A DNA stretch of 64,000 nucleotides, taken from positions 62,001-126,000 of the forward strand of contig PHFB01000002.1 of NCBI GenBank assembly GCA_002841355.1, read 5' to 3'. This stretch comes from Actinobacteria bacterium HGW-Actinobacteria-1. Its GTDB lineage: Bacteria; Actinomycetota; Coriobacteriia; Anaerosomatales; Anaerosomataceae. Position numbers and translations under genes: made by a program. Position 1 is the first letter of the stretch. Every line of letters starts with the position of its first letter. Below are positions 1-64,000 of the stretch, in pieces. The notes beneath the pieces were generated by a model. The model was not told the origin of the DNA. It made no database searches and saw only the letters and a list, made by a program, of their open reading frames with translations.

Positions 1-940
1 GGCCACTCAGTTGATCGCGGGTGCGAACCAGTGCCGAGACCAGCACGGCCAGTCCCGTACCTGCAAGCACATACGAGCCGAGCACCACGAAGACGGCGAG
101 CGGGTCGCGGCCCCAGGGGACGCCGAACGCAAGCGCACCGACGCCGACAAGCACGAGCGCCTGAACCGACGCCGCGAGCACGATGCCGACGATCTTGCCG
201 CTCACGATCGTCCCGCGCGAGATGGGCGCGACCAGCATGCGGCGAAGCGTGCCTTGCTCGCGCTCCTCCAGGATGCCGCCCGCGCTACCGAACGTCATGA
301 ACAGGATGAACCACACCGTGAATCCGATGGAGCTCAGTGTCGCGCCCTCGGCCAAGACGGAGTCCCCCCGGACCTCGGAGGCGATGACCGTCTCCCCCTG
401 CGCGTACACGGGAGGTTTCGGCTCCCACTTCGCATCGGCGGTGTTGTAGATGGTATCGAAGCTCACCGAACCGGGCGGCATCGCGCCGACGACGACCTTG
501 GCCGCCTGCACGTCACCGGACATGCGCATCGCGACACCCTGCACCACAGAGATCACCGCGAACGAGCTCTCCGAGGCCGGGTCGCGCAGCACCTCGATCT
601 CGGCGCCGGTTCCCTTGAGAGCATCCTGGAAGCCCTCAGGCACCAGCACCGCTACCGACGCCTCGCCTTTCGCGATGAGGTCCTCGGCCTGCGCGCGCGT
701 GACGGCGCTCGTCTCGAAGGACTCCTCGGCATCGAGAAGCCTGCCGACCTGCGCCGAATACACGGTGGAGTCCTCATCGACGAGCAACACGCTCATCGGC
801 TTCTCGCCGGCACCGGAGTACGCCGAGCCGAACAGCATCGTAAGCGCGAGCGGCAGCACGAGCACCCCGACCACTTCGCCGGGATTGCGCAAGAGCTGCA
901 GCGCGTTGAGCCACGCGAGGGCGAGTATCTTGCGTATCAT
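1..940 (-). CDS. ABC-2 type transporter permease, 3' end outside the window
   Basis: The minus-strand reading frame is open from an ATG at 940 to the left edge, 313 codons, so the C-terminus is missing. It begins MIRKILALAWLNALQLLRNP, followed by a first membrane segment, a large extracytoplasmic region (about residues 40-180), and then several hydrophobic segments around a cytoplasmic EEREQGTLRRMLVAP stretch. That is the usual plan of ABC-2 (YhgE/NatB-like) exporter permeases. The ATG overlaps the stop of the upstream permease (ATGA, 937-940), so the two are probably translationally coupled. Together with the ATPase at 2135-3073 they would form a heterodimeric exporter. Family assignment is firm; the substrate is unknown (lipid, drug or peptide are all possible). 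Confidence 0.85.
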   Translation of the reverse strand, partial: MIRKILALAWLNALQLLRNPGEVVGVLVLPLALTMLFGSAYSGAGEKPMSVLLVDEDSTVYSAQVGRLLDAEESFETSAVTRAQAEDLIAKGEASVAVLVPEGFQDALKGTGAEIEVLRDPASESSFAVISVVQGVAMRMSGDVQAAKVVVGAMPPGSVSFDTIYNTADAKWEPKPPVYAQGETVIASEVRGDSVLAEGATLSSIGFTVWFILFMTFGSAGGILEEREQGTLRRMLVAPISRGTIVSGKIVGIVLAASVQALVLVGVGALAFGVPWGRDPLAVFVVLGSYVLAGTGLAVLVSALVRTRDQLSG

Positions 941-2133
941 TCGAACCTCAGCCGCCAGACGCCGAAGGCAAAGAGCACGGCGCCGATCGCCAGGACGGCT
1001 CCCGCCCCGGGAAGTACGTCAGCAACCGACGCGCCGCGCATGACATCCAGGAACCCGTTCACGGTCCAGTACACCGGCGACACGACCTGTACGGGCAGGA
1101 GGAACTTCGGGAGCTGCTCGGTGGGGACCATAGAGCCGCCGGTCGCCGCGAAGAGCATGATCGCCGCAGGAGCGATGCCGCCGATAGCGCGCTCGGACTT
1201 GCCGAGCGCTGCAAGCGTCATGGCGAGCCCGGCGGCGGCGATCGCCTCGGCAGCACCGACAAGGATGGTCGCGCCGATGTTCTGGCCCCAATCCACGCCG
1301 AACAGCATCTGTGTGCCGATGAGCAGCACGGCGAACTGACCAGCACCGATCATGAGCACGCCGATGGCCTTGCCGCCGACGATGGCGAGCTTGCTCGCGG
1401 GCGTGGAGAGCATGCGCGCAAGCGTCTGCTCGCGGCGCTCCTTCACGAACGAGAACGCTCCGAACATGCTGCCGAAGAGCAGGAACATCCCGGTCATGCC
1501 CGCCGAGTAGTACGAGATCATCGAGATCCGCTTGTCGACCTGGGCCTCGATCTCCCGGACGGCCACCGCATCGAACGTCATCGGGGGCATCTCGGGCGCC
1601 GCACCCTGCGGCGCTGACGGCTGCGCGCCGGCTCCCGCTGCCGCGAGTTCCTCTTGCAGCGTCTGCACCGCGATGATCTGCGCCGAGGCGCTCGACACAC
1701 CTGCGCGGACCACGCCCGCCCAGATTCCGCCCGCTATCTTCGAGCCGGGGTCCTGCAGCACTTCGAGGCCGACCGGCTCGCCGGCTGTGATCTTTTCAGT
1801 CAGGTCCGAGGGGATGATGAGCGCAGCCGTGAGGTCGCCCTTCTCCACGGCTGTTCGTACAGCATCGGCGTCGTCGCTCACCTCGATGTTGAAGAGCGCG
1901 TCGATCTCCTTGGAGCCGGTAAGACCGTCGACGAAGCGCTGGCCCGTGTCCCCTGCATCCTGGTTCACGATCGCCACATCGATGTCGAGCGAGTCGCCCT
2001 GTCCGATGCTCCCGAGTGCCGAGCCGAGGATGAAGATGAGCGCAAGCGGCATCGCGAGCATGACGAGGAGCGCCGTGCGGTCACGCACGAGGATCCTCGC
2101 GTCCTTGCCTGCGATGGTGAAGAGCGTTCGCAC
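937..2133 (-). CDS. ABC-2 type transporter permease
   Basis: 398-aa membrane protein starting at a GTG. It has an N-terminal membrane segment after RTLFTIAGKDARILVRDRT, a long extracytoplasmic domain (about residues 45-215), then five or six C-terminal hydrophobic segments. The cytoplasmic motif KERREQTLARMLSTP (near residue 235) matches the ABC-2 family and the equivalent motif of the downstream permease. One base separates its start from the stop of the ATPase gene, and it overlaps the next permease by 4 bp, so the three form one operon. It presumably pairs with the second permease to make the transmembrane part of an exporter. Substrate not predictable from sequence. Confidence 0.88.
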   Translation of the reverse strand: MRTLFTIAGKDARILVRDRTALLVMLAMPLALIFILGSALGSIGQGDSLDIDVAIVNQDAGDTGQRFVDGLTGSKEIDALFNIEVSDDADAVRTAVEKGDLTAALIIPSDLTEKITAGEPVGLEVLQDPGSKIAGGIWAGVVRAGVSSASAQIIAVQTLQEELAAAGAGAQPSAPQGAAPEMPPMTFDAVAVREIEAQVDKRISMISYYSAGMTGMFLLFGSMFGAFSFVKERREQTLARMLSTPASKLAIVGGKAIGVLMIGAGQFAVLLIGTQMLFGVDWGQNIGATILVGAAEAIAAAGLAMTLAALGKSERAIGGIAPAAIMLFAATGGSMVPTEQLPKFLLPVQVVSPVYWTVNGFLDVMRGASVADVLPGAGAVLAIGAVLFAFGVWRLRFE

Positions 2134-2134
2134 G

Positions 2135-3073
2135 TCAGTCTCTCAGGCTCTTGCCGGTCAGGTGTAGGAAGACGCTCTCAAGGTTCGGCTCGGTCACTGT
2201 GATCGAGGTGACGTGCGACCCCTCGGACTCGAGCGTCGCAACAAGCTTGCCGAGAACGGCACCGCTGCCCGGCGTGAGCACCTGCAGCGCGGAGTCGGTA
2301 CGGTCGACCTGCTTCACACCCGGAATCGCACGAACGCACTCAAGCACGGAGTCGCTCACGCTCTCGACCTTCACGTCGACGACATCCATGCCGCCAACGA
2401 CTTCACGAAGCTCGTTGAGCGTCCCCATCGCGATGATCTTGCCGTGATCCATGATGGCGATCCGGTCGCACAGGAACTCGACCTCTTCCATGTAGTGGCT
2501 CGTGTAAAGCACGGTCATGCCGCTCGCGTTGAGATCCTTGACCGTTTGTAGGATGTGGTTGCGGGACTGCGGGTCGATTCCCACGGTTGGCTCGTCCATC
2601 AGCAGCACTTTGGGATGGTGCAGCACGCCGGCCGCGATGTTGATGCGCCGCTTCATACCACCGGAGTACTTCTCGACGCGCTCCTTCGAGCGGTCCTCGA
2701 GACCGGCAAGCACGAGCGCCTCGTTCACGGCCGACTTGAGGGCCGCACCGGAGAGCCCGTACATGCGGCCCCAGAACGCGAGGTTCTCGCCAGCGGAAAG
2801 CGTGGGGTAGAGCGCGATCTCCTGCGGGACGACGCCCAGCTCGCGCTTCACGGCCATCGTCGCGCCGTGCACCGAGTGGCCGCTGACCACCACGTCGCCA
2901 CCGTCGGGGCTCAGAAGGCACGAGATCGTCGAGATCGTCGTCGTCTTGCCGGCACCGTTCGGGCCGAGCAGGCCGAAGACCTCACCCTCCTCGATCGAAA
3001 ACGACACGCCATCGACCGCGGTGAAGTCGCCGAAGCGTTTAACCAGGTCCGTGACCTGAACGATGCTCCCCAT
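2135..3073 (-). CDS. ABC transporter ATP-binding protein (exporter, ABC-2 partner)
   Basis: 312-aa nucleotide-binding subunit. Walker A GPNGAGKTT is near residue 37, the signature EKYSGGMKRRINIA near 138, and Walker B VLLMDEPTVGID directly after it, followed by the D-loop and a switch His (LYTSHYMEE). The C-terminal 70 residues form the extra domain common in drug/antibiotic exporters of the DrrA/NatA type. The ATG at 3073 has a GAGGG site four bases upstream. It is the first gene of a three-gene operon with two ABC-2 permeases. It energises export at the cytoplasmic face of the membrane; the substrate is unknown. Confidence 0.92.
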   Translation of the reverse strand: MGSIVQVTDLVKRFGDFTAVDGVSFSIEEGEVFGLLGPNGAGKTTTISTISCLLSPDGGDVVVSGHSVHGATMAVKRELGVVPQEIALYPTLSAGENLAFWGRMYGLSGAALKSAVNEALVLAGLEDRSKERVEKYSGGMKRRINIAAGVLHHPKVLLMDEPTVGIDPQSRNHILQTVKDLNASGMTVLYTSHYMEEVEFLCDRIAIMDHGKIIAMGTLNELREVVGGMDVVDVKVESVSDSVLECVRAIPGVKQVDRTDSALQVLTPGSGAVLGKLVATLESEGSHVTSITVTEPNLESVFLHLTGKSLRD

Positions 3074-3133
3074 GGTTCCCTCGATATCCTTAAGCCGAGA
3101 TGTGCAGTGCTGATGCTTCCTGTTCTACCCGAA

Positions 3134-3826
3134 TCACGCGAGCGCGTCGAGAAGCGCGTGCATATGTGCACGACACACTGCGCCGTGCTGCCGCTCACCG
3201 GCCACGAACGTGTCGATATCCACCACGTGCTGAGCCGGAACGACATCGGCACCGCAGGCCTCGGCGAGTGCTTCAACATCAGCCGAGAACCACTCAAGGT
3301 GGAACTGCACACCCACAACGCGACCGTTGTCGTACTCGAATGCCTGGTTCGCGCACGCCGCGCTCGATGCCATCGCGGTGGCGCCCTCCGGGACCGCGAA
3401 CGTATCGCCGTGCCAGTGGCCGGAGATGAACGACTCTGGCAGCGCCTGGAACACGCGGGATTCGCGCGCCGCGCGGCTCAACGTGACCGGGAACCACCCG
3501 ATCTCGAGTTCCGGGTTGCGTGTTATCGCCGCCCCGAGAACACTCGCCACGATCTGCCCGCCGAGACACACGCCCAGCACGCACTTGCCGGCGTCGATGC
3601 CCGCGCGCACGGCGCGCTTCTCGGCAGCGAGCCAGTCGAGCGTTGCGTCGTCGTTCGCGCTCATCGGTCCGCCCATGACGACGAGGAAGTCGTACTCGGC
3701 CGGCTCCGGGAACGCACCGAGTGTCGCGTCGATGCGCATCACGGCATGACCGCGCGCCTCGGCCCATGTCGCTATCGCACCCGGGCCCTCATATGGGGCG
3801 TGCTCGAAGATGGCGACGCGCATCAT
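3134..3826 (-). CDS. Class I glutamine amidotransferase domain protein
   Basis: 230-aa single-domain GATase1 protein, similar in plan to stand-alone GMP-synthase-like amidotransferases. The nucleophile is the Cys in CVLGVCLGGQIVA (around residue 98) and the His-Glu pair is in VQFHLEWF (around 176-178). An oxyanion-type GGPMSANDD lies near residue 52. No synthetase domain is attached, so it either hydrolyses gamma-glutamyl compounds or feeds ammonia to an unidentified partner. Its ATG overlaps the stop of the KimA-like gene (ATGA at 3823-3826), which suggests coupled expression, but a functional link with potassium import is not established. Some members of this family cleave gamma-glutamyl amines or peptides. 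Confidence 0.85.
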   Translation of the reverse strand: MMRVAIFEHAPYEGPGAIATWAEARGHAVMRIDATLGAFPEPAEYDFLVVMGGPMSANDDATLDWLAAEKRAVRAGIDAGKCVLGVCLGGQIVASVLGAAITRNPELEIGWFPVTLSRAARESRVFQALPESFISGHWHGDTFAVPEGATAMASSAACANQAFEYDNGRVVGVQFHLEWFSADVEALAEACGADVVPAQHVVDIDTFVAGERQHGAVCRAHMHALLDALA

Positions 3827-5700
3827 GCTGTCGGCTGCTCGTCGCTTGGCACCAGATGCGGCCGCATCCGGTACGGGATGTCGGTCACGACGACGCCTTC
3901 CTCGGCGAAGAGCGTGCGCTTGAGCCAGAACGACGTTTGGTCGTGCAGCATGTTGTCGACCCAGCCCTCCGGCACGAACTCCGGCACGATGACGGTGATG
4001 ATGTCATCGAGCGGGGTGCGCGGGATGGCGCGGATGTACTCCACGATGGGTCCGATGATCTCGCGATACGGCGAGTCGATGATGGTAAGCGGGATGTCGA
4101 TGTGCGCTTTCTTCCACTCCTCGCGCATGAAGTCCGCCTTGTCGCCGGTGACGTCGACGAAGACCGCCTGAATCGACTCGGCTTTGATGGTGTGCGCATA
4201 CCGCACCGCGCGCACGATGCGGCGGTCGATGCCCGAGACAAGCAGCACGACTTGGTTGCGCATGTGCTTCTCCGGCAGCCAGTCGGCGGTCTCGTCGCGC
4301 TCGGTCTCCATGAGCGCGAGGCGGCGATCCGCATCGTCGTAGTGTGCCTTGATCCACTTGAAGTACATGACGAGGATCGGGGCGAGCAGGAGCACGATCC
4401 ACGCACCCTGGGAGAACTTCGCCGCGGCGATCACGAAGAAGACCACGCACGTGGTCGCGGCGCCAAGTCCGTTCACCGCGATGCTCCAGTGCCAGTTCGC
4501 CTCGCGGTTCTTGAGCCAGTGGATGACCATACCCGTCTGCGACATCGTGAACGAGGCGAAGACGCCAAGCGCATAAAGCGGGATGAGCTTGTTCGTGTTG
4601 CCGCCGAAGACGATGAGCAGCATGACCGCGACCGCTGTCAGCAGCATGATGCCGTTGCTGTACACGAGCCGGTAGCCGCGCTGCTTCAGCTGCTTGGGCA
4701 GAAATCCATCCGCGGCGATGAACGAACCGAGTCGCGGGAAGTCCGCGTAGCTCGTGTTCGCGGCAAGCACGAGAATCGCAGCCGTCGCGGCCTGGAGCAT
4801 GTAGTAGAGCGCATTCGTGCCGAACACCCCGCGTGCCAGCTGGCTCACGACGGTCTCGCCGCCCTCGGTCGGACGAACGCCCGAAATCGTGGCAAGCGCC
4901 GTGATGCCGATGAACATGAAGAGCAGGATGCCGGCCATCCACGCGAGCGTCTTGCTCGCATTCTTGGCCTCGGGCTCCTTGAACGCCTGCACGCCGTTCG
5001 CGATGGCCTCGACACCCGTCATAGCCGTGCACCCGGACGCGAACGCCTTCAGGATGATGAAGAGTGAGAGTGCGCTCGTGGTCTCGATCTCGTGAGGTGT
5101 CACCACGATCGGATGACCGAGTGCGGTCTTCACGAGCCCAACGACGATGAGCAACCCGAGCATCGCCACGAAGAAGTACGTCGGACCCGCGAATGCCGTT
5201 CCCGACTCCTTGACGCCGCGCAGGTTCGCGACAGCAAGCAGGATGGTGAAGCCGACCGCGATCTCCACACGGTAGTGCGCGAGCGACGGGAATGCCGAGG
5301 TCACAGCCGCGGTCCCCGCCGAGATGGACACGGCCACGGTGAGGATGTAGTCGATCAATAGCGAGGCGCCGGCGACAAGCCCGACGTTCTCGCCCAGGTT
5401 CTCCTTCGCGACGATGTACGCGCCGCCGCCGCCCGGGTACGCCTTGATGGTCTGGCGATACGACGTCGCCACGATGAGCAGCAGTACGCCGATTGCGATC
5501 GCGATCGGCATCGCAAGCGTGAGTGCCGCACTGCCTGCAAGCACCAGCATGAGCAGGATCTCCTCGGTGGCATACGCTACCGAGGAGAGTGCATCGCTCG
5601 AGAACACCGCAAGCGCGACCGGGTTACTCAGCCGCTGGTGCTGAGACTCCGAGTTGTCGAGCGGGTCGCCAAGCAGAAGCGTCTTCCACTGACCGGGCAT
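3823..5700 (-). CDS. kimA: KimA-like high-affinity potassium/proton symporter (APC superfamily)
   Basis: 625-aa protein with about 12 membrane segments in residues 25-430 and a cytoplasmic C-terminal domain of about 190 residues. N-terminal blocks SNPVALAVFSSDALSSVAYA and AYPGGGGAYIVAKENLGENV, and the later LIPLYALGVFASFTMSQTGM, closely follow Bacillus subtilis KimA (YdaO) as I remember it, including overall length. KimA imports K+ with protons, and its C-terminal domain is inhibited by c-di-AMP in Firmicutes; whether that regulation holds here cannot be seen. It starts 53 bp after a DsrE-family gene on the same strand, which leaves no room for a c-di-AMP riboswitch. A general amino-acid permease is the alternative, but the motif match favours KimA. 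Confidence 0.82.
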   Translation of the reverse strand: MPGQWKTLLLGDPLDNSESQHQRLSNPVALAVFSSDALSSVAYATEEILLMLVLAGSAALTLAMPIAIAIGVLLLIVATSYRQTIKAYPGGGGAYIVAKENLGENVGLVAGASLLIDYILTVAVSISAGTAAVTSAFPSLAHYRVEIAVGFTILLAVANLRGVKESGTAFAGPTYFFVAMLGLLIVVGLVKTALGHPIVVTPHEIETTSALSLFIILKAFASGCTAMTGVEAIANGVQAFKEPEAKNASKTLAWMAGILLFMFIGITALATISGVRPTEGGETVVSQLARGVFGTNALYYMLQAATAAILVLAANTSYADFPRLGSFIAADGFLPKQLKQRGYRLVYSNGIMLLTAVAVMLLIVFGGNTNKLIPLYALGVFASFTMSQTGMVIHWLKNREANWHWSIAVNGLGAATTCVVFFVIAAAKFSQGAWIVLLLAPILVMYFKWIKAHYDDADRRLALMETERDETADWLPEKHMRNQVVLLVSGIDRRIVRAVRYAHTIKAESIQAVFVDVTGDKADFMREEWKKAHIDIPLTIIDSPYREIIGPIVEYIRAIPRTPLDDIITVIVPEFVPEGWVDNMLHDQTSFWLKRTLFAEEGVVVTDIPYRMRPHLVPSDEQPTA

Positions 5701-5753
5701 CGGCTACCTTCCTTCGCACGCGGGAATCCCCCGCATGATCCGGACGCCGTGGC

Positions 5754-6116
5754 TCAGTAGCGGACGAAGCTCTCGCAACGAAGCATCGTCTCGACGACCT
5801 TCGCGGCACCACCGACGAAGCACCCATCTCGCAGGTCATCCTCGCTGATTCCGCGCGTCGCAAGACACGGCGAACAGACCATGATCCTGTATCCGGCTCC
5901 CAGGATACCTGAGAGAAGGTCTTCGAGCGGAGAGAGTCCTTCCGCTTTGATGGTCTCGGCATAGCCCTTCGTGGCGAGACGCACGCCCTCACCCTGCAGG
6001 ATGATCGCGGGCTCCACATCCATCGTCATCCCGCCGACGGCGATCATGAACGGCAATGTCGCCATTTCTGGGTCGTTCTCGGCGTTTGTAACGATGAATC
6101 CGATGGCCTTGGACAC
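5754..6116 (-). CDS. DsrE/TusD-like small sulfur-relay family protein
   Basis: A GTG start at 6116 is preferred over the longer frame beginning at 6161, because a strong GAGGAGG site lies just upstream of the GTG and the fold begins there (SKAIGFIVTNAENDPEMATL). The resulting 120-aa protein has the DsrE-like alternating beta-alpha pattern: a hydrophobic first strand, a GGMTMDVEPAIILQGEGV segment, and a Cys pair in VCSPCLATRGI near residue 89. Family members act in sulfur transfer or are of unknown function. The Cys pair is compatible with persulfide chemistry but does not prove it. It is encoded upstream of the KimA-like gene and may share its transcript. Confidence 0.72.
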   Translation of the reverse strand: MSKAIGFIVTNAENDPEMATLPFMIAVGGMTMDVEPAIILQGEGVRLATKGYAETIKAEGLSPLEDLLSGILGAGYRIMVCSPCLATRGISEDDLRDGCFVGGAAKVVETMLRCESFVRY

Positions 6117-6192
6117 GGGGCGCAGCCTCCTCGGTAGTTGATGAACGAACTTAACGTTCACTGTACCACCGCGGCGGCCCCCTGCAACGCAA

Positions 6193-6219
6193 CACGGGAC
6201 CGGATGATCCGGTCCCGTG
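6193..6219 (-). terminator. Strong hairpin downstream of tRNA-Ala
   Basis: Perfect 12-bp inverted repeat, arms CACGGGACCGGA and its complement with a 3-nt loop, 12 bp past the 3' end of the tRNA gene. The following minus-strand bases are not a clean U run, so it may be a processing or termination hairpin of a non-canonical type. Confidence 0.6.
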
Positions 6220-6231
6220 CACTGTTGCGGT

Positions 6232-6307
6232 TGGTGGAGACGAAGGGGCTCGAACCCTCGACCTCAGGCTTGCAAAGCCCGCGCTCTCCCAGCTGAGCTA
6301 CGTCCCC
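6232..6307 (-). tRNA. tRNA-Ala (anticodon TGC)
   Basis: The cloverleaf folds cleanly. The acceptor GGGGACG pairs with CGTCTCC (one G-U), the D arm contains AGCTCAGCTGGGAGAGC, the anticodon loop TTTGCAA carries TGC, and the T arm contains GGTTCGAACC. The discriminator is A and the CCA end is encoded (76 nt in total). A TATACT sequence about 11 bp upstream of the mature 5' end (complement of 6318-6323) could be the -10 element. Confidence 0.96.
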
Positions 6308-6443
6308 GCAGCGCAAGAGTATAGCACCCTTGTGCAAACGCGCACCCACCCGTTGTTTCATACACTCCTCGAACCGCCGAAACAGAGCCGAAACGCACGG
6401 GGAGTATCGTGCGGTTGTAGTCACCTCGTGACGGTCGGTGAGT

Positions 6444-6785
6444 ATGAAGAAGGTCGAAGCCATAGTGCGACCGGATCGCCTCAGCGCGGTACGTGAAGCC
6501 ATGGTCTCTGCGGGCGCTTCCGGCATCACCGTCGTGACCGTCACCGGGCACGGCTCGCAGGGCGGCGTCACGCAGAAGTGGCGCGGCCACGACTACACCG
6601 TGTCGCTGCTACCGAAGATCCACGTATTCTGCGTAGTCGCCGAAGACGATGTCACCGAAGTCGTCGAGAGCGTCGTGGCCGCTGCGAGAACGGGTGACCT
6701 CGGGGACGGTAAGATCTTCGTGACGGCAGTGGACGACGCCGTCCGAATCCGGACAGGCGAGTCCGGGCGCGACGCGATCGGCTAG
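6444..6785 (+). CDS. P-II family nitrogen regulatory protein (first copy)
   Basis: 113 aa from the ATG at 6444 (MKKVEAIVRPDRL). An in-frame GTG at 6438 would add two residues, but GGTGAG upstream serves the ATG better. The P-II hallmarks are present: N-terminal strand MKKVEAIVRP, T-loop GHDYTVSLLPK with the Tyr that is uridylylated or adenylylated in other bacteria, B-loop TGDLGDGKIFV and C-terminal RIRTGESG. P-II trimers sense ATP/ADP, 2-oxoglutarate and, indirectly, glutamine. This copy is separate from the amt operon and its stop codon overlaps that of the convergent sensor kinase. Upstream, two GAAAC pentamers 11 bp apart (6379-6394) resemble half-sites of actinobacterial GlnR; that is only suggestive. 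Confidence 0.9.
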   Translation: MKKVEAIVRPDRLSAVREAMVSAGASGITVVTVTGHGSQGGVTQKWRGHDYTVSLLPKIHVFCVVAEDDVTEVVESVVAAARTGDLGDGKIFVTAVDDAVRIRTGESGRDAIG

Positions 6786-9127
6786 TCACGCTCCGGGGAC
6801 TGCGGCAAAGCGGGCAGGGTGAGCGTGAAGGCCGAGCCCGTGCCGAACTCGCTCTGCACCGTCAACTCGCCGCCGAGCAGCGCAGCCAGTCGCGACGAAA
6901 CCGCAAGCCCAAGCCCGGTACCCTCGGGTCGGCCATCGCGCACGCGGACCTGCGTGAACGCCTCGAAGATGCGCTCGAGGTCCGCCCGTGCGATTCCGGG
7001 ACCCGTATCCGTCACCGTGATGTCGAATACGCCGTCTCGTCGCGCAATGCTCACCTCAACGGAGCCCTGGTCGGTGAACTTGATCGCATTGCTGAGCAAG
7101 TTGAACAGGATCTGCCGCACCAAACGCGCGTCCGACACGATCTCGTCCGACTCGTCTGCTCCCGTGACCGAGAGTGCCAGCCCGATTGCATCTGCCTGCG
7201 GACGAACGCTTTCGACGATCTCACGCACCTCGGCAGACAGGTCGAATGCCGCTTGCTCAGACTCCATGCGACCCGCTTCGACCTTCGTGAGGTCGAGTAC
7301 GTCGTTGATGAGCGACAGTAGGTGCTTGCCCGAGGAGTTGATCATCTCCATCTGACGGCGCTGCTCGGCGTTCAGGACACCCGCCAGTCCCTGCAACATG
7401 ATGTCCGAGAATCCGATGACCGAGTTGAGCGGCGTGCGCAGCTCATGGCTCATGCTCGCCAGGAAGTCGCTCTTCGCGTTGTCCGCCAGGGCGAGTGCTT
7501 CGTTCAGTCGCTCCAGCTCGCGTCCCGCCTCGGCGGTCTGATCATAGAGCGCCTGCAGCTCTTCGTTGGCAACCTCAAGTTCCTCGTTCGTTGCAGCCAG
7601 CTCCTCGTTGGTGGCAGCCGTTTCTTCGTTGGCAGCCTGGAGCTCCTCGTTCGTCGCAGCGAGCTCCTCGTTCACGTCCTGGAGCTGCCCTGTGCGCTCT
7701 GCCACCAGAAGCTCGAGGCTCTCTTGGTAGCGCTTGACCTCCTCCTCGGCGGCACGGCGCTCGGAGATATCGTGTGTGAACGCGATGAAGTACCGCTTAC
7801 CAGTTCGCTCGGTGATCTGAAGCCGTGAGACCATGGGGTAGTGAGAACCGTCCTTGCGACGATGGACGCTCTCGAACGTGAGCATCCCACGCTTCCCGCC
7901 AATGAGCGGCGCGACAAGCGCGTCGAACGATCCCTGCGTGAACTCGGTCAGCAGGTCGAGCGGCGTCATCGAAAGCAGCTCCTCGGCTGGGTACTTCGTG
8001 TTCTCGATAGCGCCCTGGTTGCAGTAGGTGAAGCGCATCGTACCGGCATCGAACACGTAGACCTCGTTGAGGCTTCGGTCGATTGCCGCGGCCAGCCAGG
8101 CGCGCTCCGCCTCCGCCTCCAGCTCCTGCCGCAGGAGCCGCGAGCTCTGGATGCGCAACGCAAGCACGATGCCGAGCAGCCCGAGTATCAGCACGAGCAC
8201 GCCTGCTGCCACCGTGGTGAACAGTCTCGTTCGAAGCGGTGCATATACCTCGGACGCATCAATCCGAGCGACGACGGCCCACGGCGATTCCGGCACGAGC
8301 TTGGTGGCCGCAACTACCGGGACTCCCCGGTAGTCCACGCCGTCCATGACCGTCTCATTGCCGAGTACGGCCTGTACTGCCGGAACATTGGTGGCGGTGA
8401 GCGGGATTCGCGTATTGAGTGCGGCGTTATCGCGGAACCTCAGGTCGTTTAGGAACAGGACATCCGTGCCATCGCGCTCAACCAGCAGCGTTTCTGCACT
8501 CGCTGAGTCGCCCGGCCATTGTTGGATGTACGGATAGAGGAACATGTAGGGATTCACCTTGAGTGCGACAACGGCGATTGGTCGGCCACCGCGAGCGTCC
8601 GCTATGGGCACAACCACGGAGAGGTGGACTTGACCTGCGCCTGGCCCATCGCGATGGAAGTCCGCGATCGATACATCGCCGGTCTCCATCACGTGTGCCG
8701 CTTCCGAAGCCAGACCCGGGTCGACGGTACTCGTTGCCGACGGGTACGAGAGCACTCGTGTGCCGGACGCATCGATCAACGAAGCCATCGAGTAGTCGTC
8801 GGCGGCCTGGACCTCTTCGAGCCAGAGCAGGAGTTCCGCACGCGCCGACTCGCGGTCCGGCCCGTTCAGAGCACGCTCCACAAGCGGGCCGAACCCAGGG
8901 GTGCGCATGAGAACGTCACCGTCGCCAATCCGCTCGGCGCGCCAAGCGGATATCTCGGTCGTCTTCAGGTCGACGATAGCCTGCAACTGGTCGCCGACCT
9001 GTTCATGCACGGATTTCTCATACGTTCTGTACGAGACGAGACTAACCGCGACGATGGCTATCGAGAGTGCCGCGTAGAGTGTCAGCAGCAGTCCTCGCGT
9101 TCGCCTGATCTCGTCATGCTGCGGCAC
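6782..9127 (-). CDS. Membrane sensor histidine kinase with extracellular Cache-like domain and PAS
   Basis: A GTG at 9127 is the preferred start because GGAGGT lies 10 bases upstream; a longer frame to 9208 has no such site. The 781-aa product has a membrane segment at about 12-33, a roughly 270-residue extracytoplasmic sensor of the double-Cache type, a second membrane segment near 300-325, then a PAS domain with TCNQG-like core (FTYCNQGAIENTKY). A long coiled coil built from NEEL-containing heptads follows, then HisKA (SMSHELRTPLNSVIGFSDIM) and HATPase_c (NLLSNAIKF, DTGPGIA, GTGLGLAVS). No receiver domain or cognate regulator is visible nearby. It lies between a P-II gene and amt, so a role in nitrogen or osmolyte sensing is possible but only by position. 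Confidence 0.9.
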   Translation of the reverse strand: MPQHDEIRRTRGLLLTLYAALSIAIVAVSLVSYRTYEKSVHEQVGDQLQAIVDLKTTEISAWRAERIGDGDVLMRTPGFGPLVERALNGPDRESARAELLLWLEEVQAADDYSMASLIDASGTRVLSYPSATSTVDPGLASEAAHVMETGDVSIADFHRDGPGAGQVHLSVVVPIADARGGRPIAVVALKVNPYMFLYPYIQQWPGDSASAETLLVERDGTDVLFLNDLRFRDNAALNTRIPLTATNVPAVQAVLGNETVMDGVDYRGVPVVAATKLVPESPWAVVARIDASEVYAPLRTRLFTTVAAGVLVLILGLLGIVLALRIQSSRLLRQELEAEAERAWLAAAIDRSLNEVYVFDAGTMRFTYCNQGAIENTKYPAEELLSMTPLDLLTEFTQGSFDALVAPLIGGKRGMLTFESVHRRKDGSHYPMVSRLQITERTGKRYFIAFTHDISERRAAEEEVKRYQESLELLVAERTGQLQDVNEELAATNEELQAANEETAATNEELAATNEELEVANEELQALYDQTAEAGRELERLNEALALADNAKSDFLASMSHELRTPLNSVIGFSDIMLQGLAGVLNAEQRRQMEMINSSGKHLLSLINDVLDLTKVEAGRMESEQAAFDLSAEVREIVESVRPQADAIGLALSVTGADESDEIVSDARLVRQILFNLLSNAIKFTDQGSVEVSIARRDGVFDITVTDTGPGIARADLERIFEAFTQVRVRDGRPEGTGLGLAVSSRLAALLGGELTVQSEFGTGSAFTLTLPALPQSPERD

Positions 9128-9318
9128 GTGCGTAGGCACCTCCCGGTTGCGCGGCTCCTTCAGTATTCCCCACGAAGCTGCAAAGCGCCACGTCACGCCG
9201 TGGTCCACTACTGTTCACGGGTGTTTCTCCGCACCGAAACATGCAAGCAATCCTGCGCTCGTACGCTATTCCCGAGAGATCCGCTCGCCGTTTCAGGCGA
9301 CGCTCTCGTCCGCACAAC

Positions 9319-9375
9319 CGGCAGACAACGGCGTCTGCCGAATCGGTCTGCGTGATGCACAACGGCCGGTTCGGC
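9319..9375 (+). promoter_or_regulatory. Leader region of amt with two overlapping hairpins
   Basis: The 319-bp gap 9128-9446 holds no gene. Within it CGGCAGAC (9319-9326) pairs perfectly with 9333-9340, and GCCGAATCGG (9337-9346) pairs with CCGGTTCGGC (9366-9375) with one wobble. The two stems share bases 9337-9340, so they cannot form together. A GTTTC/GAAAC inverted pair lies further upstream (9223-9240). The arrangement could be an attenuator or protein site for amt-glnK; no known riboswitch class was recognised. Confidence 0.35.
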
Positions 9376-9446
9376 GACGAGCGATCAGCGATCTGCGGTA
9401 GCGCCCTCTCCAAGGTGAGGTTGTCGGACAACAGGAGGTGTGACTC

Positions 9447-11066
9447 ATGAAGTCACGCACGAAAGCTGCTTGCAAGCAGCTCACATGGCGGGATATAGCG
9501 CTGCGCGCCGGTGTGCGCACCGTTATCCTCACGGTACTTGCAGTCGTTCTTATGACCGGCATCGCGTATGCGGCGGGCGACCCAACGGGCGCTGCGACCG
9601 GCGGCATCGACAACGTGACGGCCGCAACGGCCGGCGCACCCACGTTGCAGGAGGTCGCCGGGGACGTCGGCCACCTCTCCATCTCGATGAACGTGTTCTT
9701 CGTGATCATCGGTGTGGCGCTCATCTTCTTCATGCAGGCGGGTTTCATGCTCGTTGAGACCGGCTTCTGCCGAGGGAAAAACGCCGCGCACGTAGCGATG
9801 ACGAACTTCGTCATCTTCGCGATCGGCGCGCTCGCCTACTGGGCGGTCGGCTTCGCGCTCCAGTTCGGCTCCTTCGGACCGATCGGTCTCCTCGGTGGTG
9901 CGCAGGGTGTGCTCGACGGCAACGCCTTCCACCTCTTCGGACAGGCCGTCGCTGGCACCAAGGGCTTCTTCCTCGGCTCGCTTGGTGACGGGACGCTCGA
10001 CGTGGGCGCCTTCGCGTTCTTCCTGTTCCAGATGGTGTTCATGGACACGGCTGCAACGATCGTCACGGGTGGTATGGCCGAGCGTTGGAAGTTCTCGGCA
10101 TTCGTTCCGTTCGGCGTGTACATGGCGGTCTTCACCTACCCGCTCTTCGGCATGTGGGTCTGGGGCGGTGGCTGGCTCGCGCAGCTCGGCGTGAACGCGG
10201 GCTTCGGCCACGGCGTCGTCGACTTCGCCGGCTCAAGCGTCGTCCACGCGGTCGGTGGCTTCTCGGCACTGGCCGGCGCACTGGTGATCGGGCCGCGCAT
10301 CGGCAAGTTCAAGGCCGACGGCACGCCGGTCGCCATCCCGGGTCACCACATCCCGATGGCGATCCTCGGCACGATCATCCTCGTGTTCGGCTGGATGGGC
10401 TTCAACGGCATGAGCACGCTTTCCGCCGGCGACCTTCGCTTCACCGTCATCATCGCGAACACGATCCTTGCTGGCTCTGCGGGCTGCCTCGCAGCGATGT
10501 TCCTGGTGTGGAAGCTCTGGGGTCATCCCGACCCCTCGATGAGCGCGAACGGCATGCTCGCCGGCCTCGTGGCCATCACCGCTCCGTGCGCGTTCGTGAC
10601 GCCGTGGGCAGCGGTCATCATCGGCATCATCGCCGGTCTGCTCGTGGTCGGCTCGGTCATCTTCTGGGAGCGCGTTACCAAGATCGATGACCCGGTCGGC
10701 GCGGTCTCCGTGCACGGCGTCAACGGCCTCTGGGGCATGATCGCCCTCGGCCTGTTCGCCGACGGCACCTATGGCGCTGGCTGGAACGGCGTCGACGGTG
10801 CGGTCACCGGTCTGTTTTATGGTGACGGCGGCCAGCTCATCGCTCAGCTCATCGCATGCGTAGTCGTTGCCGCCTGGGCATTCGGCACCATGTACGTCTT
10901 CTTCAAGATCCAGGCGAAGACCACGGGCCTTCGCTCGAGCGAGGCGGACGAGATCGCAGGTCTCGACGCCACCGAAATGGGCGTGCTCGCCTACCCCGAC
11001 TTCGCTGGAAGCGGTGCGATGAGCGCGGGTGCATTCCCCGAGGTTCCCGTTGGGAGTGAGGCATAA
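9447..11066 (+). CDS. amt: Ammonium transporter (Amt family)
   Basis: 539-aa ammonium channel. The ATG has a clear AGGAGGTG site seven bases upstream. Residues 1-47 include a basic start and a hydrophobic segment ending AYA, compatible with a cleaved signal peptide as in other Amt proteins, followed by 11 membrane segments. Conserved features are visible: VDFAGSSVVHAVGG with the Asp and first pore His, and VSVHGVNGLWGMIALGLFADG with the second pore His. The cytoplasmic C-terminal tail GLDATEMGVLAYPDF corresponds to the regulatory tail of AmtB. The next gene starts immediately after the stop and encodes its P-II partner, the classic amtB-glnK pairing. It conducts ammonium or ammonia into the cell. 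Confidence 0.96.
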   Translation: MKSRTKAACKQLTWRDIALRAGVRTVILTVLAVVLMTGIAYAAGDPTGAATGGIDNVTAATAGAPTLQEVAGDVGHLSISMNVFFVIIGVALIFFMQAGFMLVETGFCRGKNAAHVAMTNFVIFAIGALAYWAVGFALQFGSFGPIGLLGGAQGVLDGNAFHLFGQAVAGTKGFFLGSLGDGTLDVGAFAFFLFQMVFMDTAATIVTGGMAERWKFSAFVPFGVYMAVFTYPLFGMWVWGGGWLAQLGVNAGFGHGVVDFAGSSVVHAVGGFSALAGALVIGPRIGKFKADGTPVAIPGHHIPMAILGTIILVFGWMGFNGMSTLSAGDLRFTVIIANTILAGSAGCLAAMFLVWKLWGHPDPSMSANGMLAGLVAITAPCAFVTPWAAVIIGIIAGLLVVGSVIFWERVTKIDDPVGAVSVHGVNGLWGMIALGLFADGTYGAGWNGVDGAVTGLFYGDGGQLIAQLIACVVVAAWAFGTMYVFFKIQAKTTGLRSSEADEIAGLDATEMGVLAYPDFAGSGAMSAGAFPEVPVGSEA

Positions 11067-11405
11067 ATGAAGAAGATAGAGGCAATCGTCCGCCCAGAAC
11101 GGCTGGAAGCAGTCAAGGAAGCACTCATCGGCCTGGGTCACGCTGGACTGACCGTCACCGAGGTCAAAGGTCACGGTATCCAGAAGGGCATCACGCAGCA
11201 GTGGCGTGGTCAGGAGTACTCGATCGACCTGCTCCCGAAGGTCATGGTCATGGCAGTCGTGCATGATCACGAGGTCAGCGATGCGCTTCGGGTCATCAGC
11301 GAAGCAGCCCGCACCGGCATGATCGGCGACGGCAAGATCTTCGTGAGCCCGGTGGAAGATATCGTCCGCATCCGTACCGGGGAGACGGGTACCGAAGCGG
11401 TGTAG
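11067..11405 (+). CDS. glnK: P-II family nitrogen regulator GlnK (second copy)
   Basis: 112-aa P-II protein whose ATG directly follows the amt stop codon. It has the N-terminal MKKIEAIVRPERL, T-loop GQEYSIDLLPK with the modifiable Tyr, B-loop TGMIGDGKIFV and C-terminal RIRTGETGTEAV. In well-studied bacteria GlnK inserts its T-loop into the Amt pore to shut the channel when nitrogen is plentiful; the operon position here supports the same job. It clearly resembles the P-II copy at 6444-6785 (shared WRG..Y....LLPK and GDGKIFV blocks) but differs at many surface positions, so the two may respond to different partners. Confidence 0.95.
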   Translation: MKKIEAIVRPERLEAVKEALIGLGHAGLTVTEVKGHGIQKGITQQWRGQEYSIDLLPKVMVMAVVHDHEVSDALRVISEAARTGMIGDGKIFVSPVEDIVRIRTGETGTEAV

Positions 11406-11427
11406 CACTGCACTCGCGTGTTCCACA

Positions 11428-11459
11428 GAAGGGCCCGCCTCCCCCCCGGCGGGCCCTTC
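11428..11459 (+). terminator. Terminator of the amt-glnK operon
   Basis: A perfect 12-bp GC-rich stem (GAAGGGCCCGCC and its complement) with an 8-nt loop lies 22 bp after the glnK stop, followed by a short T-containing tail (CGTCTT). Most likely a rho-independent terminator. Confidence 0.8.
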
Positions 11460-11477
11460 GTCTTCCCGCGATACGGA

Positions 11478-11509
11478 ACAAGGGTGGATGCTTCTGCATC
11501 CACCCTTGT
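11478..11509. terminator. Second hairpin after amt-glnK
   Basis: A perfect 14-bp inverted repeat (ACAAGGGTGGATGC and its complement) with a TTCT loop. It has no clear T run on either strand. It may back up the preceding terminator or belong to an unrecognised transcript in the region up to 11896. Confidence 0.55.
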
Positions 11510-11896
11510 GGTTCTCAGTAGCCGGGGCGGCCTTCGCACCGCCCGAGTCGCCCCTCCACAGGGCCATCCTAGGGAGATACTTGGCCAAGTGAGTGGTCCC
11601 TCTCGGCCGCACTCCCGGAAATTCCAGAGGCTTATGCCCGATGTCCCGTTCGGCCGTGCCCCTTCGAGTACGTACACTTACTTACGAGGTTGCCGTCTTC
11701 CGACGACCTGACACGATCACGAACTGAACCTACACAACAGCTAAGCGGGAATCTTCCTCTGCCACCCCGGCTGAAACTGGGATTCTATCGCTCTCAGACC
11801 GGCGTCACCTCCGATACCTGCATCGGCCTCCGGAGGCTCAATCCACCTCCGTCACAGTTGGTATACCCGCACGTGGCGTGACGCTCACAAAAACAA
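11510..11896. other. 387-bp stretch without a recognisable gene
   Basis: No open frame here has convincing coding character or a ribosome site. The stretch has many short dyads: GGGGCGG/CCGCCC (from 11524), a 12-nt palindrome ACTTGGCCAAGT (11579-11590), a GTC-TTCC-GAC hairpin near 11695 and a palindrome GCCTCCGGAGGC near 11826. Because both ends are closed by terminators pointing inwards, an independent structured RNA is possible, but I could not match it to RNase P RNA, tmRNA, SRP RNA, 6S RNA or a known riboswitch. Confidence 0.3.
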
Positions 11897-11930
11897 CGTC
11901 GCCGGCGAGAATGTGCTCTCGCCGACGACG
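11897..11930 (-). terminator. Intrinsic terminator of the selenoprotein gene
   Basis: On the minus strand a 14-bp stem (one G-U pair) with a 6-nt loop is followed by a U-rich tail TTGTTTTTGTG. It lies 19 bp beyond the TAG of the rhodanese-thioredoxin gene, in the right place and orientation to end its transcript. This supports the view that the gene ends at 11950 and not at the UGA at 12190. Confidence 0.9.
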
Positions 11931-11949
11931 TGATCATCGTTGCTGCGTG

Positions 11950-12684
11950 CTACTTGAGCGCGTCCAGCTGCTGGCGCAACTGCGCCTCGCTGACCTCACC
12001 CACGATCTCCTTGTTGATGGAACCGTCGGCGTTCACGAACTCGAACGTCGGAACGAACTGCGCACCAAGCTGGTTCGCGAGATTCGCGCCCTCGGCGTCC
12101 TTCTCGACGTTGTAGAGCTTGAACTCGACCTTGCCCTCATACTCCTTCTTGAGCCCGTCGACCACGGGCTTCATCTTCTGGCACGAGGGTCACCAATCGG
12201 TGTAGAACTCGTACAGCACCGGTAGGCCGCTGGCAGACGGCGCGAGCGATCCCACGACGGTACCACCCGGACCCGATGTGACATCGCCATCCCAGGCGAC
12301 GATACCGTTCTGCAGGTTGTACACAGTAGTGAAACCCGCCGAGACCAGGATCTGCATCGCTTCGACCGACCGCGAACCCGTGGCACAGTACACGAGGATC
12401 GGCTCGGTCTTGTCCCACGAGCCCATCGCTGCGCTCAACTGATCGAGCGGAACGTTCTCGGCCTCAGGGATATGCCCGGCTTCGAACTCAGATGTGGTGC
12501 GCACGTCGATGATCCGCACGCCCTTGTCTTCCAGCGTCTTCGCTGCTTTGTTCTGCACGTTTCCCGCAGCCGGAAGGCTGCTGCTGCAGCCCGCCAGACC
12601 GAGCATGGCCACGACGGCGAAGAGTGCTGCCGCGATGCCTACGATGCGCAGACCGCGGAGCTGGTCACGCTTCAAAAGATGCAC
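11950..12684 (-). CDS. Predicted selenoprotein: rhodanese-thioredoxin fusion lipoprotein with in-frame UGA (Sec)
   Basis: The GTG at 12684 has GAGGAGG five bases upstream. The frame reads 164 codons, then UGA (12190-12192), then 79 more sense codons to TAG, 244 aa if UGA is read as selenocysteine. Residues 1-32 are a lipoprotein signal with lipobox LAGC. Residues about 50-135 are a rhodanese domain (IIDVRTTSEFEAGHIPEA) with active-site YCATGSRS. Residues about 155-244 are a thioredoxin fold: LYEFYTDW-U-PSCQKMKP replaces the usual W-C-x-x-C, and cis-Pro is in FVPTFEF. UGA falls exactly at the first catalytic Cys, both sides are in frame and conserved, and a SECIS-like hairpin follows, so recoding is far likelier than a nonsense mutation. 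It presumably acts as a membrane-anchored thiol/selenol oxidoreductase or sulfur-transfer enzyme outside the cell. Confidence 0.85.
12152..12192 (-). promoter_or_regulatory. Candidate bacterial SECIS element with recoded UGA
   Basis: In the mRNA the UGA (12192-12190) is followed by 19 nt and then a 7-bp perfect stem AGCCCGU / ACGGGCU (12170-12164 and 12158-12152) closed by the loop GGUCG. The loop starts 26 nt after the UGA. Known bacterial SECIS hairpins lie just 3' of the UGA with an apical-loop G among the first two loop bases, and the E. coli fdhF loop also begins GGUC. The hairpin therefore fits what SelB needs, though only experiment or a SECIS search would prove it. Confidence 0.7.
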
Positions 12685-12705
12685 AAGTACCTCCTCAAAG
12701 GTGCA

Positions 12706-12734
12706 GATATACCCTGCCAGGTATTATGCAGCAA
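12706..12734 (-). promoter_or_regulatory. Candidate promoter of the selenoprotein gene
   Basis: On the minus strand TTGCTG (complement of 12729-12734) and TATATC (complement of 12706-12711) are separated by 17 bp, placing the transcript start about 15 bp before the GTG at 12684. The match to the housekeeping sigma consensus is reasonable but not perfect. Confidence 0.45.
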
Positions 12735-12854
12735 GGTTCGTGCCGTGATAAGAGAGCTTTGACCAGGACGGTTTCGTGGCACAATGATTCTTTGGGGCCC
12801 TTCTGCTGCGTTCAACTGCGCAGGGCGGCTGAGCGTCGGACCGAGAGCGTGGAC

Positions 12855-15800
12855 ATGGCACAAGCTGACTCTCCTCAACGCTGGATGATTCCCTCCGGCG
12901 ACGATCCTCTTCGCGGAGAGCTTCTGAGCGCCGAGCGGCTCTCCGAGGCTGCCCGAGAACTGGCAGGGCACCAACCGTGGACCGCCGCGGAGATGCTGCG
13001 CGCAACCCCGCTCCTTTCCCTTGTCGAACGCGCCGAGGAATCGCTCAACCGGGTGTACACCAGCCTCGCACTCGCAGTGCGCGACCAGACTCCCGTATCC
13101 GTGTCCGCCGAGTGGCTGCTCGACAACTTCTATCTTGTCGAAGAACAGATCCACACCGTCCGAGACGATCTCCCCGACGACTACGGCGCCGAACTGCCCC
13201 GGCTGCTCGAAGGCGAATACCGGGACTACCCCCGGATCCTCGAAGCGGTCGCGTTGCTCGTAACGGCCACTGATGCCCGGCTCGACCGCGAGCATCTTGA
13301 GCGGTACGTCATGGCATTTCAGGATGTCTCGCCGCTGACGATCGGCGAAGTCTGGGCCGTGCCGATCATGCTCAGGATCTGCCTCGTCGAGAACCTACGC
13401 CGGCTGGCGCTGCGTGTGCTGTCCGCCCACGATGCCAGCGTCGCTGCAGACACCTGGGCGAACCGCATCCTGGAGGCCGCACAGAAGGTCGACGGTGATG
13501 TCCGTGTCGTTGTGGAGGCCATGGCGCGCACGAACTCGAACGCTAGCCCCACGTTCCTCATCAGGCTCGCCGGACGGCTGCAGGACCAGGATCCCTCGGT
13601 GGAGCCGGCTGTCGCCTGGCTTGAGGCAGCGATCGCCCGGAGCACCGAGTCCTTCGAAATGCTCACGTTCGCCGAGCATCAGGCCCAGGCCGCAGACCAG
13701 GTCTCCGTGGCTAACGCGATCACAAGCATCCGCTTCCTCGGCGCCCTTGAGTGGCGCGAGTTCTTCGAGGACTGCTCTCTTACCGAACATATCCTCCGAG
13801 AAGACCCATCGGGCGTGTACCCGCGCATGGACTTCACGTCGCGCGACCGCTACCGTCACGCCGTCGAGCAGATCGCATCTCGCTGCCCACACACCGAGAT
13901 CGAAGTGGCCGAAGCGGTTCTATGCCATGCACTTGAGGCGCTCCGGCGAGACGCGGCCGACCCGGTGGGCGGACACGTCGGTCACTACCTCATCAGTCGT
14001 GGACGCTACGCCCTCGAGCGCAGCCTTGATTACCGACCTCGCCTGCGCGAGCTCGCATACCGGGGACCACTCGCCAGCAAGGGCGTGATCTTCTGGGGGC
14101 TGTTGGGGGCATTCACCTGGCTGCTAGTGATCGGCATGGCCGCATACGTCATGAGACGCGGCGTCGGCACGGCATGGACGATCGCGCTCATCCTGCTTTC
14201 GATCGTCCCGCTTTCGGACCTGTCGGTGAACGTCGTCAACCGCATCGCATCGACGGTGTGGCCCGCGCGCACGCTCCCGAAACTCGACTTCCTGAGGCCG
14301 GTGGCCGTCGCGCACCGCACGATGATCGTGATCCCTGCGCTTCTCACCTCGCCGGGCGGGACGCAGGCGATCATCGACAACCTCGAGCTCGCCTATCTCG
14401 CGAACAAGGATGACAACGTCCGCTTCGGACTGCTCGGCGACCTGAAGGGCGGAGCCGAGGAGCGCATGCCGGGCGATGCGGCCGTGATCGATGCAGCACG
14501 TCACGGCATCGCGACGCTGAACGAGACGTATGGCGAGGATGGGACGGGTCCGTTCCACCTCTTCATCCGTGGTCGCCGGTTCAACGAGGCCGATGGTGTC
14601 TGGATGGGATGGGAGCGCAAACGCGGGGCGCTGCACGAGTTCTCGCAGCTGCTGCGCGGTGCACCCGACACGAGCTTCTCGGTGGTCGATGGCGACGAAG
14701 CGGTGCTGCCGACGATCACGTTCGTGATAACGCTCGACTCCGACACCGTCTTGCCACGAGACGGCGCGCGCAAGCTGGTCTCGACGATCGCCCACCCGCT
14801 CAACCGAGCGCAACTCGACGATGCGCGCCGCAAGGTCGTGCGCGGCTACGGGCTCGTACAACCACGGGTCGGCATGTCGCTAGAAGGAGCCGAACGCTCG
14901 CCGTTCGCATGGCTGTACTCGGGCGTGACGGGCATCGACCCATACGCTGGGGCCGTCTCGGACACGTACCAGGATGTGTTCGGCGAGGGTTCGTTCACCG
15001 GCAAGGGCATCTTCGAGGTCGACGTCATGAACGCCGTGCTCGAAGACCGCTTCCCCGAGAACACGCTGCTCAGCCACGACCTGCTCGAAGGCAGTTTCCT
15101 TCGCACGGCGCTTGCGAGCGACATCGAGGTGCTCGACGACCAGCCTGCCAGCTACGTCAGCCACGTGGCACGCCTGCACCGTTGGGTGCGCGGCGACTGG
15201 CAGACGCTGCCGTGGCTCGGACTGACGGTGCCCACCGCGACGGGGCGGGAGCGCAATCCCCTCTCGGCACTACACCGGTGGAAGATCATCGACAACCTGC
15301 GGCGAAGCCTGCTTGCACCGACGATGATGCTCTTCGCGGGCGCTGGCTGGATCGCGCTCCCGGGCCGCGACTGGGTGTGGCTGGCGGCGGTGCTCGCGAT
15401 TGTCTTCTTCCCGGTGTACTTCAGCATCGCCGACTCGCTGCTCTTCCGCCCGCGCGGCGCCGACGTGCGCGGCGACACGCACTCGATCGTGAGCGACTTC
15501 TGGCGGGACTCGGCACGTGCGCTGCTCAACCTCGCCGTGCTGCCGCACCAGGCGGTCGTCATGCTCGACGCGATCGTCCGCGCGCTGTGGCGGATGACGA
15601 TCTCGCACAAGAACATGCTCGAGTGGGAGACCGCAGCGGAGACGGAGCGTCGTCTCGGCTCGACTTCGGCCGGCTTCCTGCGCAGGATGTGGACCGGAGA
15701 GGCCGCGCTTGGCGCCATCGTGCTCCCTGCAGCGGTGCTCGACCCGGTCTCGCTCGTCTCGGCATCGCCGCTCGTGCTGCTGTGGGCGGCCGCGCCGCTC

Positions 15801-18800
15801 ATCGCGTGGCGCGTCAGCGCCCCCACGCCGCACGAACCGCCGGCACTCACACCGGCAGATGTCGTTGCGATGCGGCGGGTGGCCCGCAAGACGTGGCGAT
15901 TCTTCGAGACGTTCGTGACGGCCGAGGACCACTGGCTCGCACCCGACAACTTCCAGGAGGATCCGAGGGGCGTCGTGGCGCACCGCACCTCCCCCACGAA
16001 CATCGGTCTGCAGCTCATCTCGGCGCTCTCGGCGTACGACCTGGGATACGTAAGCGTGCGTGGGCTGGCGAACCGCTCGATGCAGACGCTTACGACGATG
16101 GCGGGCATGGAGCGCTACCGCGGACACTTCTACAACTGGTACGACACCACTACGCTGCAGCCGCTGCGCCCGAACTACGTCTCTACGGTAGACAGCGGCA
16201 ACCTAGCCGGGCATCTCGTGGTGCTGCGTGTCGGGCTCACGGAGGTCGCCGAGAGACCCCTCGTGGACGCCCAGGTGCTTAACGGCCTCGCCGACACGGT
16301 GCTGCTGGCACTGGAGGAGCTCCTTAGCCAGCGCGATGCGGTCGGTCCGGCAGCGATGGTCGCCGAGCTTCGGACCTCGCTTGAGGAATTGCTGCGGCGC
16401 ATCCGCCTCGAGACGGCACCCGCCGACCTCAGCGAGTGGCGGCAGCTCCTGGCGGGGTTGGCTGTTGTCACGGAAAGCCTGCCCACGCGGGCCGCCGCGC
16501 TGCGTGGCGCACCTCTGACGCTCGACCTCGTCCTGGCTGCCGTCGACGCAGTGCGCAACTGCCTGCACGAACACCTCTCGGACATCGACACGTACGCCCC
16601 GTGGGCGCACATGCTCGGCGCGGTTCCGGAAGCCTTCGAGTCGGGCGACCGCGCGGATGCGCTCGCACCGGTCACGCGCCACACGCCAAGCCTCGTCGGT
16701 CTTGCCGAAGGGCTCGAGGGCGTGCTGGCATGCCTCCGCGACACGCAGGGGCTCGACGATGTCGCCGCGGCGTGGGCGACGAGGCTTGCCGATGGGATCC
16801 GGGACCGCCGCGCAACCGCGTCGGCGCTCCTCTCGGAGCTGCGTCTTTCGACCGAGATAGCGCGCGAGATGTGGGAGCGCACGGACTTTGCGATGCTCTT
16901 CGACGAGAGCCGCATGGTGTTCTCCATCGGCTTCAATACCGCCGAGGGGCGCCTCGACAACTCCTTCTACGACATGCTGGCAAGCGAGTGTCGTCTGGCG
17001 AGCTACCTCGCGATCGCGAAGGGCGACGTGCCGCAGGAACACTGGTTCCGGCTCGGCAGGTCGCTTACGAAGACCGAGGGCGGCCGGGCGCTCGTCTCCT
17101 GGAGCGCGAGCATGTTCGAGTACCTCATGCCGCTGCTCGTGATGCGAGACTGGCCGGGAACGCTGCTCGACCAAACGTACAAGAACGTCGTGAAGCGCCA
17201 GATCCAGTACGGCAAACAACGTGGCGTGCCCTGGGGCGTCTCGGAAAGCGCGTTCAACGCCAAGGATGTGGACCTGACCTACCAGTATCAGGCGTTCGGC
17301 GTGCCGGGCCTTGGCTTGAAGCGCGGGCTCTCCGACGACGTCGTCGTGGCGCCGTACGCGACGGTGCTCGCGCTGCAGATCGCGCCACGTCTCGCGCTCG
17401 ACAACCTTGAGGTGCTCTCAAAGCAGGGCGCCGAGGGACGCTACGGCTATTTCGAAGCCGTCGACTACACGCCGGGACGCGTGCCGGCCGGTAGAGAGCG
17501 CGCGATCGTGAAGGCGTACATGGCGCACCACCAGGGCATGAGCCTGGTCGCACTCGGCAATATGCTCACGCACGACCGGATGCAGGAACGCTTCCACGCC
17601 GACCCCGTAATCCGCTCGTCTGAGTTGCTGCTGCAAGAACGCGTGCCGAGACGCACGCAGCTGGCGCAGCCGCATGTCGAGGAGGTGCGCTTCGTGCGCT
17701 CGGTGCGCGAGATCGCACCGCCCGTGCATCGCTCCTACCCGCTTGCAGGCACGCCCGTTCCCGCGACCCACTTCCTCTCGAACGGGTCGTACTCCGTGAT
17801 GGTCACCAATGGCGGTGGTGGCTACAGCCGCTGGCGCGACCACACGGTCACTCGCTATCGCGAGGACGTCACGCGCGACTGCTGGGGCCAGTTCTTCTAC
17901 CTGAAGGACGTCGAGAGCGGCGAGGTGTGGTCGGCGGCGTACCAGCCGTCACTTGCCGAACCTGACGAGTACCACGTGACGTTCTCGGCGGACAAGGCCG
18001 AGTACCAGCGCGTGGACAACGGCGTTGAGACGCACACCGAGGTCGTTGTCTCGCCGGAGGACGACGTCGAGGTCCGGCGGATCACCGTCACCAACCGGCG
18101 TCGGACGCCGCTCTACCTGGAGGTCACGTCGTACTTTGAGGTGACGCTCGCGCAAGGCGAGTCCGACCACGCGCACAAGGCGTTCAGCAACCTGTTCGTC
18201 GAGACAGAAGCGATCGAGGAGCTGGATACGCTGCTCTTTTCGCGCAGGCCACGCTCAGCGCACGAGGATCGCCCGTGGGGCATGCACGTCCTCGCTTGCG
18301 ATCTGGGCGAGCGGTGCAACTGGAGCTATGAGACCGGCCGAGAGGCGTTCCTCGGCAGGCTGCACACGCCGGGCGACGCACGCGCCATCTGGGGCGATGG
18401 GCGCCTGACCGGCACGGTCGGCGCGGTGCTCGACCCGATCTGCTCGATCCGGCAGACGCTCGAGCTCGGCCCGGGCGAGACCGCGCACCTTGCGTTCACC
18501 ACCGGTGTCGCCGAGACGCGTGAGGGCGCCGTCGCGCTTGCCGAGCGGTACCGCGACATCCGGGCGGCCCAGCGCGCGCTCGACCTCGCGTGGTCCACGA
18601 GCCAGATCGAGCTGCGCGACCTGGGCATCACACCCGAGGAGGCCGTCGTCTTCCAGCGGCTCGCATCGCGGCTGCTGCTCACCGACCCGCGCTCGCGGCT
18701 CAAGGTGCTCACGAAGGTCGAGAACCGGCTGCCGATCGCCGGCCTCTGGTCGATCGGCATCTCCGGCGATTACCCGATCCTGCTCGTGAAGATCGAACGT

Positions 18801-21605
18801 CTCGAAGAGACGCCGCTTGTGCGACAGGCGATGCTCGCCCACCAGTACTGGCGCTCGAAAGGCTTCGAGTGCGACCTCATCATCCTCAACACGAAGCCAA
18901 GCGCGTACGCCTCGGAGCTTGATGGCCGCCTACGCATGCTGCTTCGCACCGGTCACGCGCTGCAGTTGCACGACAAGCCCGGCGGCGTACACCTCCGTGT
19001 CGCCGACCAGGTGCCCGCCGACGTGCGCAACCTGCTCGACAGCGTCGCGCGCGCTGTGCTCACGGGTGACGGCGGCCCCATCGGCCTGCACCTCAACCTA
19101 CGTGCCACCCCGGCTGACGAGCCCGACCCGCTCGTGCCCATCGCTCCTGTGCTTGCAGAGCCCGACCCGCCCTTCGTGCGTCCCGTGCTGGTGCACGACA
19201 ACGGCTACGGTGGGTTCGACCCCGAGACCGGCGAGTACGTCATCATCCTCCGGGACGCCGACGCTACACCTGCGCCGTGGGTGAATGTCATGGCGAATCC
19301 CACCTTCGGTGCGCTCGTCTCGGAGGCAGGAATCGGTTGCACCTGGGCCGAGAACAGCCACGAGAACCGCATCACCACCTGGAACAACGACCCCGTTGGC
19401 GATGGCACCGGCGAAGCGTTCTACATCCGGGACGAGGAGAGCGGCGAGTTCTGGAGCCCCACGCTCCTGCCGATCCGCGACGAGGCGCCGCATGTTATCC
19501 GACACGGGAGGGGCTACACCCGCTTCGAGCACACCTGCCATGGCGTACGTCACGAGATCGATTGGTTCGTCGCTGCGGATGATCCGGTGCGCCTTGTTCG
19601 CGTGCGGCTGACGAACGTGTCCAGGCGTCGGCGGCACCTCTCGGTGACGCACTTCGTTGAGTGGGCGATCGGCGATTCGCGCAGCAAGGCGCAACAACAG
19701 GTCGTGACCTGGTGGGACGATGCGAAGCGCGTGCTCATGGCACACAACTACTTCAACTTCGACTTCCCCGGCAGGCCGGCGTTCCTTGCCTGCGACTGCG
19801 AGGCAGACTCGTTCACCGCAAGCCGCACCGAGTTCCTCGGCCGCAACGGGGATCCACGAGACCCCGCCGCCATGCATCGCCTCGAGCTTGGCGGCGCGAC
19901 CGGGCGCTTCCTCGACAACTGCGGCGCGCTCATGCGCAAACTGGTGCTGCAGCCGGGCGAAGACATGGAGATCACGTTCTTCCTCGGCCAGACCGAGACG
20001 GTGGAGGAGGCGCACGCGCTCATCGACCGGCTCCGCCAGCCGGGCGCCGTCGACGCCGAGCTCGCCGAGGTTCGCGAGCGCTGGAGCCGCACGCTTGGCG
20101 CGGTGGAAGCGGAAACCCCTGACGCGGAGCTCGACCGTATGGTGAACGGTGCCGCGCTCTACGAGGCGCTCGCCTGCCGCTTCTGGGGTCGCACCGCCAC
20201 GTACCAGTCGAGCGGCGCGTTCGGCTTCCGAGACCAGCTGCAGGACTGTCTCGCGCTCATGTATGCCCGCCCGGACCTCGTCCGCGACCACATCATCGAA
20301 GCCGCGCGGCACCAGTTCCCCGAAGGTGACGTGCTGCACTGGTGGCAACCGGTTTCGGGTCGCGGCGTTCGCACGCGTTTCGCCGACGATCGGTTGTGGT
20401 TGCCGTTCGTGACAGCCGAGTACATCAAAGCGACGGGCGACACCTCCGTGTTGGACGTGGAGGTGCCCTACCTCGAGGGACCCCCGGTACCGGATGACCG
20501 CGAGGACCTCTACCTGCAGGCGCAGCCGTCCCTCCAGCTCGGAAGCGTGTACGAGCACTGCCGAGCAGCGATTGACGTGAGCATGGCGACCGGTGCGCAC
20601 GACCTACCGCTCATGGGCGGCGGTGACTGGAACGACGGCATGAACCGCGTCGGTATCGGCGGCGCCGGCGAAAGCGTGTGGATGGCGTGGTTCCTCGACG
20701 TCGTGCTGCGCGCGTTCGCACCACTCGCCGAGACGCGCGGCGATTCCGATGCGGCAGTGACGATGCTGTCGCACGCGGCCGCGCTCATAGCGGCGATCGA
20801 GCGCGAGGCATGGGACGGCGCCTGGTACCGCCGCGCCTTCTTTGACGATGGCACACCACTGGGAACGAGCGCAGCCGACGAGTGCCGTATCGACGCGATC
20901 GCGCAAGCGTGGGCGATGGTCTCGGGCAGAGGCAACGCTCAGCGGGCTCAGCGCGCGCTCCAGAGCGTGGAGGAGAAGCTCGTACGCTGGGATGATGGCC
21001 TCGTCGCGCTGCTCACGCCACCGTTCGACCACATGCAGCACGACCCCGGCTATATCAAGGGATACGTCCCCGGCGTCCGTGAGAACGGCGGTCAGTACAC
21101 GCATGCCGCCATCTGGGTCGCCCTCGCCTACGCGCTCATGGGCGACGGCGACGAAGCAGTCGCGCTGCTCGACCTCATCAACCCCGTGAACCACGCGCTC
21201 GACCGTGCTTCGGCCAACCGGTATCGCGTGGAACCGTACGTGATCGCTGCCGACGTCTACGCCGTTGAGCCGCATGTCGGCCGAGGCGGTTGGACGTGGT
21301 ACACGGGCTCGGCAAGCTGGTACTACCGCGTGGCGGTTCAGAACATCCTCGGCCTGTATCTCGAGGCCGAGAACGGGCAGCGCTACCTGCGCCTCGATCC
21401 GTGCGTCCCGAAGACGTGGACCTCCTGGACGGTCACGTTCCGAGACGGTGACGCGACGTACGAGATCGCCTTCGACAACCCGCGCGGCGTGAAACGGGGC
21501 GTCGAGAGCGTCACGGTTGATGGCGTCGCTCGCGACGACCTGCGCGTGCCGCTCGACGGCGCGGCGGGTGCGCACGCGGTGCACGTCGACCTGCTCGGCG
21601 GGTAA
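12855..21605 (+). CDS. Cyclic beta-1,2-glucan synthase-like giant glycosyltransferase/phosphorylase (NdvB/Cgs type)
   Basis: 2916 aa from the ATG at 12855; the frame is open further upstream but without coding character, and the ribosome site is weak, so the start is uncertain. An N-terminal region of about 400 residues is followed by membrane segments near 420-480, a cytoplasmic GT84-like transferase with TLDSDTVLPRDG, more membrane segments around 820-860 and 950-990, then a glucoamylase-like domain (GVPWGVSESAFNAKDVDLTY). The last 1300 residues contain two beta-supersandwich blocks (the second with MANPTFGALVSEAGIGCTWA) and an (alpha/alpha)6 GH94 barrel with the catalytic Asp in GGGDWNDGMNRVG. 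Rhizobium NdvB has about this size and order; it polymerises, trims and cyclises beta-1,2-glucan. Product linkage and ring formation here are inferred only. Confidence 0.88.
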   Translation: MAQADSPQRWMIPSGDDPLRGELLSAERLSEAARELAGHQPWTAAEMLRATPLLSLVERAEESLNRVYTSLALAVRDQTPVSVSAEWLLDNFYLVEEQIHTVRDDLPDDYGAELPRLLEGEYRDYPRILEAVALLVTATDARLDREHLERYVMAFQDVSPLTIGEVWAVPIMLRICLVENLRRLALRVLSAHDASVAADTWANRILEAAQKVDGDVRVVVEAMARTNSNASPTFLIRLAGRLQDQDPSVEPAVAWLEAAIARSTESFEMLTFAEHQAQAADQVSVANAITSIRFLGALEWREFFEDCSLTEHILREDPSGVYPRMDFTSRDRYRHAVEQIASRCPHTEIEVAEAVLCHALEALRRDAADPVGGHVGHYLISRGRYALERSLDYRPRLRELAYRGPLASKGVIFWGLLGAFTWLLVIGMAAYVMRRGVGTAWTIALILLSIVPLSDLSVNVVNRIASTVWPARTLPKLDFLRPVAVAHRTMIVIPALLTSPGGTQAIIDNLELAYLANKDDNVRFGLLGDLKGGAEERMPGDAAVIDAARHGIATLNETYGEDGTGPFHLFIRGRRFNEADGVWMGWERKRGALHEFSQLLRGAPDTSFSVVDGDEAVLPTITFVITLDSDTVLPRDGARKLVSTIAHPLNRAQLDDARRKVVRGYGLVQPRVGMSLEGAERSPFAWLYSGVTGIDPYAGAVSDTYQDVFGEGSFTGKGIFEVDVMNAVLEDRFPENTLLSHDLLEGSFLRTALASDIEVLDDQPASYVSHVARLHRWVRGDWQTLPWLGLTVPTATGRERNPLSALHRWKIIDNLRRSLLAPTMMLFAGAGWIALPGRDWVWLAAVLAIVFFPVYFSIADSLLFRPRGADVRGDTHSIVSDFWRDSARALLNLAVLPHQAVVMLDAIVRALWRMTISHKNMLEWETAAETERRLGSTSAGFLRRMWTGEAALGAIVLPAAVLDPVSLVSASPLVLLWAAAPLIAWRVSAPTPHEPPALTPADVVAMRRVARKTWRFFETFVTAEDHWLAPDNFQEDPRGVVAHRTSPTNIGLQLISALSAYDLGYVSVRGLANRSMQTLTTMAGMERYRGHFYNWYDTTTLQPLRPNYVSTVDSGNLAGHLVVLRVGLTEVAERPLVDAQVLNGLADTVLLALEELLSQRDAVGPAAMVAELRTSLEELLRRIRLETAPADLSEWRQLLAGLAVVTESLPTRAAALRGAPLTLDLVLAAVDAVRNCLHEHLSDIDTYAPWAHMLGAVPEAFESGDRADALAPVTRHTPSLVGLAEGLEGVLACLRDTQGLDDVAAAWATRLADGIRDRRATASALLSELRLSTEIAREMWERTDFAMLFDESRMVFSIGFNTAEGRLDNSFYDMLASECRLASYLAIAKGDVPQEHWFRLGRSLTKTEGGRALVSWSASMFEYLMPLLVMRDWPGTLLDQTYKNVVKRQIQYGKQRGVPWGVSESAFNAKDVDLTYQYQAFGVPGLGLKRGLSDDVVVAPYATVLALQIAPRLALDNLEVLSKQGAEGRYGYFEAVDYTPGRVPAGRERAIVKAYMAHHQGMSLVALGNMLTHDRMQERFHADPVIRSSELLLQERVPRRTQLAQPHVEEVRFVRSVREIAPPVHRSYPLAGTPVPATHFLSNGSYSVMVTNGGGGYSRWRDHTVTRYREDVTRDCWGQFFYLKDVESGEVWSAAYQPSLAEPDEYHVTFSADKAEYQRVDNGVETHTEVVVSPEDDVEVRRITVTNRRRTPLYLEVTSYFEVTLAQGESDHAHKAFSNLFVETEAIEELDTLLFSRRPRSAHEDRPWGMHVLACDLGERCNWSYETGREAFLGRLHTPGDARAIWGDGRLTGTVGAVLDPICSIRQTLELGPGETAHLAFTTGVAETREGAVALAERYRDIRAAQRALDLAWSTSQIELRDLGITPEEAVVFQRLASRLLLTDPRSRLKVLTKVENRLPIAGLWSIGISGDYPILLVKIERLEETPLVRQAMLAHQYWRSKGFECDLIILNTKPSAYASELDGRLRMLLRTGHALQLHDKPGGVHLRVADQVPADVRNLLDSVARAVLTGDGGPIGLHLNLRATPADEPDPLVPIAPVLAEPDPPFVRPVLVHDNGYGGFDPETGEYVIILRDADATPAPWVNVMANPTFGALVSEAGIGCTWAENSHENRITTWNNDPVGDGTGEAFYIRDEESGEFWSPTLLPIRDEAPHVIRHGRGYTRFEHTCHGVRHEIDWFVAADDPVRLVRVRLTNVSRRRRHLSVTHFVEWAIGDSRSKAQQQVVTWWDDAKRVLMAHNYFNFDFPGRPAFLACDCEADSFTASRTEFLGRNGDPRDPAAMHRLELGGATGRFLDNCGALMRKLVLQPGEDMEITFFLGQTETVEEAHALIDRLRQPGAVDAELAEVRERWSRTLGAVEAETPDAELDRMVNGAALYEALACRFWGRTATYQSSGAFGFRDQLQDCLALMYARPDLVRDHIIEAARHQFPEGDVLHWWQPVSGRGVRTRFADDRLWLPFVTAEYIKATGDTSVLDVEVPYLEGPPVPDDREDLYLQAQPSLQLGSVYEHCRAAIDVSMATGAHDLPLMGGGDWNDGMNRVGIGGAGESVWMAWFLDVVLRAFAPLAETRGDSDAAVTMLSHAAALIAAIEREAWDGAWYRRAFFDDGTPLGTSAADECRIDAIAQAWAMVSGRGNAQRAQRALQSVEEKLVRWDDGLVALLTPPFDHMQHDPGYIKGYVPGVRENGGQYTHAAIWVALAYALMGDGDEAVALLDLINPVNHALDRASANRYRVEPYVIAADVYAVEPHVGRGGWTWYTGSASWYYRVAVQNILGLYLEAENGQRYLRLDPCVPKTWTSWTVTFRDGDATYEIAFDNPRGVKRGVESVTVDGVARDDLRVPLDGAAGAHAVHVDLLGG

Positions 21606-21665
21606 CGCCCGCGCTCGGTCAGTGATGATACCCTGGTAGGCGAGACGTACATGAGAGGAGTCGCA

Positions 21666-22613
21666 GTGGCACAGATTCGGGCGGCGGTCATCGGCGCGGG
21701 CAATATGGGACGCCATCACGTGCGCATCCTCGAGCGGTTCGAAGACGTCGATCTCATTGGCGTCGTGGATCCGGGCATCGACCCGGCGACTTCGTCGCTC
21801 CCGATCGACGCGGCCCGCCACTTCTCCTCCATCGACGAACTGCCCGAGATCGACTTCGCGGTGATCGCCACCCCCACGCAGATGCACGCGGATCTCGCCT
21901 GTACGCTCATCGAGCGTGGCGCGAACCTCCTCATCGAGAAGCCGCTTGCCGAGACGCCTGCGGATGCGACCCGCATCGTAGAGGCCGCCGAGAAGGCAGG
22001 CGTGCTGCTCGCGGTCGGTCACGTCGAGCGCTTCAACCCTGCCGTCCGCATGCTCGCGCAGATGGCGACCGACCCCCGGCTCGTGCAGTTCGAGCGCCTC
22101 TCGCCGTACACGCCGCGCATCCGCGACAGCGTCGTCTTCGACCTCATGGTGCACGACCTCGACCTCGCCTGCTGGATCTGCGGCGGCACCCCCGTGCGTG
22201 TGCAGGCCTCCGGCGCGAAGGTATTCTCGGACAGTGTCGACGTAGCGGCCGCCGTGCTCGAGTTCGCCAACGGCCGCATCGCTTCGCTTGAGACGTCGCG
22301 CGCCACCCAGGACAAGGTGCGCCGCATCGCTGTCTCGGAGCCGGACCGCTACCTCGTCGCCGACTCGATCCGCCAGGACCTGAGCATGCGCCGCCAGACG
22401 ACCGTCGAGTTCGAGAAGACGGAGCCGCCGATCTACCGGCAGGCAAGCGTCGTGGAGATCCCCTACGTCGACAGGAGCGGTGAGCCGCTCGCGGCCGAAC
22501 TCCGCGACGTCATCGACGCGATCAGGAACTCGGGCACGCCAACGGTCACTGGCCGAGACGGCCTCAGGGCCGTGGAGCTCGCGTTCGCCGTGGAGGCAGC
22601 GATCCGGGGGTAG
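21666..22613 (+). CDS. Gfo/Idh/MocA family NAD(P)-dependent oxidoreductase
   Basis: 315 aa from a GTG at 21666, preferred over the ATG at 21651 because GAGAGGAG lies between them, five bases before the GTG. The N-terminal Rossmann fold has AVIGAGNMGRHHVRIL, and the motif EKPLAETPADA contains the conserved EKP Lys. VGHVERFNP and the dimerisation-side DLMVHDLDLACWICGG follow the family pattern of sugar dehydrogenases such as UDP-N-acetylglucosamine 3-dehydrogenase. It follows the glucan synthase by about 60 bp without a terminator, so co-transcription is possible. A role in making a modified nucleotide sugar is a reasonable guess; the exact substrate cannot be read from sequence. Confidence 0.87.
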   Translation: MAQIRAAVIGAGNMGRHHVRILERFEDVDLIGVVDPGIDPATSSLPIDAARHFSSIDELPEIDFAVIATPTQMHADLACTLIERGANLLIEKPLAETPADATRIVEAAEKAGVLLAVGHVERFNPAVRMLAQMATDPRLVQFERLSPYTPRIRDSVVFDLMVHDLDLACWICGGTPVRVQASGAKVFSDSVDVAAAVLEFANGRIASLETSRATQDKVRRIAVSEPDRYLVADSIRQDLSMRRQTTVEFEKTEPPIYRQASVVEIPYVDRSGEPLAAELRDVIDAIRNSGTPTVTGRDGLRAVELAFAVEAAIRG

Positions 22614-22617
22614 CGCC

Positions 22618-24801
22618 TCAGTACCTGATGCGCCGAAGTTCGCCCTCGACCGTGCTGGACACGACGCTCGTGCTCCCATAGATCGCTACCGGAACGGTGT
22701 CGTAGCCAAGGTCCGCGATCACCGACCGCGCGCTCGGCGACAGGCTCGTCGGGTTCGTGAGCAGCACTACGCCGCCCTGGCGCGCGGCCAGCACGCCACC
22801 CCCAAGCGCATCGGGGAAGTTCAGGCCCGTGGCCAAGCCGAAGTAGTCGCTTGTCGCCCAGCTCCGCGCGATGCCCTCCCGGGCCACCTGTGCGGCAGTC
22901 TCGTATCGGTCGACGCCAGCCCATCGGATAGCCGAGACGCCGGGCATCGCGGCAACCGCCGAGGCAACCGATACGGATACCGCCGCGTCACTTCCGGCGA
23001 CGACAACCTCCGTCGTGCCAAGGCTCGAAAGCGCGTCGGCGGTCGACGCCGGCAACTGCAGTGGCCGCGTGAGCAGCACCGGGATGCTGTTCTCGGCAGC
23101 AAGCGGCGACACCGCCAACGCATCGGCGTACAGGTCGCCACGCACGAGGAACGCACGCGCTATCGTCGGCTGACCCGTTACGGTCGTCAGCGCGGACGCC
23201 ACTGCTGCGGCGGTCTCATACCGGTCGGCACCAGCGACACGCTGCACCGCAAGCCCGGCCGAGGAGAGTTGCTGGGCGACCGCCTGGTCGACGGCAGACG
23301 TCCCGCCGATGAGCACCACCTTCGTTGCGCCCAAACGTGCGATCTCCGACAGCAGGCCGGTCGGAAGCGACGTGCGTCGCGTGAGCAGCAACGGGCTCCC
23401 GTACGCGCCAGCCAGCGACGCGCCGGTGAGCGCATCCGGGAAATCCTCGCCGCTCGCGACTACCGTCGTCGTTACCGTCCCGCTTGCGAAGCCGGCGACC
23501 GACTGCGCTATCGCAGTCGTATACCGGTCGGCGCCCTGGATGCGCGTCACGCTCGGCGCGGGAGGCGGCACGATGGCGTCAAGTGCATCGCGCAGCTGCA
23601 GCAGCCCGTTCCCGTACATGAGGTCCCACCCCGGAGCGCCGAGGTCTTTGGCCGAGGAAAGCAGTGCGTTCTCGATCTCCGCCGAGGTGGCTCCCGGCGC
23701 GTGGGAGCGCAGCAACGCCACCGCTCCGCTCACGAACGGCGCCGCCATCGAGGTGCCATACAGGTATGTGTAGGTATGAAGGCCGGAGTACGTGTACGTG
23801 GAGAGGATTCCGGACGTGCCCGCGACACCACCGGGCGCCGTGATGTCCATCTGGCTTCCGTAGTTCGAGTAGTTCGCCAGCGTATCGGTCGAGTCCGAGG
23901 CACCCACGCATATGACGTGGTCGCAGGCGGCTGGGTAGTAGATGTCGTTGCGACCCTCGTTGCCAGCCGCCCCTACGAGCACGACGCCTCGTGCGTGCGC
24001 GTAGTCCACGGCCTCCTGCATGAGCACGCGCCCGCTTGCGCCGATGTCAGCCGCTGTCGCGCCCAGGCTCATGTTGACCACGTCCACGCCAAGGTCGGCG
24101 GCGTAGTAGAGGCCGTCGATGAAGTCCGAGTTCGAACCCGTGTATTTGCCGATGACTTTGATCGGAACGATCTTCACGCCAGGCGCCGTGCCCGCCACGC
24201 CCGTTGCGTTGTTGCTCGCAGCAGCGATGATTCCCGCGACGTGCGTGCCGTGACCGTTGAGGTCGTTCGCATCCTCGTCGTCAGTCACGAAATCGTAGTC
24301 GCGCGTGAGATCGAGCGCCGGGGCCAACTCCGGGTGCGTGAGATCTGCGCCTGTGTCGATCACGCCGACGGTGACGAACGCCTCGCCGCGTTCAATGTCC
24401 CAGGCAGCTTCCGCCTGAATGCGTGAGTACGCCCATTGGGCGGCGTATCGCGGATCGTCCGGTGTCCACAGCGGACGGAGGACCTGGTTGTCCTCGGCGG
24501 CGATCCGCACACCCGACACCCCGGCAAGCGACGCGCGTAGCGTCTCGGCATCGGTGCCCTCGGGAATCGCCACGACCACCCCGCGGTTACCGTACATGGT
24601 GCGCTGAATATGGAGGCCTCTCTTCGCGAGCGTCGCCCGCACCGAGGCCGCGGATCCATCCGCCCATCGCACGATCACACCCGAGGCGGTCGAGTGCGCC
24701 GAGACCTGTGCCTCGGGGCGGCCGAACGCCGGAGTGATCAGCCCGACCAGCAACACGGTCGTCACGAGCGTAGCGATCGTGCTGTTCAGGGCGCGGCGCA
24801 T
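22618..24801 (-). CDS. Secreted subtilisin-like serine protease with three CWB2 cell-wall-binding repeats
   Basis: 727 aa from the ATG at 24801, with GAGGAG five bases upstream. Residues 1-28 form a signal peptide ending in a hydrophobic stretch before GRPEAQ. A short propeptide-like region is followed by the S8 catalytic domain (about 115-410) with triad motifs DTGADLTHPE, NGHGTHVAGI and GTSMAAPFVSG. Residues about 420-727 hold three CWB2 (PF04122) repeats, each opening with the G-x-DRY signature (QGADRYTTA, AGADRYETA, AGVDRYETA). CWB2 repeats anchor proteins non-covalently to wall polymers, so this should be a surface-bound protease. It converges with the oxidoreductase gene, with only 4 bp between stops. 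Confidence 0.94.
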   Translation of the reverse strand: MRRALNSTIATLVTTVLLVGLITPAFGRPEAQVSAHSTASGVIVRWADGSAASVRATLAKRGLHIQRTMYGNRGVVVAIPEGTDAETLRASLAGVSGVRIAAEDNQVLRPLWTPDDPRYAAQWAYSRIQAEAAWDIERGEAFVTVGVIDTGADLTHPELAPALDLTRDYDFVTDDEDANDLNGHGTHVAGIIAAASNNATGVAGTAPGVKIVPIKVIGKYTGSNSDFIDGLYYAADLGVDVVNMSLGATAADIGASGRVLMQEAVDYAHARGVVLVGAAGNEGRNDIYYPAACDHVICVGASDSTDTLANYSNYGSQMDITAPGGVAGTSGILSTYTYSGLHTYTYLYGTSMAAPFVSGAVALLRSHAPGATSAEIENALLSSAKDLGAPGWDLMYGNGLLQLRDALDAIVPPPAPSVTRIQGADRYTTAIAQSVAGFASGTVTTTVVASGEDFPDALTGASLAGAYGSPLLLTRRTSLPTGLLSEIARLGATKVVLIGGTSAVDQAVAQQLSSAGLAVQRVAGADRYETAAAVASALTTVTGQPTIARAFLVRGDLYADALAVSPLAAENSIPVLLTRPLQLPASTADALSSLGTTEVVVAGSDAAVSVSVASAVAAMPGVSAIRWAGVDRYETAAQVAREGIARSWATSDYFGLATGLNFPDALGGGVLAARQGGVVLLTNPTSLSPSARSVIADLGYDTVPVAIYGSTSVVSSTVEGELRRIRY

Positions 24802-24961
24802 CAAGTCTCCTCGGCGATCGAGTGCGGTCGGGGTCTACCTAGAGTGCCACGTTGCACACTCCGCGCCAAGTGCGACTGTCGCTGCCCGAAGATCGCACAC
24901 CCAACTTCTTGCCGAGTGGGTATGTACTCCATTGTCGCGGCGCCACATAAGGGGGCGGGGT

Positions 24962-25570
24962 TTGACAGGTCACCGCAAATGGCTCATGTGTCTGACCTGT
25001 TTGCTCGCGCTCGTTGTTACTGCTCCCTCCGGTTGTTCGAGATCGGCCGCCCCCGGCGCCCCGACGGACGTAACCGCTCCAGATGGAGGCGCGCCCGGGA
25101 TGCTCACGGTGACTTCGACGGCATTCGCCGACGGCGGCACGATACCGGCGAAGTTCTGCGCCATAGGCGTCGAAGGTGCCTCGAACATCTCCCCGCAGAT
25201 CGCATGGAGCACACCCCCCGAGGGAACCCGCTCGATCGTCATCGCCATCGTCGATCACCACCCCGTCGCCCGGATGTGGGTGCACTGGGTCGTCATCGGC
25301 ATCCCGCCATCCGTGACCGAGATCGCCGAGGGAGCCTCGGGGTCCCTGGCTACGCCGGCCATCGAACTCAAGAACACCGCGGGCCGCACCGGCTATGGCG
25401 GACCGAAACCGCCAGTCGGATCGGGAGACCACGATTACGTGGTGACGGTCTACGCCCTCGATGTCGCCGAACTCCCCCACTCCATGGAACCCGACGCAGC
25501 CGAGATCGCACGGGCGGTCTCCGGTCATACCCTCGCGTCAGGCAGCATCACCGGCGTCTTCGGACGCTGA
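24962..25570 (+). CDS. YbhB/YbcL-type (PEBP-like) lipoprotein
   Basis: A TTG at 24962 is the preferred start: AAGGGGG lies upstream and it gives a full lipoprotein signal, with basic GHRK followed by LMCLTCLLALVVTAPSGC. A shorter start at ATG 24986 would lose the basic residues. The mature part of this 202-aa protein matches the bacterial Raf-kinase-inhibitor/PEBP family: SPQIAWSTPPEGTRSIVIAI, then VARMWVHWVVIGIP, the GRTGYGGPKPPVGSGDHDY loop (with GYxGPxPP) and YVVTVYALD. PEBP-like proteins bind anionic ligands or phospholipid heads, but no enzymatic role is settled for the bacterial group. It is probably anchored on the outer face of the membrane. Confidence 0.85.
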   Translation: MTGHRKWLMCLTCLLALVVTAPSGCSRSAAPGAPTDVTAPDGGAPGMLTVTSTAFADGGTIPAKFCAIGVEGASNISPQIAWSTPPEGTRSIVIAIVDHHPVARMWVHWVVIGIPPSVTEIAEGASGSLATPAIELKNTAGRTGYGGPKPPVGSGDHDYVVTVYALDVAELPHSMEPDAAEIARAVSGHTLASGSITGVFGR

Positions 25571-25600
25571 CACTCGGTTCTCCGGCAGAAAGGACCTCCC

Positions 25601-26749
25601 ATGGACGTACTATCGCTTCCCGACCTCAAGGAACTCTCCGGGCACACTGGTGGCCCGCTTGTATCGATCTACCTGCAGACCCAGCGCTTCGGGCCCGACA
25701 GCCAGCTTGAGAACGTCGCGCGGCTGAAGAACCTGCTCAAGTCTGCCTCGGCGAAACTGGCCGAGATGGGCTTCCGCCCCACCGAGATCGACGCGGTGCT
25801 CGACCCGGTCCGCCAGCTCTCGGATGATCGCCCGTTCTGGCTCCGTGCCGAGGCGGGCCTCGCGATCTTCGCCGACGGTGGCGTGCGCGTCTTCCGGCTT
25901 CCCGAAGCGCCCCCCGAGACGGTCGTGGTCGGCGCGCACTATCATCTGCGCCCGCTGCTCGCACTCCTCGGCAGCGACCGTCACTACTACCTGCTCACGC
26001 TGTCGCAGAAGCGGGCCGGGCTGCTGCGCGGCTCTGCAACGGGTCTCGAGGAGGTCGATCTGGGAGACGCCCCTTCAAGCCTTGCCGAGGCTCTCAAGTG
26101 GGACGACTTCGAGAAGCAGTCCTTGCAGTACCACAGCGCGACGAACGGCACGTCGGGTGGGCGCCGTTCACCGGTATTCCACGGATCGGGCGAGCCTGAC
26201 CCGAAGGACGAGATCCTGCGCTACTTCCGGGAAATCGACCGCGCGCTCGTGGAGCACGTGAAGGATGGTGCGCCGCTCGTTCTGGCAGGCGTCGACTACC
26301 TGCTGCCGCTGTACCGCGAGATCAACTCTTACCCCGCACTGTGCGCGCAGGCGGTTATCGGCAACCCCGATTCGCTCGGCAGCGAGACGCTGCATGACAG
26401 GTCCATCGCCATCGCCACCGAGGCGTTCTCGGCGGGGCAACGCCAGGCCGCCGAGCGCATCGACGACCTCTGGGCAACGCCACGCGCGACCTCGGATCCC
26501 GAGACGTTCGTGTCGGCGGCGATTCACGGACGCGTCGAGACGCTCTTCGTCAGCACTGAAGCCGGTCTGTGGGGCACGGTCGATGAGACAGCGGACAGTG
26601 TGGAGGTGCACCCGCTTCGTCGGCCCACCGACGAGGACCTGCTCGACGTGGCAGCGCTGCGCACGATCCTTGCCGGCGGAAGCGTCTTCTCGGTACCTCC
26701 ATCGCAGATGCCGAGAGACGCCGCAGCAGTAGCGCTCCTTAGGTACTGA
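25601..26749 (+). CDS. Bacterial archaeo-eukaryotic release factor family protein (baeRF3-like)
   Basis: 382-aa soluble protein with AGAAAGGA upstream of the ATG. It begins MDVLSLPDLKELSGHTGGPLVSIYLQTQRFG, followed by an LKNLLKSASAKLAEMG helix; this resembles the baeRF3/baeRF7 group of eRF1-related proteins that replace classical release-factor motifs with other residues. A middle part with HYHLRPLLALLGSDRHYYLLTLSQKRAGLL and a C-terminal block with FVSAAIHGRVETLFVSTEAGLWG complete the three-domain plan. The family is predicted to bind ribosomes, perhaps for rescue or stress responses; direct evidence is limited. It follows the YbhB-like gene by 30 bp and may be in the same operon. Family call made from memory of motif patterns. 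Confidence 0.72.
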   Translation: MDVLSLPDLKELSGHTGGPLVSIYLQTQRFGPDSQLENVARLKNLLKSASAKLAEMGFRPTEIDAVLDPVRQLSDDRPFWLRAEAGLAIFADGGVRVFRLPEAPPETVVVGAHYHLRPLLALLGSDRHYYLLTLSQKRAGLLRGSATGLEEVDLGDAPSSLAEALKWDDFEKQSLQYHSATNGTSGGRRSPVFHGSGEPDPKDEILRYFREIDRALVEHVKDGAPLVLAGVDYLLPLYREINSYPALCAQAVIGNPDSLGSETLHDRSIAIATEAFSAGQRQAAERIDDLWATPRATSDPETFVSAAIHGRVETLFVSTEAGLWGTVDETADSVEVHPLRRPTDEDLLDVAALRTILAGGSVFSVPPSQMPRDAAAVALLRY

Positions 26750-26752
26750 GCC

Positions 26753-27880
26753 CTACTGATTACCAGGACGCTCCTCACTCAGGCCATCTTCGGTGAAGCG
26801 GCTGATCCGGTAGCGAACGATCGTGTTCGCAGGGTCGCTGGTGTCCTCGGTGCGTCTCACCGACACGAAGACATCCCGCGTCTTCGCGGCGGCGCCCGAA
26901 CCGAGTGTCTCAACGATGACCCACTCATCGGGCGGCAATGCGGGTCCGAACGTCCATGCGGTCACACCATCCGCCACGCGATCGGCCACGAACGCCTCCA
27001 CCTCAGAGGCAGCCGCGTCGGTTGTGTAGCTTCTGGCGGTTGCAGCGTCGCCCGCGATGACGGCATCGTAGAACGCCGTATATGTGTCGCGCGCGCCCTC
27101 AAGCTCGGCAACGGTGGCCTGCTCGCCGAGTAGCCGGTTGAATGGCTGGAAGAACGAGCCCACAGCCATTGCACCGTAGTAGGCGACCGCCAGCATGACG
27201 ATGACCCCGAACACGGCTGTCGGCGCTGCAAGGTACCACTTCGGTCGTGAAACGATCGTGGCCGGTTCGGTCACCGCGATCGCCGAAGTGTTCACGACCT
27301 CAACGCCCGACATTCCCGTCACCCGCGAGATCCCCGCCATCCGCATGCCGACGCTCGAGCTCCTTCCACGGCGCGCCCACAGCCAGTAGAAGAGGCCCCA
27401 CATAAGCGAGAGGAGCGCCGTCGCTAGCACGAGCGGCGAGAAGAGCGCCGAGTATATCTCGCTGCCCACAGCGGCCTCCATCGCAGCGCGCTCCTCGGCG
27501 TTCATCATCACGAAGAGCTGAATCCACCCGATGAGCGACATCCACACCGGGTTGATCGCGAGCGGACCCCATCCGATAGCGACATCAGCGAGCCACGCGG
27601 CAAACCGCCGGCTGGCGCTCGGTCGCCGGAACGGCTCCCCTCCCTCGGGCCGGATGCGGCCCTCGACGATCTCGGCGGCGACCGCTTCTGCTGATCCGAA
27701 TTCCTCGACAGCATCTTCCAGCGAGCGCCCGTCCGCGAGGGTGTCGCGCAGGTGCGACTGTGTCTCCGCCACGATTGCGTCGACATCGGGCCGAGGAAGC
27801 CCCCGTAGCCCCCGGCGCAACGCGGCAAGATACGTGTCGATGCCTTGCCTGGCCATCGTTCCCCCGCCCTGATTCGCCAT
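26753..27880 (-). CDS. HAAS-domain membrane protein, partner of PadR regulator
   Basis: 375 aa from the ATG at 27880, which overlaps the PadR stop as TGATG; an alternative ATG lies at 27856 behind a GGGGGA site. Residues about 10-75 are a HAAS (DUF1700-like) helical domain: IDTYLAALRRGLRGLP, then EEFGSAEAVAAEIV. Four membrane segments follow (about 110-135, 150-180, 215-240 and 245-270), with an RDD-like SSSVGMRMAGI between them. The last 110 residues form a soluble domain with a region resembling SnoaL/NTF2-type accumulation of Thr/Ala. PadR-HAAS gene pairs are common; the HAAS protein is thought to be the membrane-side effector controlled by the regulator. Its true function is unknown. Confidence 0.78.
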   Translation of the reverse strand: MANQGGGTMARQGIDTYLAALRRGLRGLPRPDVDAIVAETQSHLRDTLADGRSLEDAVEEFGSAEAVAAEIVEGRIRPEGGEPFRRPSASRRFAAWLADVAIGWGPLAINPVWMSLIGWIQLFVMMNAEERAAMEAAVGSEIYSALFSPLVLATALLSLMWGLFYWLWARRGRSSSVGMRMAGISRVTGMSGVEVVNTSAIAVTEPATIVSRPKWYLAAPTAVFGVIVMLAVAYYGAMAVGSFFQPFNRLLGEQATVAELEGARDTYTAFYDAVIAGDAATARSYTTDAAASEVEAFVADRVADGVTAWTFGPALPPDEWVIVETLGSGAAAKTRDVFVSVRRTEDTSDPANTIVRYRISRFTEDGLSEERPGNQ

Positions 27881-28221
27881 CACCGCTCGGCTCCCCTCAG
27901 CCCGTGCACCGCCGTCACGATCCGATCCCACTCTTCCAGCGTTCGCGCAAGGAACGCCGCACCCGCCTCGGTCACCGAGTAGTACTTCCGCGGGTTGCCA
28001 GGTGTGTCGTTCACCCAATCCGCCGAGAGAAGCCCGTCCGCCTCCAGCCGCCGAAGCACCGGGTACACCGTGCCCTCGCCCGCCACGAACTCTCCGAGCT
28101 CCTCCAGGCGCTTCACGAGCGCATATCCGTACAGCGACTCCGAGCTGAGCACCTGCAGTACCAGTAGCTGCACGACGCCCTTCCTCAGTTGCGCCGAGTA
28201 GCTCTCGAAGTCCCCGCCCAT
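27880..28221 (-). CDS. PadR family transcriptional regulator
   Basis: 113 aa, winged-helix repressor of the short PadR class. The recognisable motif LLVLQVLSSESLYGYALVKRLEELGE is followed by the wing GEGTVYPVLRRLEADGLLSADW and KYYSVTEAGAAFL. The first in-frame ATG has GAGG nearby upstream. It is the first gene of the PadR-HAAS pair; the stop overlaps the start of the HAAS gene. A dyad between its promoter and start codon fits autorepression. PadR ligands vary widely and cannot be guessed. Confidence 0.93.
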   Translation of the reverse strand: MGGDFESYSAQLRKGVVQLLVLQVLSSESLYGYALVKRLEELGEFVAGEGTVYPVLRRLEADGLLSADWVNDTPGNPRKYYSVTEAGAAFLARTLEEWDRIVTAVHGLRGAER

Positions 28222-28243
28222 CGCAGCCTCATCTCGTTCGTCA

Positions 28244-28300
28244 TACTGTACGTTGCACAGTACCTAGCTATGTATAGTACCAAGACCCGCCGTCTGTCAA
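28244..28300 (-). promoter_or_regulatory. padR promoter with downstream operator dyad
   Basis: On the minus strand a consensus TTGACA (complement of 28295-28300) and TATACA (complement of 28271-28276) are 18 bp apart. Just downstream of the expected start, a perfect TACTGT-N7-ACAGTA dyad (28244-28262) lies before the padR start codon. The position suits a repressor site for PadR itself. Confidence 0.7.
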
Positions 28301-28325
28301 AGGGCGGCCGATAGAAATTCGACAT

Positions 28326-28370
28326 ACATAACGTTTAGAATGTACTGAACGTTGGGAAAGCAATGAATGT
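28326..28370 (+). promoter_or_regulatory. Candidate operator region of the GbsR-ABC operon
   Basis: The 166-bp divergent gap between padR and the GbsR-type gene holds two AACGTT palindromes 18 bp apart (28330 and 28348), an ACAT-N10-ATGT dyad (28326-28343) and two GAATGT copies (28338 and 28365). Repeated palindromes directly upstream of a MarR/GbsR-type gene are typical autoregulatory sites. No clear -35/-10 pair was found for this direction (TAGAAT at 28336 is a possible -10). Confidence 0.4.
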
Positions 28371-28387
28371 TCCCGGAAGGAGGACAG

Positions 28388-28855
28388 ATGCCTGACGCCG
28401 AAAGCACTGGCAACCGCGCAAGACTCTTCGATCGCATGACGGTCATGATGGAGACCCTCGGCTTCCCCCACTTGACCGCCCATATCTACGCAGCACTGAT
28501 GCTTGCAGAGGGAGAGGGGCTCTCCACCGGACAGCTCGTGGAGGAGCTTGGAATCAGCAAGGCATCCGTAAGCACGTCAACGCAGCTGCTGCTCGCGATG
28601 GGGCTCGTGGAGCGGTACCGGGTCCGCAACTCGCGAGAAGCGCACTTCCGGCTGCTCAAGGGCGTGTGGGGACCGATTCTCGCAAAGAAGTTCGAGGCTA
28701 TGACCGCAATCACCAACACTGCCCGCGAAGCACTCGCAATGGCGGAGACCGACAAGGCGAAAGAACGCCTCCAGGAGATGTACGACGTGTACTCGTTCTT
28801 CGAAGAGGAGTACCAGACGGTGATGAAGCACTGGAGAGAGAGGGGTCTGTCATGA
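28388..28855 (+). CDS. GbsR/MarR-type transcriptional regulator
   Basis: 155 aa from the ATG at 28388, preceded by GGAAGGAGG four bases away; an upstream in-frame start at 28367 would place the ribosome site inside the gene. The N-terminal winged helix contains LTAHIYAALMLAEGEGLSTGQLVEELGISKASVSTSTQLL, then VERYRVRNSREAHFRL as the wing. The C-terminal half is helical and rich in charged residues, suited to dimerisation. This is the GbsR group within MarR-like regulators. Its stop overlaps the ATG of the ABC ATPase gene (ATGA), so it most likely controls the exporter that follows. Confidence 0.86.
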   Translation: MPDAESTGNRARLFDRMTVMMETLGFPHLTAHIYAALMLAEGEGLSTGQLVEELGISKASVSTSTQLLLAMGLVERYRVRNSREAHFRLLKGVWGPILAKKFEAMTAITNTAREALAMAETDKAKERLQEMYDVYSFFEEEYQTVMKHWRERGLS

Positions 28856-29715
28856 CCGAAGCCGCCATCAAAGTCGAGGACATCACGTACGCATACGGTG
28901 ACCTGTTGGCCGTGAAGGGCATCTCTTTCGAGGTGCAACCAGGTGAGATTCTCGGCTTCCTCGGTCCGAATGGCGCTGGAAAATCCACGACCATCAAGAT
29001 GCTTACCGGCCAAGTTGCGCCGAAGGGCGGTCGTGCCCAGATCCTGGGGGCGGACATCACGCTCGACGACCCGGACATCCAAGCGCGAATCGGTGTCTGC
29101 TTCGAGGAGAAGAACCTCTACCTCGCGATGTCCGCCAAGGAGAACCTCGACTTCTTCGCATCGCTCTACGGCATCAAGGATCCTGATTCGCTGGAGATCC
29201 TGCGACGCGTCGGCCTCGCCGACCGCGCCAAGGACCGCGTGAAGACCTATTCCAAGGGCATGCGCCAGCGCATGATGATCTCCCGCGCCTTCATCAACAA
29301 GCCGGACGTCCTGTTCCTCGACGAGCCCACCGACGGCCTCGACCCGGTGACCTCCGCCTCGATTCGCGCCACCATCAAGGAGGAGGCGGCACGGGGAGCC
29401 GCGGTGCTTCTCACCACCCACGACATGTTCGAAGCGGACGAACTCTCGGATCGCGTCGCATTCATCAACGACGGTGTCATCGTGGCAATCGATACGCCGG
29501 AAAACCTTAAGCTCAAGTACGGCAAGCGTTCGGTGAAGATACGCCTGCGCAACGGGTCCGGTGTTCGTGAAGAGACCGTCGCGCTCGACACGCCGCAATC
29601 CGGTGAGCTGCTCAAGGAGGTCGTCGGCTCGGGCGAGGTCCTCACGATCCACACCGAGGAGGCCACGCTCGAGGACATCTTCATCCAGATGACGGGCAGG
29701 GGGCTGGTGGGATGA
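28852..29715 (+). CDS. ABC transporter ATP-binding protein (NatA-like)
   Basis: 287 aa from the ATG at 28852, which overlaps the regulator stop codon. Walker A GPNGAGKSTTIK is at about residue 40, the signature KTYSKGMRQRMMIS near 130, and Walker B VLFLDEPTDGLDP follows it. The switch-His segment is LLTTHDMFEADEL. The C-terminal domain (KYGKRSVKIRLRNGSGV) is like that of ABC-2 exporter ATPases. It is followed by two overlapping permease genes, so the product powers a two-permease exporter. In B. subtilis NatAB this plan exports sodium; substrate here is not known. Confidence 0.92.
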   Translation: MTEAAIKVEDITYAYGDLLAVKGISFEVQPGEILGFLGPNGAGKSTTIKMLTGQVAPKGGRAQILGADITLDDPDIQARIGVCFEEKNLYLAMSAKENLDFFASLYGIKDPDSLEILRRVGLADRAKDRVKTYSKGMRQRMMISRAFINKPDVLFLDEPTDGLDPVTSASIRATIKEEAARGAAVLLTTHDMFEADELSDRVAFINDGVIVAIDTPENLKLKYGKRSVKIRLRNGSGVREETVALDTPQSGELLKEVVGSGEVLTIHTEEATLEDIFIQMTGRGLVG

Positions 29716-30905
29716 GCCGGACCGTCTCTCGTGCGGCGATAGTCTCCGCGATCGTCAAAAAGGACCTCGTGGAGTTCTCTCGCGACACGCTCTATCTGTT
29801 CCTGTCTATCTTGGGGCTGGTACTGTTCATCACCTTCTTCTGGATTGCCCCAAGCACCGTGAACGAGACGCTGACTCTCGGTGTTCACCAGACCGGGATG
29901 AATGCGCTGTTCGACCAATTCCAGGAGGGCGCTGACGCCTCGGAGGGCCTGAAGCTCGTCCAGTTCGCCTCGGAAGAAGAGCTTAAGAAGGTCGTCGCTG
30001 GCGATCTTGAGTACTGGGAGTCGAAGGACGGCGCGCAGACGTTCCTGCGCGACAAGGCAGCAGGTGACGAGAAGCCGAAGGATGCCAAGAAGGTCGATGT
30101 CGCCATCGGCATCGGATTCCCGGCAGGCTTCCTTGAGAAGACGGCGGCCAAAGAGAGGACGACCGTCACGGTGTACTCTGACGCGGGCGTCCCATCCGAG
30201 ATACAAGGCGCCATGACAAGCTTCGTACGCGAGATCGCGTACACCATCGCGGGAGATGCGATACCTGTGACCGAACCGGCACAGGAGAACATCATCCTCG
30301 GCACCGACCGTGCTGGTGATCAGATATCGATCCGAGAGAAGATGCGCCCGATGCTCGCGCTCTTCGTACTTATGGTCGAGGTGCTGTCGATGGCATCGCT
30401 CGTCTCGAGCGAGGTCATGAACCGGACGGTCACGGCCGTCCTGGTATCGCCGGCCCGGGCTGGCGACTTCCTCATGGCCAAGACGATCTACGGCACGATG
30501 CTGGCGATGTCACAGGCCATGATCGTGCTCATCGCGATCGGCGCCTTCACGACGACCAACTGGTGGTTGCTGCTCCTTACGATGTTGGTCGGATCGGTCA
30601 TGTTCACGGGTGTGGCGATGATCGTTGGCGCGGCCGGCAAGGACTTCCTTGGGACGCTCTTCTACGGGGTGCTCTTCCTTGTGCCGCTCATGATTCCCGC
30701 CTTCGCGATCCTACTGCCCGGCACGGCCAGTGCGTGGATTCGCTTCCTGCCCACCTATGGAATGACGCAGGTGCTGACCGGCGTCACGGCATATGGCCTC
30801 GGTTGGGCAGATGTCTGGCAGAACTTGCTCGCCGCGACGGCCTGGGTGGTCGTCATCTACCTGGCCGGCTTGTTCACGCTCAAGCGGAAGGTGGAGTCGC
30901 TATGA
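29712..30905 (+). CDS. ABC-2 type transporter permease (first of pair)
   Basis: 397-aa membrane protein. It has an N-terminal membrane segment (LFLSILGLVLFITFFWIAP), a roughly 165-residue extracytoplasmic domain with many charged residues, and six C-terminal segments beginning after EKMRPMLALFVLMVEVLSMASL. The cytoplasmic EVMNRTVTAVLVSPARAGDFL corresponds to the ABC-2 coupling region. Its ATG overlaps the ATPase stop (ATGA), and its own stop overlaps the next permease start in the same way. The chain of 4-bp overlaps from the regulator onward points to tightly coordinated translation. Confidence 0.9.
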   Translation: MSRTVSRAAIVSAIVKKDLVEFSRDTLYLFLSILGLVLFITFFWIAPSTVNETLTLGVHQTGMNALFDQFQEGADASEGLKLVQFASEEELKKVVAGDLEYWESKDGAQTFLRDKAAGDEKPKDAKKVDVAIGIGFPAGFLEKTAAKERTTVTVYSDAGVPSEIQGAMTSFVREIAYTIAGDAIPVTEPAQENIILGTDRAGDQISIREKMRPMLALFVLMVEVLSMASLVSSEVMNRTVTAVLVSPARAGDFLMAKTIYGTMLAMSQAMIVLIAIGAFTTTNWWLLLLTMLVGSVMFTGVAMIVGAAGKDFLGTLFYGVLFLVPLMIPAFAILLPGTASAWIRFLPTYGMTQVLTGVTAYGLGWADVWQNLLAATAWVVVIYLAGLFTLKRKVESL

Positions 30906-31966
30906 GTCTCACGCGAATGTTCAAGATTCTTCGGAAGGATTTGGCTCTCGGGCCGCGCTCCCCCATCTTCCTGTGGGCGATCATCCTCCCCTTCGCGCTC
31001 ACGCTGATCCTTCAGGTCGCGTTCGGGTCGCTCTTTGCCGCGAAACCGCGTATGGCCGTCGTCGACGAAGGCGCCTCCGAGATCACAGCATCGCTTCGGA
31101 AGATGGACGGTATCGAGCTCACGGTGCTCGACACCCCGGAGGAGCTCAAGAAGCAGGTCAAGGCGAACGACGTCGACGCTGGTCTGGTCCTGCCGAGGGG
31201 CTTCGACGACGCCGTGCGCTCGGGCGAGAAGCCGCTCCTCGAGCTGTATATCGGCGGGGAGAGCCTCTCCTCGAATCGCCTCATCCTGAGTGTCACCACA
31301 CTCGATCTCGTGCGCGAGGTCGAGGGAACCGCTCCGCCGGTCGATGTGCGCATCGAGAACTTCGGCAATGAAGGCCTCCCGGTGTCGGTGAGACTGGTGC
31401 CGGTCATCATGATGTACGCGCTCTTCATCGCAGGAGCGTTCGTTCCGTCATCAAGCCTCGTCGAGGAGAAGGAGAATGGGACCCTCTCGGCGTTGCTGGT
31501 CTCGCCAGTCAAGGCGAGCGAGGTGCTCGTCGCCAAGGCACTGCTCGGCACCATCCTCGCATTCGTGATGGCGTTCATGACGCTGGTCCTGAACAACGCG
31601 CTTGGCGGACAGCCGCTCGTGCTCGTTCTGGTCATCGTGTGGGCATCGGCGTTCTCCGCGGTGCTCGGCATCGTGATCGGAACGGCGGCGAAAGACAGCG
31701 CTTCGATGTTCACGCTCGTGAAGGGCAGTGGGATCTTCCTGTTCGCACCTGTGGCGTTCTACCTCTTCCCGGAGTGGCCGCAGTGGATCGCGAAGCTCTT
31801 CCCGACGTTTTGGGCTATCGATCCTATCTGGCAGGTGGCGGTCCTGGGCAAGGGGCTCGACGCGGTGTGGGTCGACCTCGTTGTCTCGCTGGGAATCGCC
31901 CTTGCTCTGGTTCCGGTCATTGGCGTTCTATCGCGCCGCATGCAGCGCGTGCTCGTTGCCGAGTAG
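30902..31966 (+). CDS. ABC-2 type transporter permease (second of pair)
   Basis: 354 aa from the ATG at 30902, overlapping the preceding permease stop as ATGA. A longer reading frame exists upstream but lies inside the previous gene. It follows the same plan as the first permease: MSLTRMFKILRKDLALGPRSP, one membrane segment, an extracytoplasmic domain (about 45-165), then five or six segments after VRLVPVIMMYALFIAGAFVP. The cytoplasmic motif SSLVEEKENGTLSALLVSPVK is typical of ABC-2 permeases. It should form the heterodimeric channel with the first permease. Confidence 0.9.
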   Translation: MSLTRMFKILRKDLALGPRSPIFLWAIILPFALTLILQVAFGSLFAAKPRMAVVDEGASEITASLRKMDGIELTVLDTPEELKKQVKANDVDAGLVLPRGFDDAVRSGEKPLLELYIGGESLSSNRLILSVTTLDLVREVEGTAPPVDVRIENFGNEGLPVSVRLVPVIMMYALFIAGAFVPSSSLVEEKENGTLSALLVSPVKASEVLVAKALLGTILAFVMAFMTLVLNNALGGQPLVLVLVIVWASAFSAVLGIVIGTAAKDSASMFTLVKGSGIFLFAPVAFYLFPEWPQWIAKLFPTFWAIDPIWQVAVLGKGLDAVWVDLVVSLGIALALVPVIGVLSRRMQRVLVAE

Positions 31967-31984
31967 TTCGGAGGAGGGATCGCA

Positions 31985-32119
31985 GTGGAGTGGTACTGGT
32001 GGGTCCTGATCGCAGTAGGCGTTGTGGGTATCGGCTACTTGAAGCTCAAGGTCTGGGGCAAGATCCAGGCTTCGATGAAAGCGAAGAAGGAAGCGGAGCG
32101 GGCGCTCGAGGACGAGTAG
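31985..32119 (+). CDS. 44-aa single-pass membrane protein
   Basis: A GTG at 31985 preceded by GGAGGAGGG six bases upstream opens a 44-codon frame. One hydrophobic N-terminal segment (EWYWWVLIAVGVVGIGYL) is followed by a basic and then charged tail (KLKVWGKIQASMKAKKEAER). It sits 18 bp after the second permease and before the operon terminator, so it belongs to the exporter operon and could be a small accessory subunit. I know no family for it. The strong ribosome site and lysine-rich amphipathic tail argue that it is a real gene. Confidence 0.72.
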   Translation: MEWYWWVLIAVGVVGIGYLKLKVWGKIQASMKAKKEAERALEDE

Positions 32120-32140
32120 CACTGGAGCGCCTGAATGACC

Positions 32141-32168
32141 GAAGGCCCGCCGGGAACGGCGGGCCTTC
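32141..32168 (+). terminator. Terminator of the GbsR-ABC operon
   Basis: A perfect 11-bp GC-rich stem (GAAGGCCCGCC and complement) with the 6-nt loop GGGAAC begins 22 bp after the small membrane protein gene. It lacks a strong T run but matches the style of the other operon-end hairpin at 11428. Confidence 0.75.
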
Positions 32169-32245
32169 GCACTAATGCGATTGACGCGTTTCCCGTACAG
32201 GCTCTATCGTCAGAGAACCCGCCGGGTGATGTCAGGAGTCCCGAA

Positions 32246-32755
32246 ATGCGTCTCAAATGGCTCGTCAACCTGCTCAAGACGCTCGCCGTCCTCACGGTTC
32301 TGGTCGTGCTGGCGTTCATCGGAATGCGCGCCGCGGTTGGAACGACCGGCTCAGGCTTCCCGCTCATCGACGTCTTCTTCGTGGAGGGCGACTGGCTCGT
32401 TCCATCGCGGGTCGCGCTGAAGGACCCGGCGACCGTCTACATAGAGGGCTATGCGCCTGGATTGTCGTGGACCGCCGCCGAGGGCAGCAGGGAGTGGCTT
32501 GTCTCAGGATCCACGTTGGTTCTGACCGAGGCGAACGAGAGCGCATTCCCCGTTCCCGCCGACGGACGCGTCGTCATCGAGCACACCTTCGGGGCCGGCG
32601 TGGTGCAGCAGGCCGCGGGCTGGCACGTGGTGAAGATACAGCAGTACGACATGAAGCAACCCAAGGCCACGGCCTTCGTGATCGTCGACCTCACGAAGCA
32701 GATATGGCTGAAGCGAACCGGTACGTTCAGCTGGCAACAGGTACCGATGCAGTAA
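32246..32755 (+). CDS. Hypothetical membrane-anchored protein
   Basis: 169 aa from the ATG at 32246, with CAGGAG seven bases upstream; longer in-frame starts would include the terminator. One N-terminal membrane segment (LKTLAVLTVLVVLAFIGMRA) is followed by an extracytoplasmic domain of about 140 residues with mainly beta-type patterning (VYIEGYAPGLSWTAAEGSREWLVSGSTLVL). I do not recognise a family. It converges with the multi-PAS kinase gene, with 10 bp between stops, and stands alone between two terminated units. Confidence 0.7.
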   Translation: MRLKWLVNLLKTLAVLTVLVVLAFIGMRAAVGTTGSGFPLIDVFFVEGDWLVPSRVALKDPATVYIEGYAPGLSWTAAEGSREWLVSGSTLVLTEANESAFPVPADGRVVIEHTFGAGVVQQAAGWHVVKIQQYDMKQPKATAFVIVDLTKQIWLKRTGTFSWQQVPMQ

Positions 32756-32765
32756 GCGCGTCGGT

Positions 32766-35477
32766 CTAAGCCGGCAGGTGCAACGTGAATGTCGAACCGA
32801 CTCCCAGTTCGCTCTGGACCTCGATGGTTGCACCGAGTGCGTCGGCCAGCCGCCTGGAAACCGCCAGGCCAAGACCCGTGCCGTCGCTCCTCAGGCCACC
32901 CTCGGGCACTACCTGGTAGAAGTCATCGAACACCCGGGTGAACTCTGTTTCCGGGATGCCTCGGCCCGAATCCGTGACGGCAATCGCCAGACCGGTAGCC
33001 TCCTCGGCGACGCTGACCCGCACCTGGCCCTCGCTCGTGAACTTCACAGCGTTGCTGATCAGGTTCAGCACGATCTGACCCACCTGGGATTCGTCCGTCA
33101 CTATCGCTGGCAGCTCCTCGGGGCAATCGCACACCATTTCGAGGCCCTTTTCATCTGCCATCGGCTTAACGGAGTCGAACATCCTCCGAACGGCGCCGGA
33201 GAGGTCGACGCGCTCCATCACCGGCTTGTGGCGTCCGGACTCGACTTTCGCAAGGTCGAGAACCTCATTCACGAGACCTAGGAGATGTCGGCCCGAGTTG
33301 TTGATCATCCCGACCTGTCTGCTTTGTTCCTCGTTGAGCTCTCCCGCCATTCCTTTCGCCAGAATGTCCGAGAATCCGATGATCGAGTTGAGTGGGGTAC
33401 GCAACTCGTGGCTCATCGAGGCGAGGAAGTCGCTCTTAGCCCGAGTCGCGTCTTCGAGAATCGCGTTGGTCTCGTAGAGGCTCGTGTTCGTGGAGATGAG
33501 CTCCTCGTTCGCCATCGCGAGTTCCTCGGTACGCTCCTGCACCCGTTGCTCAAGCTCGACATTCAGCGCCAGGACCTCGTTCTCGGCGAGACGCCGCTCG
33601 GTGACGTCCTGGATGATGCCGAAAAGGGCGTGCGGCTTGCCGTCGGCATCGCGCTCCAGCGACCCGAGTCCATGAACCCAGCGCTCGGCGCCATCCTTGG
33701 ACCGGATGAGCCGGTACTCAAGATCGAATGGTCTGCCTTGGCCAAGCACCTCGTCTTCGAAGTGCTGGCGCAGCGCGTCCCGATCATCGGGGTGAACGAG
33801 GTCGAGCCACCCTTGATACGTCTCGCGTCCTTTATTCGTGGCGCCGAGCACCTCGTAGAGCGCCGCCGACCCGCTCCAGTGATCCGCCTGGATATCGAAG
33901 ATGTAGTGCCCGAGATGCGCTACCCGTTGCGACTCGTTCAGCCACCGCTCGCTGGCGCGGAGCTCGTCCTCCGCGTTCTTGCGTTCGGTGATGTCGAGGA
34001 TCGTGGTCATGAAGTGCTCCGGCTGACCCGCAGCATCTCGCCGGAGCGAGGTACTCACATCGGCCCAGACGATGTGCCCGTCCTTGTGCACGTACCGCTT
34101 GGTGAATCGGGCGGAGGGCCTCTCGCCAGCCAGGAGCGCGGCGATGGTCCTCTCTGTCTCCGCGATGTCATCAGGGTGGGTGAGCTGCTGCCACGTGCTG
34201 CGATCGCTCATCTCCTCGAACGTATAGCCGAGCAGGTCACAGAAGGCTTGGTTCACGTGGACTTCGCCGCTGGGCTCCGTCAGTGACTTGGCGACGATCG
34301 AGTGTTCGAAGAGGTACTTGAACTTGTCTTCACTGGCCCGAAGCGCCTGTTCTGCCGCTTTGCTTCTGGTGATGTCCTGTACGGTGCCGCGGAGGTAGCG
34401 GGGTGCGCCGAACTCATCACGTTCGAGCTCGCCAGCCTCGGCCCAGAGAACGTGGACCGATCCGTCCGGCCATATGACTCGATACTCAAGTGGGATGGGC
34501 ACCCCGTCGTTGATTACGGAGGCGTTCGATGCCTCCACTGCGGCGCGGTCATCCGGATGGATAGCCCCGTCGACGACCTCATCAAGCACCCCGGTGAACG
34601 TCTTCTTCTCAAGTCCGAAGAGATGGAACATCTCCTCGGACCACTCAAGTCGATTCGCCTGAATGTCCCATGTCCAACTACCGGTGTGTGAGAAGTGCTG
34701 GGCTTTGATGAGCTCTTCTTCGCTTTCGCGGAGGGCCCGCTCTGCACGACGCCGTTTGGTGATATCCGAAAAGACGACCGCAAAGTGCATTGGCTCAGGT
34801 GAATATGCTCGAACGTCGAAGTACTGGTCGAGCAACGTGAAGTAGTCTTCGAAGTTGGCTGGCTCTCCGCTGAGCGCGACCTTGCCATAGCGCTCGATCC
34901 AAATCGGTTCCGTTCCCGGAAGCACCTCCCGCACGGTCTTCCCAAGAATGTCCTTCACCTTGAGCCCGGTTAGTCTCTCGAACGCCGGATTCGCCTGCAG
35001 GAACCGGTAGTCGCACGGTCGACCCTCGTCATCGAGGATGATCTCATGCACCGCGAACCCCTCGGCCATTCCCTCGAAAAGGAGCTTGTGGCGCCGTTCG
35101 CTCTCGCGAAGTGCAGTCTCTGCCTTGTCGACCTCCGTCATGTCCTGAATCGCGCTGAGAAGTGCATCCCCGCTTGGGCCGTGAACCAACGACGAGCGGA
35201 CCTCGACGGGGACGTATGTACCGTCCTTGCGGATATGCTCCGCTCTGAAGCGAATCCCTCGCGTCTTCGCTTCTTTAATCTGACGCGGAATCGCATCTTG
35301 GTCTCTCGGCGAACGAATGTCGCGGATGTTCAGGGACAGCATCTCTTCCCGCGTGTAGCCGTAGAATGTAAGCGCGGCCTCGTTCGCGTCGAGTATCGTG
35401 CCATCGAGACCGACGAGCAGGAGTATGCCGAGAAGCCGGTCGAGGGTATCGGCGTTGACGACCTGGTCGATTCTCAT
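32766..35477 (-). CDS. Soluble multi-PAS sensor histidine kinase
   Basis: 903-aa kinase without membrane segments. About five PAS domains run in series (roughly 13-120, 130-250, 260-375, 390-500 and 515-630); their junctions carry PAC-like ends such as DGTYVPVEVRSSLVHGPSG, AQDMTE-like IQDMTEVDKAE and VQDITRSKAAEQALRASE. A short coiled coil leads to HisKA with SMSHELRTPLNSIIGFSDIL and HATPase_c with NLISNAVKFTSEG, DSGRGIP and GTGLGLAVSRRLAD. There is no receiver domain and no adjacent response regulator. Several PAS domains in a row suggest integration of redox or small-molecule signals inside the cell. Its C-terminal kinase core is similar to that of the kinase at 6782-9127. Confidence 0.92.
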   Translation of the reverse strand: MRIDQVVNADTLDRLLGILLLVGLDGTILDANEAALTFYGYTREEMLSLNIRDIRSPRDQDAIPRQIKEAKTRGIRFRAEHIRKDGTYVPVEVRSSLVHGPSGDALLSAIQDMTEVDKAETALRESERRHKLLFEGMAEGFAVHEIILDDEGRPCDYRFLQANPAFERLTGLKVKDILGKTVREVLPGTEPIWIERYGKVALSGEPANFEDYFTLLDQYFDVRAYSPEPMHFAVVFSDITKRRRAERALRESEEELIKAQHFSHTGSWTWDIQANRLEWSEEMFHLFGLEKKTFTGVLDEVVDGAIHPDDRAAVEASNASVINDGVPIPLEYRVIWPDGSVHVLWAEAGELERDEFGAPRYLRGTVQDITRSKAAEQALRASEDKFKYLFEHSIVAKSLTEPSGEVHVNQAFCDLLGYTFEEMSDRSTWQQLTHPDDIAETERTIAALLAGERPSARFTKRYVHKDGHIVWADVSTSLRRDAAGQPEHFMTTILDITERKNAEDELRASERWLNESQRVAHLGHYIFDIQADHWSGSAALYEVLGATNKGRETYQGWLDLVHPDDRDALRQHFEDEVLGQGRPFDLEYRLIRSKDGAERWVHGLGSLERDADGKPHALFGIIQDVTERRLAENEVLALNVELEQRVQERTEELAMANEELISTNTSLYETNAILEDATRAKSDFLASMSHELRTPLNSIIGFSDILAKGMAGELNEEQSRQVGMINNSGRHLLGLVNEVLDLAKVESGRHKPVMERVDLSGAVRRMFDSVKPMADEKGLEMVCDCPEELPAIVTDESQVGQIVLNLISNAVKFTSEGQVRVSVAEEATGLAIAVTDSGRGIPETEFTRVFDDFYQVVPEGGLRSDGTGLGLAVSRRLADALGATIEVQSELGVGSTFTLHLPA

Positions 35478-35613
35478 TTGCGCCCGCTCCCGTTGCGCAG
35501 CTGCACATGCCGAGAAGCCGACCCCTTGGCGGCGGAATCAGCGCGCCGGGAGGGTCATGTGAGTATCGTACCCTTTACGTCTTGGCGAGAGTAATGCCGG
35601 TCCGGGAATGCAA

Positions 35614-35639
35614 AATCGGACGGGATATCCCGTCCGATT
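35614..35639 (-). terminator. Intrinsic terminator of tRNA-Ile
   Basis: A perfect 13-bp inverted repeat with no spacer (26-nt palindrome centred at 35626/35627) lies 11 bp after the tRNA 3' end and is followed on the minus strand by TTTTGC. Confidence 0.85.
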
Positions 35640-35650
35640 CAGTCTTCGTG

Positions 35651-35727
35651 TGGTGGGCCCGGATGGATTCGAACCATCGACCTCACGGTTATCAGCCGTG
35701 CGCTCTAACCAACTGAGCTACGGGCCC
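35651..35727 (-). tRNA. tRNA-Ile (anticodon GAT)
   Basis: 77 nt with encoded CCA. The acceptor GGGCCCG pairs with CGGGCCC, the D arm reads AGCTCAGTTGGTTAGAGC, the anticodon loop CTGATAA carries GAT within the stem ACGGC/GCCGT-type arms, and the T loop TTCGAAT is canonical. The discriminator is A. Confidence 0.97.
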
Positions 35728-35748
35728 GCGCCAGGAAACAGCTTCGAT

Positions 35749-35778
35749 ACCATAGCCCAGGCCGCGCGAGAGCGTCAA
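35749..35778 (-). promoter_or_regulatory. Promoter of tRNA-Ile
   Basis: On the minus strand TTGACG (complement of 35773-35778) and TATGGT (complement of 35749-35754) are separated by 18 bp and lie about 22 bp upstream of the mature tRNA 5' end. Confidence 0.6.
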
Positions 35779-35884
35779 GCGAATCGCCGAGGTTCCCTCT
35801 TGGGACCCTACCGCTCGCTCGGTTCCATCTCTGGGTGGGGCGGCGCTCATGGTAGGGTAATGACTGTGAGTGATCGGAGGGTTG

Positions 35885-36382
35885 ATGATCGAGGTCCGCA
35901 TAGCGAGCGTGAATGCCGATGCTACATCGGGTCAGCCGGTGCTGCTGCTCAAGCCGCTTGAGCACGAAGTCGACGGACAGGACGCGCGGCTGCTGCCGAT
36001 CTGGATCGGCCAGCCGGAGGCCTCGGCGATCATGCTCGGATTGCAGGGCATCGACCTTCCCCGCCCGATGACGCACGACCTGCTCCGCGGGCTGATCGAC
36101 CAGCTCGGCTACGTCGTCTTGCGCGTCGAAGTCACCCGGCTGGAAGGCGGCACCTACTTCGCGGCAATCATCGTGCGCGGTGAGGAGCGGGTCCTCGCCA
36201 TCGACGCACGTCCCTCAGATGCCGTGGCGCTCGCCGTCCGCATCCCGTGCGCCATCTTCGTTGCCGAAGACGTCTGGGAAGCAGCGGCCGTCACCGTTCG
36301 AGCCGTCGACGACGCCGAGGAGGAACTCGAGCGATTCCGGGAGTTCCTCGACCACGTCGATCCCAGCGACTTCACGAGCTAG
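35885..36382 (+). CDS. Bifunctional nuclease family protein (BFN/DUF151)
   Basis: 165 aa from the ATG at 35885, next to GGAGGG; a GTG 15 bp upstream is the alternative. The family blocks are clear: VLLLKPLEHEVDGQDARLLPIWIGQPEASAIMLGLQGI, then RPMTHDLLRGLIDQLGYVVLRVEVTRLEGGTYFAAI, and the DARPSDAVALAVRIPCAIFVAE motif. The last 35 residues are acidic with EEELERFREFLDHVDPSDF, which in relatives is a UVR-like tail. Plant and bacterial members have been reported to have RNase/DNase activity, but the physiological role is unclear. It stands alone and converges with the MacB-like operon. Confidence 0.92.
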   Translation: MIEVRIASVNADATSGQPVLLLKPLEHEVDGQDARLLPIWIGQPEASAIMLGLQGIDLPRPMTHDLLRGLIDQLGYVVLRVEVTRLEGGTYFAAIIVRGEERVLAIDARPSDAVALAVRIPCAIFVAEDVWEAAAVTVRAVDDAEEELERFREFLDHVDPSDFTS

Positions 36383-36391
36383 AAGTCGCGG

Positions 36392-37585
36392 CTACTCGTA
36401 CCTGAGCGCCACGATCGGATCGAGCTGGCTCGCCTTCCAGGCCGGATAGACGCCGAAGAACACGCCCACTCCCGCCGCGAAGAAGAACGCCGTCGCGACC
36501 GCCCATGGTGTCACGTTCGTGGGGACCGGCGTGAACTTCGCCATGAGCGCTGCGCCGCCCCAGCCGATCGAGATGCCGATAATGCCGCCTAGCACCGACA
36601 GGCCCACCGCTTCGATAACGAACTGCGACAGGATGTCGTACGTGCGTGCTCCGACGGCCTTGCGGATGCCGATCTCGCGGGTTCGCTCGGAAACGCTCAC
36701 GAGCATGATGTTCATGATGCCGATGCCGCCCACCAACAGCGAGATGCCGGCGATGCCGGCAAGCATGTACGTCAGTGTGCCGAGCAGATCCGAGAGCAGA
36801 CCGAGCGTTTGCTCCTGGGTGAAGACGGTGAATTCCTCGCCATAGCGCGGTGTGAGCACACGACGCAGATCGGCCTTCACAACCTCTATGCGGGCGGGGT
36901 CGTTCGCCTTCACGACGATGGTGTTGATGTAGTTGAGGTTGAACACCCGCTGGGCGGTCGTTACCGGAATGTACACCTGGCTGTCCTGGTCGCCTGCGAG
37001 GCCGCCACCCATGGATTCGTAGTAGCCGACCACCATGAAACGCTGACCTTCAAGCGTGACGGTCTTGCCGACCGGGTCCTGTCCCGGAAACAGTGTATCG
37101 CGCACGGTCGAGCCGATGGCGACGACCCTGGCTGCTGCCTGGACTTCGCTTTTGCGATACCCGCGCCCGCCGGCAAGCGTTCCGCTGAACACCTCGCCGC
37201 CCTGCTCATTCGCTGCTGCGACAACGACGCGGACCGACCTGTTTCCTCGCTTGACCGTCGATCCCGCCTGCAGTACCGGCACGACCGCGTCCACGCCGGG
37301 CACACGCCGGGCAAGGAGGTCCGAGTCCTCGAGGGTGAATCGCCGCGATGGTGGCGCCTGGTCCCCGCCCATACCGCCGCCGTACTGACCAGGCACGATG
37401 AAGAGCAAGTTGCTTCCCAGACCTTCGACCTGCCCGGTGATCTCATCCTGCACACCTGTGCCGATTCCAACCAGCAGGATGACGGCCGCAACGCCGATGA
37501 CCACGCCGAGCATGGTGAGGATGCTTCGGGCCTTGTTCGCGTTGAGCGCGCGAAGTGCGATACGGAAGCTCTCTGCGAAGTTCAC
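36392..37585 (-). CDS. MacB-like ABC transporter permease (FtsX family)
   Basis: 397 aa from a GTG at 37585 overlapping the ATPase stop (GTGA), with GAGGAGG upstream. It has one N-terminal membrane segment (ARSILTMLGVVIGVAAVILLVGI), a MacB periplasmic-core type extracytoplasmic domain of about 230 residues including a Gly-rich GQYGGGMGGD loop, and three C-terminal segments with SVSERTREIGIRKAVGAR, the FtsX-family signature. Members export macrolides, peptides, toxins or envelope components, or transmit force without transport. It forms an operon with the ATPase and the membrane fusion protein upstream. Confidence 0.94.
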   Translation of the reverse strand: MNFAESFRIALRALNANKARSILTMLGVVIGVAAVILLVGIGTGVQDEITGQVEGLGSNLLFIVPGQYGGGMGGDQAPPSRRFTLEDSDLLARRVPGVDAVVPVLQAGSTVKRGNRSVRVVVAAANEQGGEVFSGTLAGGRGYRKSEVQAAARVVAIGSTVRDTLFPGQDPVGKTVTLEGQRFMVVGYYESMGGGLAGDQDSQVYIPVTTAQRVFNLNYINTIVVKANDPARIEVVKADLRRVLTPRYGEEFTVFTQEQTLGLLSDLLGTLTYMLAGIAGISLLVGGIGIMNIMLVSVSERTREIGIRKAVGARTYDILSQFVIEAVGLSVLGGIIGISIGWGGAALMAKFTPVPTNVTPWAVATAFFFAAGVGVFFGVYPAWKASQLDPIVALRYE

Positions 37586-38349
37586 CCTGCCACCTCCTCG
37601 GCAGGAAGAGCGGCGAGTTCTTGGGCCGCAAGCACGCGGTTCTGCACGATCTCCTCGGCCTGAACGCGACCGTCGAAGACGCGGATGACGCGCTCCGCGT
37701 GCCGAGCGATTCGGTCGTCGTGAGTCACGAGCACCACGGTGATGCCCTGTGCGTTCAGGTCCTGTAGCATCGCCATGACCTCGATGCCGGAACGAGAGTC
37801 GAGGTTGCCGGTCGGCTCATCGGCAAGCACGATGCTGGGGTTGTTCACGAGCGCGCGGGCTATCGCCACGCGCTGTTGCTGACCGCCTGAGAGCTGACTG
37901 CTGAAGTGTCCCATTCGATTGCCGAGCCCGACCCGCTCAAGCGCGTCGGTCGCCCGGCGGGCCCGGTCCGTGCCGCTGACGCCCGCATAGACGAGCGGTA
38001 GCTCGACGTTCGCCTGCGCGGACGTGCGTGCGAGCAGGTTGAACGACTGGAAGACGAAGCCGATGTACTTGTTGCGCAACTCGGCCAGCTGGTTCGGCGA
38101 GAGGTTCGAGATGTCGTCGCCCTCGAGGATGACCTGGCCGGTCGTCGGTCGGTCAAGCAGGCCGACTATGTGCATCAGCGTCGACTTGCCCGAGCCGGAT
38201 GGTCCCATGATCGAGACCATCTCACCCGAGTGAATCGCAATGCTCACGCCGCGGAGAGCGTTGACCTCCACACCGTCGAGCTTGTACTGCTTTCCGACGT
38301 CACGCGTTTCAAGGACGATTCGCGGCTCAGCTCCGGGGACCTCGGGCAC
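37582..38349 (-). CDS. MacB-like ABC transporter ATP-binding protein
   Basis: 255 aa from a GTG at 38349. Walker A GPSGSGKSTLMH is near residue 52, the LolD/MacB-type Q-loop FQSFNLLARTSAQANVELPLVYAG follows, and the signature QLSGGQQQRVAIARALVNNP precedes Walker B VLADEPTGNLDSRSG. The switch His is in VLVTHDDRIARHAERVI. This is the LolD/MacB subfamily that pairs with FtsX-like permeases. It starts three bases after the fusion protein gene, and its stop overlaps the permease start. Confidence 0.95.
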   Translation of the reverse strand: MPEVPGAEPRIVLETRDVGKQYKLDGVEVNALRGVSIAIHSGEMVSIMGPSGSGKSTLMHIVGLLDRPTTGQVILEGDDISNLSPNQLAELRNKYIGFVFQSFNLLARTSAQANVELPLVYAGVSGTDRARRATDALERVGLGNRMGHFSSQLSGGQQQRVAIARALVNNPSIVLADEPTGNLDSRSGIEVMAMLQDLNAQGITVVLVTHDDRIARHAERVIRVFDGRVQAEEIVQNRVLAAQELAALPAEEVAG

Positions 38350-38352
38350 GTG

Positions 38353-39852
38353 TTACTTCACCCTTATCGCAGCGCCGTCTTTGAGATCGCCAATCCCGCT
38401 CACGATCACGTTCGCTCCCTCGGAGATGCCCGAGAGTATCTCGGCACGTGTGTCCGTCAGGCGACCGGTGGTTACTTCGACTCGCTTGGCCTTACCGTTC
38501 TCGGCCACGAACACGTAGCTCTTGCCGGACTCGTCGAGCACCGCTTCGACCGGTACGGTCAGCGCGCCGGCGATCGACTCGATCTCGATATCCGCGCTCC
38601 CGTTCATACCAAGCAACACCCGGTCGCCTGCGTCGACAAGCCGGATGATCACCGAGAAGGCAGTGCCGCCGGTGGGCGTGACGACCGAAGTCTTGTCGAT
38701 TCGCTCGACGGTCGACTCAAAGGTGTCCGCGGTGAGAGCATCGAGGGTGACCATCGCTTTGAGACCAGGCTTCACGGTCGCGATATCGGCTTCATCGACC
38801 TGGGCGTTGAAGACGAGCTGGTCGAAGTAGACGATGCTGAACGGCGCAGCTGCCGGTGAGACCGCCGAGCCGACGACGGGCTTCCCCGCTCCACTGGAGC
38901 CGAGACCAGCCAGCGATGCGCCGGCCCCGTTGAACACCACGGTGCCGTCGTGCGGCGCGCGCATAGTCGCCTTCTCGAGATTCGAGGTTGCGTAGTCAAG
39001 CGCATCCCGCGCCGCTCTGACGGCGGCGTCGGCCGACGACTTCGCCGCGCTCGTGTTCGCCGAGGAAAGCTTCGCCTGCTGCGCGAGCGCGCCTTGATAC
39101 GCCGCCCACGCCTGGTCACGGGCCGACTTCGCGGCGGCGATCGCAGAGGTCAAATCCTGGCCGGATAGCAGCGCTGCGAGCGCCTGCTGGGCCGACACGT
39201 AGTTCGCATAGGCCTGGTCGCGCGCAAGCGAGAGCACGGCGAGTGCGGTCTCCATCGAAGCATCGCGTGGGAGCGGCGCCGGATCGTACACGGTCGTCTT
39301 GTAGCTGTCGTATGCGGCCTGCGCTGTCATGTACGTCGCCTGCGCTGTTGCGACGGCGGCCTCGGCCTGCGCGATCGCTGTTGCATCCGGCGTCACTTTC
39401 AGGAGTGCGTTGTACTGGTCATTCGCCGCCTTGTACGCGCCATATGCCGCCGAGACGGACGCCGAAGCTGCTGCCTTGTCGGCCGAAGATGGCGTTGACT
39501 GCGAGATGCTGGCCGACTGAGCGAGCGCGCCTTCATACGCGGCTTGCGCCTGCGCGACCTGCAACTCGAGCGGTGCCATGTCCATCACCGCGATGATGTC
39601 GCCCTCTTTGACCGCCTGTCCGTCGGTCACTTCGATGCTTGCAAGCGTCCCGGCGGTTGGCGGGTAGATGTCGCCCTTGCTGTCGGCCTCGGTCTTGCCC
39701 GAGGCGCTCACCGTCACAGCAAGAGAAGACTGTGTGGCCTGCTCAACCGTGACCTCGGGAGCGTTCGCGCCGCGCCCCAGAACGACCGCTGCGACGATTC
39801 CACCTATCACCAGCAGCCCAACAACGGCCGCTATGACTTTGCCTTTAGACAC
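38353..39852 (-). CDS. Membrane fusion protein of MacAB-type exporter (HlyD/RND adaptor family)
   Basis: 499 aa from a GTG at 39852, chosen because GAGGAGGAG lies just upstream; a longer frame to 39894 lacks a site. Residues 4-28 are a membrane anchor (KVIAAVVGLLVIGGIVAAVVLG). Then comes a lipoyl half (ASGKTEADSKGDIYPPTAGTLASIEVTDGQAVKEGDII), a long alanine-rich coiled-coil hairpin of about 200 residues, the second lipoyl half (APHDGTVVFNGAGASL) and a beta-barrel/membrane-proximal domain (VETVPVEAVLDESGKSYVFVAENG-like end). The hairpin is longer than in typical Gram-negative MacA. In a cell with one membrane the adaptor probably helps pass substrate through the wall. Confidence 0.92.
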   Translation of the reverse strand: MSKGKVIAAVVGLLVIGGIVAAVVLGRGANAPEVTVEQATQSSLAVTVSASGKTEADSKGDIYPPTAGTLASIEVTDGQAVKEGDIIAVMDMAPLELQVAQAQAAYEGALAQSASISQSTPSSADKAAASASVSAAYGAYKAANDQYNALLKVTPDATAIAQAEAAVATAQATYMTAQAAYDSYKTTVYDPAPLPRDASMETALAVLSLARDQAYANYVSAQQALAALLSGQDLTSAIAAAKSARDQAWAAYQGALAQQAKLSSANTSAAKSSADAAVRAARDALDYATSNLEKATMRAPHDGTVVFNGAGASLAGLGSSGAGKPVVGSAVSPAAAPFSIVYFDQLVFNAQVDEADIATVKPGLKAMVTLDALTADTFESTVERIDKTSVVTPTGGTAFSVIIRLVDAGDRVLLGMNGSADIEIESIAGALTVPVEAVLDESGKSYVFVAENGKAKRVEVTTGRLTDTRAEILSGISEGANVIVSGIGDLKDGAAIRVK

Positions 39853-39941
39853 GTGACTCCTCCTCGGCAGAAGACGTGCTGACTTATCCTTCAAACTTTA
39901 CCCCATCGGGGTTCACGCAACGTCGAAAAACGCCGGAAGGC

Positions 39942-40628
39942 TCAGCCGAAGATCAACTTCGGGAGCTCCCGGATATCATCCAGCACGTACGCCGCGCCTG
40001 CAGCCACGAGCCGGTCTCTATCGGACACGCCCCATGAAGCGCCTATCGCGACCGCGCCGGCCCGGGACGCTGACTCCATGTCGTGCGGGCTGTCACCAAC
40101 ATACGCGGTCGCCCCAGCCGGGATTCCGAGCAGTCCTGCTGCATGCACTACAGGGTACGGATCCGGCTTGTGGACGGGCACGTCGTCGGCTGTCACAACC
40201 ACGTCGAAGAAACCTCGCAGTTCGAAGAGGTCAAGTCCCCGGCTCGCCATCGGCGTGCCCTTCGATGTCACCACACCCATCGGCATCCCGTGCGCCTTCA
40301 GCGCCGAGAGCACCTCGAGCGAGCCCGGATAGAGCGTGGCCATCTGATCGTGTGTCGCATGATTGAATGTCCGGTACGACACAAGGAGCCGATCGGCTAC
40401 TTCCTGATCGCCCTCGGAGAGTTCCAGCATCTGCTGCGCCAAGGGGATGCCGACGTTGTGCATCAGGATTGCATCCGAAAGCGCCTCGCCAAGCACCTCA
40501 GCTGTAGCGTGCTGAAACGACGCAAGGATATGCGGAATGGTGTTCGCGATGGTGCCGTCAAAGTCGAAGAGTACGGCTTCGAGCGATCTCACTCTGTCTG
40601 TAGGTTCCATGCTTTCCTTCATCGTCAT
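39942..40628 (-). CDS. HAD-family phosphatase (phosphoglycolate phosphatase/PpaX-like)
   Basis: 228 aa from the ATG at 40628, which overlaps the MFS gene stop (ATGA). An ATG at 40610 behind AAGGAAAG is a good alternative and would give 222 aa. HAD motif I is VLFDFDGTIANT, motif II is GVVTSKGTPM, the Lys is in VHKPDPYPV and motif III/IV is YVGDSPHDMESASRAGAVAIG. The C1 cap is the helical type found in phosphoglycolate phosphatase and pyrophosphatase PpaX. The exact substrate cannot be told. Pairing with a transporter gene suggests a phosphorylated small molecule or simple housekeeping. Confidence 0.88.
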   Translation of the reverse strand: MTMKESMEPTDRVRSLEAVLFDFDGTIANTIPHILASFQHATAEVLGEALSDAILMHNVGIPLAQQMLELSEGDQEVADRLLVSYRTFNHATHDQMATLYPGSLEVLSALKAHGMPMGVVTSKGTPMASRGLDLFELRGFFDVVVTADDVPVHKPDPYPVVHAAGLLGIPAGATAYVGDSPHDMESASRAGAVAIGASWGVSDRDRLVAAGAAYVLDDIRELPKLIFG

Positions 40629-41902
40629 GGCCGTGATTCTACCACCGCGGGTGAAGCTGCCTCGGCGCGGACGCCTCGGAGCAAGATGAGGGTGGAGAAT
40701 GCGCCCGCTGCGTAGAACCCGGCGGTGAGATACCAGGGCAGCGTGTACGAGAGCGTCATCAGTCGACCGCCCAGCACGCTACCGCCGAACCAGGCGATAC
40801 TCCACCCGAAGCGCACCCACCCTACCACGAGCGGTCGATCCGCCGCAGGGACGCCTTCCGTTGCAAGCTGGTTGTATACAGGCCAGGACATGTTCATGAG
40901 GACGCCACGCACGAGCAGCAAGGCGGCGGCGGTCGGGAGTCCGGTAGAGAGTGGCACCATCACCAGGAACGGCAGCGACAACAACTCGGTTGTCACCACC
41001 GTGCCGACAAGGCCTAGGCGTCGGGCAAACAGCGGCGACCCGAAAGCGGCGAACGCCATGCCTATCGAACTTGCCGCCTGTATCATCCCGACCTGATCGA
41101 CGCTCGCGCCAAGCCTGTGCTTGAGGAAGAGCGCCACGAACGGCATCGACAGCCCCGCGCCGAAGCTGATGAGCGTTTCCGGTACAAGCAGCCTGCCGAG
41201 ACGCCCCCACGACGTGAACGCCCGGATGGACTCGCGATATGAGACCGGCTTGCCGGCGGGGCGCGAATGCTCGATCAAGCGCGCCGGCAGCAACGATCCA
41301 GCCATCAGCAGAGCACCGACGGCGATCGTCGTCCGCAACGCGCTAAGGTCCACCATACCGGCCGCGCCCAGCACGTCAGGAAGGAACCCGCCGATAAGCG
41401 CGCCGACGAACATCGCGCCGACGCGAAGCGTGAAGTCAACGGTGAACAGGTACGTGCGAGCGCGTGCAGGGGCATGCTCCGCGAGAAAGGCGGTCCCTAT
41501 GGTCTGCATCGAACCCTCGCCTACCCCGTAGAGCAGCCCGAGCGCAACGATCCCCACAGCACCCGGCACGAATGCCTGGCCGAGCCGAGAGACACCCAGC
41601 GCCAGTGCTGCAATCACGATGAGCCTGCGGTACCCGACGCGCGCGACGAGCGGCGGCAGCGCAAGGCACGTGATGGCGCTTCCGATCGCCAGCGCCCCCT
41701 CGACATCCCCCACGACCGCCTCGGACAGCCCTGCGTCCTTGAGGTAGATCGCGAACACCGTGCCGAGTACCCCGAAACCGATGTTTTGCATAGCGGCGAC
41801 AGCTAGGTACCGCCACGCATCAGGCGTGAACGAACGTGCTGCCGCACGGTAATCGCGCGGAAGGAAGGGGCGTACCAGGCGTTTGAGCAGATCCAGCGAC
41901 AT
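40625..41902 (-). CDS. Major facilitator superfamily transporter
   Basis: 425 aa with 12 predicted membrane segments. After a soluble N-terminus it has VAAMQNIGFGVLGTVFAIYLKDAGLSEAVVG for helix 1, an LVARVGYRRLIVIAALALG loop matching the MFS A-motif position between helices 2 and 3, and a second half starting at VPETLISFGAGLSMPFVALFLKHRLGASVDQVGM. The sequence resembles generic efflux or sugar-type MFS members without specific hallmarks. Its stop overlaps the HAD gene start. Substrate unknown. Confidence 0.9.
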   Translation of the reverse strand: MSLDLLKRLVRPFLPRDYRAAARSFTPDAWRYLAVAAMQNIGFGVLGTVFAIYLKDAGLSEAVVGDVEGALAIGSAITCLALPPLVARVGYRRLIVIAALALGVSRLGQAFVPGAVGIVALGLLYGVGEGSMQTIGTAFLAEHAPARARTYLFTVDFTLRVGAMFVGALIGGFLPDVLGAAGMVDLSALRTTIAVGALLMAGSLLPARLIEHSRPAGKPVSYRESIRAFTSWGRLGRLLVPETLISFGAGLSMPFVALFLKHRLGASVDQVGMIQAASSIGMAFAAFGSPLFARRLGLVGTVVTTELLSLPFLVMVPLSTGLPTAAALLLVRGVLMNMSWPVYNQLATEGVPAADRPLVVGWVRFGWSIAWFGGSVLGGRLMTLSYTLPWYLTAGFYAAGAFSTLILLRGVRAEAASPAVVESRP

Positions 41903-41963
41903 GCTGTGACTTTCAGCGGAAGAAGACTCGCGGCATCAAAGTTGGAACGTCGCCATCATAGCG

Positions 41964-41993
41964 TGACGCGCTCCGCATATGCGGAGCGCGTCA
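41964..41993 (-). terminator. Palindromic hairpin after gyrA
   Basis: A perfect 30-nt palindrome (15-bp arms, centre at 41978/41979) lies 33 bp after the gyrA stop and before the MFS gene. No U run follows on the minus strand; on the plus strand GTTTTG follows at some distance. It probably ends the gyrA transcript. Confidence 0.65.
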
Positions 41994-42026
41994 TCGGCTC
42001 GTTTTGTGAATACGTGCTAAGTGCGG

Positions 42027-44597
42027 CTACTCGTCCTCGTCGAAGTCCTCGCCGACGAGTTCTTCGGCCTCCGCGTCGCGGTCCGTCATGCCCGGCATGC
42101 GTGTTGCCGCAAGCGTCTCGTCCTCGACAAGCACCCCCTGGCCTTCGGGTACCGCACGCTTCTTCTTCTTGGCCACCACCCGTGCAATCGCGGAGACGCG
42201 ATCCGTCTCGGCGACGTTCATCACCTTCACGCCTTGAGTCGAGCGTCCAAGCTTGCTGATGTCCTCGGCGTTCACGCGGATCACAACGCCCTCTTCCGAG
42301 ATGAGCATGAGTTCGTGACCTGGCATGACGACCTTCATGCCGGCGAGGCGGCCCTTCTTCCCGGTGACCTGGATCGTCTTCACGCCCATACCGCCGCGAT
42401 TCTGGACCGGGTACTCGCCGATCGGCGTGCGCTTGCCGTAGCCGCGTTCGGTCACGACGAAGAGCTCGCTACCGTCGGGTGCGATCTCCATCCCAAGGAC
42501 ATGGTCGTCGCCACGTACGTTCATGCCGCGAACGCCCGTGGTATCGCGACCCATGGGTCGCGCGTCGCTCTCGTCGAATACGATCGCCTTACCGTCTGCC
42601 GAGACCATCACCGCGTGTTCGCCGGAGTGGACGCGACGCACAGCGATCAGCTCGTCGTTGTCGCGCAGGTTGATCGCGATGATGCCGTCTCGGCGCGAGC
42701 GATCGTACGCGTTGAGCGCGGTCTTCTTCACGAGGCCGTTGCGAGTCGCGAACAACAGGAAGTCCTCTTCACCGAATTCGCGCGTCGTGATGACTGCCGC
42801 GATGCGCTCCGTCTGCTCGAAGGGAAGCAGGTTCACCACAGCCGTACCGCGTGCATGCCGAGAACCAACCGGCAGCTCGTGGACCTTAAGGCGGTAGACC
42901 TTGCCCTTCGTGCTGAAGAAGAGCACGTAGTCGTGCGTCGAGGAGATGAACAGCTGCTCCACGAAGTCGTTCTCTTTGAGGTTCACGCCGGCAACGCCCT
43001 TGCCGCCACGCTTCTGCTGGCGGTACGTCGCGACAGGCAGGCGCTTCACATAGCCGGCCTTCGTGATCGTGACGACCATGTCTTCCTCGGCGATGAGATC
43101 CTCGACGTCCAAGTCACGGGCCGCGTTCATGATCTCGGTGCGGCGCTTGTTCGCGAACTTCTCTTTGATCTCCGTCATCTCGTCTTTGATGATCTGGAGT
43201 ACGAGGTTGATATCGGCGAGCACTTTGAGATACCACGCGATCTTCTCGCGCAGCTCGGCCAGTTCCGCTTCGATCTTGTGCCGCTCGAGCCCGGTCAGTC
43301 TGCGCAGACGCATCTCGAGAATCGCGTCGGTCTGGACTTCCGAGAGGCCGAAGCGCTCGATCAGGCGGGCCTTCGCTTCGGCATCGTCCTGGCTCGCGCG
43401 GATGATCTTGATGACTTCGTCGATGTTGTCGAGGGCGATCATGAGACCCTCGAGGATGTGGGCGCGGTCTTGCGCTTTGCGCAGATCGTACTGCGTGCGC
43501 CGGATGATGACTTCCTTCTGGTGCTCAACGTAGTGGAAGAGCATCTGCTTGAGATTCAGCGTCTTCGGCACACCGTCGACGAGGGCGAGCATGTTCACGC
43601 CGAATCCACTTTCGAGCGTCGTGTGCTTGTAGAGCTTGTTCAACACAACCTGCGGAATCGCGCTGCCCTTGAGCTCGATGACGACGCGCATGCCTTTGCG
43701 ATCGGATTCATCACGCAGGTCGGAGATCTCGGTGAGCTTCTTCTCCCGAACAAGCTCGGCGATCTTCGACACCAGCTTGCTCTTGTTCACGGCGTACGGG
43801 ATCTCGTTCACGATGATCCGCATCTTGCCGGTGGACGTCTGCTCGATGTGCGCCTTGCCTCGGATCTTGATGGACCCGCGGCCGGTCATGTACGCATCCT
43901 TGATGCCTTCGCGGCCCATGATCACGCCACCGGTCGGGAAGTCCGGCCCGGGCATGACCTCAAGGAACTCATCGACGTCTGCGTCCGGGTTGTCGATCAG
44001 AAGTATCGTCGCGTCGATGACTTCGCCGAGGTTGTGCGGAGGAATGTTGGTGGCCATACCAACAGCGATACCGGCGCTTCCGTTCACCAGCAGGTTCGGG
44101 TACCGGCTCGGCAGAACGAGTGGCTCCTGGAGTGACTCGTCGTAGTTGGGACCGAAGTCGACCGTCTCGCTGTCGATGTCTCGGAGAAGCTCCATGGCCA
44201 TGCGGTGCAGACGGGACTCGGTGTATCGCATGGCGGCGGCGGAGTCGCCGTCGATGGAGCCGAAGTTGCCGTGACCATCGACAAGCGGAACCCGCATGGC
44301 GAAGTCCTGAGCCATACGAACCATGGTGTCGTAGACTGCCGAATCGCCGTGAGGGTGGTACTTACCGATGACTTCACCGACGGTCCACGCGGACTTCTTG
44401 TATGCGCGGTTCGGCGTCAGCCCGGACTCATTCATCGCGTACAAGATGCGCCTGTGTACCGGCTTGAGACCATCTCGCACATCTGGAAGCGCTCGAGCGA
44501 CGATGACGCTCATCGAGTACTCGAGGAAGGAGCTTCTTAGCTCTTGCTCTATGTCGATCGGGAGGATCGTGCCCTCGCCCGCGATCGAATCAGTCAC
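42027..44597 (-). CDS. gyrA: DNA gyrase subunit A
   Basis: 856 aa. The winged-helix/QRDR region reads [20 protein letters not shown], with Ser and Asp at the positions equivalent to E. coli 83 and 87, so no common quinolone-resistance change is present. The catalytic Tyr is in [11 protein letters not shown]. The C-terminal beta-pinwheel has the GyrA box QQKRGGKG, expected of true gyrase and not topoisomerase IV, and ends in an acidic tail ([14 protein letters not shown]) that is known to tune supercoiling in other gyrases. It lies downstream of gyrB with one small gene between. Gyrase introduces negative supercoils ahead of forks. Confidence 0.98.
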
Positions 44598-44624
44598 GTC
44601 TCAGTCTCCTCGTATGTGGGCTAT

Positions 44625-45155
44625 CTACAGGTTGTACTTCCGGAACAAGAGCACGGCGCCACCCATGAGCAGGAAGCCCCATACCATCAACAACAACGAT
44701 GCGAGCGTGGGCGTCGGTCCTTGATCGGCCCCCACTTTCGCAAAGAGCACTGCGGCCCAGATGACAAACCCTAGACCACCTACCACCATCAAAGCGCTCA
44801 CGACGTTTGCGACCGTCGTGTAGTTCTTCGCCGCCGGGGGCTCCTCGTGTCGCAAGCCGAGCAGCATCGCTTCGAGTTCTGCTGAGCCCACACCGCCCGC
44901 CGGCCGCGCTTGTTCCTGCTCCGCCGCAATCTCTCCAACAACGATCTTTGGTGCTGCTTCCTGCTCTACCTCGGCCTCCGCCGGCTCCGGCTCGCGCTCA
45001 GGCTGTAGCGATGCTGCCTTTGCCGCCGCCAGTGCAGCTTCAAGCCGGGCCTCTTCCTCGCGTTCGTGCCGGTCCTTTTCGAACCGTTCGAACGCCTCCT
45101 GCTCCCAGGGGGGCGGCTCGAACTCCCGCTTGTGTCTTCTATCGCGCTCGTCCAA
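44625..45155 (-). CDS. Hypothetical protein with charged N-terminus and two membrane segments, between gyrB and gyrA
   Basis: 176 aa from a TTG at 45155, the only available start after AAGGA upstream. Residues 1-80 are highly charged and Glu/Ala-rich (ERFEKDRHEREEEARLEAAL), probably helical or disordered. Two membrane segments follow, about 112-137 (VANVVSALMVVGGLGFVIWAAVLFA) and 150-172. No family recognised. It starts 29 bp after the gyrB stop and ends 27 bp before the gyrA start, so it is in the same operon. Its job is unknown; the long acidic cytoplasmic region could interact with a cytosolic partner. Confidence 0.8.
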   Translation of the reverse strand: MDERDRRHKREFEPPPWEQEAFERFEKDRHEREEEARLEAALAAAKAASLQPEREPEPAEAEVEQEAAPKIVVGEIAAEQEQARPAGGVGSAELEAMLLGLRHEEPPAAKNYTTVANVVSALMVVGGLGFVIWAAVLFAKVGADQGPTPTLASLLLMVWGFLLMGGAVLLFRKYNL

Positions 45156-45184
45156 CGCGACCCGTCCTTCGTCTGTCAGAGTCC

Positions 45185-47116
<1,932 letters not shown>

Positions 47117-47193
47117 CTATGGGTGTGACGAGTGGAAATGCATCAACCACGACATGTTGACGCTACCCCCCGATTTTACCACAACGTGTAGTG

Positions 47194-47754
47194 TTAGACG
47201 CTCGAATTGTCCCCTGTCGCGCCGTCAGAAGGCGCGTGCGGCTCGCTGTCGGCACGTACACCCTTTTTCCACTCAAGATCCTTGATCATCACCCTGAGGG
47301 CCGCCTCGCGCAGACGTTCATCTTTGACCGCGCCGGCGATGTACTCCGCCTGAGACCGCTCACTTTCGCTCAATGGAATCGACGGACTGGTCTCTGCCTC
47401 ATAGAACTCCGAGACAAGTGCTGCCTCCGCTTCGATCTTGCGTGACTGTGCTACTCCTTTTGAGACAGTGAACCGCATGGTCTTGACCACACCCTCACCG
47501 ATCTCTGAACGGATGCCTGCCAAGTAGCGGTCTTTCATCAGATCGAGTTGGTGAGCCCACGCTGCGGAGTCGACACTTACCACGAACTCGCCTTCTCGGA
47601 CCGATGCCGCCACCGTATGACGCGCCACCTCCGGCCCCGCGATCTGCTCCCAGACCAGTGCCACGCGCGCGGCGTAGCGGCGCTTCTTTGGGTCGGCACG
47701 CCTGATGACCGCATTGGTGATGTCTCCGATACTGTCGAGTTTACGGCGTCTCAT
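47194..47754 (-). CDS. DUF721/DciA-like protein
   Basis: 186 aa. The N-terminal half has the DUF721 pattern: RRAALVWEQIAGPEVARHT-type segment, VREGEFVVSVDSAAWAHQLDLMKDRYLAGI and a basic RRADPKKRRYAAR stretch. In many bacteria outside the DnaC/DnaI groups, DciA loads the replicative helicase DnaB and lies beside recF or dnaA, as here. The C-terminal 60 residues are acidic and poorly structured. It begins 3 bp after recF, so the dnaN-recF-dciA-gyrB block is one transcription unit or nearly so. Confidence 0.85.
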   Translation of the reverse strand: MRRRKLDSIGDITNAVIRRADPKKRRYAARVALVWEQIAGPEVARHTVAASVREGEFVVSVDSAAWAHQLDLMKDRYLAGIRSEIGEGVVKTMRFTVSKGVAQSRKIEAEAALVSEFYEAETSPSIPLSESERSQAEYIAGAVKDERLREAALRVMIKDLEWKKGVRADSEPHAPSDGATGDNSSV

Positions 47755-47757
47755 CCT

Positions 47758-48861
47758 CTAGCACTCCTTGGATTCTATGATCAACGCTTCACTCATCAGT
47801 GTTGAGTCGAAGTGTGCAACATCGGTAGTGGACACGAACGTCTGGATGTTCTGTTGTACCAACCCGGTCAGTGCGCGCCTACGGGATTCATCGAGCTCGG
47901 ACATCACATCATCAAGGAGCAAGATCGGCTTCTTGTTCACCACGTCGTCGACGACTTGCACCTCGGCTAGTTTCCAGGCAAGCGCTATTGTTCGCTGCTG
48001 TCCCTGTGAGGCGTATGCACGAGCATCGTTGCCGTCGATGAAGAACGTGATCTCATCTCTATGCGGGCCCACAAGCGTCATTCGTCTCGTTCGCTCCTCA
48101 ACTCTCCGGGATTCAAGGGAGACGAGTATTGCTTTCTCGGCTTCGTCGGCATCGATCTCATCATCCAAGACAGAGGTGTGCAGGCCGCACTTGTCCGAGT
48201 ATCCAACACTGAGTCGCTCACTTTGTGAGAGGTCCCGATACGCGACGCTGGCATGATCGGCGATCCGCCGAAGCAGTCGGCGGCGGTGTATGAGAAGCCG
48301 GCTACCAAGAGAGGCTACCTGCACGTCCCATGGTTCAAGATCTGCGTCTGATGCCTGCCATTCACGCAGGAGCACATTCCGGTGCCGTATCACTTTGGCG
48401 TAGTCCCGACGCACGGCGCCGTATGTCTTCGACAGCTGCTCACCAAGGTCGTCGATCTCGGCACGACGCGTCTCGGCCGCTCCCTTCGCAAGATTAAGGT
48501 CCTCTGGTGTGAAGACGACACACGGAAGGATACCGGTGACGTCTGACACGCGTCGTTTGGTTGTGCCGTTCAAACGAAACAACCTCGTGGCGTCTTCCCG
48601 CATCGTTATCTCAACTGCGATATCCGAACCTTCACCAGAGAGGCTGGCGGTGAGTATCGCTTGGTCCATCCCCCACTGCACCACCTCGTTCCATTTCGGC
48701 CGTCTGAAAGATCGGCCCGATGTGGTGATTTGCAGTGCTTCTATGACATTCGTCTTGCCTGTCGCATTCGGCCCCACAAAGACGGTGAGACCGGGAGATG
48801 GTTGAATCTCCCGGTCACTGTAGTTCCGGAACGCTCTAAGGCGAAGTGATTTGACGTACAC
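47758..48861 (-). CDS. recF: DNA replication and repair protein RecF
   Basis: 367 aa. Walker A is VFVGPNATGKTNVIEAL (Ala-Thr replaces the more common Gly-Gln/Ala pair). The SMC-like signature is AYASQGQQRTIALAWKLAEV, and Walker B with D-loop is PILLLDDVMSELDESRRRAL. The start MYVKSLRLRAFRNYSDREI is typical. RecF acts with RecO and RecR to load RecA at gaps. It begins 10 bp after dnaN in the usual gene order. Confidence 0.97.
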   Translation of the reverse strand: MYVKSLRLRAFRNYSDREIQPSPGLTVFVGPNATGKTNVIEALQITTSGRSFRRPKWNEVVQWGMDQAILTASLSGEGSDIAVEITMREDATRLFRLNGTTKRRVSDVTGILPCVVFTPEDLNLAKGAAETRRAEIDDLGEQLSKTYGAVRRDYAKVIRHRNVLLREWQASDADLEPWDVQVASLGSRLLIHRRRLLRRIADHASVAYRDLSQSERLSVGYSDKCGLHTSVLDDEIDADEAEKAILVSLESRRVEERTRRMTLVGPHRDEITFFIDGNDARAYASQGQQRTIALAWKLAEVQVVDDVVNKKPILLLDDVMSELDESRRRALTGLVQQNIQTFVSTTDVAHFDSTLMSEALIIESKEC

Positions 48862-48871
48862 GCCTGTCGGC

Positions 48872-49969
48872 TCAGCCGAGACGAACAGGCATGAGCAGGT
48901 AGATGAAGTCCTCGCCGCCGGGGTGCTTCATGACGCCCGGCTTCAGTGGACTGACGATCTCAATCGCCACTTTGTCTCCGTCAGCCACCGACACTCCGTC
49001 GGTCAAATAGGCGTGGTTGAAGGCGATTTCAACATCTTCGCCCTGAGCGTCGATCTCGAGATCCTCGGTGGCTTCCCCAACATCCTGCGTTTGCGCTGAG
49101 ATTGTGAGAATCCTATCCGAGGTGCTTACTTTCATCCTCAGCGGCGCGCTGTGCTGAGCCATGAGCGAGACTCGCTTCACGGCCTCGAGAAGGTCTTGTC
49201 TCCCAATGATCAGACGTGTCACGTACTCCTTAGGGATGAGCTGTTTGTGATTTGGGAATGTCCCTTCGATTCTCCGGCTCACGAATGTGGTTTCGTTGAA
49301 TGCGAAGACGACCTGATTCTCAGACACCCCGATCTTGATCGCTTCAGCAGATGCTCCAAGTCGAGCCACATCTTCGATGGCCCGTCCGGGAACCACTGCT
49401 TCAAGCGATCCAAGAACACCCTCAACAGGGACTTCTCTCACACACAACCTGTATGAGTCTGTCGCAGCCATCCGGAGCGTTCCTTCATCAACAACCACCA
49501 ACACACCTGTCAGGATCGGCCTTGTTTCATCCCTACTGACAGCGCGCGACACCTGATGAACCACTTCTGAGAAGACACCTGTTGGAAGTGAGACCATCTC
49601 TCCTGGTGTCACATCGGGGAACTTCGGGAAATCGTCGGCAGAAAGCGTTCTCACAACGAAGGAAGACTGTGCACATGAGACCGTCGCGCCGTTCTGGGTT
49701 GTTTCGATAGTCACAGCCGACTCAGGAAGATTTCGAACTATATCGGTGATCAACTTGCCCGGCACCACAGCACTGCCGGGCTCTTCAACCCGAGCTTTAG
49801 AGCTCGTCTTGATCGAGATCTCCAGGTCGGTCGAGTTCAACCGAAGTTCGTCGTTCTGAGCCGAGAAGAGTATTCCGGAGAGAATCGGAAGTGTGGTTCT
49901 GGATGAGAGTCCTTTTGACGCGATCGAGAGAGCGTCCAACAACTCTGTTCGAGTGATAGAGACCTTCAT
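48872..49969 (-). CDS. dnaN: DNA polymerase III beta subunit (sliding clamp)
   Basis: 365 aa with the three clamp domains. N-terminal MKVSITRTELLDALSIASKGLSSRTTLPILSGIL and the C-terminal MPVRLG (ending in the typical MP(M/V)R motif) are diagnostic. The start ATG has AAAGGAATCGG upstream. It forms a ring dimer that tethers the polymerase. Between this gene and dnaA are 218 bp that hold the candidate unwinding element. Confidence 0.98.
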   Translation of the reverse strand: MKVSITRTELLDALSIASKGLSSRTTLPILSGILFSAQNDELRLNSTDLEISIKTSSKARVEEPGSAVVPGKLITDIVRNLPESAVTIETTQNGATVSCAQSSFVVRTLSADDFPKFPDVTPGEMVSLPTGVFSEVVHQVSRAVSRDETRPILTGVLVVVDEGTLRMAATDSYRLCVREVPVEGVLGSLEAVVPGRAIEDVARLGASAEAIKIGVSENQVVFAFNETTFVSRRIEGTFPNHKQLIPKEYVTRLIIGRQDLLEAVKRVSLMAQHSAPLRMKVSTSDRILTISAQTQDVGEATEDLEIDAQGEDVEIAFNHAYLTDGVSVADGDKVAIEIVSPLKPGVMKHPGGEDFIYLLMPVRLG

Positions 49970-49995
49970 TCCGATTCCTTTCTTAGATAATCAAC

Positions 49996-50035
49996 TAGTA
50001 GTAATAGTAGTAGGGCCTGTTGATGGTGTTGATAT
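49996..50035. other. Candidate origin unwinding element with DnaA-trio run
   Basis: Six uninterrupted trinucleotides TAG TAG TAA TAG TAG TAG (49996-50013) lie in an A/T-rich stretch between dnaA and dnaN, next to a GC cluster (GGGCC) and two tandem 9-mers TGTTGATGG and TGTTGATAT (50018-50035) that are degenerate relatives of the DnaA box complement TGTGGATAA. DnaA-trios (3'-[G/A]AT-5' repeats next to a GC-rich bit and DnaA boxes) are known in B. subtilis as the single-strand binding sites of DnaA during melting. Confidence 0.65.
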
Positions 50036-50101
50036 CTCTCAAAACACGAGGTAGTTCACGGTGTATCTACTGTGGGTAGTGATGTGAACGAACTGCTCCA
50101 T

Positions 50102-50181
50102 CTATACACACTCTCAACAGGCTGCTGATCTTCTCAACAGGTCGTTCCGGTCTTCCCCACCTTACCCCCATGTTGTCCACA
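50102..50181. other. Further DnaA-box-like sites and direct repeats in the dnaA-dnaN gap
   Basis: CTATACACA (50102-50110) is one mismatch from TTATNCACA, and TTGTCCACA (50173-50181) is close to the TTATCCACA consensus. A direct repeat TCTCAACAGG occurs at 50112-50121 and 50132-50141 with a 20-bp period. These probably help assemble DnaA near the trio element. Confidence 0.5.
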
Positions 50182-50187
50182 GAGTTG

Positions 50188-51570
50188 TTAGTTTCGTTGT
50201 TTGACCAGGTTTGTGAGTGTCTGTACCTGCGTGAACACTTCTCGTTGAGCATTGAGTAGCTTTGTGATCTTCGCGGTGGCATGCATTACGGTTGTGTGAT
50301 CTCGTCCGCCAAATTCAGCACCGATTCTAGGCAATGACATATCCGTTAGTTCGCGCGCGAGGTACATGGCCACCTGTCGAGGATAGACGATAGCCTGAGA
50401 GCGCTTGTTTCCAACAAGGTCGTTCTTACTGATGCTATAGAACTTACACACTTCCTGTTGGATCGTGTTGATAGCAATCGGCTTGATCGATCTCTCAGGG
50501 AAGATATCCTTCAAGACGCTGCGGGCTAGATCGGTGTCGATCACATGCCGTGTGAGTGAGCTGAAGGCCACGATGCGAATCAATGCACCCTCAAGCTCAC
50601 GGATGTTCGATGAGATCCGGTCCGCAATAAAGGTGAGCACGTCTGGCGGAACCGTAAGGTTCTCCGCTTCCACCTTGCGCCGGAGGATAGCAATGCGGGT
50701 TTCAAGCTCCGGTGGTTGGATGTCTGTGATAAGGCCCATCTCAAACCGGCTACGCAACCTGTCTTCGATGCTACCGATGTCTTTTGGTGGACGATCCGAG
50801 GACAACACTATCTGTTTGCCGGCCTGCTGCAGTGTGTTGAATGTATGGAAGAACTCCTCCTGGGTTCCTTCTTTACCGGCGAGAAACTGGATGTCATCCA
50901 CAAGGAGGACGTCGTTTGTACGATACTGTCGCCGGAATCCCTCGATACGACTCTTGTCTCTGTTACCGATCGAGTTGATGAAGTCGTTTGTGAACTGCTC
51001 GGTAGATACGTACTTCACGCGCATGTGCGGGAAGCTGGTCTTCACATAGTGGCCGATAGACTGCAGAAGATGGGTCTTTCCAAGACCAACTCCTCCGTAG
51101 ATGAAGAGCGGGTTGTAGGCTCCACCCGGAGTCTCCGCGACGGCGAGCGCCGCGTGATACGCGAATTGGTTCGAGGTGCCCATAACAAATGAGTCGAAGG
51201 TGTACTTCGGGTTGAACTCCCCGTCTGTGGCTTCTTTGACTCGCTTCTGCTCGACCTCTTCTAGATCGGGCATTCCAAGCGGTTCTGCTGCAGAGCTTGC
51301 TGTCACCACGGGTGTAGGTCCATCTGCCGGCACTTTGAATGAAACACTCATCGGATGACCAAGCACTTGAGCTAATGCCGACGACAAGAGGCCGGAGTAG
51401 CGCGAATCAAGCCAGTCTCTCGCAAACTCATTCTGGACAGCGACGATCAGTGTCTCATCGACGATCCCTAGCGGCGATGTGTTCTCAAACCACGTCTTGA
51501 ATGTGGGAGTGTTGAGTTCACTACGAACCACTGCGAGGGTTTGATCCCATAGTTCCTGCACGTCCTGCAC
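50188..51570 (-). CDS. dnaA: Chromosomal replication initiator protein DnaA
   Basis: 460 aa from a GTG at 51570 with GGGGGAC upstream. Domain I is [24 protein letters not shown], a short variable linker follows, and domain III carries Walker [17 protein letters not shown] and Walker [14 protein letters not shown]. Domain IV has the DnaA-box-binding helix [25 protein letters not shown]. The gene starts 14 bp after the GHKL-winged-helix gene and not at the head of its own operon, which is unusual. It initiates replication at the adjacent box clusters. Confidence 0.98.
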
Positions 51571-51584
51571 GTTTGTCCCCCGGA

Positions 51585-52427
51585 TCAGTTGTTGAAGAGC
51601 GAATCAAGGGAGTCGGCCCCAAGGGGAGCAAGGACTCGCTTGCCGTTCTCATCGGAGACGATCAACCCACAATCCTCAAGGGACGCAAGATCCCGGTATG
51701 CGGTAGACAGACCAACACCAAGCTCCTTGGAAACAACCGATGGTCCGACCGAGCCCATTTCAAGAACCAGAGAGAGCACCTGCTTCTGGCGCAACGTCAG
51801 ACGCAGCGCGGATGTGTCTCTTGTGTTGCTGAGAGGAGTGGTTGGGTCGTCTGCAACAACAGGTTCCGGGTCGATGTGAATCGTCACAACACATCCTCGC
51901 CCGAGGTTGTCTTCGATCGTGATGGTGCCACTTGAGAACGTGAGGCATTCCCGTGCGACCGGCAGCCCAGAGCCAACACCTTTGATAACCGTCTTCATTT
52001 CGTGTGTTGCGGTGGAGAAACCCGGAACGAAAACCTTGTTCTTGTCTGAAATACCAGGTCCCTGGTCCGCGAAGCGGATGGTATTGCCACCATCCAAGAT
52101 GGTCACGACTACCTCGGCGAAGTGGGCGTGGATCAGATTCTCCACCACCTCGCGTATCACCATGTACGGAAGCGCACCACCACACTCGTGCGACAATTGG
52201 TATGCACGCGAGGAAAGCGCCTCGACGAAAGAGCGGGCGTCTGGGCCCGTTACATCCTCCACGCGCGGTGATGCGGTGAGGGAGTCATAGACTGCTACCC
52301 GTGCGGCCGATGCCCGATCCATGGGAGCAAGGGCGGGGGTCTCAGAGAGCTTGCGTTCCATCAACCCAGACGTCTCCAAAGGGTTGCCGCTTGTGGCAGA
52401 TACCCCTCCATCAAAGAACGATTTCAC
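51585..52427 (-). CDS. GHKL ATPase fused to a winged-helix domain, upstream of dnaA
   Basis: 280 aa from a GTG at 52427 preceded by a G-rich site (GGGGGGA) five bases upstream; an ATG 18 bp earlier would absorb that site. Residues about 85-200 are a HATPase_c domain with N-box [12 protein letters not shown]1 DQGPGIS and G2 [12 protein letters not shown], but there is no HisKA or phosphoacceptor domain, as in SpoIIAB/RsbW-type anti-sigma kinases. Residues about 210-275 form a winged helix ([41 protein letters not shown]). It is probably co-transcribed with dnaA and sits beside the DnaA-box cluster. It may regulate initiation or bind DNA in an ATP-dependent way. I know no characterised homologue. 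Confidence 0.8.
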
Positions 52428-52574
52428 TATGGTCCCCCCTCTCATTCCACAGACTTATCAACACACCATCAGTGCTGCCTCGATTATTAACGCCCTGCTA
52501 GCAGCCGTATCTACAACACTCCAGCGAGACTATAGCCACAGGCCGTGAAACCCATCTACCTGCAGTTTTGCGAG

Positions 52575-52968
52575 TTGTCCACAACAGTTTCCACATCTGT
52601 GGAGAATCTCGCACCGATCACACACCCGAATCCACAAGAAGCCCAGGTTGACGGCTATTTGGTGTGTCAGAGCCCTTCCAGCGGGAACACAAACCGCTTC
52701 CGTTTGGTGGATTCTGTGGACAGTGTTGTCACCACAAGATGCGCGAGTGAAAGAAGTTGTGGAAAACCGAACACACGTCCGTATACCAAGATTAACCAAG
52801 GACCGTCAAAGGGCCTCTACCAGGCTGTTTTCAAGGTGAACAAGGTCAATTCCCTACCTGTGGAAACAGCGCCGATTCTAACAGAGGGGTACTTGTGGAA
52901 CAACGAGCTCCAGTCGGTTATCCACAGGTTGGCCAGTCGTGAATCCTGGGTTTTCCACACTATCCACA
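52575..52968. other. oriC DnaA-box cluster
   Basis: The 710-bp gap 52428-53137 holds no gene but many DnaA boxes: TTGTCCACA (52575), TTCTCCACA on minus (52598-52606), CTGTCCACA on minus (52715), TTTTCCACA on minus (52758-52766), GTTTCCACA on minus (52859), TGTTCCACA on minus (52894), perfect TTATCCACA (52918-52926), TTTTCCACA (52951-52959) and CTATCCACA (52960-52968). Density, position between the dnaA operon and rpmH, and the divergent layout mark the replication origin. Confidence 0.88.
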
Positions 52969-53055
52969 ATTTCTGTACTAATTTGGCGCCCCAGATGAGG
53001 AAAGGCGTGAGCCCGTCTTGGAAACCGCAGACAAGCACACCCCGTGTGATCGTGA

Positions 53056-53085
53056 TTGACACTCACAACAGGGTGTCAGTATAAT
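53056..53085 (+). promoter_or_regulatory. rpmH promoter
   Basis: Perfect consensus TTGACA (53056-53061) and TATAAT (53080-53085) with an 18-bp spacer, about 50 bp upstream of the rpmH start. It should drive rpmH-rnpA-yidD and perhaps further. Confidence 0.88.
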
Positions 53086-53137
53086 CACCAGGCTTATCGT
53101 CCGGGTGTGTTCTCGGACGCCCCGAACGGAGGATCCT

Positions 53138-53281
53138 ATGAAGCGCACATACCAGCCGAATAACCGGAAGCGTGCAAAGACGCACGGGTTCCGCTCGCGC
53201 ATGGCAACAAGAGGTGGACGTGCTGTTATCGCGGCGCGCCGTCGCAAGGGACGTCACGTCCTCACGCCGAGCGCCGCGTAG
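53138..53281 (+). CDS. rpmH: 50S ribosomal protein L34
   Basis: 47 aa, [20 protein letters not shown] then [20 protein letters not shown], the conserved L34 sequence. The ATG has GGAGG five bases upstream. It precedes rnpA as in nearly all bacteria. Confidence 0.98.
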
Positions 53282-53314
53282 TAACGGTTCCGGCCCGTAC
53301 GGGCACGGGACATC

Positions 53315-53650
53315 ATGAACACGATCAAGGCCTCGGCCGACATCGATCGTCTCTTCAAAGAAGGCCGGCGAGGCACCAGCAGGCTCGTTCTCGTCCTGGG
53401 TCTTCCAACACCAGAAGCACGCGACCCCTCCCAGGGGCGCGTGCTTTTCGTTGCGGGAAAGAAGCTGGGCAACGCGATCTTGCGAAACAGATCCAAGCGA
53501 GTACTCCGAGCAGCATGCCGTCGGGTCGGTGGTCCTTGGCCAGGTGTCGACATCGCGCTGGTTGCCCGGCCGGGGTTAGCCACTGCCGCTCCAGAACAGG
53601 TCGATCGCGACCTGCGTGAGGCGCTGTCGCGAGTCCGGAGTACGAAATGA
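53315..53650 (+). CDS. rnpA: Ribonuclease P protein component
   Basis: 111 aa. The RNR signature is in [18 protein letters not shown], preceded by a strand [11 protein letters not shown] and followed by DIALVARPG. Length and position after rpmH are typical. It assists the RNase P RNA in 5' tRNA maturation. Its stop overlaps the yidD start (ATGA). Confidence 0.96.
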
Positions 53651-53865
53651 AACTCGTCAGACAAGTGGCCACGGTTCCGATCAAGTTATACCAGCGACTG
53701 ATATCGCCCTTACTACCGCCAACATGCCGGTTCACCCCGACCTGCTCCTCGTATGCAGTGACCGCAATAGAGAGGCACGGCGTCTTTCGTGGTGGCTGGC
53801 TCGCCATGAAGCGCGTTGGCCGATGCCATCCATGGAACCCCGGGGGCTATGACCCTGTTCCCTAG
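53647..53865 (+). CDS. yidD: Membrane protein insertion efficiency factor YidD
   Basis: 72 aa with the invariant pattern [20 protein letters not shown], an [24 protein letters not shown] stretch and GYDPVP end. Three conserved Cys and the HPWNPGG motif are present. It overlaps rnpA by 4 bp and precedes yidC, with which it cooperates at the membrane. Confidence 0.96.
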
Positions 53866-53887
53866 GCGTCCGCCTGGAGTGAATGTG

Positions 53888-53934
53888 CTACCACACAGCG
53901 AGCCACGTTTCTCTTATTGCCCCGCGTGTGGTAG
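53888..53934. repeat. Inverted repeat in the yidD-yidC gap
   Basis: The 166-bp gap holds no gene. It has a 9-bp inverted repeat CTACCACAC (53888-53896) and GTGTGGTAG (53926-53934) around 29 nt. It could be a regulatory site or a weak hairpin. Confidence 0.35.
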
Positions 53935-54031
53935 ATAGAAGAGTGAAAACAGCGTGGACCCCCGGACCCACCGGAGTGGAGAAGAACCGAGGATTCTTGG
54001 GCCCAGTGCCTTACCAAGGAGGTAATCCCCC

Positions 54032-54775
54032 GTGCTCGAACCTATCGAGAAGTTCCTATTCGACGTACTAAGCTTCTTCTATGCGTATGTGCACGACTAC
54101 GGATTCGCGATTGTGCTGCTCACCGTGGCGATCCGGGTGGTTCTCCTCCCATTGACCATGAAGCAGACGAAATCGACATACGAACTCCAGCGGATTCAAC
54201 CGAAGATCAAGGAGCTTCAGGAGAAGTACAAGAACAACAAAGAGAAGCTCCAGGAAGAAACGCTGAAGTTCTATCAGGAGAACAAGGTCAACCCGCTCGG
54301 CGGGTGTCTCCCACTGATCCTTCAGATGCCCATCTTCTTTGCGCTATTCCGCGTCTTGGGCTCCGTGAGCAAGAAGATTGACGGCAAGAAGACGCTTGTA
54401 CCGGGATTGCTGCTTGCTCACATTGCTGCGCTACCGGCGGCCGAAGCGGTTGTCGCCAAACGCTTCTGGATAATTCTTCCAGACCTTACCAGCACTCCGC
54501 AGAAGATGTTCGAGGCCGGCGGCATCGTCGCTGCACTCCCCTACGCGATTCTTGTGGTCATGTTCGGTCTCAGCATCTTGGTCCCGCAGCTGATGCAGCC
54601 AGGAACTGACAAGTCTCAGCGGAATATCGCAGTCTACATGTCATTGATGATGCTTTGGTTCGGCTGGGTCTCCCCCGCCGGGGTTCTGGTCTACTGGGTT
54701 ACCTCGAGTCTTCTCCAGATCGGCCAGCAGTGGATTCTCCAGAAGGCGTACGCCCGTAAAGAGGGAGCAGAATAG
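54032..54775 (+). CDS. yidC: Membrane protein insertase YidC
   Basis: 247 aa from a GTG with AAGGAGG upstream. It is the short Gram-positive type with about five membrane segments and no large periplasmic domain. The first segment is VHDYGFAIVLLTVAIRVVLLPLTMKQ, with the conserved Arg of the hydrophilic groove; a coiled-coil hairpin (IKELQEKYKNNKEKLQEE) and NPLGGCLPLILQMPIFFALF follow. No lipoprotein Cys is present at the N-terminus. It inserts membrane proteins with or without SecYEG. Confidence 0.96.
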   Translation: MLEPIEKFLFDVLSFFYAYVHDYGFAIVLLTVAIRVVLLPLTMKQTKSTYELQRIQPKIKELQEKYKNNKEKLQEETLKFYQENKVNPLGGCLPLILQMPIFFALFRVLGSVSKKIDGKKTLVPGLLLAHIAALPAAEAVVAKRFWIILPDLTSTPQKMFEAGGIVAALPYAILVVMFGLSILVPQLMQPGTDKSQRNIAVYMSLMMLWFGWVSPAGVLVYWVTSSLLQIGQQWILQKAYARKEGAE

Positions 54776-55522
54776 ATGATCAAGGAAACTATCGTTGAGG
54801 GACCCTCTGTCCCCGAGGCTCTTGATGCGGCGCTTGAGGAGATGGGTGTCCAGCAGGACGCCGTAGAGTATGAAGTCCTCGAAGGCGGCGGCAAGGGTCT
54901 GTTCGGCGCCTCAAAGGCGGCAAAGGTTCGCGTCTGGATCAAGGCGGGATATGTAGCCCCAGGCGCTGTTGAGCCTGACGTTGATGATGAAGATGATCTC
55001 GAGGACGACACCCTCGTGAACCACGCAGGGTACGACGCGGTCTCCCCGAGCGACCTGACCGATGAGGAGCTCGACGCGATTGCTGACGAAGCGGTCAACG
55101 TCATCAACAGCATTCTGGGTCCTCTGGGAATCGAGTCTGAGATCGAAGAGTATGAGGGCGACGAGAACGAGATCATCATGGACATCGTCGGGGAGGATCT
55201 CGGAATCCTGATCGGCCGGCATGGCAGGACTCTTGATGCGCTTCAGATTCTCGTGTCGGCTATCACCAATCGCCGCATCGAGCGACGGTTCCCGATTGTT
55301 GTGGATGTCTCCGGATATCGCTACCGTCGTCGCCTGAAGCTTGAGGAGATTGCCCGTCGCGCAGCTGATCGGGTCGCACGACAAGGTCGTCCGGTCGAGC
55401 TACGGCCAATGACCAGCTTTGAGCGCAAGGTGATTCACATGGTTCTTCGCAACGACCGCCGCATTACCACCGCGAGTCAGGGAGAAGAGCCATTCCGTCA
55501 GGTGGTTGTACATCCCAAGTAG
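54776..55522 (+). CDS. jag: Jag/KhpB family RNA-binding protein
   Basis: 248 aa starting directly after the yidC stop. The Jag_N domain covers about 1-55 (EGPSVPEALDAALEEMGV, then GGGKGLFGASKAAKVRVW). An acidic linker follows, then a KH domain with IGRHGRTLDALQILV (GRHG in place of the common GKRG) and an R3H domain with ERKVIHMVLRNDRRITTASQGEEPFR. Such proteins bind RNA and influence cell elongation in streptococci. It ends with a terminator. Confidence 0.95.
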   Translation: MIKETIVEGPSVPEALDAALEEMGVQQDAVEYEVLEGGGKGLFGASKAAKVRVWIKAGYVAPGAVEPDVDDEDDLEDDTLVNHAGYDAVSPSDLTDEELDAIADEAVNVINSILGPLGIESEIEEYEGDENEIIMDIVGEDLGILIGRHGRTLDALQILVSAITNRRIERRFPIVVDVSGYRYRRRLKLEEIARRAADRVARQGRPVELRPMTSFERKVIHMVLRNDRRITTASQGEEPFRQVVVHPK

Positions 55523-55544
55523 GGGCAGAGTTAGCCACACCTTC

Positions 55545-55568
55545 AAAGGGCGCCCACGGGCGCCCTTT
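55545..55568 (+). terminator. Terminator after jag
   Basis: A perfect 11-bp stem AAAGGGCGCCC and complement with a 2-nt spacer, ending in TTTCT, 22 bp after the jag stop. Confidence 0.88.
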
Positions 55569-55652
55569 CTGCTACCATCACCCCATGTTCTACATTGGTT
55601 CTGCCAAGAACCCACGAGTCATGACTTTGAGACAGTGACCCGCCCATCGGGA

Positions 55653-55668
55653 TGTTTCACGTGAAACA
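55653..55668. other. parS site 1
   Basis: Perfect consensus TGTTTCACGTGAAACA, the 16-bp ParB-binding palindrome. It lies 2.7 kb from the oriC cluster and about 0.8 kb upstream of parA. Confidence 0.95.
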
Positions 55669-55700
55669 TCCACACCTGGATGGACGCCAGATCGACGGGA

Positions 55701-55716
55701 GGTTTCACGTGAAACA
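55701..55716. other. parS site 2, overlapping the rsmG start
   Basis: GGTTTCACGTGAAACA differs from the parS consensus only in its first base and lies 48 bp after site 1. Its first two bases are the end of the GGGAGG ribosome site, and its inner GTG (55709) is the preferred rsmG start codon. Confidence 0.9.
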
Positions 55717-56434
55717 TCAGAACTCACCTCAGATTGGGCCAAGGGACGTCCAAGACGCGTTGTCTGCAGTAGGGATCTCGGGATCAGCAGAGGCGGTCTC
55801 CACGATTGCCCTGCATGCGAATGCCGTCCTCGAAGAGAACCAGCGTATGAATCTGACGCGGGTCACCGAGCCAGCGGACGTTCTGCGGCTGCACATTGCA
55901 GATTCGGCTACCGCAGCACAAGCTTTCGGCGGTTTGGTAGACGGTCCCATCGCGGACATAGGTTCGGGTGCAGGCTATCCCGGGGTAGTGCTCAACGTCC
56001 TGACCGGCCGTCCGGTGACCTTGGTTGAGTCTGTGAAGAAGAAGGCGGCGTTCCTAGCAAGAGTGTCCAAGGAATTGGCCCTGCAGGCAGACGTATTGGC
56101 CGAGCGCGCAGAAGATGTGGGCCGGGAACGCCCTGCGGCATTCGCTTGTGTGGTTGCGCGCGCTCTCTCGAGCCTCCCGTCGCTCGTGGAACTCGCTGCA
56201 CCACTCTTGGTGAAGAACGGGCGCCTCGTCGCGATGAAGGGGCCACTTGACGCAGAAGAGCTTCGTCGAGGCGATGCCGCCGGGAGGATCTGCGGGATGA
56301 TGCGTTCGGCGCTCTACGAGTTCGAGTTGAGCGAAGGCGAGAAGCGCACGATCATCTGTTACGACAAGGTGCGCGGGGCAAGTGTGCCTCTCCCCCGAAG
56401 AAGCGGCATGGCCCAACGCCATCCCCTAGCGTGA
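55709..56434 (+). CDS. rsmG: 16S rRNA (guanine-N7)-methyltransferase RsmG
   Basis: 241 aa from a GTG at 55709, six bases after GGGAGG (55697-55702). A longer frame from 55652 also begins in a parS site, but its ribosome site is poorer. The SAM-binding motif is IADIGSGAGYPGVVLNVL, with an N-terminal block MNLTRVTEPADVLRLHIADS and a later FACVVARALSSLPSLVELAAPLL. It methylates G527 of 16S rRNA (E. coli numbering); loss gives streptomycin resistance in other bacteria. It precedes parA. Confidence 0.94.
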   Translation: MKHQNSPQIGPRDVQDALSAVGISGSAEAVSTIALHANAVLEENQRMNLTRVTEPADVLRLHIADSATAAQAFGGLVDGPIADIGSGAGYPGVVLNVLTGRPVTLVESVKKKAAFLARVSKELALQADVLAERAEDVGRERPAAFACVVARALSSLPSLVELAAPLLVKNGRLVAMKGPLDAEELRRGDAAGRICGMMRSALYEFELSEGEKRTIICYDKVRGASVPLPRRSGMAQRHPLA

Positions 56435-56497
56435 CCATTCCTATTGACGGACTATTCGCCTATACTGCCCACGAGTATCCATTTGGGAGGAGGCGTC

Positions 56498-57310
56498 GTG
56501 CCCGATACACCAGTGTCCGGATTGCCGAGCCGAGGTGATGGGTCTCGTCCGACGCGCGTATTGGCCGTCGTGAACCAAAAGGGCGGGGTGGGCAAGAGCA
56601 CGACCGCCGTCAACCTGACCGCAGCGCTTGGCGACGCCGGCAGTAAGGTCCTCTTGGTGGACCTGGATCCTCAGGGGAACGCAACTTCAGGGTATGGCCT
56701 AGATAAGAATCAGCGCGAAGAGTGCGTCTACAACGCGCTTCTCGGCGATACACCGATTGCAGAGCTCATTGAGCCCGTAGAAGTCGAGAACGTCTTCGTT
56801 GTCCCTGCGACCATTCAGCTCGCGGGGGCCGAAATCGAGCTCGTCTCCGCGTTCAGCCGGGAGACCAAGCTCAAGGGCGTTCTCGCACCGGTTGTCGACG
56901 CTTTCGACTTTGTCATCATCGACTGTCCCCCATCCCTAGGACTCCTCACCGTGAACGCGCTGTCTGCAGCGAACGGCGTGATAATCCCCGTGCAGTGCGA
57001 GTACTACGCTCTCGAGGGTCTCTCGAAGCTTCTTGAAAGCTTCAAGTTGGTGAAAACGCATCTGAACCCTGCTCTCGAAGTGTTTGGTGTTCTGATGACC
57101 ATGTTCGACGGCCGAACGCGGCTTTCACAGCAAGTCGTCGAAGAAGTGAAGGACTTCTTTGACGAAACCGTCTTTGAAACGGTTATTCCGCGCAGCGTGC
57201 GACTGTCGGAGGCGCCAAGCTTCGGTCAGCCGATCACCATCTTTGATCCACACGGGCGTGGAGCCGAAGCATACCGGAGCCTAGCGAAGGAAGTGATCAG
57301 CCGTGGCTAA
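56498..57310 (+). CDS. parA: Chromosome partitioning ATPase ParA (Soj)
   Basis: 270 aa from a GTG at 56498 with GGGAGGAGG five bases upstream; the frame is open further up to 56444 without a better site. Deviant Walker A is NQKGGVGKSTTAVNL, the A' motif is LLVDLDPQGNATSGYG and Walker B is FVIIDCPPSLGLLTVNAL. After an N-terminal tail of about 18 residues (PDTPVSGLPSRGDGSRPTRV) the protein is of the Soj type. A TATACT sequence (56461-56466) upstream may be a -10. It moves ParB-parS complexes at cell division. Confidence 0.96.
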   Translation: MPDTPVSGLPSRGDGSRPTRVLAVVNQKGGVGKSTTAVNLTAALGDAGSKVLLVDLDPQGNATSGYGLDKNQREECVYNALLGDTPIAELIEPVEVENVFVVPATIQLAGAEIELVSAFSRETKLKGVLAPVVDAFDFVIIDCPPSLGLLTVNALSAANGVIIPVQCEYYALEGLSKLLESFKLVKTHLNPALEVFGVLMTMFDGRTRLSQQVVEEVKDFFDETVFETVIPRSVRLSEAPSFGQPITIFDPHGRGAEAYRSLAKEVISRG

Positions 57311-58178
57311 GCGAGGACTTGGTCGGGGACTCTCAGCGCTCATTCCGGGTGCCGGACAGGAGTTCGTTGGCGGGGAGCCTCAGGAGCTGCCCATCGAACT
57401 CATCTCCCCGAACCCGAACCAGCCGCGTACTGCGATGGACGAGGATGGAATCGACGAGCTTGCAGACTCGATCGCGAAAGTCGGCGTTCTTCAGCCTATC
57501 ATCGTACGACCCCACGCCGAGGGCTATCAGATCATCGCCGGCGAGCGCCGTTGGAGGGCGTCCCGGGCGGCCGGCCTGACGAAGGTACCCGTTCGCGTTA
57601 TGGCTTCGACGGAGACCGAGTCACTGGCCCTCGCTCTCATCGAGAACCTCCAGCGGCAGGACCTCAACGCAATTGAAGAAGCCCGGGGCTTCAAGCGTCT
57701 CATCGAAGAGTACTCGATGACCCAGGCGGAACTCGCTGATCGGGTATCCAAGTCACGGTCCGGCGTGACGAACTCTCTCAGGCTGCTCGATCTGCCTGAA
57801 GAGGTTCAGGACCTCATGTATGACAACAAGTTGACTGCTGGTCACGCACGCGCAGTTCTGTCTGTTCCTGACGAGGCACAGCGTGTCCGTCTTGCTCAGA
57901 AGATCATCGAAGAGGGTTTGTCCGTCAGGGAAGCAGAGAACGTTGCGCGACTCATGGCTGCCGGACAAGGGGAACGCACGCCGAGGCCGATTTCCCCGAA
58001 GTCGTACAAGGTGATCGCCCGAAAACTGAGGCGGCTGCTCTCAACGAATGTTCGGGTGCGGCAGACCGCTAAGAAGGGCAAGATCGAAATCGACTTCGTC
58101 GACGAAGGCGACTTGGAGCGCATAATGCGCGTACTCACGGAGAGCGCAGCGCCAGAAGGTGATGATTCTGATGCGTAG
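57303..58178 (+). CDS. parB: Chromosome partitioning protein ParB (Spo0J)
   Basis: 291 aa from a GTG inside the end of parA. It begins AKRGLGRGLSALIPGAGQ, followed by the N-terminal CTPase domain with box II GERRWRASRAAGL and the ENLQRQDLNAIEEARGFKRL segment. The HTH DNA-binding region is MTQAELADRVSKSRSGVTNSLRLLDLP. The C-terminal dimer domain is short and acidic. The two parS sites just upstream are its expected targets. Confidence 0.97.
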   Translation: MAKRGLGRGLSALIPGAGQEFVGGEPQELPIELISPNPNQPRTAMDEDGIDELADSIAKVGVLQPIIVRPHAEGYQIIAGERRWRASRAAGLTKVPVRVMASTETESLALALIENLQRQDLNAIEEARGFKRLIEEYSMTQAELADRVSKSRSGVTNSLRLLDLPEEVQDLMYDNKLTAGHARAVLSVPDEAQRVRLAQKIIEEGLSVREAENVARLMAAGQGERTPRPISPKSYKVIARKLRRLLSTNVRVRQTAKKGKIEIDFVDEGDLERIMRVLTESAAPEGDDSDA

Positions 58179-58476
58179 AAGCCACAGAATGGAATATTTT
58201 GTCATTGGTCTTATTGCGGGCACCGTTGGCGGAATCGTCGTCGGCTTGCTGTTCGCGCCCGACAGCGGCGCCAGGACCCGTCGCCGGCTTGCCAATGAGG
58301 CCCTCCGCGTGGCCGACACCGCGCGAGCCGTCGCTGACAGGGCGGAACGAGCAGCCGAGCTGGTGGGATCGCGCATGGACCACTATCTCGGTCGCGAGGA
58401 AGAAGTTGCCTGGCGCAAGGTCCACGAACTTCGTGAGGGCGTGCGCAAGTACTCCCGTACTGTGATGATGCCCTGA
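58171..58476 (+). CDS. YtxH-domain small membrane protein
   Basis: 101 aa from the ATG at 58171, overlapping the end of parB; AGAAGG lies upstream. One membrane segment with YFVIGLIAGTVGGIVVGLLFAP, then the YtxH hallmark PDSGARTRRRLANEA, followed by an amphipathic helical region. YtxH proteins are common in Gram-positives and are linked to stress responses in some, but their function is unknown. Position after parB is unusual but may just reflect a compact operon. Confidence 0.82.
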   Translation: MRRSHRMEYFVIGLIAGTVGGIVVGLLFAPDSGARTRRRLANEALRVADTARAVADRAERAAELVGSRMDHYLGREEEVAWRKVHELREGVRKYSRTVMMP

Positions 58477-58526
58477 CGTCAGAGCCCCGTGCTACGCTGC
58501 CTCTGGACGTTTGGAGGGAGCAGCAA

Positions 58527-61427
58527 GTGGGACTTGCAGTCGTCACTGGTGCGGCCAATGCGGGCAAGACCGGCGTGTTGTACGCCGCGATTCGCTCTGC
58601 CGTGGCCAGCGGCCTCGATTGCGCATTGCTGCTGCCCTCCGACCCCGAGGTTCGCCGCGCCGAGCGGGAGTTCGCACATGAGAGCTCAGCGCTCGGCATC
58701 ACCATCGCGCAGTTCGATCGCTATCTAAGTGGACTCTGGAACCTCATTGGCGACGGCCGAGCTATCGTTCAGTCGACACAGCGCGTGCTCGCCGTGAGCG
58801 GCGCTCTCTCTCATGCCAACCTCACGGTTCTTGCAAGATCTGCGTCGCGTCCGGGCTTCGCGCGACTTCTGGAGTCGCTCGTACAGCGGGCGGGGGAGTC
58901 GCTGAGCCTTGACGGTGCACGAGCACAAGGCGCTTCCAGTGAAGCCGCCCGCGAGCTTCTCGGACTTGTCGACTCCTATGCGCTCATTCTCAAGGAAAAC
59001 GGCCTCATCGAACCCACGGAAGCACACAGGCTGCTCGCAGAGGCCTTGACGGCGCACGATCTCCCGCGGGTTCTGGCGGTGAATCGCTTCGCGAACTTCA
59101 CGCCAACACAGAAGCGGATTCTCATGCGCGCGGCCCGGCTCGGAACCGATGTCCTCGTGGGCCTTACGTGGGTCGAGGGCCACCCGGCCACCGCCGCATC
59201 GAATTCGGACGTCGCGGAACTGATCGCGATCGAAGGCGCCCGTCACGAGCACGTGGCCGCTGAGCTAGAAGGCAGCGCCGAGCTCCAGGCCATTCGGGAT
59301 GGGCTCTTCAGAGGAGCCGGCGTGGTTGAACGGCCGGAACCAGCCGGAGCTGTCTCCCTGTCAGAGGCCGCGGGAACCGCCGGAGAGGCCGCTCGCATCA
59401 CTCGAGAGATACAGGAACTGGTAATATCTGGAAGAGACTACTGCGATATCGCGGTGATCTTCCGAGACATCGAGCGGCACCATGCTCGTCTTGCTGCTGC
59501 ATTTCGGGAGGCCGGCGTGCCAGCGGAATTCGACGTTCGGATAAACGTCGCTTCAACCGGCCTCGGTCGAGCACTCCTTCTCCTGCTTGCCTCCTTCACT
59601 GGCGGACAAGAGAGGACAGGACTCATGGGTTTCCTTCGGAGCGGATACGCATGGGCCGATCCTCGTGCCGTCGACGCGGCCGATGAGGTTCTGAGGCGTC
59701 GACGCGTCTCCGTAGGTGCACCGGTCTTCGACGCGGCAAAAGGCACAGGGGGGAACACCCGGCTGCTGCTTGAGCGCGCAGCCAAGCTGGCAGCGGCCCC
59801 CATCGATTCACGCTCGGTCGATGGTTGGCGCTGGCTGGTGGCAGACATGCTGCGCGCGGCTCACGGGAGTGCAGCGGTCTTCGACGAGCGCGGTCTCATA
59901 GACGCTGCCGCACAAGCGACCGTGATGTCGGCGATCGAGGAGATAGCGGCGCTTGGGAGTGGTTCCTGGGGTGCGCGGGAGGTCCAGGAGGTGCTCAAGA
60001 ACGCGTGTGTCACAGTCACTCCGGCGCAATCACGTACCAATCACGTGCAGGTCATGAGCGCGGAGCGGGCGCGGTCGCGACGATTCCCAGTGGTGATTCT
60101 TGGCGGGCTGAACTCGGGAGAGTTTCCGGCAGTGCCGGCTGACGATGCCCTGAGCTCTCCAGCGATGGCGGCCGAGTTGCATGCGGCTGGTATCGATGCG
60201 CTGCCCAGAATCGATACCGAGAACGAACGCCTGCTCTTCTACCAGATCGTCACGGGAGCACGAGACCGACTGGTGCTCAGTAGAACGGTCTGCGACGACG
60301 ACGGACACCCGGTTCGCGCTTCGTCTTTATGGGAGGAGTTCCTCGACCTGTATCGCGATCCGGTCACTGGAGAGTCATACAGCGGCAGACTTCCTGTTCG
60401 CCAGCTAGAGTTGGGCGACCTTGCGGAGTCCGAAGACGCTCCGCTTGCAGAGCGCCGTCAGCTCCGGGCGGCGGTCGCCCGGAGCGACGTGTCGACACCG
60501 CGGGCTCGCTACGCGGCGTATCGGGCGCGAGGCCGTGCGGGTTGCGTGAGCACGCAGCTCGCAGAAGAGCTCGCCGCCGTCGATACGTTCTCGGCCAGCG
60601 ACATCGAAAGATACCTGGCCTGTCCGTACGCGTGGTTCTATGAGCGGAAGCTTCGGCCTGATTCACTGGAGCAAGAGATAGATGCGCTGCAGAGGGGGAG
60701 TCTCGCTCACAAGATCCTGCAGCGGTTCTACGAGAAGCGGGAGGCGCTCGGGCAGGGGAGGGTGACCCCGGCGAATCTCGGCGACGCACTTCGGCTTCAC
60801 GACGAGATCGCGACCGAGGTGCTCGCGTCGGGGCCATCACCCACTTCGCTCCAGGACGAGGAGATGCTCCACGCAGCGAAGTCCGGTAGTAGGCGCATCG
60901 TGGAGCGGGATGCGACGTTCCTGCCGGGTTTCAGCCCCATCGCGCAGGAGATGCGCTTCAACACCAAGGAACAGCCGCTCAAAGCGACCACTGGGAACTT
61001 CTTCCTCAAAGGAAGCATCGATCGTGTGGACGCTTCGGGCGGCGGGATCATCATCATCGACTACAAGAGCAGCTCGACGGTAGCCAAACGAGCGGACCTG
61101 GCAACCAAAGGGCTTGTACAACTGCCTCTGTATGGCCTTGTAGCCGCCGAGGCGCTTGAGAAACCGCTCCTGGGGGGTCTATACCGCAGCATGGGGTACG
61201 GGGGTGACAGGGGCTTCGTAGCCGAGGAGATGGCGGGCACCCCGGGTCTTGTCGGCAACGACGTATGTGGTCCCGATGAACTGCCCGAGATCATATCGAC
61301 GGCGATCTCGCTTGCCGAGCGAGCTATCGAAGGCATGCGCGCCGGAAACATCGCCGTGCAACCGCGCGACAAGACGGCATGTGCCTACTGCGGCGCTGCG
61401 GCGGTCTGTGGGGGTTGTCTCAGATGA
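58527..61427 (+). CDS. addB: AddB-like subunit of ATP-dependent helicase/nuclease
   Basis: 966 aa from a GTG with GGAGGGAG six bases upstream. A nucleotide-binding-like loop GAANAGKTGVLYAAI is at the N-terminus, as in AddB inactive helicase folds. The C-terminal 250 residues have the PD-(D/E)XK nuclease: SASDIERYLACPYAWFYERKL, GSLAHKILQRFYEKRE, a KGSIDRVDASGGGIIIIDYKSSS core with catalytic Asp and Lys, and LPLYGLVAAEAL. One Cys in CPYAWF and three in CAYCGAAAVCGGC fit the four-Cys iron-sulfur site of AddB-type nucleases. Its stop overlaps the AddA-like start (ATGA). Confidence 0.87.
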   Translation: MGLAVVTGAANAGKTGVLYAAIRSAVASGLDCALLLPSDPEVRRAEREFAHESSALGITIAQFDRYLSGLWNLIGDGRAIVQSTQRVLAVSGALSHANLTVLARSASRPGFARLLESLVQRAGESLSLDGARAQGASSEAARELLGLVDSYALILKENGLIEPTEAHRLLAEALTAHDLPRVLAVNRFANFTPTQKRILMRAARLGTDVLVGLTWVEGHPATAASNSDVAELIAIEGARHEHVAAELEGSAELQAIRDGLFRGAGVVERPEPAGAVSLSEAAGTAGEAARITREIQELVISGRDYCDIAVIFRDIERHHARLAAAFREAGVPAEFDVRINVASTGLGRALLLLLASFTGGQERTGLMGFLRSGYAWADPRAVDAADEVLRRRRVSVGAPVFDAAKGTGGNTRLLLERAAKLAAAPIDSRSVDGWRWLVADMLRAAHGSAAVFDERGLIDAAAQATVMSAIEEIAALGSGSWGAREVQEVLKNACVTVTPAQSRTNHVQVMSAERARSRRFPVVILGGLNSGEFPAVPADDALSSPAMAAELHAAGIDALPRIDTENERLLFYQIVTGARDRLVLSRTVCDDDGHPVRASSLWEEFLDLYRDPVTGESYSGRLPVRQLELGDLAESEDAPLAERRQLRAAVARSDVSTPRARYAAYRARGRAGCVSTQLAEELAAVDTFSASDIERYLACPYAWFYERKLRPDSLEQEIDALQRGSLAHKILQRFYEKREALGQGRVTPANLGDALRLHDEIATEVLASGPSPTSLQDEEMLHAAKSGSRRIVERDATFLPGFSPIAQEMRFNTKEQPLKATTGNFFLKGSIDRVDASGGGIIIIDYKSSSTVAKRADLATKGLVQLPLYGLVAAEALEKPLLGGLYRSMGYGGDRGFVAEEMAGTPGLVGNDVCGPDELPEIISTAISLAERAIEGMRAGNIAVQPRDKTACAYCGAAAVCGGCLR

Positions 61428-64000
61428 AGATGCAACTGGCTCCCGAGCAGGACGCGGTCGTCCACGCCCCGGCAGGAGATCTCTTCGTCGCGGCCGCGGC
61501 GGGTTCAGGTAAGACACGGGTTCTCGTTGCCCGATTCGTGGCCGCCGTCTTGGGCGAAATCGAGCTTGGCCCTTGCTCGGCCACCGACGTCCTGGCGGTC
61601 ACATTCACCGACAAGGCTGCGGGCGAAATCGCAGAGCGGGTACGAGCGGCGTTGCTCGCCGAAGGGCGCGATTCCGAGGCTCGGCGGGTCGATCAAGCTT
61701 GGGTGTCGACCATTCACAAGATGTGCTCCCGGATCCTGCGTCGGCACGCGTTCGAAGCCGGGCTCGACCCACGGTTCTCCGTGGCAACGCAGGTCGAGGC
61801 TGGCATCCTGGAGCAAGAGGCGTTCGAGAGAGCGACGCGGGCGCTGATGGCGACCGACGTTTCTGTCGAGCGGCTGGTGATCGACTTCGGCGCCGCGCGC
61901 GTCGCGTCCATGGTGTCCCGCGCCCACGGCGCCCTGCGTTCGATGGGGCGAGGCGTGTCGGAATTGCGCGTGTCGGACGTACCGTTCGATCGGAGCTTGA
62001 GGGAGTGGAGTGCGGAGTTCGGCCTTCTGGCCGAGCAGTACACGAACCTCGGGTCGACGCAGACCGTCGCCACAGGCGCGGCGTCCGCTCGAGCGTGCGC
62101 ATGCGCTCTCGATGCGATACCGCGCGCGAATGACCAGACGGCCGCCGCCCGCGAGGCCCTCCAGTCCCTTGCCGATGCGAAGTTCTACAAGAAGGGCTCG
62201 CAGGAGGTCAAGGAACGTGCGGAGGCGGCCCAGGACCTGGTAGCCGCAGTGAGTGCGAGCGTGGCGCAGATCGTGGCGGCTCCGTACGAACAGGCACTTG
62301 TGCGCGTGTTGGAGGCCTTCGATTCGGCATACGAGGCCGCAAAGGCCGAGCGCGGCGTACTTGATTTCGAGGACCTCCAGCTCAAGACCGCAGTACTTCT
62401 CGAGACTCAGCCGGACATCGCATCTCGGTACCAAGAGGCGTTCAAGCTCGTGATGATCGACGAGTTTCAAGACACCAATGCGCTGCAGCTGCGCATCGCT
62501 AGAGCGCTTTCCTCGGACGACCTGCTCACGGTCGGCGATGACAAGCAGTCTATCTACCGGTTCCGCCATGCGGATGTGGGAGTGTTCAAGTCGCTGGCCG
62601 ATCAGGCGTCGTCAGTTAGCGTGCTCAGGTCGAACTACCGTTCTCATCAAGACGTGATCGGCGTCATCAATGAGCTCTTCGACACCTCCACGTTCTTCGG
62701 CGGCGATTTCGTTCGTCTCTCGGCGATGAGAGATGAGCGCGTGCCGTACGCATGGCCGGAAGCCGAGAGGCGAGTCCAGTTCCTGTTGACGGACGCGCAG
62801 GCCACGAATGCCGAGACGAAGCGCGCCATGGAGGCGGCGTCGATAGCACGGCGGCTTGCGGCGCTCCGGGAAGCGGGCGTGCCGCAAGGGGACATGGTCG
62901 TGCTGCTGCGGGCCATGACGCGGCGCTCGGAAGGGATTGAGTCAGCGCTGGTTGCCGAAGGGTTCGACGTCTACGTTGCCTCGGGCGGGACTTACTTCGA
63001 GCGCGCAGAAGTCGACGAAGTCGTTTCGCTGCTCTCGGTCATCGATAACCCACGCGACGACACGGCGCTGATGAGGATTCTCGCCGGGCGGATGGTGGCG
63101 CTCGAGGAACATACGCTCTACCGCCTTGCGAACATGGCGGGCCCGAAGTGTCTATGGGACGCACTGGCCCACCTGGATGAGGCAGACGTGCCCTCCCACG
63201 ACACTGAGGCCATCGGTCGGATCGTCTCGACCGTCGAGGCGCTTCGTCGCAACAGGGGGAAGCGCGGCATCTCAGAGTTGATCCATGAGGCATGCGAGCT
63301 GCTCGATTACGATCTTGTCCTGTTTGCGTCAGGCGCGGCTGGGCCCCGTGCCTGGGCGAACGTCCTCAAGCTCGGGCGACTCGCCGAGGAATACGAGCAG
63401 CGTTCAGCCGGTGACCTCGGCGGATTCTTGCGGCACGTTGCCCTACACCGGGATCTCTCGCCCGAGAAGCAGGCGACGCTCACCGGAGAAGGTATCGATG
63501 CCGTCAGAATCATGAGCGTGCACGCGGCGAAGGGGCTTGAGTTCCCTGTGGTAGTGGTGGGGGACCTGGCTTCTGGTGGCGACGCCAGCTGTGGCGACGT
63601 ACTTGTCAGCAGGGCGCAAGAGCCGCTGCTGGCCGTCAGGGTTCCCAAGTCGCTCTTCCCGGACGGCAAGTCGGTAGAGAGCGCCGCGTTCTCCGATCTC
63701 AAGGAGCAGGAGTCGTCCGAGGACCTTGCAGAAGCCGATCGACTCCTCTATGTCGCGTGCACCCGAGCCCGTGAAGCGCTGATTCTGAGCGCGTGCGTGG
63801 ACCTGTCAAAGAGCGCCGAGGGACGCAGCGACATCGACCGCTTGCGCCGCGCCGCTCGAATCGCGCAGCCTGCGGCGGAACTTGGGACCGAAGTCTCCGT
63901 CGGGGCCGACTGTAGCTTCGCCGTGCATGTTGTGAGTGTTCCGGCGCCGGCGGGGCCCGCATGTGAGACCGCCGGATCAACAGAATCGGGTCCGCTGCCG
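61424..64000 (+). CDS. addA: AddA-like UvrD/Rep-family helicase, cut by the right edge
   Basis: The frame is open from the ATG at 61424 to the window end (859 codons), so the C-terminus is missing. SF1A helicase motifs are all in place: Q-motif PEQDAVVHAPAG, Walker A VAAAAGSGKTRVLV, Ia TFTDKAAGEIAERV, Walker B LVMIDEFQDTNALQ, III VGDDKQSIYRFRHAD, IV VLRSNYRSH, V RIMSVHAAKGLEFPVVVV and VI LLYVACTRAREAL. Overlap with the AddB-like gene marks it as the AddA partner. Whether it carries the C-terminal nuclease domain of true AddA cannot be seen here. Together they would process double-strand breaks and feed RecA. Confidence 0.9.
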   Translation, partial: MKMQLAPEQDAVVHAPAGDLFVAAAAGSGKTRVLVARFVAAVLGEIELGPCSATDVLAVTFTDKAAGEIAERVRAALLAEGRDSEARRVDQAWVSTIHKMCSRILRRHAFEAGLDPRFSVATQVEAGILEQEAFERATRALMATDVSVERLVIDFGAARVASMVSRAHGALRSMGRGVSELRVSDVPFDRSLREWSAEFGLLAEQYTNLGSTQTVATGAASARACACALDAIPRANDQTAAAREALQSLADAKFYKKGSQEVKERAEAAQDLVAAVSASVAQIVAAPYEQALVRVLEAFDSAYEAAKAERGVLDFEDLQLKTAVLLETQPDIASRYQEAFKLVMIDEFQDTNALQLRIARALSSDDLLTVGDDKQSIYRFRHADVGVFKSLADQASSVSVLRSNYRSHQDVIGVINELFDTSTFFGGDFVRLSAMRDERVPYAWPEAERRVQFLLTDAQATNAETKRAMEAASIARRLAALREAGVPQGDMVVLLRAMTRRSEGIESALVAEGFDVYVASGGTYFERAEVDEVVSLLSVIDNPRDDTALMRILAGRMVALEEHTLYRLANMAGPKCLWDALAHLDEADVPSHDTEAIGRIVSTVEALRRNRGKRGISELIHEACELLDYDLVLFASGAAGPRAWANVLKLGRLAEEYEQRSAGDLGGFLRHVALHRDLSPEKQATLTGEGIDAVRIMSVHAAKGLEFPVVVVGDLASGGDASCGDVLVSRAQEPLLAVRVPKSLFPDGKSVESAAFSDLKEQESSEDLAEADRLLYVACTRAREALILSACVDLSKSAEGRSDIDRLRRAARIAQPAAELGTEVSVGADCSFAVHVVSVPAPAGPACETAGSTESGPLP

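Follow-up and report, generated by a model that had tools for sequence, protein, structure and literature searches.

What does the in-frame UGA at this locus specify: the end of a protein, or selenocysteine (Sec) at the active site of a thioredoxin domain? The gene lies in the window, a 64,000-nucleotide stretch of contig PHFB01000002.1 from Actinobacteria bacterium HGW-Actinobacteria-1 (class Coriobacteriia, order Anaerosomatales). The original prediction placed a lipoprotein with a rhodanese domain and a Sec-containing thioredoxin domain at positions 11950-12684. These coordinates are correct and the strand, which had been left unstated, is the minus strand; translation of the plus-strand frame over the same interval gave no such protein. 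With TGA read as Sec, translation from the GTG at 12684 runs through ...YTDWUPSCQKM... to a TAG, and the W-U-P-S-C motif that had been predicted lies in a thioredoxin domain (Table 1). Without the Sec reading, the gene falls into two frames of 164 and 74 residues. The strong terminator predicted after the TAG is also present, on the minus strand.

Table 1 Features of the Sec-containing rhodanese-thioredoxin gene, in window positions.
Feature	Position	Strand	Evidence
Whole gene	11950-12684	-	244 residues including one Sec, from GTG to TAG; UGA-containing homologues exist
Signal sequence, lipobox L-A-G-C at its end (residues 30-33, Cys33)	12586-12684	-	Sequence inspection; helix 5-31 in model
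Rhodanese domain, residues 45-132	12289-12552	-	PF00581, E 2.2e-20
Rhodanese active-site loop C-A-T-G-S-R	12370-12387	-	Cys100 at 12387-12385
Thioredoxin domain, residues 155-241	11962-12222	-	PF00085, E 1.9e-14; PDB thioredoxin fold match
In-frame UGA, U165 of W-U-P-S-C	12190-12192	-	TGA in 51/51 homologues
Resolving cysteine C168	12181-12183	-	TGC in 51/51 homologues
bSECIS hairpin	12152-12170	-	7-bp stem, loop GGUCG, UGA-to-loop 26 nt
Intrinsic terminator, 16-pair stem and T tail	11896-11931	-	Strong; directly 3' of gene
Promoter-like site TTATCA-17-CATAAT	12723-12751	-	Consensus match only
Shine-Dalgarno GAGGAGGT (AGGAGG, 5 nt before GTG)	12689-12696	-	Sequence

When 398 genomes from the class were searched, full-length homologues containing the UGA were recovered only from the window's order. 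A phylum-wide sample of 396 genomes likewise contained the complete Sec fusion of rhodanese and thioredoxin only in this order. The homologues are 38-88% identical to the window protein (50-row alignment). Each of the 51 distinct full-length homologues has TGA at position 165 and TGC at C168; the site holds UGC/UGU in none of them and no unrelated codon, so the comparison of relatives suggested by the original prediction came out in its favor. In the closest pair, the region after the UGA has a dN of 0.033 and a dS of 0.319, which indicates that it is selected as protein. This pair was used because the broad median dN/dS is inflated by saturation and the dS filter, and was set aside.

The hairpin is as had been claimed, beginning 19 nt past the UGA with 7 bp and the loop GGUCG, and the 61-nt fold has a z of -4.1. 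Loop, stem length and the 26-nt distance agree with the published bSECIS constraints (PMC13188914). Six core stem pairs form in all 51 homologues. When codons were resampled synonymously (1000 draws), all six pairs were kept in a mean of 4.2 of the 51 and in 14 at most, ruling out that the hairpin is due to the amino-acid sequence alone. Both partners are exchanged at two core pairs (U-A/C-G/G-C at one, G-C/C-G/U-A/A-U at the other). Of the 51 loops, 47 read GGUCG and the others CGUGG, CGUUG or GGUUC, and excess RNA structure is limited to folding windows that start at residues 163-168. Sec is predicted to be inserted at the UGA by SelB via this bSECIS element, which lies within the coding sequence.

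The genome itself (2.44 Mb, 98% complete) contains all of the selenocysteine machinery for which the original prediction had proposed a search. The tRNA-Sec gene (selC; 67.8 bits, anticodon TCA), selA, selB and selD are all located within 24.3-33.5 kb of contig C8. The selD gene (L010, G000:C8:24312-25226) has an in-frame TGA of its own, so SelD is probably a selenoprotein too. Among 69 genomes of the order, 48 have both the gene and selA, 12 the gene only, 6 selA only and 3 neither, a count that includes any UGA-containing member, fused or single-domain, and is weakly informative as many of the assemblies are incomplete. Two genomes, G045 (98% complete) and G049 (96%), carry a UGA gene (L032, L034, L078) even though selA, selB and a clear tRNA-Sec were not found in them. 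In the window's own genome the sel genes form one cluster, so a single assembly gap could remove all of them; we count the two genomes against our best explanation.

These two genomes are also all that was found to favor the UGA being a true stop, dividing two genes or marking a pseudogene, or a sequencing error. This reading has a negligible chance of being right, as it must contend with the UGA and the downstream Cys in 51 of 51 homologues, compensatory changes in the SECIS, protein-level constraint past the UGA and the genome's own Sec machinery. A sequencing error, which the original prediction had named as a way in which it could fail, is rejected because the same UGA and a co-varying SECIS recur across dozens of independent assemblies. 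Taking the sequence evidence together, the rhodanese-thioredoxin protein is a selenoprotein, because the UGA is universal among its full-length homologues, the resolving Cys is kept, the bSECIS hairpin carries compensatory changes and the sel genes are present. By this comparison Sec is obligate in the full-length fusion, being kept in every copy seen. Other TGA-spanning open frames in the window also gave Sec candidates; one of these was translated (54913-), proved to be of low complexity and was taken as chance.

Both domains carry the features of their families. The PF00581 fold is accompanied by a six-residue loop beginning with Cys, and the rhodanese catalytic Cys is present in 50/51 homologues, Gly103 in 51/51 and Arg105 in 50/51. 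In one homologue (L029, 622-1293, minus strand) Tyr replaces the catalytic Cys (VYYATGSR) and U-P-S-C is intact; in another (L042) the loop Arg is lost. In the thioredoxin domain U165, C168 and the cis-proline P212 are invariant among homologues, and both PF00085 and the fold agree with the assignment. The AlphaFold model shows both domains at high confidence with an uncertain mutual orientation (pLDDT 89, pTM 0.57). That the protein is a lipoprotein holds for this gene, by inspection of its LAGC lipobox, but not for the group: beyond the window's genus only a few members carry the lipobox, and most have a plain N-terminal membrane anchor. The predicted architecture is thus an exported, membrane-anchored (here lipid-anchored) PspE/GlpE-type rhodanese joined to a Sec-thioredoxin.

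Is this architecture new? The original prediction knew of no described fusion of this kind. The prokaryotic selenoprotein families inventoried in 2026 (PMC13188914) include Sec-thioredoxins, Sec-rhodaneses and TsoB, and a rhodanese-thioredoxin fusion with Sec in UxxC is absent from the inventory; nor was such a Sec fusion found in full-text literature searches, and the window protein passed no model cut-off in NCBIfam. The statement therefore stands for the inventory, but needs qualification because TsoB combines the same domain types. TsoB, a rhodanese/DsbD fusion-like selenoprotein (NF045694) that PMC13188914 attributes to Haft and Tolstoy 2025, was compared via that paper and the NF045694 model. 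Like the window protein, it is a selenoprotein with an N-terminal rhodanese (~55-150 in the model) and a C-terminal thioredoxin (~471-569). It differs in having a DsbD-type membrane part between the two domains and two Sec residues (UxxxxU), whereas the window protein has no membrane part and one Sec in UxxC. Membership in TsoB is rejected, since the window protein scores 36.5 bits, over the rhodanese part only, against a cut-off of 805 bits. No TsoB above the cut-off was found in the 69 genomes of the order. A search for TsoA (NF045695) matched 0 of the 69 genomes and gave no match in any control genome either.

Other families share single elements with the window protein. Sec-thioredoxins and thiol:disulfide interchange proteins (PF00085/PF13098, UxxC) have the same fold with Sec as the first of the active-site pair, but are plain thioredoxin families in the inventory, which lists no rhodanese fusion among them (PMC13188914). 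Sec-containing rhodanese-like proteins (forms 1-4) likewise place a rhodanese domain in a selenoprotein, but with the motifs UxxS, UxxG or CxU (PMC13188914), whereas in the window protein the rhodanese keeps its Cys and Sec sits in the thioredoxin domain. The single-domain rhodaneses PspE and GlpE are of the same class and similar domain size, PspE is an exported protein, and a dithiol is a possible sulfur acceptor for them, but they have neither a fused thioredoxin nor Sec. The CcdA-dependent proteins ResA, StoA and the DsbD C-terminal domain are anchored extracytoplasmic thioredoxin domains too, and CcdA is found beside some relatives of the window protein, but they lack a rhodanese and have Cys in place of Sec.

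The gene upstream is divergent and the downstream glnK convergent, so that the selenoprotein gene looks like a single-gene unit. The divergent gene is a giant one (window 12624-21605, plus strand, ~2900 aa) of the glucoamylase-like/cyclic glucan synthase type; it and the selenoprotein gene have one intergenic region in common, and the pairing is kept at most fusion loci. That most fusions adjoin this same divergent giant (PF10091 glucoamylase-like, cyclic glucan synthase type) suggests one ancestral locus. The commonest neighbors of the fusions are the glucan synthase-like gene and amtB/glnK. They have no link to sulfur, and gene neighborhood was discarded as a clue to function.

We propose that the protein is a sulfane-sulfur (persulfide) reductase working within one chain, a reading that we consider probable. 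Thiosulfate, polysulfide or a persulfide would donate a sulfur to Cys100 of the rhodanese, giving Cys-S-SH. This persulfide would then be attacked by Sec165 in the thioredoxin domain, and Cys168 would resolve the resulting Se-S bond with release of H2S. A selenol-thiol pair is a stronger nucleophile, and persulfide reduction may require Sec, which is present at every full-length copy seen. The anchored extracytoplasmic thioredoxin would need electrons from inside, and its oxidized Se-S pair would be re-reduced by electrons crossing the membrane via a CcdA/DsbD-type protein. As to the individual steps, the Arg that ends the rhodanese loop is required for thiosulfate cleavage in RDL2 (PMC8533005). 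The persulfide of periplasmic PspE reacts with the dithiol acceptor DTT to give sulfide and a disulfide (PMC2593051), and work cited in that paper concerns an interaction of GlpE with thioredoxin; in the window protein the same-chain thioredoxin would serve as the dithiol acceptor. CcdA is encoded directly downstream on the same strand at three loci only: L065 and L069, both Sec fusions, and L087, a Cys thioredoxin relative. The window's locus is not among them; in its genome, CcdA is encoded on contig C16. TsoB, with its rhodanese and thioredoxin ends around a DsbD-type middle, indicates that the three functions belong together elsewhere.

Several observations count against this mechanism. 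These are the homologue without the rhodanese Cys and that without the loop Arg, together with the rarity of an adjacent CcdA gene, the sulfur-unrelated neighbors and the Sec-thioredoxins without a rhodanese. The latter are common in the order, implying that the thioredoxin has uses without the rhodanese. The uncertain domain orientation in the model also counts against reading the transfer from Cys100 to Sec165 as intra-chain. We hold more tentatively, as a possible rather than a probable account, the complete picture of a surface-anchored one-chain selenoenzyme that would convert the sulfane sulfur of thiosulfate or another donor to sulfide, with the rhodanese persulfide passed directly to the same-chain Sec-thioredoxin and electrons supplied by CcdA. 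Sulfur chemistry outside the cell, as the original prediction proposed, is plausible, and its purpose is probably cell-surface sulfur assimilation, detoxification or redox housekeeping, rather than respiration.

Three other functions were weighed. The protein could be a general envelope disulfide reductase resembling ResA, StoA or the DsbD C-terminal domain, in which the Sec-thioredoxin reduces disulfides of exported proteins and the rhodanese serves for docking or sensing. This function would fit with the CcdA gene beside three members and with the existence of single-domain Sec-thioredoxins that share the UPxC motif, both within the order and in further families of the phylum. Docking alone, however, needs neither the rhodanese Cys nor the C-x-x-G-x-R loop, and both are kept in nearly all 51 homologues; we consider it unlikely, though the most credible of the three. 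A role in selenium handling, where the rhodanese would carry a perselenide from selenite reduced outside and the Sec-thioredoxin would release it to feed the cell, is improbable. Rhodanese binds selenium as perselenide in vitro (Ogasawara 2001, as cited in PMC5877670) and the gene occurs in a Sec-using order, but it is unlinked to the sel cluster (the gene is on C21, the sel genes on C8), and six selA-positive genomes of the order have no match at the E-value used, so that the gene would not be required for Sec synthesis. Slightly more improbable still is a respiratory role, as a dissimilatory reductase of thiosulfate or sulfur. Within the order, the cultured Anaerosoma tenue respires both of these, a role for which the authors of its description could assign no more than a distant CISM-family complex (PMC9686372). 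Parvivirga hydrogeniphila, however, reduces neither sulfur nor thiosulfate (PMC9686372), and the genome that is probably its own (G005) has the full gene (L025), as does the one matched to A. tenue (G016). If the genome match is correct, a non-reducing strain carrying the gene speaks against a respiratory role, and thiosulfate respiration is disfavored on this ground.

A persulfide reductase of this design would give selenium a likely role in extracellular sulfur handling. The rhodanese plus Sec-thioredoxin adds a lineage-wide architecture to the selenoproteins of a little-studied anaerobic order. Many thioredoxin-type selenoproteins have Cys counterparts; the full-length fusions here all keep Sec, which makes the advantage of selenium over sulfur directly testable on a persulfide substrate. 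Rhodanese, membrane electron carrier and thioredoxin, the domain types that make up TsoB, occur here in a different arrangement, a hint that the two may share a chemistry outside the cytoplasm.

The wider family contains further variants. Single-domain Sec-thioredoxins from other families of the phylum are mostly U-P-x-C (L126-L134, with one U-G-A-C), have a similar hairpin, and in many cases a lipobox-like signal; one of them was searched against NCBIfam and passed no model. In the thioredoxin tree of the order, built on few columns and with many unresolved forks, fusions and single-domain copies are interleaved. Two loci (open frames L088:3087-4887 and L089:533-3863, with the match inside) encode lipoprotein-like rhodanese-thioredoxin fusions without UGA, whose rhodaneses lack the Cys (VVYDKTGAG, VVYGSKDAK) and whose thioredoxin part is Cys-free in one and has C-D-V-C in the other; these are possibly degenerate paralogues. 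At L085:1726-2537 (plus strand) the rhodanese and Sec-thioredoxin parts lie in two frames, either through an assembly frameshift or as a split gene. Finally, single-domain Sec-thioredoxin genes of the order (L073, L075, L077-L081) are repeatedly located beside a divergent NAD synthase gene, and several also have genes for tryptophan synthase alpha-like proteins and PLP enzymes nearby.
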